From Chytriomyces cf. hyalinus JEL632 (Eukaryota > Chytridiomycota > Chytridiomycetes > Chytridiales > Chytriomycetaceae): a DNA stretch of 64,000 bases. The stretch's first letter is position 1. Each line of letters opens with the position of its first letter. This document shows, piece after piece, positions 1 to 64,000 of the stretch. The notes beneath the pieces were generated by a model. That model did not search any database, was not told where the DNA came from, and worked only from the letters and a program-made list of their open reading frames with translations. The stretch lies in assembly GCA_025435555.1 (NCBI GenBank), contig JAIWWG010000006.1, positions 62,001 to 126,000 of the forward strand. Direction: 5' to 3'. The position numbers and the translations under genes are program-made.

Positions 1-226
1 TTGTCCGTTTCAAAGGGCCCAGCAGTCCTATATCTAGACTTCTGCTGGACTCGGATGACAGATATTCTTGGTTGGATGTGTAGCCGCCGTTGATGGATCT
101 GCAACGTGCAGAGCAGCAGTAGAGTGTTTGGTTTCCGCACTGGCACCTGAGAGAAAAAAGAGTCGGTTAGAATGAGACATGGGGCAGCAGGGGGTGTGGA
201 TATGCTCACCAATGCATGTCGGTCAT
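1..226 (-). CDS. Ecl1-like small cysteine-motif protein, copy A (3' end beyond window)
   Basis: First of six tandem minus-strand paralogues; its 3' end lies beyond the left edge. Exon 1 (226-210) encodes MTDMHW and ends TG|GTGAGC. A 63-nt intron ends at 147 and exon 2 starts at 146, restoring the Trp codon and giving WCQCGNQTLYCCSARC, the CxC...YC(S)xxxC cysteine pattern seen in all six copies. The pattern resembles the zinc-binding Ecl1/2/3 life-span factors of fission yeast (Pfam Ecl1), which act in stress and starvation responses; that family link is inferred. This copy is the most divergent: the usual CGKAT is CGNQT and an extra Cys precedes the Ser. The total length cannot be seen. Confidence 0.55.
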
Positions 227-632
227 GTTTTAGTTTGAGTTCGCAAGAAGTTTGTTGTTTGTTTGAGTTGGGGAGAATCGCGACATTTTGCTTTTATTTA
301 ATAAGTATCGCGAACTTATCGGTCACCCGACATCCGCCGAAAGGCAACGAACGATAAGAGCCAATATTCTGGATTGGGAAGCGACACACCAATGAGAAGC
401 ATTGAGAAGCGACGGTGCCATTTTATTTGGACGCTTTCATTTTCAAGGGCGTGAAAAGGGAGACTAAAAGGGAGACTACACATATTCAACAGATGGACAG
501 ATGGACAGACGCAATAAACACAGCAAAAAACCAATCCAAAAAAACAAAGAACAACAATAACAACAACAAGCTTACAGAAAAGTGTACAGAACCATCCCAA
601 AAACAAAAAAAAAAGAAATGGAATAAGCCAAA

Positions 633-1219
633 CTACCGGCTTCGCAGTCTGTGCTGCTGCTCGGCAATCTGTTCAAAATGTCCAAGAATACTGCTCACTC
701 GTCCAGGACTTAAAAATGTGGCCTCACGGGACGACGGCACAGGGCTGCACGACTGCCGTGGTGGCGAAGAAACCGGGCTAAACGTTCCCGAATGATTGCG
801 ATTATAAAGTCTAGTGTACATTGCCAATGAGGAGGATGCAGAGTGTCGTTGAGGTTGAGGAGCAACAACCAGATTTGAAGCTGTAACGCGGGTGGAGTAG
901 TAGTGGGTGGATGCAAATGGGTTGGTGGCTGTTGGTGAAGGTGGGTCAACCAATGCGTCGTTGTTCTGAGTCTGTGTAAAGCGTGGTTGTTGGGCATGTA
1001 GGGAGTGGGTGGTGGTGGTAGTGGTGGTGAACACGCATGGACCGCAGTATCCGTCTGAGCGCAGGCAGGTGTCGCTGCAGTAGAGCTGTGGGCCGTTTGT
1101 GGCTTTGCCGCAGAAGCACCTGTGATTGGGAAGAGGCTGTGGGGTTAGACGGGGATGGGGGGGCTGCAGCCGAGGGTAAGCATGGGGGGGGACAGCACGC
1201 ACCAGTTGGTATCGGCCAT
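633..1219 (-). CDS. Ecl1-like small cysteine-motif protein, copy B
   Basis: Two exons. Exon 1 (1219-1203) gives MADTNW and ends TG|GTGCGT; the intron is 1202-1120; exon 2 (1119-633) restores Trp and continues CFCGKATNGPQLYCSDTC, the likely zinc-binding module at residues 7-24. The rest, about 140 residues, is low complexity with a Thr run just after the module, many Ser, Pro, Gln and Asn, and no other fold. The C-terminus has SSILGHFEQIAEQ, which resembles TVLDHFGFM in copy D, but this copy lacks the final YAxLAF motif of its neighbours. Function in the Ecl1 sense (zinc or nutrient stress) is inferred from the cysteine pattern only. Confidence 0.6.
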
Positions 1220-1441
1220 GATTCAGTGAGTGTTTGTGAAGCCGGGTGCGGCGGATGGCTGCGTCGGAATGAGCAAAAATTCACTTTATAAAAAGTGGCC
1301 CTTAAAAAAAAGACACAAAAATAAATTTGAACATTTTATTTTAACTAAACCGAAAACCGGGAATTTCAAAGTTCAACAACTGTACACAACACACACACAC
1401 GCTGAAAGAAAATAGATCCATAAACAATTACACTTGTTACT

Positions 1442-1822
1442 TTACATGCTGCCTTGGCTTCGTCTTCCTTTGAATGCGAGTGCTGCAAAACAATCACCAA
1501 TGCTGCCAGTCTCAGTCTGAGCATGGTTACCCCACGATCCATACTGCTGCGACATTGGGCTGCTTGAGCTTGAAGGAGGGCTCGATGCATCCGGTCTTTG
1601 TCGTAACGGTGATCGCGAGTGGATGCGGGTAGGCAGTTGCGGAGTCATTGAGACAGCGACTGGAGTCTGCTGCTGGGTATGTTGAGAGTTGGTTGCTGTT
1701 GTTGTTGTTGTGTAGCAGGATTCAATGGATCTGCCCGTCTCGTCAAAGTAGCAGCGATCTGAGCAGTAGAGAGCGCCTTCGATGGTCGTCTTGCCGCAGA
1801 AGCACCAGTCGAGATTGGACAT
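1442..1822 (-). CDS. Ecl1-like small cysteine-motif protein, copy C (intronless)
   Basis: A 126-residue single-exon paralogue beginning MSNLDWCFCGKTT with LYCSDRC completing the cysteine module. The intron that splits the Trp codon in the other five copies is absent without loss or gain of a residue, so it looks precisely lost here (or never gained). A Thr/Asn/Gln-rich linker follows. The C-terminus, CFAALAFKGRRSQ, shares the aromatic-basic end motif with copies D, E and F. The upstream 550 bases (1823-2374) hold GT-rich simple sequence and a duplicated 29-mer, with no other gene seen. Confidence 0.6.
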   Translation of the reverse strand: MSNLDWCFCGKTTIEGALYCSDRCYFDETGRSIESCYTTTTTATNSQHTQQQTPVAVSMTPQLPTRIHSRSPLRQRPDASSPPSSSSSPMSQQYGSWGNHAQTETGSIGDCFAALAFKGRRSQGSM

Positions 1823-2242
1823 TTGTGTGTTTGTTGTGTTTTTTTATAAAAAGGTTGGTTGGTTAATTGGGTGGGTGGGTGGGTGGGTTGGTTGAAAAGA
1901 AAGAAAGTGAGTGGCTCAACACACACCATTTTGCAAGCAATGGAATTTTATTTCTGAGCAGGCAGCAGCGCACTTCCACTTTCCCAATTATTAATACAAC
2001 AACAACAACAACCTTCCATTTTGATTAGGGTTCAGATGCGGGGTGGGTTAGTTGAAAATAAAAGGGTGGCGCGAATGCGAAATTTTATAAAATTCAAAGA
2101 GTGTGACAAAAAATAAAATGAAATGAAATGAAACCACTTGTTCCATCGATTTTCGTATTTATTTTCCCCCCATTCCCATTCGCCAAAAAGAAATTAAAAT
2201 TGTGATCGATCGATCGATCGATCAATCACGCATTGGCTGATC

Positions 2243-2300
2243 ATATCCGTTATTCACAATCTGTGGATCCAATATCCGTTATTCACAATCTGTGGATCCA
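2243..2300. repeat. Two perfect tandem copies of a 29-bp unit
   Basis: The unit ATATCCGTTATTCACAATCT followed by GTGGATCCA occurs at 2243-2271 and again at 2272-2300 without mismatch. It lies 75 bp beyond the stop codon of the copy D gene, in the spacer between copies C and D. A short GATC simple repeat (about 2205-2220) lies just before it. It looks like a recent slip duplication. Confidence 0.9.
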
Positions 2301-2374
2301 ATCCAATCCATGAGACATGGCGACAACAACGACGCAACAAATGGCGTCTTTCAATGAAATCCTTTTATACAAAT

Positions 2375-2924
2375 TTAAAACACAGTCACCGAACCCCGTT
2401 TCTTCCGGTTGCTGAACGAAAAGGCGGCATACAGTGACGCCGTCGTCGTGTCCGGCTTTGTCGTATTCATACTCTGTCCGCGCATATGAGACATGAACCC
2501 GAAATGATCCAACACTGTCGCACACGTGTTTGTTGACGGAAACAAGGGCCCAATATTATGCTGCACTGATCGGTTACTCTTGAGCTGCTGCATACCAGCT
2601 GCTGTATCCAAGTTTCTCGGCGGTGAATGGGTGTCGTTGAATAGAGACGAGAGAGAAATCGGGGGTTCGTGAAGCAGGTGTGACTTCTTGGTGGTGTTGA
2701 CCGACTCGGATGATTGATCACGTACGACCGGATCAATCCGGGCCTTGTCTCCGTCTTCCATGCAGCACAGATGTGAGCAGTACAACTCTGCGTCGCTGCT
2801 GGTGGCTTTCCCACACACAAGGCACCTTGTATGGGGGCCAGCAACAAACCAACAATCATGCATCAGAAAAAAAAAGACTTGCAGACAGCGTAAGCATTGA
2901 ACGGCCTCACCAGTTCATGTCCAT
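2375..2924 (-). CDS. Ecl1-like small cysteine-motif protein, copy D
   Basis: Exon 1 (2924-2911) encodes MDMNW and ends TG|GTGAGG; the intron is 2910-2826; exon 2 (2825-2375) restores Trp and gives CLVCGKATSSDAELYCSHLC. This copy has CxxC rather than CxC, which is closer to the spacing expected of Ecl1 proteins. The protein is about 155 residues, ends LYAAFSFSNRKKRGS, and has an inner TVLDHFGFM block resembling copy B. Arrangement and intron position show it arose by tandem duplication with its neighbours. Confidence 0.6.
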
Positions 2925-3165
2925 GTTGGTTCTCGGTATTCTTTCAGCTCGTTTGAAGCTGGGGCGTGTGTGAGTGTTCTCTCTTTTTTGTTTATTTTTA
3001 TATTTGGTTGTTTCGACAAATTCAAAGGCACCCACCCCTGCAAACACCACACACGCACGTGCACTGAATATAATTAAATGAGGTGGCAATGCGCTCTATA
3101 TTACCACACGTATACCCCAACATGTATAAAACAAAAAAAGAAAACCAGTTCAGAGAATGCGTTCA

Positions 3166-3759
3166 TCATTGGAAGCGCCTGGTCCTGCTGTTGAATGCCA
3201 ACAGCGCGTAAACTCGGCTTTCCTGCGTCAATCGCGCATCACACGTCTCCATCGCATGTTTATACGGTATTTTTCCCGTGCAATGATACGGCGCTGGAAT
3301 TGTCACTTTTATGCTCCTCGTACTCATACTGTTTGCCAAGGAACGACGACCCCCACTCGAAAACAGACTATTACAATGCATAAAGACATCTTGATAACGG
3401 TATTCGATCGATTGACTTGCAGTGTTGATAAATTGCGCCTGTGCCGAAGGTGGAGAAGGTGGAGGTGACGTGGCGATGGTGTCGGAGACTTGGCAATCGT
3501 GGCTGCAGTAAAAGACATTGTCGCTTGTTGCCTTTCCGCAGATGCACCTGATTGGGGGGAATGGAAATGATGGACAGAGTTAGAAAGATGTGTGGGTTGT
3601 TCTCCCCTTCAACCTTGATTTCCCCTTCAAAATGATGCCTCTTCGATCTGCTTTTCAACAAGGCTAGATTGCCCAGAGCAGATGATGGAGAGTGATAGCC
3701 TCAGGAAGTGAATGATCGCTGAAGGTGGGAAGATGGACGCACCAGTTCAAGTCAGACAT
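3166..3759 (-). CDS. Ecl1-like small cysteine-motif protein, copy E
   Basis: Exon 1 (3759-3743) encodes MSDLNW and ends TG|GTGCGT; the intron is 3742-3548; exon 2 (3547-3166) gives CICGKATSDNVFYCSHDC, then a Pro/Ser/Gln-rich linker and the end motif VYALLAFNSRTRRFQ. The intron is 195 nt, longer than in copies A, B and D. About 130 residues in all. Bases 3760-4281, between this gene and copy F, hold AT-rich sequence and an A13 run, with no further gene recognised. Confidence 0.6.
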
Positions 3760-4281
3760 GACGCAATGTTCGGGTCTGTCGGGGGGTTTGTTTCTATTTC
3801 GGGTGAAAGAAGAATTTCAAGATTTAAAAAGGCTTGAAAAACATAAAAAAGCACAGCGTCATAAAATAATTCCAACACCGCCGTCAGCATACCACCATGC
3901 CATGGTTGGGACAGAAGGATATTATATCCCGAGTGCCTGTGCCAGCTGGATTTCTCAGCATTGACTCAGGAGGATATCAACTGCAAAACACTTCCTGAAA
4001 CTGGAGTGCGTGCGTGCGAGCGAGCGGGGGAAGAGCGGATCAACATTGATGGAGCTGAAACTTAACTTCTCGTGATCCATTCAGTGCAGTGCTGGCATTG
4101 GGTTTTTTTAGTAAATTTACATATGCCCCTCCTTGACTACCCACAAATCACGCACAACAGAGCACAATTGACGAAGGGGAAAAAAAAAAAAAATTGAGGA
4201 AATGGGCGTATAGAGTAAGTAGCACACGCAGTTGTAGGCCAAATGTCGGGAAATAATATAGGTCTGTTCACTCGTCACAGC

Positions 4282-5026
4282 TTATGAAACAGCGCGCTTG
4301 CTTCTTCTGTTGAATGCTAGCTGAGCATACAGGAAGTCGGACCTCGCCGCCGCCGCTTCATGGTCATGTAAAACATATCCCAAAACTGGGCTTGCTGGCG
4401 GTGTTTCCACAGAATGCATGCGAGGTCGTTTAAGAAAGTATGTTCCCGAAGGTATTGAAGGAGACCCGGAATGGAAAAAGAATGTGTTTTTTGTCGGAAC
4501 TGCGACCATCCATGGTGACGTTGGTGAAGTAGGGGTCGGGCTGTGAAGTAAAAAGAATGGCTCAATTTTTCTGACTGGGCACGTTGTGGAATTGCAATCG
4601 GTCGTCTTGCAGTGGAGGGAACAGTATAGGGCGTCTTCCATGGTCGCTTTGCCGCAGATGCACCTGTTTTTTGTTTGTTTGTTTTGGTTGTTTTTAAGGG
4701 TCAGTGTTCGATCCAATATTATGGGATTTCAGTCCAAGGGGGGCGCCACGAAAGTCCCGGGAGATAGCCGTCCCCGCACCCCCCGGTTACGATTCTGTAT
4801 CTTTACGCAGGAAGTGATCTGAGAATAGCAGGGGTACTGAAAAGCCCCTCCCAGCAGCGTCACTTGATAAGGATCGTGTGGCCACCGATCGTGGCACCTG
4901 CTGCCCATCCGATCAAAAGACATGCCCGCATTCCTTTTGATTTCCGACACGGACACCCAGCTTTTGCAAAGGAGGAAAGGGAGGGATAGACTCCAGGAAG
5001 CACACATACCAGTTCAGATCGGTCAT
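4282..5026 (-). CDS. Ecl1-like small cysteine-motif protein, copy F
   Basis: Exon 1 (5026-5010) encodes MTDLNW and ends TG|GTATGT; the 346-nt intron is 5009-4664; exon 2 (4663-4282) gives CICGKATMEDALYCSLHC, a Ser/Thr/Pro-rich middle, a PVLGYVLHDHEA block and the end motif LYAQLAFNRRSKR. This is the 5'-most gene of the array as transcribed. The intron sits in the same codon and phase as in copies A, B, D and E, strong evidence of common descent by tandem duplication. Confidence 0.6.
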
Positions 5027-5788
5027 GGAGTTCTTTGTTGTTGGGTTTTTGGTTTTTATGCTCAATTTTGGTCGGTCGCTTCAAGATTTATTTGTTATGG
5101 CGTTTGTTCGTTGTTTGAGAAAAAAGAAAAAAGGGCAAAATGGAACATGCATGACGTGATCGATCAGTCGATCTGCTTTGCATCGAGGAGCTTGCGTGTG
5201 TGTGTGTTGGGGTGTGAGCAGTTGGGTGGTTATTGAAGCTTTGAAGAGATTTGAATACGAAAAAAAAAAAAGAAAAAGTACCCGAAGAAACGTGTCTATC
5301 CGTAGCAGACCCGTCCGTGCAAAAGACGTTGCTCAGCAGGCGTTAAGTAACGCATGCATGCGAGTGGTGTCCTGTCTGAACCCGACTGCAAAAAATGGTT
5401 GTGTAACTTGAACATAAAAGTCATTTCTTGCCCAAATTGTGCAATGTTGCATCATAAAGTTTCAATGCGCCCAGCCATTGGGACAGAATAGGTTTCTACG
5501 CCGTTGGTGATGCGGGGTAGCGGCGACTTGGTTTCTATACGGCATTTCCATCTGATTGGCCATTGCCAGTTCGCTCTTTCAGGCAACTCATCATACAGAA
5601 AGAGGACGCAAAAAAAAATAAGACTGCACATAGCAGGAGTTATATATTTTGGATGTTCTCCACATGAGACGCAGGACAGACACTTCCAAAACTACATCAT
5701 GATGTTCCCTCGATCATCCATCACACAAAAATTGAAAAAACAAAGGCGGAAAATGAAACAAAATTTCTAAATTCTCCGGGCGGAGAAC
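5027..5788. other. Intergenic spacer, no gene seen
   Basis: Between the Ecl1-like array and the 3' end of the eS27 gene. Short open frames on both strands show no family resemblance or plausible exon chain. It presumably holds the promoter of copy F. Confidence 0.5.
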
Positions 5789-6468
5789 TTAGTTTTGCTT
5801 TCTTCTGAAGGAGCATCCCTCTGCGTTAACATGAAAAATAAAATTGGGTATCAGGGATCAATCAGGGCATGCACTTTGCGTTCGAAAATTTTATGTCTGG
5901 GTCCTCACCAGTAAGACGGGCCTTTCCTCCGGTTGGCTGGGAGAGGATAGTAGCGCATCCACTGCACTGAACAACGGTCTGTGCGTGGCTGAAGACGGTG
6001 GTGATCTGGAAGCATCCTGGCAGAGCGGAATAAAAAGATGTCCCCATCAGTCTCTTTCCCCAGCTCCTTCCACGCAAAGAATAGTTGACTCTTTCTCACC
6101 AGGGCACTTGACGTCCATGAAGAAAGAGTTTGGGCTCTGCACAAGTCTCTTCAACTTGTGGCTGCGCTTCTCGGAGGACTCGAGAGGGTTAAGGAGGTCG
6201 ATGGCAAGCTGATGGATGATTTTCGGATTGGGTATTCGTTAATTTTGCTGGTTCGATTCAGGGAGTTGATGAATTTGATGGAATGGCTGCTTCGATTGTG
6301 TTGGGTGTTTTTGATTCCAATCTCCGTCTGAGTTGACACTCTTCCGTGATGTGCCCCATACGCCCACTATCTTCCCACGGCATCTCTTATCGACCCAATC
6401 TCTTCGAATAGTATAGAATGGAGCATCTCGTCATGGATAGAACAGGGGGTCCTCCAACTCACAGTCAT
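5789..6468 (-). CDS. RPS27: Small ribosomal subunit protein eS27
   Basis: Four exons: 6468-6463 (ATGACT), 6208-6100, 6016-5909 and 5820-5789, with GT-AG junctions and matching phase. The 84-residue product reads [10 protein letters not shown], then [46 protein letters not shown] and GCSFRRKQN. The four cysteines of the zinc ribbon (CPGC...CSGC) are intact and the length equals that of the family. It is a component of the cytoplasmic 40S subunit. The first coding exon holds only two codons, a recurrent trait in this window. Confidence 0.97.
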
Positions 6469-7200
6469 TTTCCTGCAAAAAAGAGCCATCGGATCAGTAC
6501 AAACGACACATCAGCACATCGTTACGAAAAGGCAAATCAGAAATATCCACAGTGGGTGCCTGTGCGGATGGCCAGTGCGCTGTGATGGGCGTGTGTGCGG
6601 GACAGGGCATGCTCACCTTGATTTCGTGTGAAAGAGGGCCCCAAAAATGCAAACTCACCCACATAGACATACAGTGCCGTCTGAAACGCGCCCTTGCCAC
6701 GCATGCGAGCCCGCAGAGTGTTTGAATTCGGTTTATATCAATAGAAAGATATGTCCATTTAATTGTACCAACAAGGGCCCCTTGATGTCGGTTTCTGGGG
6801 CATGTGCCTATGATAAACGCCAATTCCTTCGCTCATACTGGAAACGTATATACCCGCACTGCATAGGTCCTAATCTCCTTGCCAGACAACAGCAACCCAC
6901 CCGATTCGTAAAAATTCCGCAATCACCAGAAAATATCCAACCTCCATCATGAATAATCAGCTCACCCGACCACACTCACAGTCACAATTACAAAAGTTTG
7001 CGTCGACAGTAGAACTTCTTCCAAACCTCAACATATCTTGGCTGGCCACCAAACGCTTAAAACGCGTTTTCCGCATCGGCCTGCGCGTTTCAAAGTTGCG
7101 AGAGCAAGCGATGATGGCCGGTCAATGTTCGAGCTAGAAGATCTTCCATTGAAGTTAGACTTCCCTTCATTGAAGCAGTGATTCGACACTCAAAAAAGCT
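6469..7200. other. Spacer without a recognised gene
   Basis: The 5' flank of eS27 lies here. Open frames around 6494-6952 exist on both strands but show no domain, no signal peptide and no convincing splice chain. Confidence 0.4.
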
Positions 7201-7537
7201 TCATTGATTGCGACATGGTTTTTGTGAGATGCGACGAAAGATTGCAATGATCCCGCACAGCAATGCAACGAGAACGAGGGGTGCGCAGGATAGCATGATC
7301 AAGGGCGGGGTGGATCTCGGCTGTGAGATACCTGTGAGTTAATTCCGGATGAGAGGAATCGAGACCGCAACATACCCCCCCACGAAAAGGATAGCATCCA
7401 GAGAAGTGAAACGGCCTGCATCTCGCATCATATTCCAGGGTCGTTTTGGTGAGGTCAAGGCAACTGCGTGAGGCCAATCGCGTTTGATAATTTGGCCGTG
7501 CAACTTGGGTGTCGGGTCCAACGTGGAGTCCGGCATG
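7201..7537 (-). CDS. 3' end of a possible single-pass membrane protein with a cysteine-rich ectodomain
   Basis: Two exons fit together: 7537-7376 (acceptor TTCTCCAG, donor GTATGT) and 7320-7201 (acceptor ATCTCACAG). The first gives a cysteine-bearing stretch with EYDARCRPFHFSGC, which faintly recalls the second half of a Kunitz inhibitor domain. The second gives a Pro-rich stem, a hydrophobic segment (LSCAPLVLVALLCGIIAIF) and a short basic tail RRISQKPCRNQ, as in a type I membrane protein. Upstream minus-strand open frames at about 8140-8490 also contain Cys-rich pieces that could belong to the same gene, but phases could not be joined. The product is unidentified; the Kunitz suggestion is weak. 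Confidence 0.4.
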
Positions 7538-8510
7538 CTGGAGAACGCATGAATTATGAAGGTCCCAAAAATGAACGGAAAAAGATGAATCTCACTGCAT
7601 CATAAACTACACGATGAAATGAAACGCTGGTTAACTTTTTTGTGATCTTCATGCTGCAAAGAACATCGAAACAGGTGAGCCCGGCACAAACACCCATGGA
7701 AAACACAGTTCCGAAGATGACGACCGCTGCTTATATTATGCACAGGCTTGTGCTGTTGTTTATGGCTTGTCTAACGGGATGAGCTGAACAATCGCGATGA
7801 CATTCGGGGTTGTGGGTCAAGCAGTCAGAAATATGCTCCCGGGGAAGTTTATGCAGATGCAGTATATGCGAAAAGGTGACAAAGAAGCTCACCTTTTAAC
7901 GATAGAGAATAGTTGGACAGGAGTCTGTTAGTAGAGAATGCACGGTACAGATTTGTCAAGGTTTAAAAAGAGACACCTGAGAACGATAGAAAGACCCGTA
8001 CTCACCGCCGCGGTTAATAACTGTGTTCTCCCATCTTTTCTACCTTCCCGTTTCATGCAGGAAAAGAGCAGACCGAAGGTTTTAAAAAGAGGGCAGTTTT
8101 CTTGAATGGTTCCGAGGTGGACTCCGCGATTGGACACTTTTAAAGACAAGCGCCGTCGGGCCTTTTTTCGCACGCAGGCGTCACAAAGTCCCGGTGTTGA
8201 CGAATGTTTTGCTGCGTATACGCTGTCTGATCACAAGCGACAGTGCTTTGATAACCGGGTGTGCCTCTGGAAAATTTTAATCCATTAAAAATTAAAACGT
8301 GGACTTTCAGTTTGCACGCCAAGTCAAGAACGAACCGTTGGTCGTATCATACGGCGCACCCAAGTGGCGCGAGTGTATGCGGAATGCGCAGTCTGCGGTG
8401 CCCGATGGTCCCCACGCAAAATTGGATGCTCTTTTGCCAATCTTCTGTCCACGACTAATAATAATATTGTCAGAATACTGGAACGACAATCATAAGTGGG
8501 GGCGCTACAA
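7538..8510. other. Unresolved stretch, possibly 5' exons of the membrane protein gene
   Basis: Minus-strand frames at 8140-8322 and 8307-8489 carry cysteines and read like extracellular sequence, but no consistent splice chain to 7537 was found. Nothing convincing is seen on the plus strand until the WOPR gene. Confidence 0.25.
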
Positions 8511-9850
8511 ATGACACCACACCTACCGGACCCAGCTGCTGCGATGGACGAGCGCCAGGCCCCTCTTGCTGCTGGACACCCAGACCCGAGCGTGGCCGGC
8601 CGTCTTCAAGGTGTTCCCGCGCATGGCCAGTTCGACGGCTCGCTTCAAACCCGCGAGTTTGAGACTTACTTTGGATTCATTGCGACTTTGGAGGATGCTC
8701 TTCTCGTCATTGAAGGTTTTACCCGCCTTGTCATCACTTTTTTTTTTTTTTTTTTTTTTGGTTGTTGTGACTAAACAAGAATTTCAGGCACCATCAACGG
8801 CTGTTTGCCCCATTTTGCTGGAACTGCGAGCGAGCTGAATCACATACCAGTCAGAAGTGGAACTGTGATTGTTGTCGCAGAATCATCGGCAAATGTCCGG
8901 CGGTGGAAGGTGACCCCAAAAAGTGCCCGAGTCACGGAGAGAAAACACCACTAAATAACAAAACTTCTAAAAATCGGCTCCAGGATGGCATTCCGTGGTC
9001 TCCTTCACGCGCGTTCGGGCCCTTCCTCTTATATCGCCAAATTGAACTCGAGACTTCCGCAACGTCGTCCAGCATTCCGCATGCCAAGTATTCGGCCCGC
9101 CGATTCAACTCAAACCACGCCGGTTTGGAGCCAAATTACACGCAAAAGACTCTGAAGCCAGGAACGCGCATTGCACCCAACGGCCTCACCAAGAGAACCA
9201 TCACTCTCGTTGGAAGCGATGGCGGAAGACACCGGCTTGTCAGCTACTACGAGCCAAATGATATCGTTAACTTGCATCAAGGAAAGCCAGTCTGTGCCAG
9301 AAATTTTAAAACCAGATTGCTGGAACACGTTAAACTGATGAAAATACCGTCGGACGATCCCACATTGAACGCCATGCTTGCAACTGCTGAGTTTCAGAGC
9401 GTCCTGACTGCTGCCATAAAAATTGGTGGATCGACAAGATCGACATCGTCAGTAGGTGCTACCATACGAATTCCCGGCATCGCAGAGATGCTCCGAGAAG
9501 CCACTCCCATGATCCAGAAATTTCTGCCAGAAAAGCTGGATAACGCCGGACTGGACCAGACTTTAGTAAAGGAGCTGCGAATGGTGAAGCCAGAGAATCG
9601 ATTGTGGACTGGTCCCCAAAATCTTCAGTACCATCAATACTTTGCAGGGGCATTCAACGGAATGCATCAGCATTACCACCCCTACTACCCACCCTTTTTT
9701 CTGCCTGCTGCTGTCGACAATTTTCATTACGCACGTCACAGCCACAATGCTCTTCCTCCTGCGTATCATCCATCACACGCATACTATCCAGTCGCTGTAC
9801 GTGATCAACAAGCATACTCCTTTCATCTTGAGTCAAATCGCGGTTTTTGA
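8511..9850 (+). CDS. WOPR-domain (Gti1/Pac2) transcription regulator
   Basis: Exons 8511-8715, 8788-8909 and 8984-9850 join in phase; the first donor is a weak GTTTTA, the second GTGACC. The split WOPR fold is visible. The first half has ETYFGFIATLEDALLVIEG, then PVRSGTVIVVAE and VRRWKDGIPWSPSRAFGPFL, then LLYRQIE. The second half has LTKRTITLVGSDGGRHRLVS followed by YYEPNDI. The family (yeast Mit1, Candida Wor1, fission yeast Gti1/Pac2) binds DNA through WOPR and controls morphological or developmental switches. The C-terminus is rich in His, Tyr and Pro. An in-frame upstream GTG at 8496 exists, but the ATG at 8511 is chosen; a further 5' exon cannot be excluded. Confidence 0.88.
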
Positions 9851-10145
9851 TGACATCATCAAACCTGCGAGTTGGTCATAATAATAAACTTATCAGATAC
9901 ATTTATTACAAGTTTGTGTGTTAGGAGAGTTTGGGATTTGCATTAGCTGGTAGCGATGAGAAGGATATAATTGAATTCAAGTCATGAGGGATTGACGAAC
10001 CGATATCAAACAAAAACAGGAAAGTGGGATTTTCAGAGAATTGAGTCGCCTTGTTTTTGCTCAAACTTTATCTCACGCGGCACCCCTCCCCCCCAATTAA
10101 AAAAAAACTGATGGCAAATGGATGGAAGATCGAGTGTTTCAATGC

Positions 10146-12147
10146 TCAAAGAACAATATTCACTGAAATTCCCTCCGGATCCGTGTTTGATCTGTCATCA
10201 TCAGTAGCCTGCACCACCACGTGACTATCTCCAGAGTCGCCTGCGTTGCCTCCAAACTTCCCCCTCTCCTTTGGAGTTCCCAACTCAGACTCATTATCAT
10301 TTTCGCTGTTTGAAGCCGATTGGCTTGGCGAATTATTAGATGATCGCGACGAACCTTCGAAAGGTGGAGCTTGTTCAACAAATACGGTGTTTCTTCGATC
10401 GAGATCTGCAGTTTCATTCTCGGATTGATTCTTGTACTTTGCAATCAGGGCAGCTGTCGACTGTACGTGTTTGGCGTCAATCGCAATTGGCTGTTGCAGG
10501 CATTTGGCCTTCTCTTTTGATGAGTGGCTGGTGGTGGGTTGGTTCGCACCTATTGGCGCTTTCCCTTTTCTTCGAGCCTCGTCAATTACCAATGACTTCA
10601 TTCGAGATTCCACCGTATCCATGAGCTTGTTGGCAATCTCAACTTCCACTTTTTGCGTCTTACTTTTGGTTTGAATGGCACGCCGCTTTTCCACAGTGTC
10701 ACTGCTTGCATTGCTTCTCCCGCTGCCACTCATGCTCCAATCATCGCTTATTGCGTCAGAAGAAGCTCCGTCACTCGATTCGCCGTCTCTCTCATCATTC
10801 GATTCTTGAAACCACTCCAAATCTAGAAATGCAGCAGCAGCTATTCGGGTGGTTGGGTTCGGATTCAAGCACGCTTCCACAACTTGCTGTGCATTGGAGG
10901 GCACTTTGGACCAGATGCTGGGTGGGTAACTGACAACGGCGTCCAGTTTGGATTGAGGCACGATGCCGAGCTCAAATGGCTGTGATCCCGTCAAAAGAAT
11001 GTAAAGAAGGCACCCAAATGACCACATGTCTACTGCTGATGGATATTCACGCTGCTCAAACTTTTTTTTTTTGTTCAGGCACAAATTTTTTTTTTTTTTT
11101 GTCCGAAAAATATTAATATTTACAAGAATAAAAAAAAACATTGTTGGGATGATGTAGTACCTCTTGCAGACTTATGAAAAGAATCTCTGGTGCCATATAC
11201 CCCAGACCCAGTGCTCCACACGGAGTTTTCAAGTGACGTGATTTCGCGTGCGTGCTCAGGCAAAAGTTGATCAGAGTGACTTGCGCCGCCCAGAGTTCAT
11301 TGTTTTCAGACGAGTCGTCGCCGTCAGTGGTGGGCGTTGGGAATCGAATGCCAACGTTGTCAGGTTGGACATCTCGGTGCATCTGTGCCCATCCATTTAA
11401 GTGAAGAGAAAAACTTTAAGTAAAGCTGAATAGTCAAACTGACCACGCGTCGTGCATGCAAATATCGGAGACCGAGCGCCATCTCCGCAGCAATGATGCG
11501 TACTTGGTTGGGATCTAGGGCACACGTTTCTTGAACAAGCGCAAAAAGGTCTCCGTCCTTCATATACTCAAGCGCTTGAACAAGCATTCAAAAAAGAGAA
11601 GACACGGGTCAATTTCGAAAGCGCTGGAACTAGGTCTAAAGGTGTTTTCACCGAAAACGTAGCAATTCTCTGTTTCGTGAAAGTTTCGAAGCTTGATAAG
11701 GTTCGGGTGGCTCAGGGTCTTCAGGAACCCCGTCTCGAGAAGAACGCGCCATTTCTCAACATCTGTCAAGGATACTTTGGCACCGACCTTGTGAGCAACT
11801 TGTGTGTCTAGAATCTGATCGTGTGCAAGAATGACTTTGCTGTTGGACATTCTGTTGTTGTGGGTGTTGACGGATGTTAGAATACGCAAACGAGAGACAA
11901 CAAGAACGACAGCGCACAAGGGTCGAATGGTTGAGATGAGCTTGCATTTGTGCTTTAGCATGTCCGAAAGCGGAAGGAAGATGGCCGTGCATCCGCCGCC
12001 TTTCTTGACGCGTTGTTTGTAAAGACGCGCCGCAGCTTTCTTTGCGGCGATTTCAGCCACGGTCAAGTTTGCGTTTGAGCCAGTATTTGAGGAGCAGTCG
12101 GACGAGTCTGTACTTTCTCTGGTACTGATGCCGCTTGCTTCGCTCAT
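10146..12147 (-). CDS. Protein kinase-fold protein, probable pseudokinase
   Basis: Five exons: 12147-11918, 11851-11652, 11574-11444, 11382-11161 and 11051-10146; intron 1 has a TTCTAACAT branch-like site. The N-terminus is Ser/Thr rich with a basic Ala/Lys helix (AEIAAKKAAARLYKQ). The kinase lobe has QVAHKV (likely VAIK lysine), LEYMKDGDLF, the catalytic loop MHRDVQPDN, LGYMAPEI and VDMWSFGCLLYILLTGSQPF. No glycine-rich loop is obvious. The DFG site reads INFCLS, so the metal-binding Asp is Asn and the Gly is Cys, suggesting weak or absent catalysis. A 250-residue Ser/Asn/Glu-rich tail follows. It resembles SCY1/ULK-like regulators in general layout, but no family is assigned. Confidence 0.85.
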
Positions 12148-12609
12148 GCTGATCAATACGTATGTACAGGTAGGTGTTGGTTTTTGGAAGGGGCGGTTTT
12201 TTGGTTTTTTTTGGATTACCGTCGAAACCACCCAAGTGCAGCGTTGAACAGAATCACCAAAAAAAATCGGGCATTGTAAATCTGAACAAAGAATTTCTCG
12301 TCTTTATCCGGTCAACGCCGCTGCCGACGCGACTCTTTCTCGGACAGAATCGCAAGTTCCAAGCTTTGGACTGCGGACAATGCGTGCGTGCCTGCGACTC
12401 AGTGCCTCGTGCTTTACCATGAATCTGGATTCGTTCTCAGTGTTAAAGTATGCTGGCCACACGCTAACCATCCTCATAGTCGTGATACTGAAAAGCAGAG
12501 AGGATGCAATTGACCTGGAACGTGAATCAACCGTGGTGCTTGGCACAAAGTTTATTTCAAAGCAAAAACCCGACCAACAACTCACATTCACAACACAATA
12601 ATCGCAGCC
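12148..12609. other. Intergenic, no gene seen
   Basis: Between the kinase start codon and the end of the next minus-strand gene. It should contain the kinase promoter; open frames here lack any supporting features. Confidence 0.5.
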
Positions 12610-13029
12610 TCACTCATCTGAATGAATATCCACTTTCTGCACCGAGTATCTCGCACTTGGGAAGTCCTCAAAGCCATGCGCGTAGCAGTCCAAAGCCGCT
12701 CCTTCGCTCGAAACAACCTTCGCATTTTTAAGGAGTGCCGCCAAATCTTCCTCTTCGTCCGAGTCTTCAGACTCCAGAATTCGCTTACGTTTCGACTGCG
12801 GGGCAAGCATGTGGGCATTAGGGTGTCTTTCATCTTTGGGGCCCTCCCCTTGAAAAACGAAAAAGAAAAGAAGTACCTCAATCACCAGGGCCTTTGTGTA
12901 CAGCACGGCCTCGTCCTTGGTGTCAAACACTTTCATGAGCTTGACGCGCACGCTGGTCGGATCGTCAGAGTAGGCAAACAGGACCCAACGCTCTTTCTCG
13001 GGCTGGCTGAGTTTGAATTTGGGCGGCAT
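12610..13029 (-). CDS. Acidic hypothetical protein
   Basis: Continuous frame from the ATG at 13029 (MPPKFKLSQPEKERWVLFAY). The N-terminal part (SDDPTSVRVKLMKVFDTKDE) looks like a folded small domain. A basic KSKRKR stretch then leads to an acidic block LESEDSDEEEDLAALL, typical of nuclear proteins. Around residue 50 the frame contains VLLFFFVFQ, encoded by a pyrimidine-rich stretch flanked by GTACTT and CAAG/GGAG; this may be a very short intron that is a multiple of three, or simply coding. An upstream in-frame start exists at 13137. No family is recognised. Confidence 0.5.
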   Translation of the reverse strand: MPPKFKLSQPEKERWVLFAYSDDPTSVRVKLMKVFDTKDEAVLYTKALVIEVLLFFFVFQGEGPKDERHPNAHMLAPQSKRKRILESEDSDEEEDLAALLKNAKVVSSEGAALDCYAHGFEDFPSARYSVQKVDIHSDE

Positions 13030-13377
13030 TTTTCTCAAATTTCTCAACTTTTTTTTTCTTCTTCGCAATTTTCTTTGCGCCGTTGTGTCCGAAACTAGAC
13101 CTGCTTCGAGTTTAAAACGGCGGAATATTTTCTTCAAACATATTCGCTCCAGTATATGCTTATGATGGATGGACCATTGAGAAACAGGATAATCAAACTA
13201 GCTCGTCGATTGTTTCGATAAACTTCACCCTTTGTTCAAGCATCTCTCCAGAACGCGCGATGCACTCATTTTAAATGAAGGCTGTCTCCTGATGTTCGCA
13301 CAAATAAAAATAATAAAGAATGTGCCCAACGTGGAAATCAGCACTTTGTCCGCGGACCAGCTGGGAACAAAAGCAAG

Positions 13378-13450
13378 CGCCCAACGTGGGGGTCGAACCC
13401 ACAGCCTTCAGATTAAGAGTCTGACGCTCTACCGATTGAGCTAGCCAGGC
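13378..13450 (-). tRNA. tRNA-Lys (anticodon CTT)
   Basis: 73 nt. It starts GCCTGGCTAGCTC, the anticodon loop is CTCTTAA giving CTT, the T-arm is GTGGGTTCGACCCCCAC, and the acceptor stem pairs GCCTGGC with GTTGGGC. It has no intron. A TTTT tract lies about 5 nt downstream as Pol III terminator. Identical in sequence to the copies at 13646 and 28506. Confidence 0.97.
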
Positions 13451-13645
13451 GGATGACACTAAAAATGTTGACGTTTTATTGTTATTAAATGACGGAGAGA
13501 GATGGGCAGTTCTTCAGCTGTCTGAGGCAACGATAGCATTTCATCAACTCGGCAACTCAGCGCAAACAAAAGTGGAAGAAGGCTCAGCTGGAATTGGTGG
13601 AATGCAAATATTATCAAAAATGTATGAAAATTCGGAGAATCATGC

Positions 13646-13718
13646 GCCTGGCTAGCTCAATCGGTAGAGCGTCAGACTCTTAATCTGAAGGCTGTGGGTT
13701 CGACCCCCACGTTGGGCG
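13646..13718 (+). tRNA. tRNA-Lys (anticodon CTT), inverted neighbour copy
   Basis: 73 nt, identical to the gene at 13378-13450 and transcribed away from it; 195 bp separate their 5' ends. All arms pair, the anticodon loop is CTCTTAA, and a TTTT terminator follows at about 13724. AATCATGC directly precedes position 1. Confidence 0.97.
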
Positions 13719-15228
13719 CATACTTTTGTTCTTTGGGTTGTGTGGATCGACTGGTATTTTTTGTCTTGATTAGTTTCATCTGCAGTTGGAAGCATGTCCG
13801 TCATTGTCGCGGGTGGTGCGGGCATGAAGGTGCGATCAATAATCTGGGATATGTGATGAGCAATCATTGTTAAGCAGTGCAATACATGCGATTGAAAACG
13901 ACAAGGGTGGGTACCTGCTATCAGGATCAGGGTGGTAAATTGGTCTGGTTTTCCTTGCTCGGGGTTCACGGCATCAATGGTATTCATGCCCCGTGCCCTT
14001 TAATCCCCGTGTTAAACTACGACGGGATGCAGAGGAAGATGAGGAGGGGTGTGGAAGATTTGAAAGGTGCTTCTTGAATTGTGTTGGGCAAGGACACTGG
14101 TTGACTGGGAATACTGAGCCGGACATGAAAGTGAGGGGGCGGCGGAGATCTGTCGAGTTGGGATGCGGGCTGCGATGGATGCGAGGGCGTCGGTGATGGT
14201 GCTGTTGCGAGGCGAAGTCACGTTGTGTGTTGTGAAGGGACGGACCAATTTGTTGTGGGGGTGACAATTAAAATTTGAGAACATGTGAGCAATTTCCAAG
14301 TTTATTGGAAGGTGCGAGAATACTTTCGAATCGTGTGTGGGATAAGAAAACGACCGCCATTTCACGGACTGAAATCCTGGGCAGCCCCTTCCATTGCTTG
14401 ACACGTGCTAGAGTCGCGTGTCACTCGATATGTGCATGTCCAGGCACTGTGTCCGGCACGCTGTTTACCTATTGCACGTTATGTCCAGGAAGCGTTATTA
14501 TTGCGTTATTGTGGTCTTTTATTCGATAGAGTGACTTTGAAACGATTCGACCGTGTTTATCCAGGCTGATGTCAAATGAAGTCTTTCTTGGATTGGTCGC
14601 ACCCAACGTGGGTCGATACGCGCCTGTTGTGTATGAATGTCATTTTTACGGAGGAGCGATAGAACATCGAGTAAGAAGGTTCTTTGATTTGCAGTGACGA
14701 CTGGACTAGACAAAAGCGTTCAGGACTGTGAGAGGATCCACATGCGATAGCAATAATTGCGCGTGAGGGGGCAAGTTGCAGGAGCTTTCTGTGTACGCGC
14801 AACTGGGGCCAGCAGCAAAGAAGGATGAGGTTGGCGATGGAGATTTGTATTGACGATGCGGTGGAGTCGCTCAATGGTGCATTGTATGGCTGATGCAGTT
14901 GTTGTTCATGGTCAGACTGAGACTGAGGGGGGTGTCGGAAAGCAGAGCGTGTAGCAGGATGGGCTGTTGTGGAGACCGTTTGTTCTTCTTGTCACGGCAA
15001 ACGCCTTCACTTTTTTTCAATCCGCAAATTTTCAGGCTCGAAGACTGGTCCTCAAAATAGAACAAAATGTGTGTTAAATACAATTCGCGCCCTTTTTTAT
15101 TCCATCTAAGGTATTCTTTTCAAAGCATAAGGGGGGGGGGGGGGGGGGGGAGAGCATGGCAGCTGCATGCAAACACCCCCCACTCTAAACCCCAACAAAA
15201 GAGCATCGCGCATGGATTACTACTCTCT
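13719..15228. other. Gene-poor stretch
   Basis: 1.5 kb between the tRNA pair and the oligopeptide-transporter remnant. Minus-strand frames at 14012-14404 (Ser/Thr/Pro rich) and 13870-13990 could be exons of a small unknown gene, but no domain or reliable splice chain supports this. A G20 tract lies at 15131-15150. Confidence 0.4.
15131..15150. repeat. G20 homopolymer
   Basis: Twenty consecutive G on the plus strand, just beyond the 3' end of the transporter pseudogene. A similar, longer run lies in an intron at 18502. Confidence 0.95.
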
Positions 15229-15890
15229 CTAGTTACAAGCTGGATCCTGTTCAGGCAAATACTCATTCCCATACGCAGCACCTATCACCCCATAATCCAA
15301 ACACGCCAACGTCGCATCCGGCAAACACCGCTCAATATCTCCAGAATTCATGAACCACGAAGGAAACGGCATCTGGAACTTTGCATTAAACTGGACCATA
15401 AAAAACAAAATCAACAACATGGCTCCCTTTCCGGAATCAAACGCGGCAGACATGACGTATTGCGTATTTCTTCCACCACGTGTTTCAATGCTTTTTGACA
15501 AAGTAGTTGACAATCACGGCGATAATCAGTGGAGAAATCAAGTCGGAGCGGCGGCCACCGGCGGCGGCGGGGAAAATGAAAATGAGAAAATGAGCGGAAT
15601 ATTGACGAGGTGCCAGAACGAGTTTGGTTGCAATTTGTGCAAGTACCATGGAATCACTGGGAGCACGGCCCCAACAGCGAATCCGAGCAACGTTTCAAAG
15701 TATGGGGATTCAGGTCCAAAGAAGCGTGCTGGAGCGATTGCACCCAAATTGCACCGGCAGACAAGAACGTGTTGTACCCGTTGGAAGACCATCCTGAAGC
15801 GGGGTCGTCTCCTTGTACTTGCATCGACCACTGGAATCCGGCGGGGAATTGATGGGCGTCGCCCGCCTCATTCAGCCACACTGGACCCAT
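15229..15890 (-). pseudogene. Oligopeptide transporter (OPT family), C-terminal remnant
   Basis: Only the last 220 or so residues of a protein that is normally 700-900 residues remain. Recognisable OPT pieces are NGYNTFLSAGAIW, AIAPARFFGPESPYFETLLG, FAVGAVLPVIPWYLHKLQPN and FWHLVNIPLIF, then IIAVIVNYFV, NTWWKKYA and MSAAFDSGKGAMLLILFFM. The frame breaks at least three times: after GAIW (one base missing in a G run), around the PPPVAAAP segment, and before MSAAFD (one extra A). A TGA also replaces an expected Trp codon before NTWWKK. No upstream OPT sequence is found before 15900. Living members import oligopeptides with protons across the plasma membrane; this copy cannot. An assembly error could explain one frameshift, not all. 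Confidence 0.85.
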
Positions 15891-16319
15891 TCAAATTTAA
15901 TCCTGTTTGAATGGGCACTTAGTGTGTGGCCTGTGTCTTGTGTCTGATCGGTGGTGGTGTTGGTGGTATGATGTCTGACTGTCGCAGAGGGTAGCATGCA
16001 TGCACGCATGTCACTCCTTCTTCTCTCTTCTCTTCCCTTCTTCACAAAGAGACTCATTTTAGACCCACCCAATTACGCCCACCACTTATCTTTGCTCTCG
16101 CACGCGCCTAATTTGCTTTGATTTCTAACTTCCCCAATTTGCTTTGCAATTGCATCACACTTGTCTTATCACCGGCGGGAGTGACTTCAAACAGTTTCAT
16201 GCGATCCATCAAATCCCAACAAGTGACTTTATTATTGTGACCTGGAATCTAATAAAGCGAACGCTGAAGATGCAAAAATAAAAAATAAAAAAAACAAAAT
16301 AATCTACTCATTTTCCCCT
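15891..16319. other. Intergenic, no gene seen
   Basis: Between the transporter remnant and the multi-pass membrane gene; AT-rich near 16250-16310. No OPT coding sequence continues here. Confidence 0.5.
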
Positions 16320-17398
16320 TCAAACAAGAGCCACTTTCTTGTCCTCACACTCAACCTGAGTCGCGTTCCCGTTGAAACCCATCTCCTCAACACCCGCCTT
16401 GCAGCAACAGCCCTGCTCCCAACAACTGCTCGGGAACACTAACTCCCTCACCTCAACAACAACCCAAATAAACACAAACGCTCCCGCAATCAATCCCAAC
16501 CCAATCAACGCGCTCGAAAACGCGTCCGCAACATTGGTTGGGTCCGTATGCATGTTCCTAGCGATTTCAAAAAAAAACACATCAGCTCATCAACAAAATT
16601 CACACAAAGCTTAATTTTAACACTCACGTCTTGTACGCTACAACTGCACCCGCAATCAACGCAGACCACGACAACGTAAACGCAACAAGATATGCGTGAA
16701 TCTTCCATGCACTCAACAACAACTCCAACCCCATCCCCCATGACACCAACGCAATATCCGCTCCGCGATAACTTGCTCCAATCACACCCGGGTACACTAT
16801 AAATGAAACTGTGCTCGCCAAGATTACTGTGCATGTGAACGAGTGTAGGATCCAAATCACGAGATGTGTAACGGGTCCAGTCGACAGTAAATGTGTTGCA
16901 TCAATGTGGTTTTGTGCCGCCACAATCAGGTGCAGCTTATAAATATATGTTTTTTGATCATGTTGGGGTGGGTGGGGTGTCAAGATGCAAATCAAAATAA
17001 AGGACATATGCTGTTCCACTCACTGCAAAGTAAAAAAACAATGACATGCCGTACGATTGAGGTACAGTGGTAGAATCCATTTCATCAACAACGGATGGAT
17101 ACATTCGCGCATGTACCCAACTGACAAGCAACGCGACAGCAAACATGGCACGCACAGATACAAGAATTGCTGCACCCTCAGACACGACGCTAGGTTCGAC
17201 GCGTGGCAGGCTTTGTGCGCAATTGCATACTTGCGATTCCACAGATTTACAAGTACATTTGGGACGCTCAAACAGGCAACGGCTCGATGCGTTCTTGAAG
17301 CGGAGTATTGCAATCAACAGAGACGAGGGTGCAAGCGGGTACGTAATGTCGTATTGCAGGGCTTTGAGAACGCGTGATGCCAGGTTCGACTGGGACAT
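16320..17398 (-). CDS. Multi-pass membrane protein of unknown function
   Basis: Three exons, 17398-17024, 16935-16628 and 16557-16320, join exactly in phase (donors GTGAGT, acceptors TTATAAG and ATCGCTAG). The roughly 306-residue product starts MSQSNLASRVLKALQYDITY and has about six hydrophobic segments, including SVRAMFAVALLVSWVHA, SYGMSLFFYFA, VTHLVIWILHSFTCTVIL and LIGLGLIAGAFVFIWVVVEV. A cysteine-rich loop (CTCKSVESQVCNC) sits before the second segment and a CWEQGCCC motif near the C-terminus. No family was recognised. Confidence 0.75.
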
Positions 17399-17765
17399 GT
17401 TTTTTTTCAAACAAAAAGTTTTTGTTTTTTTTGTTTTGATTTTGGACGGACTTGTCAAAAGTTAGTATTCCACTCTCTCAATCAGTTCTGTATTTAACAA
17501 GCACTGGTCTAAGAATAAGACCCTTACACGACTCGGCACCAAGCAACAACTTAAGAAACCCAATGAAAAACCCCCCATATAGTTAAAAGAAAACGGACAC
17601 TGGCCACGCACTAAATTACAATCACTCAGGGCCATGCAAGGACAAAGACAATAGCAATCAGACAGACGCATCAAGAATAAAAATTAGGGCGTCCCAAACG
17701 AGGAATGCTCAAAAAAAAAGAAGAAGACGCGAAGAAGACGAAGGCAGAAGTGGCACTCCAACAGT

Positions 17766-18865
17766 TTAGTTGTAGCTAGTGGTAAGAAAATATATCGTTA
17801 GTGTTGGGACCCGAAGGGACAACTTCTGAGTTCAACGGAAAACATACCCGTCGTTTCCACCCTGGTAACCCTGCTGGCCACCGTAACCTCCCTGGTTTCC
17901 TCCGTAACCGCCTTGGTTACCTCCGTAACCAGAGTTGTAACCTCCACGTCCTGTTATCAAAAAAAAAATAAATCAAAATCGTTCACGATCAAATGTAAAA
18001 AAAAAAAGCAAACAGTTTACAAACCTCCACGGAATCCACCACGGCCACCACCACCACCAAAGTTGTCTCTTGGGGGTCTGTCACCAGCTGGGCGGTCGTT
18101 GGCAATGTTGACACGGACGGTACGGCCATCAAGGTCCTGCTCGTTCAAAGCATCGATGGCGGCCTGGGCAGCGTCAGCAGACTCCATGGTGACGAAACCG
18201 AATCCACGGGAGCGGCCTGAAGACGTGAAAACGTTGATAAGTGAGTCATGTGGACATATCAGAAGGCATGGACCAATGAGAAGCAAGCAATAGCCTGGGA
18301 CTCGTTAACATCCCGTCTCCTCTTCTCGCTCAATCAAATTGCCATCAAGAAGCAGCAATAAATAGAAGAGAAAGGAGTCGGTATCCATTCCACCCCAAAA
18401 TGTTGTTGTCGAAAAAATTTGTGGACAAGAGGCGCACATGGCGATCCCACCCGAGAACATGAAAAAAAGGGGGGATGGGATGGGAGGGAGCACAAAGAGA
18501 TGGGGGGGGGGGGGGGGGGGGGGGGGGTGATGATGGCGCTAACCAGTCTCTCTGTCCTTGAGCACGATGGCGTCAGTGACGCTTCCGTAGGCGCTGAAGG
18601 CCTGGACGAGGGAGTCATCAGTGGTTCCCCACTGCCAACAATAATGAGTCAGTATCGGCACGAGAAGCATGCAAAGAACAAGGACTTACGGAAAGGTTTC
18701 CGACAAAAAGCTGTGGATGAAGGTGAAGAAACAGTGGATCGATCAGTAATGCGTTCATAAGAGGGATGAGATCGGGGCAAGAGAGAGGGCGACAGAGCGC
18801 AGTGTTTGGCCGTTCAAGCGAGATACACGACTGTCGGGTGGTAGTCAGGGGTTCACCTTGGTCAT
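17766..18865 (-). CDS. Glycine-rich RNA-binding protein with one RRM
   Basis: Six exons: 18865-18857 (ATGACCAAG), 18710-18690, 18631-18544, 18216-18025, 17950-17848 and 17775-17766, 140 codons in all. The single RRM starts almost at the N-terminus: RNP2 is KLFVGNLS, followed by WGTTDDSLVQAFSAYGSVTD, and RNP1 is RSRGFGFV. The tail is RGG/GYGG-rich (GGYGGNQGGYGGQQGYQGG) and ends GYN. This layout matches plant and fungal cold- or stress-linked glycine-rich RNA-binding proteins that act as RNA chaperones; the precise role is inferred. Six exons for 140 codons is high. Intron 3 contains a G26 run at 18502-18527. Confidence 0.92.
18502..18527. repeat. G26 homopolymer inside an intron
   Basis: Twenty-six consecutive G on the plus strand, hence C26 in the transcript of the glycine-rich RNA-binding protein gene, within intron 18543-18217, 16 nt from its 5' splice site. 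Confidence 0.95.
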
Positions 18866-18976
18866 TTGTGTTTTTGGAATGAAAATTGGTCGCGATAAAA
18901 TCCGAGAAAAGGAAAAAGAAAATTAGCAGCAGCGTGGTTTCGGAACAAAAGGCCAACATTTATTTATGGGTGTCCG

Positions 18977-21667
18977 TCACGATGGTCCGCCTGACTTCCG
19001 TTGGAGTGTCGTGTGCCTATCTTTCCGGTACTCGGACGGATGCCGAGGGACTGCAATGTTATCGTCCCGGGGGATTGACATCAGCTCATCCACATCTAGA
19101 ATGGCTTGGGATCCGCTGTGTGCCAAAGACGGTGACGTAAACATGGACCCCCTCTTTGCAAAGACCATGGACTGCCTCCTTCCTCCAAGTCCCGCCAGCA
19201 GACCTCCACCGAGCAACCCACCATTCGTCAGCTTGCTCAGTGTGCTCGACATGTGCGTTCTTGAACGTGTCCGATGCGCGAGTCGGTTCTCCTCTTCCGC
19301 ACGCAGCCTTGCAGCTTCCAACTCGGCTTGTTTCTTTTTTCCCTCTTCCTGGATCTTGCGTTGTTGAATGGTCTCCCGGATTCCCTCTGCAACAGTGGGA
19401 TACAGATTCATGAGGATATTGAAATCCTCCTTACTAAGTGTGCACAGTTCGCAGTTGCCTTTTGCCCGTGCAGTGGCTGTACGGTGGCACGCTGGTTGTT
19501 TTGAAGTTGGTTGAGTTGAGCGCGTTTTTCAGCATTGGACTCACACTCAAACAAAGCGATTTCTCCGAAAAAGGCACCATCCGTCAGCGTCACGAATATA
19601 ATTGTCCCATCTTCTGAGCATATCTCAACATTCCCAGACTTGATAAAAAACATTTCGTCGCCCTCGTCGCCCTTTCGGAAGATGTGCCAACCATTCAAAA
19701 CATGCATGGGCTGGCGCAAGAAACAGTCAAAACTACCAACTACCAACTCATTTTTTAAAAGTCGCACTCACCTTAATCTTGAACGCCAAAGTCTGCTGAA
19801 AATGGAAATCCGTGCCTTGAAAGATGGGCACCTTCTGCACCAAACCCAAATACAAGAAACTCTTGATTTCTTGCTGCACGCTCTTCGGGATTCCGACAAA
19901 GAAGTGGTCCTCGTCAAGGCCTTTGCTCTTTTGCCATTGCAGTTCTTTATAGTCTCGGACCATTTGCTGCAGTTCGGGGCGGATCCCTTTTTCTTTCATG
20001 AAGGAAATGATTCCCTCCATTTCAAAGTTGTGGTACTCCTCTGCCGCACTTCATATTAGTTTGGGGTTGTAAAGCGGCATGAGTAACTACAAAAGGCGTA
20101 CCGGCTTGATTCATGGCGGCCGTACTGTCCAACAACTCAATAATTGAATGAATATTCCCAAACACAGTTCCATACGCCAAGATACCACTAACAAACTCAA
20201 AAATGACAAAGATATTTTCCGTGTCCTGGCTGCACTCGCGCAACTTGAGTACAAGAGACCGAAGCGCTGCCAGGTAGCTTACAAGGTATTGAGTGCTGAA
20301 AGGGACCGGATCATGTGTGTCCTTGATGTGTATCAAGTTGGTGTGCTCGATCCATCGGTCGCTCGACGAGGGAAGGGTAAAGTCAATGAACCAGAACAGG
20401 CACGCGTCAACGTGGCCGATGAGAAGCAGGATGAGCATGCATTTGATCAGACGCGCGATTGGCTGCATCAATTTGGGATTGAGGCTGTGTTGTTTTTGAA
20501 CTTCAAGTAAAGCAAAATACACTCACCACTGCTAGGGAGGGTATATGGATTTGATAGATCCTCAGCAAAGGAGCCCGGAGAAATATTTTGGTAAACAAGA
20601 TAAGTGCCCATATCTTTCGTTGATAGAATCTTGTTTTGATTGGCAGTCAGAGGAGGACTGCATAATGCCAAAACTTGCACTCACAGCAACGGTTCCACCG
20701 ACTCTGATGGTCCCAGCGCGGAAAGGGTTACAGGATTCTCGGACCACACAGCGTAATGGACCAGTTCCCACGGCATACTGGCCATAATGTGCAAGATCCC
20801 AGAGCATTCAAACAGGTACCTTTTCAGAATCTTTTCCGAATCGTGAATCAAGATTCCGTACTCATCCTTGAAATCGACTCGAGCAAGGATATAGCAATCT
20901 GTCATCATAATGGCGTCAATCAGGAGGTAGAATACAACCCATTCATTATTGACAAAATGATGCGTCCAGGCCAGCTGGACAGGGATCATGATGAGCAGAG
21001 TCAGATGCAAAATATCGATGGCGAAATTCCACCAAGCTAAACCCTTTGAGGACTGCGAGATTGGCTTTCTCAGAAACTTCTGCTTCGCTTTCTTCATAAA
21101 CGGCAGAGATTTGATACTGAGCGCGGACTTGTGGGACAGCTCTTGATCCAGCTCAGCCCCGTTGTCGACCACTCGTACAGGAATGGCTGGGACAAGTTGA
21201 ACTGATGTAGCAGCTGAGCGCGGAAGCGTTATCTGAGGCACGCCAATAACCACACTCCCTGCAACTTCCTCATCAATCCCCGCAGCGCGTGTTCCATTCG
21301 CTAGAGAAACAACGCTCGGATTAAATTTATATACATCGTCTCCCTCGCGTAAATCCGCAAACCCTTCCTCCTCATCAATCTCAAGTACCGATGTGGCCAT
21401 TGGCAAGCTGACTGTCGTGCTGCGCAGCTCCTGTTCAATATTTGAACTTTGCCAGCGGAGTTGCGCGTTGCTGTTGCATCGACGAGTTGCCGATGGGATT
21501 TGCAGTTGGTCGCTCCGTTTCGAGTTTGTGCCTGCTGGGTTGTCGGTGCTTTGTAGTGTTCGGGCGACTGGTGATTGCGGCTGCGAAGAGAGGACGCTGT
21601 TTGAATGGGACTGGGATGGGAAGCTGGACCTGGTTAAGCGGGCAGCGGCGTGCACTTCTTGACTCAT
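18977..21667 (-). CDS. Cyclic-nucleotide-gated / HCN-like cation channel homologue
   Basis: Start ATG at 21667 (MSQEVHAAARLTRSSF). A disordered N-terminus precedes six membrane segments: S1 about WWNFAIDILHLTLLIMIPVQ, S3/S4 with ALILFTKIFLRAPLLRIYQI, S5 with CMLILLLIGHVDACLFWFI, and S6 with IFEFVSGILAYGTVFGNIHS. S4 is spliced as 5'-CT|A TTC TAT CAA CGA. A C-linker (EEYHNFEMEGIISFMKEKG) and a cyclic-nucleotide domain follow (GDEMFFIKSGNVEICSEDG, FFGEIALFE, QRATV). The tail has a charged coiled coil (RKIQEEGKKKQAELEAARLR). S4 has few basic residues and the pore filter is atypical (LVLKLREC where TIGE or TVGYG is expected). In Blastocladiella a CNG channel works with a rhodopsin guanylyl cyclase in zoospore phototaxis; a similar role here is inference. 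Confidence 0.85.
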
Positions 21668-22177
21668 GGACGGTAGGAAGGGCCAATGTAAATCTTGAAG
21701 GGGAAAAACGTTACAATATGGGCACAGAAATATAAACTGGAAACAATGCGTGTATAAATTGAATGATCTCAGTAATGGTAGTCCCCGTTTGATGGCAAAA
21801 TATTTTTGCCGGAGGTGAGCATCAGTCTGCATAGTTTCAATTCCTTACTTCCTTGCCCATACTTTCATCGCAAAGGCGTGGCTTGGGAGATGACGCGTTG
21901 TTAATGGCTTTTTCAGCATGTTGAGATCCCCGACATTTCAAATGGCTTCAAGTCCACGCAAGTGGTGCTTACGCGCCAATGTTTCTGAATCTAAGCATAA
22001 TCAACGCACGTATTTCTCAAAAAATGAACTGAAAAACAAAACAGGAATTATAAAATCGCAAAAGAAAAAGGGAACTGAAAAAGGAAAAAGGAAAAGCAAT
22101 AAACGGAAACGCCAGCCCAGCCGCTCCCACGTATCATCTAAATCTGATTCAACGCGTGATTCCATCCCGCCATCGTT

Positions 22178-23754
22178 CTATTTACTGAAAAATCCTTTCT
22201 TCGGGGTCTGCACAGGCTTGGGTGACGTTCGTCGCTGTTTCAGGTCAAGCTGCTCCTTCATCTCACGATGGCGTGCATATAGCTCTTCCTCAGCCTGTTT
22301 CAGTTTCGCTTCCTTTTCGGCAACTTTTTGGTTGAATACGGCCCTCATTTCGGCTTCCATCTTGGAGAGTTTGGCGTCATGTGCGGCTTTATCGGCTTCG
22401 AGCTTCTTCATAGGGCTACAATAAAAAGAAAAAGTTTTGGGATTAGATTGACAAATAAAAGACCATATCGCGCGAGGAAAAATGCATACTTGGAATGAAC
22501 AGCGATATCGCCTCCAGTTTCTGCGAGCTTGGCCGTTCGGTAGCTCTCGTACAGCACTTCATTGGTAAATTCTTTGAGTTCCTCCATGTGCGTGCGAATC
22601 AGCATCTGTCTCAGCTTCACAAAGTCACAGTGCTCTTCATTGTCCACTTCAATAATACCCCACGGGTATTTCCGGCCCCGGATTTTACGGCCGTTGCCCA
22701 TATCGATATCACGGTCGGCACCGACAACAGCAAAGGGGATGCGGCTCTATACAGTTTGCAGACGTGGGGTTTTAAAAAAATTTACATTTGAAGAATCAGA
22801 TAAACACAAGAGTCCGCACCACAATCTCTTTGTTTTCTTGGATAGTTTCGGGGTCATCATTTTCATAGGTGGGTGGCTGGTAGATATTGATCTTGTTGGC
22901 TGAGATGTCATCCAAAATCTGATTACATGCGCAAACAGAAACTGATCAGACCAGATACAAACTAAACAAGAGCTCTCAATCCAGCAATAAAAACAATATG
23001 GGTACCCTCGACTTGAACAGCTTCAATTCCTCCTCGGTCAGCGTGTCACTCTTTGCAACCACAGGAATCAAATTCACACGCCCTGCAAGTCTCTTCATAA
23101 ATTCAATGTCCAACGGTTTCAGCGCATGGCCGGTGGGTGCAATAAAGTACAAGCATGCATGCACGCGCGTATCCACAATGCGTTTACGGTTCACGCGGTT
23201 CTCCTGATCCAAAAACGCATCAAAACGGGCTTCAATGTTTTCGAGAATGGGTGCCCAGGATTCTTCATTGTTGATAAAGTCTCCAAATCCGGGTGTGTCC
23301 ACGACTGTAAGCTTCAGCTTGACGCCGTTTTCCTGATAGTTGTGCAAAGTGGGTGCGAATGATGGGGATTTCGTATAGATTGGTGTTTAGAACATGTCTT
23401 CATGTTTGGTGCAGTTGGTGTGGGTAAACACCTCAATATCGGCAGCGATGGCTTGAATTTCAACAGTCGAAGGAATCTCGTTCGTCAGCTCCACTTTCGA
23501 GTCCTTTGCGGGATACAGACTGGCGTTGAAGAGCGTGTTGACGAGCGTTGATTTCCCAAGACCCGATTCCCTGCGCACAATAAATCCCTACTTTAGCTCC
23601 TCCCCATTTCACTATTGATGAGTTCAACGCAAAAGACAACGCACCCCACGACCATTACGGTAAACTGGAATCCCTTTTTAATGGATTTCCGGTGGACCTG
23701 GTTTGGCAAGTTGGAGAATCCAACGGGTCCAACCAGCTTCTTTTTGATGATGGG
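22178..23754 (-). CDS. Septin (cytoskeletal GTPase)
   Basis: Exons from 23754: 23754-23645, 23570-23432, 23332-23006, 22918-22820, 22746-22490 and 22415-22178, all GT-AG and in phase. Motifs: [15 protein letters not shown]-loop [15 protein letters not shown], switch [21 protein letters not shown] (G4), and the septin unique element around [18 protein letters not shown]. The last exon gives a coiled coil ([20 protein letters not shown]) ending TPKKGFFSK. Septins polymerise into filaments at the cell cortex and septa. The start codon is not settled: an ATG at 24032 with a GTGAGT donor is nearby, but its phase does not fit the exon starting at 23754. The subgroup is undecided; a coiled-coil tail argues against CDC10. 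Confidence 0.93.
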
Positions 23755-24171
23755 CTGTTTGTGCGGTGTTGCTCTGGGTCAGTTTTTTGTTTTGGATGAT
23801 CCTTGTATGGAATTCGAATCGGTACGGACCCCTCTTGCTTCAGCTGCTCATTTGGGAGTTGGAGGTGGAGATGGCGTTAGAACGTTGGTTTGGTGAATGC
23901 GAGGGCAGATGGTCTGGGTCGGTGCTCTTTGCGTCTGAGATATTCGAACGACGGGCCCATTCGGTCCCGTCTGGCTGCCTGCGCCAGTCATTGCCTCCCT
24001 CGGATGTCCAATGTCAACAGACACTCACCCATTTTTTTTTGAGCGTTCCAAATTGATTGAGAATCTGTAAAATATAAACACGCATCGCAACAAACACCCT
24101 TCATTCTCCTTCTCTTCTATAAAGAGCGAAACTGGTTGCTGCTAATGTCCGAAATAAGAAGGAAAAATAAA

Positions 24172-26888
24172 CTAAAACAATGCATTCTCATTCACAAATT
24201 TGAGATACAGATTCAGACCCACCGCAATAACTTGTTTTAAAAGTACCGTTAGTCTTTCTCAAGCATCAATCATACAAGGAACTTACTCAAGACAATGCTC
24301 AGCACTGTAGGACCCCATACGTCATCGAACGGCTTGTTACCCCGCACCGTAATCATTTCGGCACGCCATTGCTGAAGGAACGCGGCGTGCAGCATGAACA
24401 AGAACGCAACCAGAGTGAACACAACTCCGGAAATCTGTCCGACTTTATCTCCGAAATTGAGCAGTCCCAGCGCCGTTGAGCACAGGACAATCACGACTAG
24501 CAACAAGAACAACAAGAGTCAGCTTCACCAATCAAAAGTCATTCGAAAATGCACAATCTTACAGTGCAACCACGTCAAGAATGTTCGCTCATTCGCGAAA
24601 TAAACTTTTGGCTCAATCCGAACAGGAATCACGATGCGTTTCGTCACGTCAATAGCTTGGAACCCAACAACTGCAGCTGTGCCCAATGGAATCTCTTCCG
24701 CAGCCTCTGTCGGTCGCCGGCTCTCTAGAACTGGGTCCACAACTCTGGACATGGGAGATGCCACTTGAGAAGCGATGAGGGAACCATTCGAGTCAAGGAC
24801 ATCGGAGGGTTGAATTCGCTTTCCACCACCAATGCCAAACTCTTTTTCAATCAGTGTCATCCAAGGTGGAATGCTCACGATTTTGTTTTCAAAAAAGTGG
24901 CCAACTCCGTGCACGTATTTGCTGAAGGTTGGAACCTCGCGAATCTATACCGCACGGGAACAACGCAGTTCAATAACGACCGTATGATCGTATGAAAAGT
25001 AGGAGGCACATACCATTGAATCATTCACGAGCTTCTTGACCCAATCAGGTTCACTTCCACCTTCAACCATTTGGATTTTGATTTCCAAAATGGCGTAAGG
25101 GAACCCATCAACGTCCTCTTTGTTCAAGTAATCAAAAGGCCAGGTTGCACCGCAGTCTGGTCGTCTCCAGTTATTTCCTGAGCGCTCGCGGCCCATGTTG
25201 TCTTCACGAATAAACGTCAACTCAGTATCCAAAGAAATACGAACGCGCAAGTCTCCCGGAACTTGGAACGCAGTACGATTGTAAAACGTGCGAAGAACTG
25301 GGCGCAGTTTCTTTGACTGAATAGCGCTTGAAAGGTCGTTCGATAGGCGCGACAGGCTTTCCAACCTGCCGATTGAAGGGACGGCCGTGCGGGTTGTGGT
25401 GGCAACTAGCGACGGGCTTTGCAAGATGGACAGCGACTGCGCGGTGCGGGAGGAAACGGATCCAACAAGCGGTCCAAACGTGGGGCTTTGGACGCTTTCA
25501 AGCACCAGTTTTTCGTTTTGTTTTTGAATGGATTTGTCCATTTTGGAACGGCCAGCCAGGTAATCGTTCATGTTGGCTTCCTTGACAGTGAAGCGTGATT
25601 TTTCAGTTTCTTCGTCGAAAATGGAGTGATCTGGGACGGATTTTCCTGCGTGCACGGTTGTTTCGTCTTCGTCGACTTCTTCTTCTCCGTCTTCCGCTCG
25701 TGTGGGGTGCCTCTTCACTTTGAGAACTTTCCGCTCGACAAACACATCCGATACGTCAGCGTCACCGTACCATCTAAGACGAATAAGCTGTGCTATCGCG
25801 TTAAGATTGAATACAATCAAGTTACGGTGTTTTTTTTTTGAGCCAAACCTGCGATCCAGCCTTTCTCTCAACGCGCTCATGAAACAAGTCAAACGATTCA
25901 TTGTCCAAATACACGGTCGAAACAGCTGGGTTCGGGATGTCTTCAATCGATCCCTTCTTGTCCTTGACAATCAAGATGGGGATCTTTTTCAAAATCTGGT
26001 TCCTCAAGTCATCCACTTTGTCGTAATGGACCCAGTATTTGGTCGTCTTTCGAACAAATTTGTCAGGAATGTCTTCCTTCACGTCTGTGCCGAGGCCGCC
26101 CTTTCCGCCCGTTCGCACGTTTTGGAAGATGCGGGAGAGTCGGATGACGAGACTGTCGACGGATTCTTCGTAGAAAGGGCGCTCGCGCATGCGAATAAGA
26201 AATGTGGGCTTCAGTTGGAATTGGGTGTATCGGTCATGTTTTTTGAGGATCTGGGGGAGAAGGAACAGTTGTGGAGTCAGCGTTGTTCAATAATCTGTCT
26301 CTCTCTCTCAACACTATCCATACTTTCATAAAACCCGCGTAGTTGAGCCGAGTGTACTTTGACAAATCTCCAACCTCCGTCAAGATTTTGTTGACCTCTT
26401 CGCGCAACTTGAAGAGCATTGTTTCCTCGCTCGAGGCGCCCAAAACGGGAGACGAAACCAGCTCCGAGATGGACGGATACCGGCGGTACAGCTCCGAGAA
26501 AGACCTTTCGCATTTTGACACTCGGCGGTTTAGTTCGTCGCCCTTCATTTTACGGAACGATGCAACCTGGATTCATTGTTGGATAAGATGGATAAGGACG
26601 CTTGTTGACAGCATAACCCACGCCTATTTTTTAAAGAGCCATGGACACCTTTTCAAGCTCTCGATCCAGGATTTCAACAAAGGCTGCTTCGTCGACTTCG
26701 CTGAGATTGGAGCTCGTGTTCTTGAGGAACCGTTTGCACAGATCGTAGTTGATGTAATAGTAGTCCCATTCCGGCTGCAGGGTGGGGAAAGACAGAGAGA
26801 GAGAGCCAGTGGGTTCAGCAGTTTACTCCTGCGCATGCAAAAACGAACGCACCTTCCGCTGTTCGGCCAGACGATATCCAAACTTCAT
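24172..26888 (-). CDS. SPX-VTC polyphosphate polymerase subunit (Vtc4/Vtc2-like)
   Basis: The gene starts with [12 protein letters not shown] (exon 26888-26853), then [19 protein letters not shown] from 26774. The SPX domain closes with the phosphate-sensing helix [13 protein letters not shown]. The tunnel-fold polymerase follows: [83 protein letters not shown] and [10 protein letters not shown]. The Arg and Lys of RLRWYG and VFVERK, needed for polyphosphate synthesis in yeast Vtc4, are present. The C-terminal membrane part has [24 protein letters not shown] and GPTVLSIVL, ending FVNENALF. The VTC complex makes and moves polyphosphate into vacuole-like organelles. An acidic insert follows VFVERK. 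Catalytic residues favour Vtc4, not proven. Confidence 0.93.
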
Positions 26889-27284
26889 TTTTGGTGTCCT
26901 TTCAGTTTTGGATATATTTACGGTAAATTGTGCAAGAGATTAATGAAGGAAGGGCACGCGTTGCGTTGAGTCTTTTTGGAGAAATGCAAAACAGGTTCGG
27001 CATCAAACATTGGAAGCGTTATTCAACAGCACCTCATGCGCTGCGCTGGACGCGTCTATTCAAGTTGGCATTTCAGCGACCGACAATCTTGACAGGCATT
27101 TGAAGGGGGGAGGGTCTGTCTCATGGGTCCGATGCGATTGTACGCAAGTGTGGATGGTTGGTTCGATGAATGGATAAACGGATGGAAGGAATGTATTTAC
27201 AGCGACACCGCAAAAATCTGACGGTCAGAGCCAACAAAGCCCAAGCTAAAATCCCAGCAACTCAAGCTGGATGATGCTGTGGCA
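26889..27284. other. Intergenic, no gene seen
   Basis: Between the VTC start codon and the stop of the next minus-strand gene; it presumably holds the VTC promoter. Confidence 0.5.
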
Positions 27285-28025
27285 TTACACAGCTTTGTGT
27301 GCAGTATACCCCATCAGAATGAGACGTATCGTCCGCCGATCGTATTTTCCAAACTCCAAAATATCCCCCAACACCATTTCATCCTTTACTCGCTTTCTCC
27401 AACGCATGACATCCTTTCGATTCTCAAACATGCTCAAGAACCACTCCAATGACGGTTCGCCGAATAAGAACCCCAATTCCGCCTGCAATTGCGCGTCTGT
27501 TTTTGAAACCCCAAAACACTGCACAAACAGCGACTGCCCAATGTGATTCGCTAAGCCTGGGTGTTGGCTGGATTCCGAAAGATACCGAATCCCCTGAATT
27601 TGATCGCGCGTGAAAACATGGCCGGATTGGACAACTTCTTCGGGTGTTGCGCCGGCTGTGCCACGTCCCAGCCAACTGATTGCATACAATTGCTCGAGAA
27701 GCCATCGCAGGTTTGGCATTTCGTTTGGCAGCCTGGCTTCTGTGTTGTGTACAAACTCCAAGCAAAGAGGCCAGCCTGCCCTGGGATACAGTTCGCGCAA
27801 GGCTTCCTTGCCGCCCTTCCAGATCAGCAGCTGCCTCAAAAGAGGGTCCTTGACATCAAGTTGGTTTGCGTTCACAAGGATAGGCCGCACCGCTTTCAAG
27901 ACATCGACTTGGGTGTAATCGATGATCATTCGCACAACGTCCTTGCAGCGCTGAAGGATCGTGAGACTGCTACGTGATTTCTCGTGGTAGATCCCGAGCA
28001 GGAATGTCGCTACTTGTGCGGACAT
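27285..28025 (-). CDS. Hypothetical protein, 246 residues
   Basis: Single uninterrupted frame from MSAQVATFLLGIYHEKSRSS to HKAV, with balanced amphipathic helices and no low complexity, so it looks like a real folded protein. No motif was recognised with confidence. The stretch PLLRQLLIWKGGKEALRELY faintly recalls a PUB-type helical domain, which would suggest binding to a p97/ubiquitin system, but this is speculative. The frame has no visible introns, unusual among its neighbours. Confidence 0.6.
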   Translation of the reverse strand: MSAQVATFLLGIYHEKSRSSLTILQRCKDVVRMIIDYTQVDVLKAVRPILVNANQLDVKDPLLRQLLIWKGGKEALRELYPRAGWPLCLEFVHNTEARLPNEMPNLRWLLEQLYAISWLGRGTAGATPEEVVQSGHVFTRDQIQGIRYLSESSQHPGLANHIGQSLFVQCFGVSKTDAQLQAELGFLFGEPSLEWFLSMFENRKDVMRWRKRVKDEMVLGDILEFGKYDRRTIRLILMGYTAHKAV

Positions 28026-28505
28026 GTTTCTTTTTCCAAATCTTTTTTATATTTGAATTCAACCTTCCGTGGCAAAGATCATCTCGCGCATGGACGGACA
28101 CCTTCAATCTTGGGTGCCAACGCGTGCGTGTACACCTCATTTTGTCGATGGAATGTGAGTCTCAGCTCGGCGCATGCTGTCTTCGGCCACGGACAAAAGG
28201 ACGCGGACCACACCAGGACACGCAAAAATTTCCACTCAATTCAACGATTTCAGTGACGTGCTGATCGAACATCAATAGACACTGCCCACGGCCATTTCTA
28301 CAGACACTGGTGAGGAAGAGCTTGTTGCGTTTGTCTTCCTGGATGGGCGTCCCCGGAACATTGAGACTTGTTGAATAGGGGGTATGGAGCTGGATACCGC
28401 CCGAGATATTGGTGGATTGGACGCCATTACATTGCTCAAAAGCGTGTCCATCCATGCTGAGCAGATAACCATTCCGCAACTCTTGGCGCAGTGGAATAAG
28501 ACGAA
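28026..28505. other. Spacer with a possible gene fragment
   Basis: A minus-strand frame at about 28162-28500 reads well (NGYLLSMDGHAFEQCNGVQS) but runs straight into the tRNA-Lys gene and has no start. It may be a decayed fragment; no family was recognised. Confidence 0.3.
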
Positions 28506-28578
28506 CGCCCAACGTGGGGGTCGAACCCACAGCCTTCAGATTAAGAGTCTGACGCTCTACCGATTGAGCTAGCCAGGC
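28506..28578 (-). tRNA. tRNA-Lys (anticodon CTT), third identical copy
   Basis: 73 nt, identical to the genes at 13378 and 13646. Its 5' side is occupied by a Ty3-type LTR starting 8 nt upstream; only AATCATC separates them. Unlike the other copies no run of four T follows within about 30 nt, so termination may be weak. Confidence 0.95.
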
Positions 28579-28585
28579 GATGATT

Positions 28586-28909
28586 TGTTACGGAAGTAGT
28601 CAGGAGCTCGATTGCAGCTTCAAGACTGGGAGAGGACTTGAGAGGAGTTGAGAGAGTTAAGAGATTATTGAGAGACTTTTTTTTCTTTATTGAATCAAGA
28701 AAGGCCTTCTTAAATAGCCTTTGTGGCAAATGTAAGGAAGACAACAGTGGCACTTGAAATGATAGAAAAAGTAATAACGAAGACGCGATCCTGTCTGGGG
28801 AGTGTTAGAGTGTTGGAATTGCTGTGAGTAAATTTTGTGTCTGTGGGAATTTTGATTGACGTGGCGAAGCTTCTGGACGTGCGTGACGGAATCTGTAGAT
28901 TACGTGACA
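28586..28909 (-). repeat. 3' LTR of the Ty3/gypsy element
   Basis: 324 bp, TG...CA ends with imperfect inverted termini (TGTCACGTAATC... and ...CCGTAACA read on the minus strand). A purine tract, CTTGGAGGCGGG on the minus strand, abuts its inner edge as polypurine tract. It is nearly the same sequence as the solo LTR at 35308-35628, apart from small indels and a few substitutions. Confidence 0.92.
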
Positions 28910-28919
28910 CCCGCCTCCA

Positions 28920-31900
28920 AGAGCGTACGCGATGAAAAAGGGGAGTGAACTTGGCGGAGGTTGGTCTTGCTTGACGCGTTGCATGAGTTCTGGAGTCGCG
29001 TTTAACCAACAGTTGTAGACAGGGTGGTGGTCTTTCCATTGGATGAGGACTTGCTTGTGACCGTCGAGAATACGAGAAGAGAGGACTTTGTCAATGACGC
29101 GTAAAGCAATGGGCTGGTTGTCAAGAGGATGTTTGGCTGTGTCGAAGAAGTAAGGTCGAAGTTTTTCAGGGTGGAAGACAGGGTGGACTCCCCAATCTGT
29201 GGGAAGAGCTAGCTTGCAGGACGGGACAGGTCCGACATGTTTGGTTTTGAACTTGGGCTTTTATGATATTTATTATCTTAAGGTGAATCACAACACATCA
29301 AAACAGCTCTCCTTATATACATTTTTGGCTCCCATAAAATCTCATTGGGCTTTCTTCAGTTTCACTTTTGAGCCACCCTTTTTTCCATTTCATTTGTCAT
29401 TTCATTTCTACAAATGAGATTTGATGTGAAATCATCCACTTTTCATTTGCAGTTTGAACTTGCTGAAAAAGTGAGTCAGTGCTGACAATTCAGTTTTTCA
29501 AGCTGATTAGTCATTCATTACTGGCTGACAGTTAAGGCTTGTCAATTATAATTAATATCCCCACACTGGGTAAGGTTATTGATTAATTGCTTGACTGGCT
29601 TGACATATTAGTCATACAAAAGTAGCAATAGAATACTTTTCCAAGTTGATTTCTATTTCTTCTTCTTCTGCATATTTCTCTATAAAGATCAGAAGATAGC
29701 TGCATGAAGTTGGCAGCAGTGTGGGTTGAACAAGTGACCTGTGGGTCTTTGGTCGCGAACCTTAACAACTAAGCCAGAATCATATAAATTCCAAACAATT
29801 ACTTTCAACCATGTTTATGCTTGATCAGAGCAAGAATAGTTGAAATCATGTAGTAGAATAAGCTATCATCATCTACAAGTCTGCACCCTTTATAGAATAC
29901 GAGTATTCGTGTATTCATTCCTTGTTATAGTATCTACTAGACGTTTACCCTACTCAATGTCATAATTCATGCCCATATGTATTGAGGTTGGTGGAATGGT
30001 GAGGTGCGTGACTCTTCTTTATCTGCAGTAGAGAATAAGAGATGAATCAGGGAGAATTAACCTTTATTGAAGTGAACAGTGCTCCATCACTTGAGACTGA
30101 TATTCAACACGACAAGTTCGATGATCTTGTAGGGGCCGGAGTACTGTTCAGAGAGCTTGTTGGTCTGTCGGTATCAAAGGTTGGGAGGCTTGAATTCCTT
30201 GGCTGAGACAAGAACTAGATCTCCAACTTTGAAGGGGGATTCGAGGCACTTGCAATTGGCAATGGCAGCGTACTTGTCTTGAGAGTCACGAACTCGATCC
30301 TTGGCAACTTGGTATTCTGCGCGGATGTCCTTGATAGAGAGGGAGGTGTCAGGCAGGAGGTTGATGTTGATCATGGAGCGAGGGTGGCGACCGTACTCGA
30401 GGAAGAAAGGTGTGTAACCAGTACTTGAATTGACTGTATCGTTGATCCCAAATTCGATCTTGGGTAGGTGGATGTCCCAGTCGTCTTGGTAGGGAGCAAC
30501 AAAGTGTCGTAGTGCTTGGAGGATCCAGTCGTTCTTTTGTTCTGTCTGGCCGTCAGTTTGAGGATGGGAAGAGCTGGAGATCGTCAGCTTGATTCGGAGG
30601 GACTTGCAGAGTGCTTGCCAAAAGTTGGAGGTAAACTTGGTGTCTCGATCAGAGATGAAATGGACTGGAATACCATGGTGCGGGAAGATGTGAGTTTCGA
30701 AGAGATTGGCAATATCGCGTGCAGTTGAGGTGGTGTGGCATGGGATTAATCTTGTTTGTTTGGTTCCAGAGTCGACAACTACCATGAGGGCATCGTATCC
30801 TGACTTGGTGAGAGGGAGCTTGGTCATGAAGTCCATGGAGCAAGTGTGCCATGGGAAGGGCGGGACGTCGTGAGGCTAAAGGAGTCCATAAGGAGCGTGG
30901 CGTGCTACCTTGAGGCGTTGGCAGTTATCGCAGTTCTGGCAGAGTCGCTGGACATCGCGATGGAGTTTTGGCCAGTGGAAGTATCTGGTGAGGCGTTCGG
31001 AGGTGCGTTCCCAGTTGTTGTGGATTGCTGGACCGTAGGAGTGAGCTTTCTTGAGTAGCGAGTTGTGGAGAGGGGCTGGAACGTAGAGTCTTGCGTGGGT
31101 TTTGTCAACGTAGTGGAGGAAACCGTTGCGGAGTCGATATCTTGAGATCTGAGGGAGGAGGTGCTTGGGAGCCTTGGATGGGTCGTGGTCGTAGGTTTCT
31201 GGGTCCAGTGGGTCAACTAAAAACTGCGCTATTTCTAAGAACTGGGGGTCGGTAGTGTTCATGTCCTTGATATCGTTCATGAGGTTATCAGTGATGGTCA
31301 GGGTCGTGGTGTTGAGCAGGAGGTAAGATTCTGGGATCTGGACGGTAGAATGGACGGTGTTTCCTTGGAGGTTGACTTGAACGGAGGCATCAGTTGCGAA
31401 TCTTCTTCTTGACAGTGCGTCAGCAATGGTGTTCCACTCCCCCGGAGTCCACTGGATCTGGAAATCGTAGGCCAGCAGGTCGGCTAACCAGCGATGGTGG
31501 ACAGGGCGGAGCTTGGGTTGGGTGAGGATGTGGCGAAGGGACTGGTGGTCGGTAAAGGCGAGGATTTGATTGCCATGAATGTAATGGCGAAAATGGTTGA
31601 GGCATTCAACAAGAGCGAGGATTTCGCCCATGTAGGGGTGGTACTTGGATTCTTCTGGCTTGAGCTTGCGGGAGTAGTAGGCAATGGGCTGGTCAGTTCC
31701 GGTAGAGTCTGGTTGGGCGATGTAGCCACCAATGGCGCGGGCGGACCAGTCGGTGTAAAGATGGACAGGAAGTTCAGGGTTGAAGATGGCGAGCAATTCT
31801 GGAGAGGCGAGGATCCGTTTGATGTTGATGAAATGGCTGCGGGCTGTGTCATTCCACTTGTCGGAGAAGGAGGTAGTCTTGTGGTCACGGAGGATGTCTG

Positions 31901-33365
31901 AGAGAGGTGCAATGAGGGCGGCGTGGTGCTTGATAAAGCGATGGACGGTGTTGGCGAGTCCCAGGAAGGAACGAAGTTCGGAGTAGTTGGAAGGTTCTTC
32001 AAAGTCAGTGATGGAGCTGGTTCTGGATGGTAGGACAGAGATGGAACCTCTAGCAATCCAATAGCCAAGGTATTCGAGTTCTTGCTGGAGGAAGGAGCAC
32101 TTGGAAAGGCGAACGTGGAGCTTGTTGGCTTGGAGGCGTTGCAGTACTTGGTCTATGTGCTTGAGGTGGTCTTCGAGGGTCTCGGAGAAGATGAGGAGGT
32201 CGTCAATATAGACAGTGAGGAAGGCGTCAATGAAGTCACGGAATATGGAGCCGAGGGTAGTCTGGAATACGGCGGGAGCATTTGCAAGGCCAAAGGGCAT
32301 AACGACCCATTCGTAGTGGCCATACTTGGTGCGGAAGGCAGTCTTGTGGATGTCGGATTCTTGGATGCGGATCTGGTGGAAGCCGGAGGAGAGGTCGATC
32401 TTGGTGAAGTACTTGGCTTTGGAGAGGCGGTCGAGGGACTTGAGGATGTTTGGGAGGGCAGCGCGATTCTTGACGGTGAGTTTGTTCACGGCGCGGTAGT
32501 CGAAGACAAGGCGTAGTTTATCCTTTTGCTTGACAAAGAAGACAGGAGCTCCGTAAGGGGAAGTGGAGGCTCTGATGCGTTGGTGCTTGAGGAGGTAAGT
32601 GATTTCTTCTTGGAGGGCCTTGAGTTCTGGGGCGCTCATTGGGTAGATTGGTCGGTAGGGAGGGCTGGAGTTAGCAGAAGGATCTACATCGATCTTCATG
32701 TCGGTAGGTCTGGATGGCGGTAGGCCCTCGAATGGGGCAAAGACATCTGGATATCGGTCCACGATCGTCTGGAGGTTTGGCGGGAGGGAGGTACGTATAG
32801 ATTCATCGGCTCTGTCACTGCCGGACGTAGTAACCTTTATCTTTTGAGGCAGGATGGCGCCGAGGAAATCGTCGGGCTGAAGGGTCTGGAGGAGATTGAT
32901 GAATTGCTGCGCGGTAAGGACTTCCGGAGGGGAACGCGGAGAACGGCATTTCCAGCTGTGTGGACCAATGCGGACATGGTTTGTTGGCCAGTCAATGGAG
33001 GGATTGTGGGCATCGAGCCAGTCTTTTCCGAGGATCAGGTCGTATGCGAGGTCAGGGACAGTAGTAAAAGAACGGTAGTCTTGGAAGGAAGTATTGTTTA
33101 TTTTCACTTGTAGAGGCTTGGTACGCTGGCCTTTAACAACAGAACCGTTGGCGAGCTTGATCTTGCAGGCTTGAGGAACGAGGGACTTGTTTTGGAGGAA
33201 CGGTAGGCTTGAGTTGATGAAACTTGGATTGGCTCCAGAGTCAATGAGGATGGAGATGGGGTGTTCATTGATGGTACCTTGGCAGACGAGGAGGCCGGGA
33301 CTGTCGGCGTAGGGTGTGGAGTGCTGGGTCTGGACTTGGAACAGGGGAAGCTTGGGACAGTGGAC
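28920..33365 (-). pseudogene. Ty3/gypsy pol polyprotein, disrupted
   Basis: Protease active site ILIDSGANPSFIN near 33240. Reverse transcriptase has FTKIDLSSGFHQIRI, WVVMPFGLANAP and the catalytic YIDDLLIF. RNase H has LHLYTDWS-type HLYTDWSARAIGGYI and FTDHQSLRHI. Integrase has CDNC in the zinc finger, then VVVDSG, ISDRDTKF and HPQTDGQTEQ (D,D,E triad), then SGPYKIIELV. A chromodomain-like end follows (VIDKVLSSRI, VLIQWKDHHPV). Defects: TAG at 30878-30876 after APYGLL, where Gln is usual; TGA at 30176-30174 after KPPNL, where Arg fits; the nested LTR between 29238 and 30109; and loss of gag. Both stops are explained by C-to-T changes (CAG to TAG, CGA to TGA). Confidence 0.92.
29238..30109. 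mobile_element. Solo LTR (872 bp) nested in the integrase region, with 5-bp target duplication
   Basis: An AT-rich insert with ends TGTTTGG...TTCAACA on the plus strand, flanked on both sides by CGACA (29233-29237 and 30110-30114). Removing it and one duplicate restores the integrase reading GPYKIIELVGPVPSCKLALP. It has no coding sequence of its own. TG/CA ends and a 5-bp duplication fit an LTR-retrotransposon solo LTR left by LTR-LTR recombination. Its sequence is unrelated to the Ty3 LTR here, so it belongs to another family; the superfamily cannot be told from the LTR alone. Confidence 0.88.
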
Positions 33366-33489
33366 TTGAACGGAAGGATAATTCCTTTACGCAAGTGTTG
33401 TTGCGGTGTGGCTTGGCCCTTACCGATCTGGGAGTGGCAGAAGTCAAAAGCGTGGTTCATGAGGACAACCATGCATCAGGAGAAAGCAC

Positions 33490-35307
33490 GCAGTATTGAC
33501 TGACCGCACGCGCCGCATTGTCGCGAAAACGACGTTTGTCAGAGAAACTATTCAAGAACGCATCATCAAGTTTGTGTTTACTCCGACAAAATGCCAAAAA
33601 CAGATGGACTCATCAAGGCTAAGGGACCAGGACAGTTCGAGAAGTTCCAAGACTCGGTCAGGATTCAAGCTGTGGTCGGGTGGGGGGGTTGTTGGAATCC
33701 GCAACCCCGGTGGTGAAAATTAATCGTTGTTTTTACAGGGTATTCTTCACGCCTGTCAATCACGCAACAAATGCTTTGCGGTACCAAACTGCCGAGACGG
33801 GAGTTAACTACGTAAGTACACTCCAAAAGAAGGGTTGGTGATGTGAGTCAGTTGAGTTTATCAAGACAGAGAATGCAAGGTGATATGCAGGATATTGGTC
33901 CAGACAGAAGAGACCTCAGATAAACTTGTTTCCAATAAATGAAGGCTTGGCTGTGAGAGGATTTTGGGTCTTGGTGCTGGTTGCTCATTTGATTGACTCT
34001 GCTCTACGAGGCTACGGATTATACGTCTGTTTGGGTGGTGCAGACTTTTCTTGTGTAAATATGGATTTGGCAGAGGCAGAGGCGGCGGTGACTGGCATAT
34101 TGACTTGAGTGGAGACCCGCTTTTGAAGGCAATGTGGTACAGCAATTTTCAGAAGACGGGAGAAAAGTGACCAAATCAGACATCAAGAACGTGCACATAC
34201 GCCAAGACAAATCGGTATCGACACGCGCTTGGTTTCTGTCACTCTGACCGCAGCTGCGGGGCACCTTCGGCTTTTCTGCGTGCGCCTGCCACGGGTGAAT
34301 AAGCTTCCGTTGCTGCTGCTCCAGACCCATAGTCCCTCATTTGATTGCAAACACAGTCGTCAGTTGTCATATTATTATATACTTTATTCTTGTTCAGTTT
34401 ATGCGTAACAGCAGATCTAATTCAAGGTATGTTCAGATGCTTCGTGTTCTACGCACATTTCCGTGCGTGCATGGGAGAACGACCCGCACAGCGTATGGAT
34501 GGAAGTTGCAATCCACCGTCGCGGTCTTGGATGCCATCTTCCTGCTGGCACCATGCTTGAACTGTTTACAACTCTCTCCCCGGATATGTTCCAGAGTATG
34601 TGCAGGCGGAGGCAAGGCAAGACTGGGTGTCCTCACTGACACCAACACGCCGTTCTGGATATACTTGTGCACGAGAATGGGCTCGGGTGAAGGAGGCGGG
34701 GTTGCTGGTGCGAGTGCAGGTGCTGTTAAGGGTTGTAGACGTGGAGCAACTGCTGCTGGGTATTGTTGAAGTGGTGGGGCAGAGCACAGCGCATTGAAGG
34801 CCACGCGTAGGTCCGCCAGCGAGAGCGCCTCCTTGTCCAGGCTGAGGGGCTCTACGCAGAACGGCAGTTTGTGGGTGGGTGAGCGAAGTAGTGGATGCAT
34901 TTTCAGGTTGTTTGATTCCAGACCAGTGCATTTAAAATATCAGTGATGGAGCACGTGCCCTGAAAAAGGGCCGGACCCTCCCAAACGACCATCAGCCCCA
35001 CAACCCAGCAACAACCACCCTCTTCACACAACGCAGAACTCTTGGACCCTCACAGCCACGCTAGGCTGGGCTAATGTAATGCCGTGGGTGTCTCTACTAC
35101 GGCAAGAAGAGCAGTGCCACTTCTGAAAGACCTTCATCCAACCTGCTCTGATATCGTTGTGCAACACAGGTAGTTTTGGTTAAATTATTCAATACTGTCT
35201 CTGTCAAGAAGGAAAAGACGCGCGTTTCACCTAGCACAGACTCGTACATTTGTCATTTGGGCCGACCAAAAATAGGATAAAATTTACAAGAAAATTCGAC
35301 GAATCAT
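33490..35307. other. Unresolved region between truncated retroelement and solo LTR
   Basis: On the plus strand a possible spliced gene exists: an exon 33740-33811 bounded by TTTTTACAG and GTAAGT (encoding VFFTPVNHATNALRYQTAET) can join in phase to 33901-34108, which includes a hydrophobic GFWVLVLVAHLIDSAL. An ATG at 33591 (MPKTDGLIKAKGPGQFEKFQ) may be its start, but the first junction does not fit in phase. On the minus strand 34433-34900 is a Pro/Ala-rich open frame starting MHPLLRSPTHKLPFCVEPLS. No family was recognised, and no gag was found. Confidence 0.3.
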
Positions 35308-35628
35308 TGTTACGGAAGTAGTCAGGAGCTCGATTGCAGCTTCAAGACTGGGAGAGGACTTTGAGAGGAGTTGAGAGAGTTAAGAGATTATTGAGAGACT
35401 GCTTTTTATTGAATCAAGAAAGGCCTTCTTAAATAGCCTTTGTGGCAAATGTAAGGAAGACAACAGTGGCACTTGAAATGATAGAAAAAGTAATAACGAA
35501 GACGCGATCGTGTCTGGGGAGTGTTAGAGTGTTGGAATTGCTGTGAGTAAATTTAGTGTCTGTGGGAATTTTGATTGGCGTGGCGAAGCTTCTGGACGTG
35601 CGTGACGGAATCTGTAGATTACGTAACA
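35308..35628. repeat. Solo LTR of the Ty3/gypsy family, with AATCAT target duplication
   Basis: 321 bp with ends TGTTACGG...ACGTAACA on the plus strand, near identical to the LTR at 28586-28909. Both flanks read AATCAT (35302-35307 and 35629-35634), a 5-6 bp target duplication, so this is an independent insertion and not the missing 5' LTR of the element at 28.6-33.5 kb. It ends 8 bp upstream of a tRNA-Ile gene. Confidence 0.92.
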
Positions 35629-35636
35629 AATCATCA

Positions 35637-35711
35637 CCTCCGTTAGCTCAGTTGGTTTAGAGCGTGGTGCTAATAACGCCAAGGTCACAGGTTCGATCCC
35701 TGTACGGAGCA
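35637..35711 (+). tRNA. tRNA-Ile (anticodon AAT)
   Basis: About 75 nt. The D arm is GCTCAGTTGGTTTAGAGC, the anticodon arm GGTGCTAATAACGCC giving AAT, and the T arm ACAGGTTCGATCCCTGT. The acceptor stem pairs CTCCGT with ACGGAG, but position 1 is C opposite C72, a mismatch where G1 is expected. It has no intron, and a TTTT terminator lies at 35714. The LTR insertion lies just upstream. Confidence 0.88.
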
Positions 35712-35747
35712 TGCTTTTGAACCAGCTCACATTTTGCACTCCTTGGC

Positions 35748-36185
35748 ATGGATCAAAGCACTCGAGCTGTTTCGAGCTATGTCCGTAAAGAGTTGGCGAC
35801 ATCATTAAGAAGCAGAGTGCGTCACTTTTTCTTGGAGTTATGTCTCGGAAATCATCTCCGATGATGACTGACTTTCCCCCCTCCTGCCTCCTATTCTTGC
35901 AGCACCCATACACTTTAAACCTGCTCATTGGTGGCGTTGAACCGAAAACTGGAACTCCCGAATTGTACTGGCTCGATTACCCTCAACTATGCAGCGCACG
36001 GATACGCGTCCTATTTTTGCATGAGTACCATGGATCGATACTGGAAGCCTGAGTTGAGCGTTGAAGAAGCCATCAGCTTGCTCAAAAAACGTCTGGCAGA
36101 GCTAAAAGTGCGTTTCATTGGGAACTTGCCAAACTTTGTTGTCAAGATTACGGATAAGGACGGTATTCGCGAAATTGAGATTTGA
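35748..36185 (+). pseudogene. PRE1: Proteasome subunit beta-4 (PRE1/PSMB2) fragment
   Basis: The C-terminal half of a 20S proteasome beta-4 subunit. Readable pieces: SYVRKELATSLRSR before a GTGCGT...TTGCAG intron, HPYTLNLLIGGVEPKTGTPE and LYWLDY, then in another frame LNYAAHGYASYFCMSTMDRY, WKPELSVEEAISLLKKRLAE and VVKITDKDGIREIEI. Between LYWLDY and LNYAAHG several residues are missing and the frame changes. The N-terminal 90-100 residues are absent; unrelated sequence and the tRNA-Ile lie in their place. The retained intron means it is a duplicated genomic fragment, not a retrocopy. A full PRE1 gene must exist elsewhere because the subunit is essential in yeast. Confidence 0.85.
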
Positions 36186-36428
36186 AAAGGGATTTGCAAC
36201 ATCAATGAAGCCATTCTTTTTAATACTGAATGTGGATGTTTTTGAATGAGATGATGTTCGAACGTCGTGTTGAATTTGAAATGCAAGCTGCAGCAGGACT
36301 TGCAGGCATGAAAATACACATCATCCACCTATTGTAAAATGCAGCTTCAGTCGCGCAGTCTTCCTTTTTTGGTTCGGTTTTTCAGGTTCCTTTTTTATTT
36401 TTTCGATGTTCGCTTTCAAACAAATCCG

Positions 36429-37264
36429 TTACTCGGCCCACGACTCTTCAACCGTCTCGCGAACGCGCCTGTTGTATGCTTTGCGATCCTCCTACAAAGA
36501 AATTGAACAGTGATGAGCACACAGTTGCAAGAACCCTATTCTTCGAACAAAAAACATACGGTGAATAGTCTGGCGGCTTCGGTATTTGCGGGAGAGTTCG
36601 GGTTCGGATCATGGAGGAGCGACTGAATGGATGTCAGGATTGCCGCTGTATCATACGTGGGACTCCTGGGAAAAGCAAAGCAAGAGATTGAGAATTCACA
36701 CCGCACCACCCAAGCTGACAAAACTCCCCCCAACCAATCCAGAAAATAAAAAAACTCACCATCGGTTCTGCAGAATATCCAAACACAGATCCCCGTTCGC
36801 ATACACATTCGGATGGAACATTTTCGAAACAAATTTGACGTGAGGTGGTTTCGTTGGATATGACTCATCGAACGTGAGAATGAGTTTGAAGGTTCCGTCT
36901 TCGAACGGCGTTTCTTCCGGGCCAAAGATGACGGCGTTCCAAAGGAGCCTGTTTGGTTTACGTTTATTTTTGGGTTTGGATGAGAGGAGCGTGGCGGCCA
37001 CATTTGCAATGGATCAAGTCGGGCATCCAGGAAAGACAACGACGCAGTGGGTGTGGACAAAGAGAGAGAAGATCTTACACATTGTCAGGGCAAGGCGCTC
37101 CCGAGACTCCTTCGGGGGGATCCGTGCTGAGCTTCTTGAAGTCACGCATGAGACGGCGCTTTGCAGTAGTGCTTATGACATTGTTGTTTCCAGATGGGGT
37201 TCATCGGAAGGGATCGATTAGAAACTGCTGCGATGTGCTGCGATGGTTCCATGCTCACCTCATA
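36429..37264 (-). CDS. UBC2: Ubiquitin-conjugating enzyme E2, RAD6/UBC2 type
   Basis: Five exons: 37264-37260 (ATGAG), 37171-37079, 36948-36760, 36665-36560 and 36491-36429. The product, about 150 residues, reads [20 protein letters not shown], then [80 protein letters not shown] and [12 protein letters not shown]. The active-site Cys is in GDLCLDI and the HPN motif is intact. Rad6 transfers ubiquitin to histone H2B with Bre1 and to PCNA with Rad18. Length matches animal and fungal orthologues without the long acidic tail of budding yeast Rad6. The first exon carries only five coding bases. Confidence 0.96.
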
Positions 37265-38195
37265 TTTGTTTTGTGGGTGTAATTTTTACTGGTGAGTTTC
37301 GAATTTATGTTTCTGAAAGGGAAAGTGTTCAATCGAAGGCCTTGTCTGGAACGGCGATGAATGATCGGAACACTTCTCATCTTCTTCGACAAGCAGTCTG
37401 CTTGATACAAAGGCCGCTGCGACGGGGTGTTTTGGAGTGTTCTCCACGCACGCGCAATATCCACTTTACTTACAGAAACACAAGATAGTCACGAAGAAGC
37501 AGTGTCTGCAACGAAAGCGCTTGCCTACTGTGGGAAATGAGCTCCGCAGAGTCGCAGTCAGCGTGTTGTTGGTGGCGAATTTTTTTTTTTGTTGAGGTAA
37601 GAGTGGCCGAGAGCAAACTCTGACCACAGCTAACATTGCGAGAAAAAAAAGACGCGGCAGATGAAACAGCTTCGTCCACGAAAACATGGATTGGGAGAGA
37701 TGCATTTGAAAGAAAGTTGTGCGAGCGAGGTGTTGTCAGTGTCTCGTCTAATTTCGAAAGTCACCGTTTGGTGATCTGCATAACTGCGCTCGTGTTTTCG
37801 ACCAACGAGGACTGGTGCCCAGCATGGTTGGTTGAGGACGCTGTTGAGAGAGATCACTGCCGCGGCTCAAAAGTCGCGCACGAGATAATGGAAAAAGTTA
37901 CCGAAGTTTGAATTTCAGACGCCATAACGGCCCTCTGTGCTTCGATGACTCGTATTTCAAACACGCGCGAGGAAGAGTGGATCCCAGTTCTCAGCAACAT
38001 GGAGTTGTTTGACCTTGTTCCTGAACGTGACGAAAGCTGGCTGGATTGTCTTCCTGAAGGCATTCCTGACCACCTGCTCAGGCGGGCCCGCCCGCACTGC
38101 TGCTTGATGCAGCACAAGTGAGGAAGCACAAAGAAGAAAGAAGAAACGAAGCAACCAATACGGCAAAAGATAAAAGTAAAATCGTGTTGAACGCA
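37265..38195. other. Spacer without a firm gene
   Basis: 930 bp. Minus-strand frames around 37630-37857 and 37957-38202 (VRAGPPEQVVRNAFRKTIQP) read plausibly but lack a consistent exon chain or family match. It includes the shared upstream region of UBC2 and the F-box gene. Confidence 0.35.
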
Positions 38196-39395
38196 ATGCC
38201 AAACTGCTTCCAATTACTCCCGCGCGAGATTCTCGAATCCATTCTGGTCTATGTCCCCATCGACAGCAATCTGTGCGCAGTTGGATGGGCCTGCACCAAC
38301 TTCAGCCGCCTGGTCTTTGACGATTTACCGTTTGCCGCAAGACATTGGACATTCCACAGCCATCTTGGCGCGCATACCGTCCACCGCTACATCCATGGCA
38401 GACTTGATCCGCGACCTCTGCCTCTAACGTACAAAGTGCCGTTCCTCATTCGCTCATTCATTGAGGAAGTCCGGTTGGGCATTATGCGACAGTGGCGGTT
38501 GGATCCGTCGAATGAATTGGGGCTCCGCCTCTTTGAGACCTTTATGAAAAACAAACATCTATATCCACCGCATGTCCCGATGGTCAAGTTTCTCGAATGG
38601 GCCGTGCTGGAAGAGAACGAGGGTCTGGTGCGCTTGGTTCTTTCTGCGTCTGGCGCGGACAAGTCTTTTGAGAGTTCCGAAGTGATGCTGATTGCGATCC
38701 ACAACAAGCGAATGGATATCTTGACTTTGCTCATGTCACACGTGCAGTTGAATGAGCATGAACTTCAACAATGCGTCACGAATGCGTGTACCAGTGATGA
38801 TAACAAGTTGATCCTTGAACTGCTTTTTGCTGATTCAAGGGCTGAGAAGGTTGCTGAGGAGTCCTGTGTTCATTTAATGGTAGTATCTGTCGCTTTGAAA
38901 GCAGTGGGTATGGTTCGGACGCTGCTGAACCGATATCCTCAAACGTCGGAAGTATTGCATCAAATCCTCAGGGAGGTAGAAACTTATGACATGACTGCAA
39001 TGCTGCTACACCACGAATTCATTGATCCATCTGCAAATGATAACGCTGCGTTCCAGAGCGCATGTGATCGAAACAACATGGAAGTTGCACTTGTCTTGGC
39101 GCAAAACAAATTTGTGAATTCTGGGACGCTGAATCCAGAATTTCTCAACAGAGTTGCTGCAAATGATGAATGCATACCAATCCTCAAACTGATTCTGGAT
39201 TATTTTCAAACCGTGGACTTGTCGGCCCTTCTTGAGACTGCTCGCATGCATGGGGCGTTCCAGGCTGTGGATCTTATTTTGGCGGATCCATGCTGTGTTA
39301 CAACTTCTGACGGGGCCTGCGTTGCAGATACTTGCTCAATTGATGTCACGACCCTGTCTCTGGATGATGTGCATCCGAAAGCCGTTGTGAACTGA
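38196..39395 (+). CDS. F-box protein with ankyrin-like repeats
   Basis: Single exon, 399 residues from the ATG at 38196. The N-terminus is an F-box (LLPREILESILVYVPIDSNL and CAVGWACTNFSRLVF), which would link to SKP1 in an SCF ubiquitin ligase. The rest is made of ankyrin-like helical pairs, for example SEVMLIAIHNKRMDILTLLM, and DPSANDNAAFQSACDRNNME followed by VALVLAQ. The DPSANDN...A...NNMEVA consensus is the form seen in the expanded F-box/ankyrin families of chytrid genomes. The substrate is unknown. An in-frame upstream ORF reaches 38118, but the first ATG is at 38196. Confidence 0.85.
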   Translation: MPNCFQLLPREILESILVYVPIDSNLCAVGWACTNFSRLVFDDLPFAARHWTFHSHLGAHTVHRYIHGRLDPRPLPLTYKVPFLIRSFIEEVRLGIMRQWRLDPSNELGLRLFETFMKNKHLYPPHVPMVKFLEWAVLEENEGLVRLVLSASGADKSFESSEVMLIAIHNKRMDILTLLMSHVQLNEHELQQCVTNACTSDDNKLILELLFADSRAEKVAEESCVHLMVVSVALKAVGMVRTLLNRYPQTSEVLHQILREVETYDMTAMLLHHEFIDPSANDNAAFQSACDRNNMEVALVLAQNKFVNSGTLNPEFLNRVAANDECIPILKLILDYFQTVDLSALLETARMHGAFQAVDLILADPCCVTTSDGACVADTCSIDVTTLSLDDVHPKAVVN

Positions 39396-40146
39396 CGGTA
39401 CAGTCATGTCCACAACGGTGCAACAGTATTTGATGAGTTGGGTCTACATTGGTAGCGTGTCTTTCGTTGAAACACATAAAAGGGGAATCCTGCAGAGAAA
39501 TACCAATGTGTCTGGTATCAATGCACATGGCTGCAACACTGTCGTTTAGAATGTCTAGCGTTGGAAAATCGCCGTTGAGACAGCATAAGCCAGTGTCGTA
39601 AATATCATCAGTCACAATAAACATGGAGTGGAAATGTAGCACGCAGCGAGTCGATGGGCAATGCATCTTCCAGACTATGTCCTGAATATGGGAGACGGAG
39701 TTGGAGTACCGGGATTGGTGAGCGGGTATGCCAGCAATTGAAAATGTGTCTCAAATGGGATTTTCAGAGCGTTTCAGCCACATTCCCAATGTGCGGACTC
39801 CAGAATTGAGTGAGCGACACATGCCTTAGAAATCCAAATTCAATGCTTTTGATCCATGCGTGCACCCACAATAACGCGTTCCGAGGGTGCTTAAAAGATG
39901 GTTGCTGGATATTCGTAATGGAGCTGCTTTGCTTCGTACCAACAGGAAGCACAAACACGTTTGGATTGGCCACGAGACCGAAGACTATGCGCCGAGTCGC
40001 GCACGCAACAGCGCGTGTCCGTCACGCCAAACTGCATCCCTCCCTGCAATGTTGCGGACAAGGAAGCGCGCTACACAAGCAACCTTCACAAGCTGGACGG
40101 ACTTTAATCTTCGCAATCGAAAATTGGTTTGTGAAAACTAATTCCT
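39396..40146. other. Spacer without a recognised gene
   Basis: 750 bp between the F-box gene and the RNase T2-like gene. A minus-strand Cys-rich frame at 39346-39666 overlaps the F-box gene end and has no support. Confidence 0.4.
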
Positions 40147-40767
40147 ATGCCAGCCCCGACCGCCCTTGTTGCAATGCTCCTTGCCGTGCTGCTGGCATGC
40201 TCTGCAGTCACCGCCAGGATCATGCCCATCATGAAGCAACCGCCTCCTTACGAAATGTACATTCTGTCGCAACAATGGCAACCTCGCATCTGTCCCATAA
40301 AAGACGGCTTCAAAATATCTTCCTTTGTACCGGCCAACTCGGATGAATCATTTCCCGAAGGTACCTGCAAAGGTACGGACCTCACCATGGAAGATATCAC
40401 AATGGCAGGCGGAGATTCAGTCCTCCTCCAATGGGCTGGGTGCGGCGAGGGACCTCAAAACTACGTCATCAAGAGTATTTGGCGTAAGGCTGGGAGCTGC
40501 AGCGCCTTGACCCCAACTGAATGGATTTTGGGAAGCCTTGCGGCAACTCGAGCATTGCCGGTACCAGACATTGTCGCCAGCGATGGAGCTGTAAGCGTGG
40601 ATGCTCAACAGCTTCGAGATGTGTATGGTCCTGGTATGGCTGTGCTTGACTGTGTAGGAGGTGCGTTCTCGCATGTTCGCACGTGCCACGACTTTAGGTT
40701 TGCGCCCATCGCTTGTCCTGCGGCTCTTTTGGCGGCTGACTCATGCAGCGGAATGATTCGAATTTGA
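40147..40767 (+). CDS. Secreted RNase T2-like protein lacking catalytic histidines
   Basis: 206 residues in one exon with a clear signal peptide (MPAPTALVAMLLAVLLACSA, then VTAR). The layout follows RNase T2: YILSQQWQPRICP matches the QQWP..YC start; FKISSFVPAN sits where the first active-site block FTIHGLWPDN should be; SIWRKAGSCSALTPTEW sits where the second block EHEWxKHGTC lies; and the C-terminal HVRTCHDFRFAPIACP is typical. Both histidines used for general acid-base catalysis are replaced (Ser in block 1, Ala in block 2), while the Trp, Lys and Cys frame remains. It should fold but not cleave RNA. The family call rests on motif order and is not certain. Confidence 0.7.
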   Translation: MPAPTALVAMLLAVLLACSAVTARIMPIMKQPPPYEMYILSQQWQPRICPIKDGFKISSFVPANSDESFPEGTCKGTDLTMEDITMAGGDSVLLQWAGCGEGPQNYVIKSIWRKAGSCSALTPTEWILGSLAATRALPVPDIVASDGAVSVDAQQLRDVYGPGMAVLDCVGGAFSHVRTCHDFRFAPIACPAALLAADSCSGMIRI

Positions 40768-40877
40768 AGGAGTGAGTTTTTATATTGACGTCCAATAAAG
40801 TGGGTGATGTGTTTATGCAATTGCCAACCATCCGGGAGTGCATTCGTTGCATGCGTTGGTTCCAATGGTAAAGCGCG

Positions 40878-41114
40878 GTGTCCGCATTTTGTAACGTTCG
40901 GAGATGGTCCGAATTCTCCCGCGCAGAATGGATGGACGAAAAACCAAGTCTCCGTGCGGACCTTCCTTTCACCAATCTTCCCTACTTTATCGACTTCAAC
41001 GTGAAGCTGACTCAGTCAAACGCCATCATCCGCTACGGGGGACGTCACTCTGAGTGGAAGATTGTCCAACAAGATTTTCAGTCGCACAATCTCCGCGTTC
41101 TTATTTCCAATTGA
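40878..41114 (+). pseudogene. Mu-class glutathione S-transferase fragment
   Basis: Residues WMDEKPSLRADLPFTNLPYF followed by IDFNVKLTQSNAIIRYGGRH match the middle of the GST thioredoxin domain of Mu-class enzymes (WLNEK...FPNLPYLID...KITQSNAILRYIARKH). Upstream the expected N-terminal strand and active-site Tyr are not found, and after GGRH the sequence diverges and stops. No C-terminal helical domain follows. It is best read as a leftover fragment of a GST gene. Confidence 0.7.
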
Positions 41115-41256
41115 CACGCCGCACACAAACTGAGTGGAATCATTCAAGCCAAGTTATGTCCTCATAAATACCCAGGACATCAGCCTCCATGCGAGCGAGC
41201 TGTTTTCATTTGATGTTTAGAGATCTGCCCATTCATGCGGATAAAGGCTCCAGTCT

Positions 41257-42003
41257 TTATTGTAATGAGAACACAATGAGAACGTTGAAACAGAGTCCAC
41301 AACATATTCCAAACGCTTTCACTGCTGCAAGACAGTAGCCCACGCATTTAAGCACTGCCTCTTGAGCACTTTTTTTGCCCATGAATCTGCAAATATCTAA
41401 CATCCAAATCAGCAAAAACATCTGTTTTCCAAACCTGCGAAGTTCATAAAATACCAGTTTTCTTTGCCTTTCAAAATTCTTTTTGCCATGCAGAGTTGAC
41501 CATTTCATCCAGACACGTTTCCTGGAGCCTCTTTCCCTGAAGGTATCAGCAGCTTCTTCCATGAGCGAAATCTCCTCTGCCGTCAGAACATGATGAAGAG
41601 ACGCTTGCGGGCCTATCGTAACTGAAAGCGGTATTTGCTTGGAGATTGGTTCCCATTCTGTTGAGAACTGTTGAGATGACGACAGTAAGTGCTGGATTCC
41701 ATTTGCATCCATATTGCTGTCAGGCACTTGATGTACACTGAGATGGAGACTTGTAATTCGCCACCACCGATAAAACGTGGTTTGAATCAAATGAATTCTT
41801 CGCATTTTGTCCGCCTTTTTCGCAAGTTTGTTGGTTTGAGCTGTTTTTGAAAGTCATCCATGAGTTTTGGAAAAGAAGCTCTATGTTTCCTCTTACCTTT
41901 CTTTAAAGCGCGCTTCTGCCACATTTTGAATTTGTGTTGCAGTACAAACTGATGAATAGTCTTTTCAACGGACGCCCAGTTGTGCCATGCCATCAAAATC
42001 TGC

Positions 42004-42047
<44 letters not shown>

Positions 42048-45000
42048 CAATTCAAACCGTGTTGTGGCTTCTGTTTCAAAGGCATTATAGCATACCTGGC
42101 GCTTCATTTGCAACGTGTTTCGAACTTGTTGGTGCAGTTCAACCTTCCCGACCCACCTTTTCCAAGCCATTCCAGTAACCTGTAAGATATGAAATTCGTC
42201 AGCTGTTCTTTGATGAGCCAGAGATTGGTTCTATTCGAATGGATTGCTTTTTAAATATCGAGTGACAGGTTTTCAGATGCAAAAACAAACCAATTTGGAC
42301 ATCCAGTTCGACATTGTCCTGCTGACAATCTGTTGCGCATAATGCTGGTCGGCGAGTTGATGCATGACTGCGTTCATGCACCAGCGCGAGAAATACTCGC
42401 GCAGGACAACAGTCTTGTCAGAAAGCAAAAGATTGAGGCTGACTGAAGATGCTGACGGTGCTTTAGTCGACTGCCACCAATTGAGTCTCTCAGATAGCTT
42501 TTGATTTTTGAGAACAAGTGCTTTCAACTCTGATGAGAATCCATTAGTTACCAACACCTCTATCGAAAATGAATGCTCATACCAGAGAAGACTGTTTTTT
42601 GCCTGTGCCGCGTCAAAACGTTAACTAGGATCGCCAATGCCGCATCTGTGCGGGAAGAATGCTTTTGCGCGACGAAATTTCGTTTCCACAATAACAGCGC
42701 CGCCTTTAAACATTGGCGTTTATCCACGTCCTGAGCAAGAATTTCCAGCTGCTTGTGAGCGCAGTGTGAATTCCAAATATGAAAGTAAACGCTTTCAAGG
42801 CGTTCACAATCCGCAACTTCTGCCAGTTTGATGTTTCGTGCAATCTTGGCGCGCGCGTTCCACCCAGTAAACGTGATAAGCAAGCGTTGCTTTGTCCTTT
42901 CAGACAAATAATCAGATAATTTACGTCGTAAATTCAACTGAATTTTCCATGCATGGAGGTATTTCATCTGGCATCGGACACGGTTGTCAAAGTCAACCCT
43001 CACTTCAATCAGACTAAATTTCGCACTCTGCAGACAACGGTTTTTCCATGTCGAAAATGCACTTCGCTTGGCTTTATCAGAGTGGTAAGAAACAGCAAGT
43101 CGATCATCCCTTGTATGCATGCGAATGATCGTGACTCGGGTCTTCCATTTCCTGAAATACACTTGTCGGCGAGCTTTGAGGAACAGAATTGCTGCGATAG
43201 CGATATTTGTTTTGCGGTCCATTACGCTTGACTTGAGGAGTGCCAAGAATCGGGAACAAGTTCGTGCCTTCCAATGTGATTCAGCTTTTTCAATTGCTTG
43301 TCTCTCGCGCATTCTTTCCTCAAGCGATAATTTCCAGTTGCGAATGACATTTCTCGACAGAGAAATCGCTTTTCTTGCGGTCACAATTTTCGACGCTTTG
43401 AGACACGCCGTTTTTTTTGTCCACGTTTTCCAGGCAGTGGCAAGTACATTCCTGCGCCGAATCAAATAAACTCGAGCTTCTCGAGTGTGAAACCTCCGCG
43501 ATACGGCCAACCAATGCTCCAATGCGCTTTTGGTCAGTGCATCGTTATGCCGATCCAAAAAACAACGTTCGGCCACTTCTTGCGATTTCCTGACGAGAAA
43601 TGATTTTCTCCACGTTTGAAACCAGCGATACGATTGAGCGTATTCTTGGAAATTGTCTGCAGCCAGCTCGCCTCGTATCGTCCATTCCGAACATCTTTTC
43701 CATTCCTTAAATGTGGCTTGGAGTGGTCGCTGAGTCTGAGATACGAACATAATACCAAATTGCTCCTGCTGCTGCTGCTGCTGGGAGGCAGTTGAGTCAC
43801 TTGGTGATTGAAACCAGCCAGAAACGCGGATTCCCAGGAGGCGTCTCACGAAGGGGTCTCTGATAGAAACTGTCGTCTCATCGACCTGAAAGGGAAAACA
43901 ATGTTAGAGGCAGGACTTCTGTGCGAGGGTAACTGCAACTTACAGGTTCAACATAGTACAGCGGGTATCGTTCGGTTGGTATGTCCCTCAATGACGCTCC
44001 ATTAAGCTTTGCGATGCCGTTTTCATGTACCCTATTCTGAAACATGGTGATCCATCTTTGGAAAGCAAGGGTTGTCAACCACTTGTGATACAACTCTGTT
44101 GACAAGACGTTGCATGTGTTGTCGTTCATTTTCGAAACCCAAGTCTTCCACGACGCCAGCAAGAGACGCTGAGATGAAAATCTAAACAACTTTGATCTCT
44201 ATGAAAGGAAATGAAAACGAAGTTCAGTGCGATTTTAAAAACATGGACCTTTTTCTGTGCGCACCATATGCTTTCGCTTCCAATATGCCCAACAATTCAG
44301 CAAAATCTTGGACTCCCTGGACTCAATCAAAGATTTGGACTTTCAAAATGGACAGTCAGACGCGCATTTTTAAGTCTTTAAAAATCTTTAAAAGAACTTG
44401 ACTCACAAGATTGCCAATGATATGCAGTCGCGCAGTATCCTTCCACCGCCTGATGACTACTCGTTTTACCTCGCGACACCTGATAGCAATTTGGTTTTCC
44501 AATCGTACTCTTAACGACGCGTGATACGCCTTTTTGATCTTCCAGATTTCCCAAAATTTCTGCCGCATCCGGGATTTCTGTAGTAACAGCACTTCCGTGG
44601 CAAGAACATATGAGACGCGCCATTGGCGAAAGAATCGGCTGTTTTTTTTTTTTTCGGCATTCGAAAAATCAGTGATAAACCCAACTGAACTAATCTGGTT
44701 AAAATTTACCTCAAGAGCAATTGCTTCAGGCCTTGCTCAGCAACAATAAGCCTTTCGGACTTTTTGCGGTGGGCAGACAGCCATCGATCAAATACTGCGC
44801 ATTTCAGTTTCTGAATAATATTCAAATTGAGTCCCAGTGCAAGCAATTGGGAACTCTAAGAAGGCGTACGTACTTTGGCTGATGAGACTAAGATTTCGTT
44901 TTCCGTCAATCGGCGCCGCGCGGAAGCAAATGCCACTCTTTGCCAATCTAAAAGGTTTGCCAGCTTTCAATCAACACTCAAACTAACGCGGGGGATCAAT

Positions 45001-48000
45001 GAAACTAACTTGCAAAAAATGGGGCAATGAACTTGAGTTCAAAATTCGAGATCCACTCCTCCTGCTTCAAGATTCTTGACAGAGCAACCTTTTGTGCGCA
45101 CCTGTCATTTCTCGAATAAATAAAATATCTTGAGCGCGAATGTTGATCAAAAATACCGTGTTCTCCAAACCGCCCAATAGCGAGTCACAATTTGAGCATT
45201 CTGAATGTTGTCAACGTTTTGAAATCGCAGCGCACATGTGGATGCTTTCCTTCGCCATGTCGAGAGGCGTTTTTTCAACTGAACACTGACAAACCGTTTC
45301 TGTTACAAGTCCACGGTGAATTCTCGTAACACTGACAGCAGATACCACCATACCTCAGCTGATACACAAAGCCGTTTTTGTTGCAAGCAGCGCTCCCTCC
45401 AACAAGTAAACACGGAAATTAACCGATCTCGCAGCGATGAGTGAATCAATTCTGACAAAGAAACGCATATAAACGATAGGGTGACCACAAAGAAATTAGC
45501 GCTACCTGAGGCAATTTCGCAAAGACCATCTAGCTCCTTGATATTCTTGATTTGAGGACCAGCCTCAAAGAATAGTAATTTGGAGACAATGAAGACGCGG
45601 GAGCTAACGATAGATTTCATTCTCGACACGCATCGCGTGTAACGCATGTGTCGGATCCATTGCAGAAAGTACTTTTTTCGTCGGATAATGTGGATTGATT
45701 CCACCTTTGCCTTGAATGACTTGAGATATGAAGTTTTGTTGTCAGTTTATGAAGGTGACGAATAAAAGCGATGAAGGTACCAGATGACGCTGAAACGCAA
45801 CATGCCATTTAAGAAAATACCGTCCGAGAAGAGCAGTGCCATGAAGAATTAAGAACGAGTGTCCCGTGTGCTGCATACTCTGTAAAACGGATCACTTTCA
45901 ACAACTCGTGCGTTCGTTGTTTGTTTTTTACTCACCTGATTTGCATCAAACCAAACCTGCCAAGAGGAAAATGCGTATTCCTTGATACGATATTTCTGCC
46001 TCGCGTGAATTATCCTATTTTTCAATGTTCAGGAGCCAGTTGGAGGAATGCAAGCAAACTTGGCTTTGGGTACCTTTTTTCGCGCCATAACTGAAGGCAA
46101 AATAGAACCAATTCATTTTGCCTGTATTTGAGATGAATATCCCCATTTTTTTCCAGGCAGCTAATACGCATCCTGACAGTTGTGCAGCTATTTTAAATGG
46201 AGTGGTTCTTTGTTTGCATTGCATTCAGATAGAATACCTGGTCTTCCAAGTCCTAAAAGCAGTCTTTAAAGATTGCTTCTCATAGGTTACGGTACTGATT
46301 TTGACTGAATTCTCGTGGCAGTGTTTGTCAGTTGCAACTTCCGAATTCGAGCTGATGAAAACAATGAAGCTCACGGTTTCTATGCATCTGCACCCAAAAT
46401 TTGAAACTGTTTCGCTTCAAGTGAATCTGCGATGATACGAGCGTTTTTCGTTCCGCTGTTTTCACGTGTGCATTCCGAACAAGGCGTTGCGTCCAAATCT
46501 GCAAAGGTATCAGCCTTCAAGACAATGGAACAGAATTAATTCAATAAAGTGGCACAATAGTCACCTTAAATGAGGATATCATCGTTCGCTGCACATTAAA
46601 CGCTAATGCTGCGTCTAACGCAAGTTCCATTTTTCGCTTGAAGCTTCTCTTTTTATACGCGGCACGAAACCATTTCACAAAATTGTTTCGAAGAGTGTGG
46701 GTTTCGAAAAATGCGTGTGCAGATTGTTTTGGCAGCAATGCATTGTTGCGAAATGCTGTAAATCCGTTCCGCTTCCTGACCAACTGATCGCGTTTGAGGC
46801 AGTTTCAATATTTTGACAACGGAATTGAGCACGCAAGAAAACGTACCTGATTTGATTCAGTTTTGGCGGTCCATTTGTTGAAATGGCGAATTAAATTGGT
46901 TTTTCGCCAGGCTTGCAAAGCCTTCACCCAATTTTCAATTGCGCGGTCTCGTTCATGTCTGGAATTCTGAGTTACTCTGATTTCGTTGATGTCAAATGGG
47001 GAGGCGTGAGATCTTTGCATGGTATGGCGGAATAAATCTGATTACTTCAGCCAGCCATCAAACGCCCGCTGCAGGTCCTCCATTCTATAAATCTCGGCGC
47101 GAACCTTTTGCTGCTTTTGAAAACGTTCGTGTTGCAGCCTTGATGCATCATCCGACTCCTTTTGGGATAGCAGTGAATTCAAATCTTCGCATTGAGATTC
47201 ATTGTAATGTGTCTGAAGGCTTTTGTTTGCGTGATCAGACGAAAATCCGAGGTGGTGATGCTGATACGGATGGGAAGCAAGCGTTGGTCCATCAAGGAAC
47301 AGGCCGACGGATTCAGTTTCTCGATCTGGATGATCCAATAAGTGTGCGTATTCGTGTACGCCATCAATACTGGGCCCTAGGTCATTCGCTAAGGTGGTTT
47401 GATTGTCCTTCATTTCGCGCCTTTCTGTTGCGAAAAGAGTTGATGAGCCAGGAGGGGTCGGTATTTGGTCCAGCATTTTTTCAGATGGTGACATGGACAG
47501 AAACACGGGGGGTATAAGATATCTGGATTTGATTGTATGGTTTGCTGCATTGGGAAAAATTGGATCGGATGATGACATTTCGGGTAACTTTGAGTATGAC
47601 GTCGAAGAATTTGCGGTTGCTGGCATGAATCTGTCATGATTAAGCCGGGATGCGTTGCGGATTGGACTAATGCTTGATAGCTCCTTTTGCAAACCCGTCA
47701 AAACGTTTTCATGAGTTTGATGCGTCCTCGTTGGTTCGCCATAGTTTTCAATATTCTCTTCTTCCTGTTCGATATTGTTTTCGGCATCGTGAGAAGCTGA
47801 ATGAGCATTGAATGTTCCAGCAGATTGATAAAACAGCCTTGAATGAATGGCACTCTGGACAGCATCAAACTCGAACGAGTCCAATTCCACTTCAACTGAG
47901 ATAGGTGCATATTCTGGCTCAATGGGCAAGTCGAAGATGCAAATGGAAGGGTTGCTTGAAGCAAGCAGCCGCAGACTTTCCAAACGCGAGGGCCAACGCG

Positions 48001-48271
48001 CAACTGGGACAGATGCAAACAGACGAATCACAAGTGCAGATATCCTTTTTCCATACGACTCGCGTTGTGTCTGGTTCATCGATTGGTATTTGTGCGCGCA
48101 GCTGGATTCGTGTCCGGACATTTTCGAGGGAGCTGAGAATGCATCCAAAATGGCTTCAACTGCGCGCAGAGCAGCAAACAACGGATTTGTGGCGGAGTTC
48201 GAACCGTGAGTGCGCGAGTGCGGTTTGCTGGTGTCTGCATTCGCAACAAGAGCTGCTATCCGGTTCAGCAT
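41257..48271 (-). CDS. SFI1: SFI1-like centrin-binding repeat protein
   Basis: A 7-kb, many-exon minus-strand gene from MLNRIAALVANADTSKPH (48271). After a 390-residue Ser/Asn/His-rich head, every later open segment carries the SFI1 pattern of a Trp every 23-35 residues in a charged helix: FNKWTAKTE, FVKWFRAAYKKR, LAAWKKMG, WIRHMRYTR, FWEIWKIKKAYH, SWKTWVSKM, AFQRWITMF, TFKEWKRCSEW, WFQTWRKSF, VIRNWKLSL, YFRKWKTRV, AFSTWKNRC, YLHAWKIQL, YFHIWNSHC, LLLWKRNF, AWHNWASV, FYRWWRIT. Such proteins form a long helix that binds centrin at spindle poles or basal bodies. The largest exon (about 43849-42560) encodes 429 residues. Exon borders inside introns were not all fixed. Confidence 0.85.
42005..42044. 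repeat. A40 homopolymer (T40 before a splice acceptor of the SFI1-like gene)
   Basis: Forty A on the plus strand, so the SFI1-like pre-mRNA has U40 ending GGCAG at 42000. The following exon starts ILMAWHNWASVEKTI. It replaces the normal polypyrimidine tract of that intron. Confidence 0.95.
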
Positions 48272-48450
48272 GCCAAGGACGTCTGGTTGTTGTGGACATT
48301 CACGTTGAGCGGAAGCGGTGACAGATGGTGCAGCAGTCTACTTTACCACGCGTCGCAGCTTCTTCGGCGCCTTCGTTGCTGGCAGTCAGCATGTTTGCAT
48401 TCCTTGGGTTTAAATTGCAAAGGCATAAATATTTGTAAACAGTGAAATAT

Positions 48451-48654
48451 TTAGAAGAGCATAACGCCAACAGCGATGTGATTTTCAAGGTCAATGCAGG
48501 CAGCGCCGCTTGCGTCGCATTTTATCGGGTGCATTAGCAAGAGTATTGAAAGGCCTGAACAGTCCGCGATGCTCTCCAGTGACACTTCAGACGCCGCTGG
48601 CATTGTCTCAAGGGAAAACACGGTGAACACGACAAGATAAAGAACCCTGTACAT
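48451..48654 (-). CDS. Possible small secreted protein
   Basis: 67 residues from the ATG at 48654, starting MYRVLYLVVFTVFSLETMPA, which looks like a signal peptide, then a short chain with three cysteines (SIADCSGL, PIKCDASGAACID). An in-frame ATG at 48669 would extend it slightly. It lies only 71 bp from the divergent serine-hydrolase gene. There is no homology evidence; it could be a fortuitous frame. Confidence 0.3.
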   Translation of the reverse strand: MYRVLYLVVFTVFSLETMPAASEVSLESIADCSGLSILLLMHPIKCDASGAACIDLENHIAVGVMLF

Positions 48655-48725
48655 GTCAGTTCGCATGCGTTTAATAAAATTGCCGCTCACCCATTTCCCC
48701 ACGTTTTTCAAATTATCACGCCCAA

Positions 48726-50622
48726 ATGCACAAGCTCAGAGACAATAACGCACCCGCAACGTGTCACCAACTGCAACCTCAGACCAAGAGAAAGCCGGTC
48801 ATTGCCACCATCGCTCAACTGGTGCTGGCTCTTGTCGGATTCGCAACCGCTTCTTTCTTCGCTCTACATTTTGCTCTTGTTGCCTCCCCCACTGCACTGC
48901 CGTTTCTTCTGCCAATCGACCCAATTGCCACTGCTGATTGGGACTCGCTCAAGGAAAGTCTGGACTCGCTCCGCAAAGAATGGCTCGTGCCTGGAATGGC
49001 TGTTGCTGTGGTGCACCAAGGGCAACTCGTCTTTACGCACGCTTCCGGCCTCAGAAACGAAAATGACGCGGTCACTGCAGATACTTTGTTTCAGATTGGA
49101 TCAACCACAAAGGTCAGTGTTGTGCGGTGTGGTTGACAAAAATCGCCGACTCAGATGTTCAATCAATGCCAGGCATTCACATCATTTTCTGTGGCGCAGC
49201 TTGTGGATACTGGCGCCTTGAACTGGGACAAACCCGTGACCTTGCAGTACCCAGTTGAATTCATGGACACCACAGCCAACTCCACCGCAAACCTCATTGA
49301 CGCGCTCAGCCACCGGACAGGTCTCCCTCGGCACGACTTCATTATGCTGAACGGAGCAACATCCGAGGAGAATTTGTCGCGAATCAAGTTTTTGCAACCG
49401 TCCGCTCCATTCCGCGAGAAATTCCAATACAACAACCACATGGTGAATTTGGCTGGCACAATTGGCGGAAAGGTGTCCGGTTTGGGATGGGACCAACTCG
49501 TGCACAAAAACATTTTGAAGCCTCTCGGGATGGACAACACTTTTACTGATCCACACGACATCTTTTCTCGAGAAGATCACTCCAGAGGATATGGGATCAT
49601 GCCTGATGGATCTGGGTCGCTTTTCATGTTTGAATACAACGAAACTCTTTGGATTGAGTCCACAAAGCCTGCTGGCGCGATTCTTTCATCTGTGAATGAC
49701 TGTGAGTTTCTTTTGGCGTTGCGTGCTTCGGTTTAAAGCAAACATTTTTTTTCACAGTGGCGAAGTGGGTTGCACTCATCAACAACAAGGGCGTGAATCC
49801 TGCGGATGGAAAACGATTCGTGTCTGAGAAACAGTTTTCGACCATCTTTACGAAACATACGCCAGGCGCACAAATGGTACCGGTGACCGGCGGCGTCATC
49901 AAAGACGTGTCTTGTACGTGCGTTTTTTTTTAAATGTGCTGCAATTATTTGCATCTGTTAACCGCGCGACTTTTCTTGGTTTAATTTCGCAAGATGGGCT
50001 GGGCTGGTTCATCAAATCGTATCGCGGAAAGACATGCGTTGAACACGGAGGCAACACGTTCGGATACTCCACCCAGATCACCACTTTCCCTGAAGACAGC
50101 CTTGCAATCATTGTCCTCACAAACTTGAACGGAACACCACTTCCAGAGATTGCAGCTCAGTATATTTCGGATGTGCTCCTGTTTCCGCGTTCCTGGTCTT
50201 ACTGGTCGACACTTTGGAAGTCGTACCTTTTAAAGGCGTATGCACAGTCGCTGATTGAGCGCAGACGCATTGTCAATTCGCGAAACAAGGAGTCCGTGCC
50301 ATCTTTGCCATTTACGGCGTATGTTGGGACGTACCACAATGCAGGGTATGGTGATTTGCAGATCCGCTTGCGAACAGTAGAAACATTCGATGCGATTTTA
50401 GTCGGACATCCTGGACATGCATCTGTCCTCGAGCTTGTGTTGGGACATTGGGAGTATGACACGTTTGGGGTGTTTGAGATGCATTTGCAAAGGTACCGCG
50501 ACTACACTTTTCCGCTAATTCAGTTGCATTTTCAACTTGCTGATCAAGGTGGTGCTGTGGAATCCTTGTCGGCCAAGTTGGAAAGTTCAGTGGATAACAT
50601 TGTTTTCAAGCGGGTGGACTGA
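48726..50622 (+). CDS. Membrane-anchored serine beta-lactamase-like protein (class C / LACTB-type)
   Basis: Exons 48726-49112, 49173-49701, 49758-49913 and 49994-50622 join in phase. An N-terminal cytoplasmic stretch leads to a membrane anchor (PVIATIAQLVLALVGFATAS). The catalytic fold has GSTTK (Ser-x-x-Lys) split from AFTSFSVAQLVD by intron 1, YNNHMVNLAG (Tyr-x-Asn) and CVEHGGNTFGYST (His-x-Gly), all three motifs of PF00144. About 590 residues. Eukaryotic members are peptidases or esterases of mostly unknown substrate rather than antibiotic-degrading enzymes. The active-site Ser and Lys are present, so it is likely active, facing the lumen or outside. Confidence 0.92.
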
Positions 50623-50833
50623 AGCAGATGTTGAATAAACTTGATCTGGCGATTGTTGGATATTTGTGATGTGGTGTGCCCTTGCAGGTGGTTACCGGCT
50701 ACTTTTCACCGTTTCTCAAAAACCGTCGCTGGGTGAATTACACTTTTGTCCGAACTCGGACAAATTTTTATACCAGAAACTGAAACACTCTCACAGAAAA
50801 AGTAAACGACTCTATCAGAATATCCATCAGCCT

Positions 50834-51787
50834 TCACACATCGGCCCAATATTTCCCAACATAGTTTCCAGGAGGCGAGTAATTGCACACAAGCACCTCA
50901 CACTGCCAGCCGTTCCTGGATGTTCCCCAAGCAATAGCACATCCAACTTTGGTCGTCTTGGGCCACAACGCCTGGGTAGCATGGTTCAAAGCCCCACCCG
51001 GACTAATATCCTCACTCGACCAAGCATCAAACATCTCCTGCATCGAGTTTCGGGGCGTCGAGGTTCCCGAACTCATGTACAAGTTCTGGCCGAGTCCATC
51101 ATGGTCCCCATGCACCAAGTTACAACCTTGAGATGCTAATACTTTGGCCCAACTGACACTGTGCAGTGCAATGGCGGAATCGTATTGGAGTGGGCCGATC
51201 CCGTTCGATGCGCGGAATGCGTTGTGTGCGGCGAGCATGGCTTGGTCGTCAGTTGCGGACATGCCAGTCACACCGGTGGCCGTTCCGGTTTGTGCTTGCG
51301 CTTGAGCAACTTGCTTTTGTGGCTGTTCTTGCTGCTGTTGGACAACTTCCGCTTGTGGGGCTGGGGCTGGGGCTGGGGCTGGAGCTTCTTCGACTTGTGC
51401 CTGAGGAGCTGGGGCGGGTGCCGGTTCTACTTCTTCTTGCGGTGCAGGGGCTGGAGCATTGGAATCCTCAGCTTCCGCTTGTGGAGCCGGGGCCGGTGCC
51501 TGTGTTTCGGTAGTTGGAGCGTCCGCTTGTGCAGGAGCTTCTTCCTCATTTGTAACGGTTTCTTCAGCAGGAGCTTGCTCAACAGCAGCTGCAGGCGAAT
51601 TCTGGACTACGACAGGCTCTGGAAAAATAAGAGATTCGTTCGAAGCTGCTGCAACTGAAGAAGGAACAGCTTGTGGCACGGCAGTAGTGGATGAAACCTG
51701 CGGGTTCGAGTGAACTTTGCACTTGCGTTTGGGTGCGGCCATGACGCATGCGGCGGTGATTGAGATTACGAGAATACTGATCCGCAT
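50834..51787 (-). CDS. Secreted CAP-superfamily (SCP/PR-1, Pry-like) protein
   Basis: 317 residues, single exon, with signal peptide MRISILVISITAACVMA. Residues 50-165 are a low-complexity stalk of PAPAPQAE-type repeats with acidic residues and Gln runs. The CAP domain follows: MLAAHNAFRASNGIGPLQYD, LHSVSWAKVLASQGC, LVHGDHDGLGQNLYM, GGALNHATQALWPKTTKVGC and CEVLVCNYSPPGNYVGKY. The conserved cavity His of NHATQ and the Glu and His near GHD/GQN are largely present. Yeast Pry proteins bind sterols and fatty acids; plant PR-1 is antimicrobial. The long stalk suggests wall or surface display. Confidence 0.95.
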   Translation of the reverse strand: MRISILVISITAACVMAAPKRKCKVHSNPQVSSTTAVPQAVPSSVAAASNESLIFPEPVVVQNSPAAAVEQAPAEETVTNEEEAPAQADAPTTETQAPAPAPQAEAEDSNAPAPAPQEEVEPAPAPAPQAQVEEAPAPAPAPAPQAEVVQQQQEQPQKQVAQAQAQTGTATGVTGMSATDDQAMLAAHNAFRASNGIGPLQYDSAIALHSVSWAKVLASQGCNLVHGDHDGLGQNLYMSSGTSTPRNSMQEMFDAWSSEDISPGGALNHATQALWPKTTKVGCAIAWGTSRNGWQCEVLVCNYSPPGNYVGKYWADV

Positions 51788-52089
51788 GTGTCGAATGTGT
51801 CCGCAGGTTTGCTTCTAAGTTTGTGTTTGTTTTTTTTCACTGCTGCAGTTTGTTTCGACTTGAATTTGCGGCATGAAACTGATTTCCGTTTCAAAAAAAG
51901 CGAAATTAACACACACACATCAACATGGGAGGAACATTGATGACGTAAATTTCAGTTTCATCTTATTGTCAAGCGCAAATGAAACAAATAAAGAACAAAT
52001 ATAGCCAAGAAATAACAACGACAAAAAAAAATGATAACAAGGTAAAAGCCCCCCTGCACAACGCGTGGCACATCAACACTGGATTTTTT

Positions 52090-54023
52090 TCATTCCCAAG
52101 TGTCCCAATCTGCGGGTTCTTCGTCCTCTCCTCCACTCCCATCTGCCGTTGCAGGTTTTTTCTTGATCGGCTTCTCTGGATTCTCCGATGCTGAAACGCG
52201 GCCTGAATCAGACGTTGCTTCACTCACAACGCCCGCTTTTTCGCTCAAGATATCATAACTCGTATCACTTCCAGAGGCCACAGGCCCGACAGAAGACGCG
52301 TCCGTCGACTTTCGCAGCGTTTCTACAGCCTCGTTTGCAAATCGGGTTGGGCTTTCGTCACCGTCTGTCGGTGTGACGGAAGTTTCTGCCAAAAGTGCAG
52401 CGATTTCGTCTTCTTTGGAGATGGGTTGGACTCTCATTGATGAGAGCTCGGCATTTGCTGACGAGGCAGGGGCCAAGTTTTCAGTAACAATGGGAGTAGG
52501 TGTTGTTGCATCGAGGGCTTGATTTTTCGCATGTGCATTTTGTTTGGGGGTCTCGGGTTGAGTGACCTTTTCAGGTCCGGGTTGAGTTGTTGAATCAGTC
52601 GCAGTGTTTTCGTCCTTTTCTTCATCGGATGAATCGTCATCCCAAGCAAATTCTTCTTCGTTTAAGTCAGCGTCTACTCGACGGTTGGGGGGGAATTTTG
52701 CGCACATAAATGAAAGGTCAGGATTTGACAACAGAGCCCAAAAAAAAACTCACCATTCATAAGTCGCTTACGCGCCTCTTCCTCTCGGTCCACTTCACTC
52801 ACGCGGAAAAAGTAACGCATCCAGAACTCGTCGTAATTCACTTTACCCGGAACAATCTTTGTCAACAGCGCGCGGACTTCGTGATCGTCTTCAAAAATGC
52901 GGGCAATTTGCCCGCTGTAATGGGTAATGTCGAAACGGTTTTTGTATTCAGTGTAGCGCTGTGCGAGATCGAGTTCGCTAGTCGCTGTTGATGTTGGTTT
53001 GCTGGGGTCAAGAATGTATGTCGATTCTGCGTGGCGAAGCGAAAGAATGGTGGCAGTGCGTCGGTCGAAACTGTGGAATGCATTAGACTCAGATGCGCTG
53101 AAAAATACCAATGAAGTAAAATAAAAACAAGACTCACATGATGCTGGATTTGCTTGGAACGGTTTTTGACGAGGTTCCTGTAGCTGATGGAATCATGGAT
53201 ATGGCTGAAGACATGAAACCCCAGACTCCCTTTTCAACCGATTCCAGAAAGTCCTCTGCCTTGTCTGCCAGCGCTTCCATCTTGTGCACCGTGTCCGACA
53301 CGTCCACCTTTTCAAGAAATATTTCGGCCTGGTCCAACAAATTATCTGCTGAATCCACCAACGCGCCCAGCTTCGCGACCGTCGATTCAACCACTTGATT
53401 CACTTTCGGAGATATGGCGTCATTATCAGTTTCCTTGTACCGCGTGTTTTCGGCGTGAAGAACTCCCGTGTCCGGGTCTAAACGCCATGATTCGATAGGT
53501 TCGCCATCTTCTTGCTGTTGCTGTTGCTGCATGGATGAGATTGCGTTCATGTCCGTGTCCGTGGACGAGTTTGTCACGATGGACATGTTCTTGGATGCTG
53601 GAGCACCGTCAGAGACACTTTCCTCCGCACCCATGGCGGTGGCGCCGGGGTCCGAGGGAGCAACGACAGAGATGAATTCGGAAATGTCTCTGAAGTGGAG
53701 AGTTTGAGGTTGTGTTTTTGTTGAGACATGTGGCTGATGTGAATTGGAATTGTGGAAGGAGGGCTCGTTTTTCTGTTTACCGTTCAAGGACATTCGCGAC
53801 CACATCCGTCTGCAATGAAGAACGAGAAAGCATGAGTATAAAACAGATAGATGAAAGTGTTGCGAGCGGCGAATTCTCGAAAACGGTGTTCAAGACGGAC
53901 CTGCTTCTTGACAGTGTCGACGATAGTATCCCACGAGGGCATTGCTGCTGCGACGGAGCCCCACATGCCCCATCCACCAGTGCTCGGTGCTTCTTGAGCG
54001 GGTGGCTCCTGTTTCGGGTCCAT
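52090..54023 (-). CDS. BSD-domain protein
   Basis: It starts MDPKQEPPAQEAPSTGGWGM at 54023. Several exons follow in order: an amphipathic helical region with repeated SADNLLDQAEIFLEKVD- and ALADKAEDFLESVEKG-like heptads, then HYSGQIARIFEDDHEVRALL and the BSD signature VNYDEFWMRYFFRV. A long acidic disordered tail (FAWDDDSSDEEKDE) ends PADWDTWE. The FW pair that defines BSD (TFIIH p62, synapse-associated and DOS2-like proteins) is intact. The DWDTWE-type end is also found in BSDC1/SYAP-like members. Cellular role is unknown. Introns lie around 53137-53112 and 52755-52690. Confidence 0.85.
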
Positions 54024-54146
54024 GATTGATGTGTTTTCTTGTCGAGAATATTTTATTTCGCCAGTCCACATATTTTAAGCGTGTCCTTCAAGCAGCGCTT
54101 CAGGTTGTCGGTGTGATGTAGGTCGTGGGTTACAGAATGAATCGCT

Positions 54147-55405
54147 ATGGGCAATCTGCGCATGAGCCATGCATTAGTAATGCAGCCAGAGCAAGCTTGC
54201 AAGTTGGCCCGCACAATGATTTGCACACAAATCCGCAGAATGAGCGCAATCGCTGCCAACCTCGCCGAATGCCGCGCACGCGTTGCCGCCGCCACCACCG
54301 CCGCAGCTCGTGCTCCCGAACAGGTGAGCGCCAGTTCAGCTACTCCTGCGCCAGCCACACGCAGACTCAGTGCTTTACATAAGGTCCGTCTTGTCGCCGT
54401 CTCCAAGACAAAGCCAGTCGAGGATCTCATGGTCGCTTATAACGAGGGCCAGAGGCATTTCGGAGAGAATGTGAGTTGCAACCATTCTTTGCTTCAGCTT
54501 GGTTTCGATTGCATGCACTGACACCTTCTTCTTCCTGCTCAGTACGTGAGTCATTGCAGCTTACCCATATATCTACACACTACCGCTTTCAGCTTCCCTT
54601 ACCGCCACTCTATCGCATATCGTAGGTTCAGGAACTGGTTGACAAGGCTGCGCAGGTATGAACAGCACAAGGGTGATTTCAAATACGAACGCCTGAATCG
54701 CCATCACGTACACAGATGCCATCGGACATCCAATGGCACTTTATCGGTCTGAATGTCCATAAACCTGGCACTGCGCATGACTGACGCTCTTGAATAGGCA
54801 CACTGCAGTCCAACAAGTGCAAGCTCGTCACTGTCATTCCCAACTTGTTCGCTGTTGAAACTGTCGACGGCATCAAAAAAGCAGACACGCTTCACAAAGC
54901 GCTTGTTCAGGCGCAAAGAGCGACCCCGTTGAACGTGTTTGTGCAGCTCAACACGAGCGGCGAAGAATGTAACAGTTTATGTACACCCCTCACTTTGATT
55001 GTTTCCCACTCACGCATTGCTTCTTTCCTTCAGCCAAAGGAGGAATCCTTCCTGCCGAATCGCTTCAAGTCGCAACCCACATTCTCGAAAAATGTCCTGC
55101 CTTAAAACTCGCCGGACTCATGACCATCGGCTCTCCCGGCCGCGATGCCACTGGCGGCCCAAACCCAGACTTTAAGGTTCCTTTTTGTCTTTGCAATCAT
55201 CTCATCCGTAACCATCATTTTGTTCATGTTTGTTCATTGTTGAAAGTGCCTTTCTGATTGCCGCGATTTGATCAAAGCCGCGCATGGAATTGATCTTGAA
55301 CTGAGCATGGGTATGTCGGACGACTTTGAACATGCCATTGAAATGGGAAGCACCAATGTGCGCGTTGGCTCTGTCATTTTCGGCGCTCGTGCCCAGAAAG
55401 TCTAA
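54147..55405 (+). CDS. Pyridoxal-phosphate homeostasis protein (YggS/PROSC/PLPBP family)
   Basis: Exons: 54147-54470, 54543-54545, 54626-54655, 54716-54746, 54798-54968, 55034-55176 and 55247-55405. Motifs: [16 protein letters not shown] with the PLP-binding Lys, [55 protein letters not shown] and [20 protein letters not shown], ending [11 protein letters not shown]. The protein binds PLP in an alanine-racemase-like barrel and buffers vitamin B6 and amino-acid pools; it is not a racemase. The usual Tyr of GENYVQE appears to come from a 3-nt exon (TAC at 54543) between two introns. The first ATG may give a mitochondrial-type leader; [14 protein letters not shown] may be an internal start. Confidence 0.93.
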
Positions 55406-55548
55406 TGCTGTTAACCCAATAAAACGCCAACAATCATTACCTGTCTTTTCTCTACGCGTCTCATTTTCAAGACATACACATTCAATGACGCTCAGCTTGA
55501 ATGATTGCGCTTTATTTACTACGCAACGAAATGACCGAACAAGCCATC

Positions 55549-56425
55549 TTACAAAGTGGCGACTGGCACAGCAACTGGAACGGCAGCTGGGGTAACGTCT
55601 TCCTTTGGCTCGAGGATGGTGACGTTGTCTGGGAGGGGCATCTTTCCACGCTTTCCGTATTCGGCGGGCAGCATAATCTTGACCTTGATACCAATCATTC
55701 CCTGACGCATGAGCACGTTACGGGTGGCAAAGTCGATGAAGTCGATGGATGGCTGACCGGAGTGGATCATGAATCCGTCAACAAACTTCATGGCCTTGGC
55801 ACGGGCACCACGGAGCTTTCCAGAGACGATAACTTCGACACCCTTAGCACCAGACTCCATGGCAAAACGCATAACAGCGTAGCATGCACGACGGACGGCA
55901 AGACCTTCAATCAGCTTGTAACGGAGGGACTCGGCCTGGGCGATAGCACTGAGACCACGGGCAGCAACCTTTTCGGCGTACAGCTCGACAGTGTTTTCGG
56001 GGAAGTTGAAACGCTTCTGCACAACAGAGGTGAGCTCACGAATACGACGACCCTTGTCTCCGAGAACGTCCTGGGTCTTGGTGGCACGGATAATGATCTC
56101 AGTGCGGGTTGGGGTGACACGGACTTCGACACCAGAGTATCCCTGCTCAGCGAGCTCTTTTCCGAGGAAGGAGTTGAGCTCAGCAAAGAACACACCGTCG
56201 GCAACGAACTTTCTCTTCTTGTTGATGGCAGCCCTATCAAATTCGAGAATTTACGTTAGTGCAGGCACTTGTTGCGGGATTTCGTCATGCACACAGGGAT
56301 ATATCGCCAAGACCGTCGCTCTTATGACCGTTCAGACCAAGATGAATGTATTGTGATGCGTTGGCGGTGCCAGGTACGTTGGGATGGAGTGACGTGAGGG
56401 GTCGCTGCATGTGCTGCACTCACAT
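55549..56425 (-). CDS. RPS3: Small ribosomal subunit protein uS3
   Basis: The main exon 56233-55549 encodes [53 protein letters not shown] (KH domain), [38 protein letters not shown] and [10 protein letters not shown], ending PVAVPVATL. Length and motifs match eukaryotic uS3 of the 40S subunit at the mRNA entry. The start codon appears split: an upstream AT at 56425-56424 before a GTGAGT donor joins G at 56233 after an acceptor GATAG, giving ATG GCT GCC. Without this junction the frame lacks an ATG at the conserved N-terminus. Confidence 0.95.
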
Positions 56426-56518
56426 TTTGATAGTGGAAAAAAGGCCGATCCGCTGCGACAACAAAAGCGTTCTTAACACACCCTCTACTCTCAACAGACG
56501 TGGGTACACATGCTTCAG

Positions 56519-57445
56519 CTATTTATTTTTTTTACGATTGCGCAGTGGCAGTGCGGAACTGCTTTCATGTGCTTGTTTTTTGGGAAAAGTGTCCTTGTCC
56601 ATCTTCTCATCAGCCTCTTCTTTGCAGCCAACACTCACAATTAAACCGTCCACAGCTGGAGCTATTACTGTCAACGCAATGGCGAGCACAATCAAGCATA
56701 GACCCACAACGGGAAGTGCCGAATAGGGAAGGACCCCAAACAGTGTGCTCTCAAGAACTGAAGACGAAGAGGCACACCAGAAATTATGGTTGCGGTAGGA
56801 ATAACGCGATTTTGAGTCAATCACTGCAGTCGTGAGCGTGTTCAACACGAGTCCAAATGAAACAACTCAACTGAGATGATATCGGTGGTGATTGTACAGA
56901 ATGGGATCGCGTCCCGGCGAAAGAACGCCCGATGAATTCACGGAAACACGCACCAACCCTTTCTCGGCATCCGTGGTGATGACGAAATCACCAGGAGTCT
57001 GAACGTGTTCAACAGCGTTAGTAGTTGCAACAATCGTATCTCACAGCAACGCTTGACAAGAGCCAGTGTCGATCAAACTTCGATGATCGCTACGTTGAAG
57101 AGAAAACGGATTAAAGAAGAGCGTACCGTTGCAGGCCAACAGACCCTCAGTTCATACTGGGTATCGACTGTTAATCCACGCAGACAGACCTCCGATACAG
57201 ACCCATCCAGTGTCACCGAGGCAAATGGGGGTACCATGCATCTTTTGCAAGTGATTGATCAGACTGACGTTGTTTATCGCGAGGGTTTTCACGAACCCCG
57301 TGTTCCCGCCTGGATTGAGCCACGCCTCTGAATGTGGATCAGCAGATGTACGGATAAACAGTTTGTCAGTGTTTGCCGAGACTGATATCCCCATCAGAAG
57401 TGCCTGAAGCGCGAGGACCGCGGCAGTCCGTTTGTACATGTTCAT
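56519..57445 (-). CDS. Type I membrane protein with a beta-rich ectodomain
   Basis: Signal peptide from 57445 (MNMYKRTAAVLALQALLMGI). The ectodomain can be followed across introns: FVKTLAINN, then PPFASVTLDGSVSEVCLRGL, TVDTQYELRVCWPAT, TPGDFVITTDAEKGLVRVSV. A transmembrane helix (VVGLCLIVLAIALTVIAPAV) and a basic tail RNRKKNK complete it. The strand pattern recalls an FN3 or GOLD-like fold, but no family was assigned. Exon borders between about 57250 and 56850 are approximate. The gene is head-to-head with the Tim17-family gene, 63 bp between start codons. Confidence 0.65.
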
Positions 57446-57508
57446 AAATATACTTTGACGTCCAAAGTAAATATTTACGCCAACGGCAACACACACTTTA
57501 TCGATAAA

Positions 57509-58488
57509 ATGGTGCGTACACATACCAGCGCAACTCCGATCGGCCCCAACGGGACCCATCTGCACATCGGGAATCTAACTTGTTCACCTCTTCACCAAAG
57601 TCCTTCCTGTTCTCGCACGCTCATGTGCGTGCCCACAACGGCACCCCACGCGAGCCCATTTTTGCCACGCATCTGCTGGAAGCCTCGTTCGTCGGTGAAG
57701 CCATCAAAGGCGTGGTTGTCGCCGCTCCCGTTGGAGCTGCCTACGGAGCTGCCAAAGCCTGGTGGTTCAACTTCCCTATGGGACAAGGACTCGGACTGAT
57801 GGGTTCCAATGCGGGAGTGTTTGGTGATCCATCTTTCTCTTTATGCCTTCTCTCGCTGTCGAACTGCAGCAAATTTCGTGCTGGAGGCTCGGTGTTGACT
57901 CGCGGTCTTACCCTTTGCGCTTTTTTTTTCCGCCTTCTGTGTAGGCTGTCTGACTGGTATTTACCTCGGAACATCTGTCTTCTCTGCCCATGTTAGAGGC
58001 AAGGATGATATCTGGAACGCACCGATTGCTGGATTTGTGTCTGGTGCCGTTGTTGGAATGCGAGGTACACCATCTCCCATTTTTCTTTTTCCACCAGTTC
58101 ACTGACCTCTCTTCCATCAAACCTTGCGTATCCAACTCGAAACAAAATCCGAATCTACCATCTTCGTTATGCGACTCGTATCTGACAATCTCACAATCCC
58201 GTAATATCTTGTCCGGCTGCAAAATGCAAACACGAAATTCCATGACCGCCAACAGCTGGGTCCCTGAAAAAAATTGTCTTCTATTCAAGTGCCGCATCTA
58301 CTGTCTCTCTCTGGGGCCAATTCTTTGTGAACGAATACAGAAACAACTTCCACAAATCCCGCTTCTTCAAGAAGCAGGATGCTCCACCTATGTTTGCTGG
58401 TAACCCACGAGACCAGTACAAGGATCGATGGGCTGCCATTCAGGCACGGGAGGCAGCCGCCGGCGAAGCTGCTGATGACGAAGAGTAA
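57509..58488 (+). CDS. Tim17/22/23-family protein, probable complex I subunit NDUFA11-like
   Basis: Exons 57509-57511 (just ATG), 57601-57823, 57945-58064 and 58256-58488, phases consistent. The product, about 192 residues, reads MSFLFSHAHVRAHNGTPREP, with four glycine-rich helices (GVVVAAPVGAAYGAAKAWWF, CLTGIYLGTSVFSAHVRGKD, WNAPIAGFVSGAVVGMRAGS, SSAASTVSLWGQFFVNEYR) typical of the Tim17/22/23 fold, and an acidic Ala-rich end. The repeated G-x-x-x-G helices and length fit the 21-kDa mitochondrial complex I subunit (NDUFA11/NUO21.3) better than a translocase, but this is a judgement from layout. Confidence 0.75.
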
Positions 58489-58929
58489 AAAAGAACAACA
58501 ACCCGGATTCTTTTTTTGTGAACTGGACTGAAGGAAGCTGAGGGAAAATTCAAAGGAGTTTTGTAGACAGGGACCTGTGGAAATCTTGTTACCCCTGCTT
58601 GCTTATCCCTGGCTACCTTTTTTGTTGTTAACTGCAGTGTGTCCTCACTCCTTTCTCATTGAGAAATAAAGTTGATTTTTGTTTTCTTCGCGTGCAACGC
58701 GTTTCTGTGGTCTTGTCGCAAAAGCTGAGACCCCTGGTGCACTTGAATCATGCGCAAGGGGCTCATGTTGTTCATAACTCCCAAACTAGCCGCAGTAAAT
58801 CTTCTCAAAGGCATAACTCGCGTGGAGCAGTGTCTCTTTAGAAAATCCGATGAGGTGGTTGAGGTTGGTTGGGACGATTGTGCGCATGAGCATTTTCCGT
58901 TTGCCAAAAACATCTCACACACAACACAC

Positions 58930-60284
58930 ATGTCCAAAGACAACAAGGTTCCGTTCATTCACGGCAGCGGATCTGGAAACACTCATGGCGCTGGCGTGCA
59001 CAGCCACGACGGTAAGCAGAAGCAACCACGCCCAACAGCAGTGAATAACAACAAACAGGCGTCAACTTCCACGGCTCCCACAGCGCCCCAGCGCCTCCTG
59101 CAGGGCAGCACTCTCACGATGGAATCGTGAGTGGCATGCGCGCTTCACCATGTTGGTAGTAAGACCGTTCTCCCTTCGCTCCCCTATCCAGAACTTCCAT
59201 GGCAGCCACGACGCCCCAGACCACGCTCAACAGCAGCAGCAGATGCAAATGCTCATGCGCATGATGCAGTTGCAACAGCAACAGCAGCAACAACAGGGTC
59301 AGCACAGTCACGACGGTGTCAATTTCCACGGTGCCCATCAAGAACCCTTGCCCGGCCAGCACTCGCATGATGGAGTCAACTTCCACGGCTCCCATGACGG
59401 CGGCCATGCACATGGAGGTGCGCATGGCGAAGAGCCTAAAGATGAAGCGGGATCCTTCGCGGACCGTGTCATGCCATACACAAAAGATGAAGGCCGCGAC
59501 TTTAAGACGAAGGGCTTTTCCATCGGCATTGCTGGGTATTTTCCTTGTTTTTTCATTCGCGTTTTTTGACTCGCTTTCTCATGCTCCTTTTGTCACAGAC
59601 CAGTCGGTTCAGGAAAGACTGCTCTTTTGAAGAAGCTGTGCACTCGTCTCTCCAAAGATAACTCCTTGGTGGTCATTGTGAACGACTTGTACACCACCAT
59701 CGACGCCCAGTCCATTATTGACGAGAAGATCGTGTCTCCCGACCGTGTTAAGGGGTTGACTACTGGAATCTGGTCTCGAGTTGCCATCGATGAGGATATT
59801 GAAGATAACTTTGTGGTAGCGGAAGCAGTCTCTCAAAAGTTTTCGGCCAACTTTGTTGTTATTGAAGCTGCTGGTGATAATCTGGGAGGTGAGCGTCGCT
59901 TGCGCTGTTTATTTTTTTTTTGTTCTCCAACCAACATCATGTAATTCTTTTTTAACAGCCAACTTTGACCGCAACTTGTCCGACTTTACAATTTTCGTTC
60001 TCGACACTGCGTCTGGAGAAAAGATGCCTCTGAAGGGTGGAAAGGGTGTCACTCAGTCTGACCTGCTTGTCATCAACAAAACTGACCTTGCTCCCCTTTG
60101 CGAGGTGAATTTGACTGAAATGGAAGCGAATGCGCGTAAAATGCGTGCTGGAGATAAGGGTACAGCTGGACCCATCGTCATGGCTCAGATCAAAAATAAC
60201 GTTGGAGTGGATGCAATCGTGGATGCCATCTTGAAGCAGTATGAATTGAGTGGAGCCAAGAAGTTTTTTGCTGAGCGGAAGTGA
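58930..60284 (+). CDS. UreG-like GTPase with N-terminal histidine repeats
   Basis: Exons 58930-59011, 59059-59126, 59192-59535, 59599-59888 and 59959-60284. The N-terminus has four copies of HSHDG(V/I)NFHG(S/A)H, a Gln run and HDGGHAHGGAHG, a probable nickel or zinc store. The G domain follows UreG/HypB: P-loop GPVGSGKTALL, VVIVNDLYTTIDAQ, VVIEAAGDNLGANFDRNLSD, FTIFVLDTASGEKMPLKGGK and DLLVINKTDLAP. UreG delivers nickel to urease with UreD/F. Here the nickel-binding CPH of GGCPHTAIRED is replaced (TGIWSRVAIDED), so classic nickel transfer through that site is unlikely. It may act as another metallochaperone. Confidence 0.9.
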
Positions 60285-60422
60285 GGGAATTTGTTGTTTT
60301 CAAGCTTTTGTAGTGGCTGGGTTACTTTCTTTTTTAAACATTGGACGCTTATCTTCGCAATATCGAGTGCTTATTTGTCACATCAACGAAACTTTATTGA
60401 ACTGGGCAGTGATCCGGCCATT

Positions 60423-62281
<1,859 letters not shown>

Positions 62282-62330
62282 GGTTTATTTGATAATATTT
62301 TTCACATCAAACATTTGTTATGCAAACCTG

Positions 62331-62896
62331 ATGGAGGAAGTGGACCCTCGCCGCCGAGCTCCGAACAAACGAACTGCCCACCTTCAACGAGCTTCCACGC
62401 CGCCGCGGGAGAGGGAGAGCCCGGAGCCTTCATCTGTTGACCAGAACATTGTCTTCTCAGTGCCCATCGACCCAAGCATGATAGAGGCCATCGAATTGAA
62501 TGCACGGGCCCTGGCTGGCGAACTGGACAGGGTCATTGGGAACTTTGAAAGTAAAATGGCCGAGGTTGGCTGTGGCTCATGTTGTTTGTATCTGCTAGGT
62601 TTCTTAAAAAGCGCTGCTTGCAACTAGATTGCGACGCATGCACACGACTCTGTTACAATTCACACGGATGCCGTGAAGGCGTGCTGTGACGCGCTGGATG
62701 CTTCACGGAGCAACATGCTGGCGCTCATCACAACCGTCGACGAGCTGAGCGAGGACATGGCCGGTGTGGAGTCACTTGCCCTGCAAATGTAACGTCTCCT
62801 TTCCCCGTTTGTCGCTTCTTGCTAACAGCGGATCGCAACAGCAAAGCGTTGAAGGAAGCGCTGGATGTGATTGAGCAACTCCCTGGCTTAAAATAA
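62331..62896 (+). CDS. BORCS6-like (BORC/BLOC-1-related) protein
   Basis: Exons 62331-62564, 62628-62788 and 62842-62896 join in phase into about 149 residues. A disordered Arg/Pro/Ser head (MEEVDPRRRAPNKRTAHLQR) precedes one long helical region: DPSMIEAIELNARALAGELD, RVIGNFESKMAE, HTDAVKACCDALDASRSNML and ALITTVDELSEDMAGVESLA, ending KALKEALDVIEQL. This matches the C-terminal part of BORCS6/lyspersin, a BORC subunit that positions lysosomes through Arl8. The assignment rests on helix pattern and conserved spacing. The ATG lies 49 bp from that of the divergent thiolase gene. Confidence 0.7.
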
Positions 62897-62938
62897 ACAA
62901 GTCGTTCAGGAATTGTCAAATATTTATGAAAGTTGAAA

Positions 62939-64000
62939 ATGATTGCAAAGCTTGTCTTCGCACTGCTGCTTCTCAGTCCTCTGAAATCGCATCAATCGTC
63001 TCTCATTCAAACAAGTCCCGAGTATGTCGATGCCTTGCAATGGTTCCCGCCGCAAGAGACGGGACTCTGTCATGGGACGTACTACGTACCGAGCGCGTTG
63101 CTAAACGGCGTCATCGCAGCAAATTCAAACGATGATGGCCGAGAAGGTACCTCCAGTATGCACTATGAGAATAACATGGCTTGTCGCTGGATTTTGGAGG
63201 GACCGCCGGGTTACGTCGCGTTGGTAAGCGAAACACCGAAAGAAACGCTTCAATTTAACAACAACAACACCTCAGTTGGATTTCAGCTACCTTGACACAG
63301 AATGCGGGTTCGTTCTCTTTCATCTCTTGCATTGATCCTGACACTGAAGCGTTTTGAAACAAAAGCTGGGACTATGTCTTTGTGTACGACGGCCCCACTG
63401 AAAACGCGCCCTTGCTGGGCCAACTTTGCGGGAATCGTAGCTCAGCGTACGGATACGATGACTTGATCGTGTCTTCATCAAACTATTTGATGGTCGAATT
63501 TATGACCGACTCGGCTGTGACGGGCCGCGGATTTCTCGGGGTCTACAATTTCGTTCGTGAGTCTTTTTTACACCTATTTCGTGTATCAATTCCACAAGTT
63601 AAATGCTTCAACTCGGAACATTAGCGCAAGATGACGTCTGCAGAAATGACAGCGATTGCTCATCGGCCGGAAGCTGCGTCCAGGGGAAGTGCGTCTGCGA
63701 CCAACTCCATTCAGGCGTATTCTGTGAAAGGCGTGAGTCTCCTTTCCAGAGTCGTATCATTTCCTTCCACCGACCTCCTTTACCTCCACTGTTCAGGCCA
63801 ATCTCAAACAAGAAAGTTTAGTCCGAGAGAGTTTCATTCCGCAGTATACGATTCCACCCGCGATGTACAAGTTTTACAGGATTTCAAGCTTGAAAGTTGA
63901 CCATCCTTTTTATTTCAGTTGATGATCATCACCGCCGGTCGAAGCGTCAGCACATATTCAAACATGCTGAACGACATGTTAATCTACAATTTTAGTGAGT
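62939..64000 (+). CDS. Attractin-like CUB-EGF-Kelch membrane or secreted protein (5' part)
   Basis: Exons 62939-63223, 63276-63307, 63366-63556, 63625-63732, 63797-63864 and 63919-63994; a GTGAGT donor closes the window. Signal peptide MIAKLVFALLLLSPLKS. The CUB domain has MACRWILEGPPGYVAL, LDFSYLDTECGWDYVFVYDG and SSNYLMVEFMTDSAVTGRGF. An EGF-like module follows (DDVCRNDSDCSSAGSCVQGK, CVCDQLHSGVFCER). Kelch repeats begin with FSPREFHSAVYDSTRDLMII, TAGRSVSTYSNMLNDMLIYN. This domain order is that of attractin and its chytrid relatives, large cell-surface proteins. The ligand is unknown. The remainder lies beyond 64000. Confidence 0.88.

Follow-up and report, generated by a model that had tools for sequence, protein, structure and literature searches.

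What directs a retrotransposon to within a few bases of a tRNA gene, and what is recognised there? The question is raised by two long terminal repeats (LTRs) in a 64,000-nt stretch of the genome of Chytriomyces cf. hyalinus JEL632 (contig C199:62001-126000; this whole stretch is hereafter the window), one ending 7 bp before a tRNA-Lys gene and the other 8 bp before a tRNA-Ile gene. A sequence-only reading of the window had taken them for Ty3-type insertions at a conserved motif, AATCAT(C), probably the initiation site of RNA polymerase III (Pol III). We surveyed the genome assembly, 37,782,357 bases in 242 contigs, for related elements and for the sites that they occupy.

The insertions in the window

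The features of the two occupied sites, and of two unoccupied tRNA genes in the same window, are the following.

13378..13450, minus strand: tRNA-Lys(CTT) by Infernal, unoccupied, upstream sequence ...GTCATCC
13646..13718, plus strand: tRNA-Lys(CTT) by Infernal, unoccupied, upstream sequence ...AATCATGC
28506..28578, minus strand: tRNA-Lys(CTT) by Infernal, with an LTR 7 bp upstream
28579..28585, minus strand: gap between this tRNA-Lys and the LTR, AATCATC on the tRNA strand
28586..28909, minus strand: 3' LTR of a family A Ty3/gypsy element, by LTR annotation
28910..33378, minus strand: internal part of the same element, with polypurine tract, integrase, RNase H and reverse transcriptase
35302..35307, strandless: left target duplication of the solo LTR, AATCAT
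35308..35628, minus strand (coding sense): solo LTR of family A, oriented opposite to the tRNA-Ile
35629..35634, strandless: right target duplication of the solo LTR, AATCAT
35637..35711, plus strand: tRNA-Ile(AAT) by Infernal, with an LTR 8 bp upstream

Infernal and a check of the sequence place the LTRs, gaps, tRNA genes and duplications where the earlier reading had them, including the AATCATC common to the two gaps and the AATCAT on either side of the solo LTR. The 8-nt gap before the tRNA-Ile reads AATCATCA, and the gap at 28579..28585 presumably contains both the 5-bp target (28581-28585) and the Pol III start. The element behind the LTR at 28586 carries an inserted repeat (repeat E, see below) and is devoid of its 5' LTR and gag: its alignment to the family A copy L009 ends at window position 33378, equivalent to L009 position 3614, and gag in L009 (2420-3550) lies before that end. 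The two unoccupied tRNA-Lys genes stand head to head (window 13365-13731) in 123-nt arms that are 86% complementary.

Four related families and their sampling

A search with the pol region of the window element returned 61 matches in the genome: copies of its own family (A) at 95-100% identity, a group at about 80-85% (B), another group at about 60% (C) and a few more at 58-72%, among which a match on contig C168 (68%) yielded a fourth family (D). LTR copies were scored for the best 40 of 53 candidates in A, the best 40 of 75 in B, the best 40 of 56 in C and all 25 in D; 15 of the 25 D matches were fetched, the other 10 being short or of 73-77% identity. Twenty of the 61 pol matches were fetched as pol-centred stretches, together with the window, C65 and part of C168, and other pol copies were covered at most at their LTR ends. 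The fetched stretches hold 160 annotated LTRs or LTR pieces.

Among named relatives of the family A polyprotein, the nearest comes from Chytriomyces confervae, with 95% identity across the part compared; one of the host proteins encoded in the window has 86% identity to a C. hyalinus protein. Copies L009 (A) and L029 (C) encode, by Pfam, RVT_1, RNase H, zinc-binding and rve integrase domains in this order, the rve domain of A scoring 30.6 bits, slightly below its cut-off of 32.6, and L009 also has the gag domain PF03732; the elements thus have the gag and the reverse transcriptase-RNase H-integrase order that define Ty3/gypsy elements (Metaviridae). They likewise show the TG...CA termini, TGG... 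primer site, polypurine tract and 5-bp duplication expected of Metaviridae LTRs, as observed in the LTR ends and in TTGGTAGCATCGG and GGAGGCGGG, which adjoin the LTRs. No relatives were found in viral contigs. The 3' end of pol overlaps first the polypurine tract and then the 3' LTR (L009:7190-7214, and likewise in L016 and L029), and the resulting C-terminal tail is almost invariant among these three copies. We also observe a fifth LTR family of about 346 bp, beginning TGTTAGAGAATAGG..., which occupies positions 135-480 of L116 (C2:595380-596070) beside a tRNA-Lys and is met again alongside LTRs of the other families.

Position and orientation at tRNA genes

Fifty-eight LTR ends of families A-D lie upstream of tRNA genes, and 57 of them fall 6-11 bp from the mature +1, with a mode of 8: one at 6 bp, nine at 7, 21 at 8, 18 at 9, six at 10 and two at 11, the sole outlier, at 15 bp, being an old D copy. 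The tRNA limits are those of Infernal except at five sites, where ARAGORN limits, possibly off by one, were used. No LTR end was seen at a tRNA 3' end among the annotated A-D LTR sites, and with the tRNAs called by ARAGORN all 57 LTR ends within 25 bp lie on the 5' side. Seventeen tRNA isotypes are targeted, and one further tRNA (C237) is weak, at 31.9 bits, and unnamed. The converse test, centred on the 63 scored Rfam tRNAs of 1,887 first-look candidates, found 7 of the 63 with an LTR end of families A-D in the 20 bp upstream and none with one in the 20 bp downstream, where about 0.01 would be expected.

Insertions occur in both orientations in all four families, the numbers in the same and in the opposite sense to the tRNA being 6 and 10 for A, 15 and 6 for B, 3 and 13 for C, and 1 and 4 for D. 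Uncorrected for testing, the departure from 1:1 has p=0.45 in A, p=0.08 in B and p=0.02 in C, and B differs from C with p=0.0025; the preferences of the two are opposite, B inserting mostly in the tRNA sense and C mostly against it. The distance of LTR copies to the nearest tRNA, proposed earlier as a check, comes out strongly in favour of insertion where the Pol III start is predicted, with either orientation and in a fungal lineage far from yeast.

When LTRs less than 6.5 kb apart are linked, 80 clusters result. This linking may merge separate insertions: the two LTRs of the window form one cluster, and a B LTR whose outer ends are unseen (C156:165971) falls with a C LTR at a tRNA-Gly. A tRNA gene at an LTR end was initially recorded for 57 clusters, to which two were added later: at C173:75 kb, where the LTR end was placed by element length, a tRNA-Pro was found 9 bp away, and at C2 a tRNA-Lys adjoins the fifth-family LTR with a D element stacked behind. 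Altogether 59 clusters stand at tRNA genes, eight at tRNA-like sequences with box A and box B, two at the hot spot of repeat E and one (C173:259 kb) at a B box alone, judged by eye. Ten were not judged (C123, C138, C186, C194, C202, C204:166 kb, C213:175 kb, C46, C8:94 kb and C90:325 kb); no tRNAs occur at their visible outer ends, and no LTR end was present where the missing ends of C123 and C202 had been guessed from element length.

Other genes were sought at the same places. Rfam gave no match to other genes in 20 loci beside clusters without a tRNA (19,597 bases), and in a second set of 20 loci only tRNAs exceeded their family cut-off, matches to MIR4371 and Plastid-ycf2 being weaker than the cut-off and taken as chance. 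The assembly has no Rfam match to 5S rRNA, and none of six U6 matches on two contigs has a listed A-D LTR adjacent, as judged by coordinates only. A U2 snRNA gene is flanked by two tRNA-Leu genes at L020:1531-1709.

Target duplications, stacking and leader sequence

A duplication of at least 5 bp flanks 52 of 70 testable insertions. Full-length LTR pairs have a duplication of exactly 5 bp in 29 of 37 cases, and solo LTRs one of 5 or 6 bp in 23 of 33 (one of these solos, C187:199981, is the end of a full-length element) and of 4 bp in four more; a duplication of at least 4 bp is absent at 14 of the 70. As a control, mismatched flank pairs agree over at least 5 bp in 27 of 4,830 cases. The duplicated 5-mers vary between sites. 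LTRs are also stacked: the spacing between members of 25 adjacent pairs is 5 bp in 12 and ranges from 1 to 10 bp. An inserted LTR replaces all upstream DNA except the last few leader bases, and yet the site is used again, which implies that the recognised feature is either part of the gene itself or assembled upon it.

Is there, then, a shared sequence at the targets? AATCAT occurs in 3 of 57 tRNA leaders, and wherever a leader column comprises 20 sequences or more its information stays at or below 0.38 bit; higher values are reached at -10 and -11, with only 8 and 2 sequences. In 16 of the 57 the last CA begins at -4 and in another 14 at -3, a count made without a formal control. What the targets share is their position relative to the internal promoter and not a leader motif. 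Of the two parts of the earlier proposal, the conserved motif falls by the rule set for it in advance, namely that AATCATC should recur upstream of other tRNA genes, and tRNA targeting survives under the same rule, most of the sampled LTR clusters standing at tRNA genes.

Insertions at tRNA-like promoters

A correctly spaced pair of boxes A and B was found in 44 of 57 flanks on the tRNA side and in 7 of 103 other outer flanks; its background is 5 in 32,000 shuffles and 72 in 127,700 window positions, real tRNAs included. Seven clusters have both boxes at the right spacing without a scored tRNA, and C25 makes an eighth, its boxes lying beyond a short LTR remnant and being judged by eye. One recurrent target of this kind is repeat E, a copy of which sits in the window element.

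29233..29237 and 30110..30114: 5-bp duplication CGACA on either side of repeat E
29238..30109, minus strand (promoter strand): repeat E, 872 bp, TGTT...AACA, inside the pol region of the family A element
29723..29731, minus strand: box B of repeat E, GTTCAACCC
29766..29776, minus strand: box A-like sequence of repeat E, TGGCTTAGTTG
29786..29791, minus strand: insertion hot spot of repeat E (within about 2 bp), empty in the window copy

In other copies of repeat E, insertions of B, C and D elements coincide to within about 2 bp (C134, C164, C173:315 kb, C219, C59 and C7); where the side towards the tRNA-like +1 is visible, they lie 7-9 bp ahead of it. The clusters at C59 and C7 end at the hot spot with just the upstream half of the repeat visible, and the other end of C59 has no pair of boxes A and B; a single insertion may account for both C173:315 kb and C7. 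Elements of A, B and C have entered a second repeat, likewise with a tRNA-like promoter, at the corresponding position in the following sites.

L056 (C178): insertion in the second repeat
L085 (C226): insertion in the second repeat
L091 (C25): insertion in the second repeat

In addition, a solo LTR of family A at C174 abuts an apparent tRNA relic. Infernal at E 0.5 does not call the tRNA-like stretches at C164, C173:315 kb, C178, C219, C226, C25 and C174, so these targets are taken as promoters by box sequence and spacing only.

Repeat E has 176 first-look candidates in the genome. It appears structurally to resemble the LTRs of Helenus (TRIMp3), judging by its termini and boxes: it has the TG...CA ends, a 5-bp duplication in two of three copies checked at both ends (CGACA in the window and CAGAC at C168, with none at C156), and internal tRNA-like boxes A and B like those described for fungal Helenus LTRs (PMC10886601). 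A Helenus element would be short, with two LTRs enclosing a primer site and a polypurine tract. The 872-bp unit has no internal direct repeat, and the 40 copies scored, out of 176 candidates, include no two on the same strand less than 10 kb apart, only single units being seen. The main text of the Helenus paper contains no word beginning "chytrid" (PMC10886601).

The integrase

Among solved structures, sequence and fold searches alike give the integrase of Ty3 (7q5b) as the best relative of the chytrid integrase. The sequence match (query 9-379) stops before the chromodomain. The Foldseek whole-chain match to 7q5b_B covers 436 columns at an rmsd of 19.9 Å, and a second structural comparison matches mainly over model residues 73-359, so that the correspondence of the chromodomain depends on the Foldseek alignment. 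A fold of the C-terminal domains by themselves (three sequences; pLDDT 42.9) was too poor for use. The chromodomain profile PF00385 scores 14.4 bits in A, 15.7 in B and 13.3 in C against a cut-off of 25.1, and the C-terminal chromodomain above the Pfam cut-off that marks a Chromovirus is accordingly lacking in these three families; among the matches listed of 598, it was found in none of the 13 nearest relatives and in 92 of 107 others. We read this sequence pattern as an integrase that ends in a diverged chromodomain. An integrase tree of 124 sequences, with few named relatives and weak sampling, puts Ty3 on a long branch beside P0015 (support 0.907) and does not group it with the chytrid clade.

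Discussion

What could bring elements of four families to the same position at so many genes? That they target Pol III promoters is near certain. As to the means, we propose that the integration complex of this Ty3/gypsy clade docks on the Pol III pre-initiation complex. TFIIIC would read boxes A and B of a tRNA gene or tRNA-like promoter and place TFIIIB just upstream, and TFIIIB would hold the integrase, whose SH3 domain at the C terminus and diverged chromodomain would make the contact. The staggered cut, 5 bp wide and with its midpoint about 6 bp ahead of the mature +1, would then fall at or just before the predicted transcription start. Because the internal promoter would survive such an insertion together with the last 6-11 bases of the leader, nearly the same base could be used again and LTRs would pile up. 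The contact between integrase and TFIIIB is inferred by analogy: in Ty3 the SH3 domain is described as touching TBP and the vestigial chromodomain as touching Brf1 (PMC8632968), and the fold match suggests that the chytrid integrase may likewise bind Brf1/TBP. Taken as a whole, Ty3-like docking on TFIIIB placed by TFIIIC is, in our judgement, very probably the correct explanation.

The closest competitor places the tether on TFIIIC or on Pol III itself, which we regard as unlikely. Ty1 is described as tethered by Pol III (PMC10050235), and the repeats with boxes A and B that are hit here are expected binders of TFIIIC; Ty1 sites, however, are reported to spread over about 1 kb (PMC5911963) rather than being fixed to a few base pairs, and the nearest solved relative of the chytrid integrase is that of Ty3. 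Direct recognition by the integrase of a DNA motif, be it AATCAT or a Pol III initiator, would account for the AATCATC at both window sites and for the CA at -4 or -3 in 30 of 57 leaders, and is nevertheless highly improbable in view of the rarity of AATCAT, the low information of the leader columns and the many different duplicated 5-mers lying at a near constant distance from +1.

Even less credit is due to the idea that insertion is broad and that selection retains the copies near tRNA genes. It can draw on the argument that tRNA genes are safe sites (PMC5006619), but it sits poorly with a window of 6-11 bp in which nearly the same base is reused, with insertions at non-genic tRNA-like promoters, and with the youth of many copies, 21 of 41 C LTR matches (query included) being identical to the query over 192 bases. 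Multiplication of ready-made tRNA-plus-LTR units by duplication or gene conversion is the least probable reading: two ends at repeat E that each lie close to the end of a contig, C173:315 kb and C7, may be the halves of a single insertion, but a comparison of leaders and duplications finds isotypes, leaders and duplicated 5-mers to differ between sites.

The targeting is of a known kind, that of Ty3, Tj1, Ylt1 and DGLT-A, here in Chytridiomycota. Ty3 of Saccharomyces cerevisiae is likewise a Ty3/gypsy element with the reverse transcriptase-RNase H-integrase order that inserts at Pol III starts in both orientations (PMC8632968, PMC5911963), and its integrase has an SH3 domain and a diverged chromodomain (PMC8632968). 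Its insertions are placed about 12-15 bp before the mature tRNA (PMC5006619), against a mode of 8 in the chytrid, so the geometry is not identical, and the chytrid site is moreover common to at least four families. Tj1 of Schizosaccharomyces japonicus, a Ty3/gypsy element of 5,003 bp with a 5-bp duplication, inserts 5-11 bp before the mature 5' end (PMC4600332), which is essentially the chytrid distance, but is reported to keep one orientation at all Pol III genes, where the chytrid families use both. Tyl3, Ylt1 and Tyl6 of Yarrowia and Tca8/beta of Candida are also described as Ty3/gypsy elements with LTRs upstream of tRNAs (PMC5911963); they belong to Ascomycota and were compared by description only. 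Among dictyostelid Ty3/gypsy elements that target tRNA genes, DGLT-A inserts about 15 bp upstream and is described as having no chromodomain, and Skipper-2 shares the diverged chromodomain and inserts downstream of tRNA genes (PMC5006619).

Among the matches listed in the open-access literature we found no earlier report of tRNA-targeting Ty3 elements in chytrids, and in the literature consulted for comparison such aiming at Pol III starts has so far been described from Ascomycota and social amoebae. The point that looks new is the use of Pol III promoters within other repeats as landing sites. We give roughly even chances to the view that these promoters, lying inside other mobile repeats, are genuine TFIIIB-loading sites in vivo that serve as Ty3-like landing pads at the distance found at tRNA genes, with families differing in docking orientation. 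If so, mobile elements would prey on mobile elements through Pol III, and their insertions would be a natural record of active promoters.

To our knowledge, tRNA start sites in Chytridiomycota seem little studied. With several families and identical young LTRs, this chytrid is a rich case in which to ask whether such aiming is old in fungi or evolved more than once, along with a diverged chromodomain. The routes by which integrases reach TFIIIB can be compared in it, and its insertions give a genome-wide view of which Pol III promoters are active in a member of Chytridiomycota.
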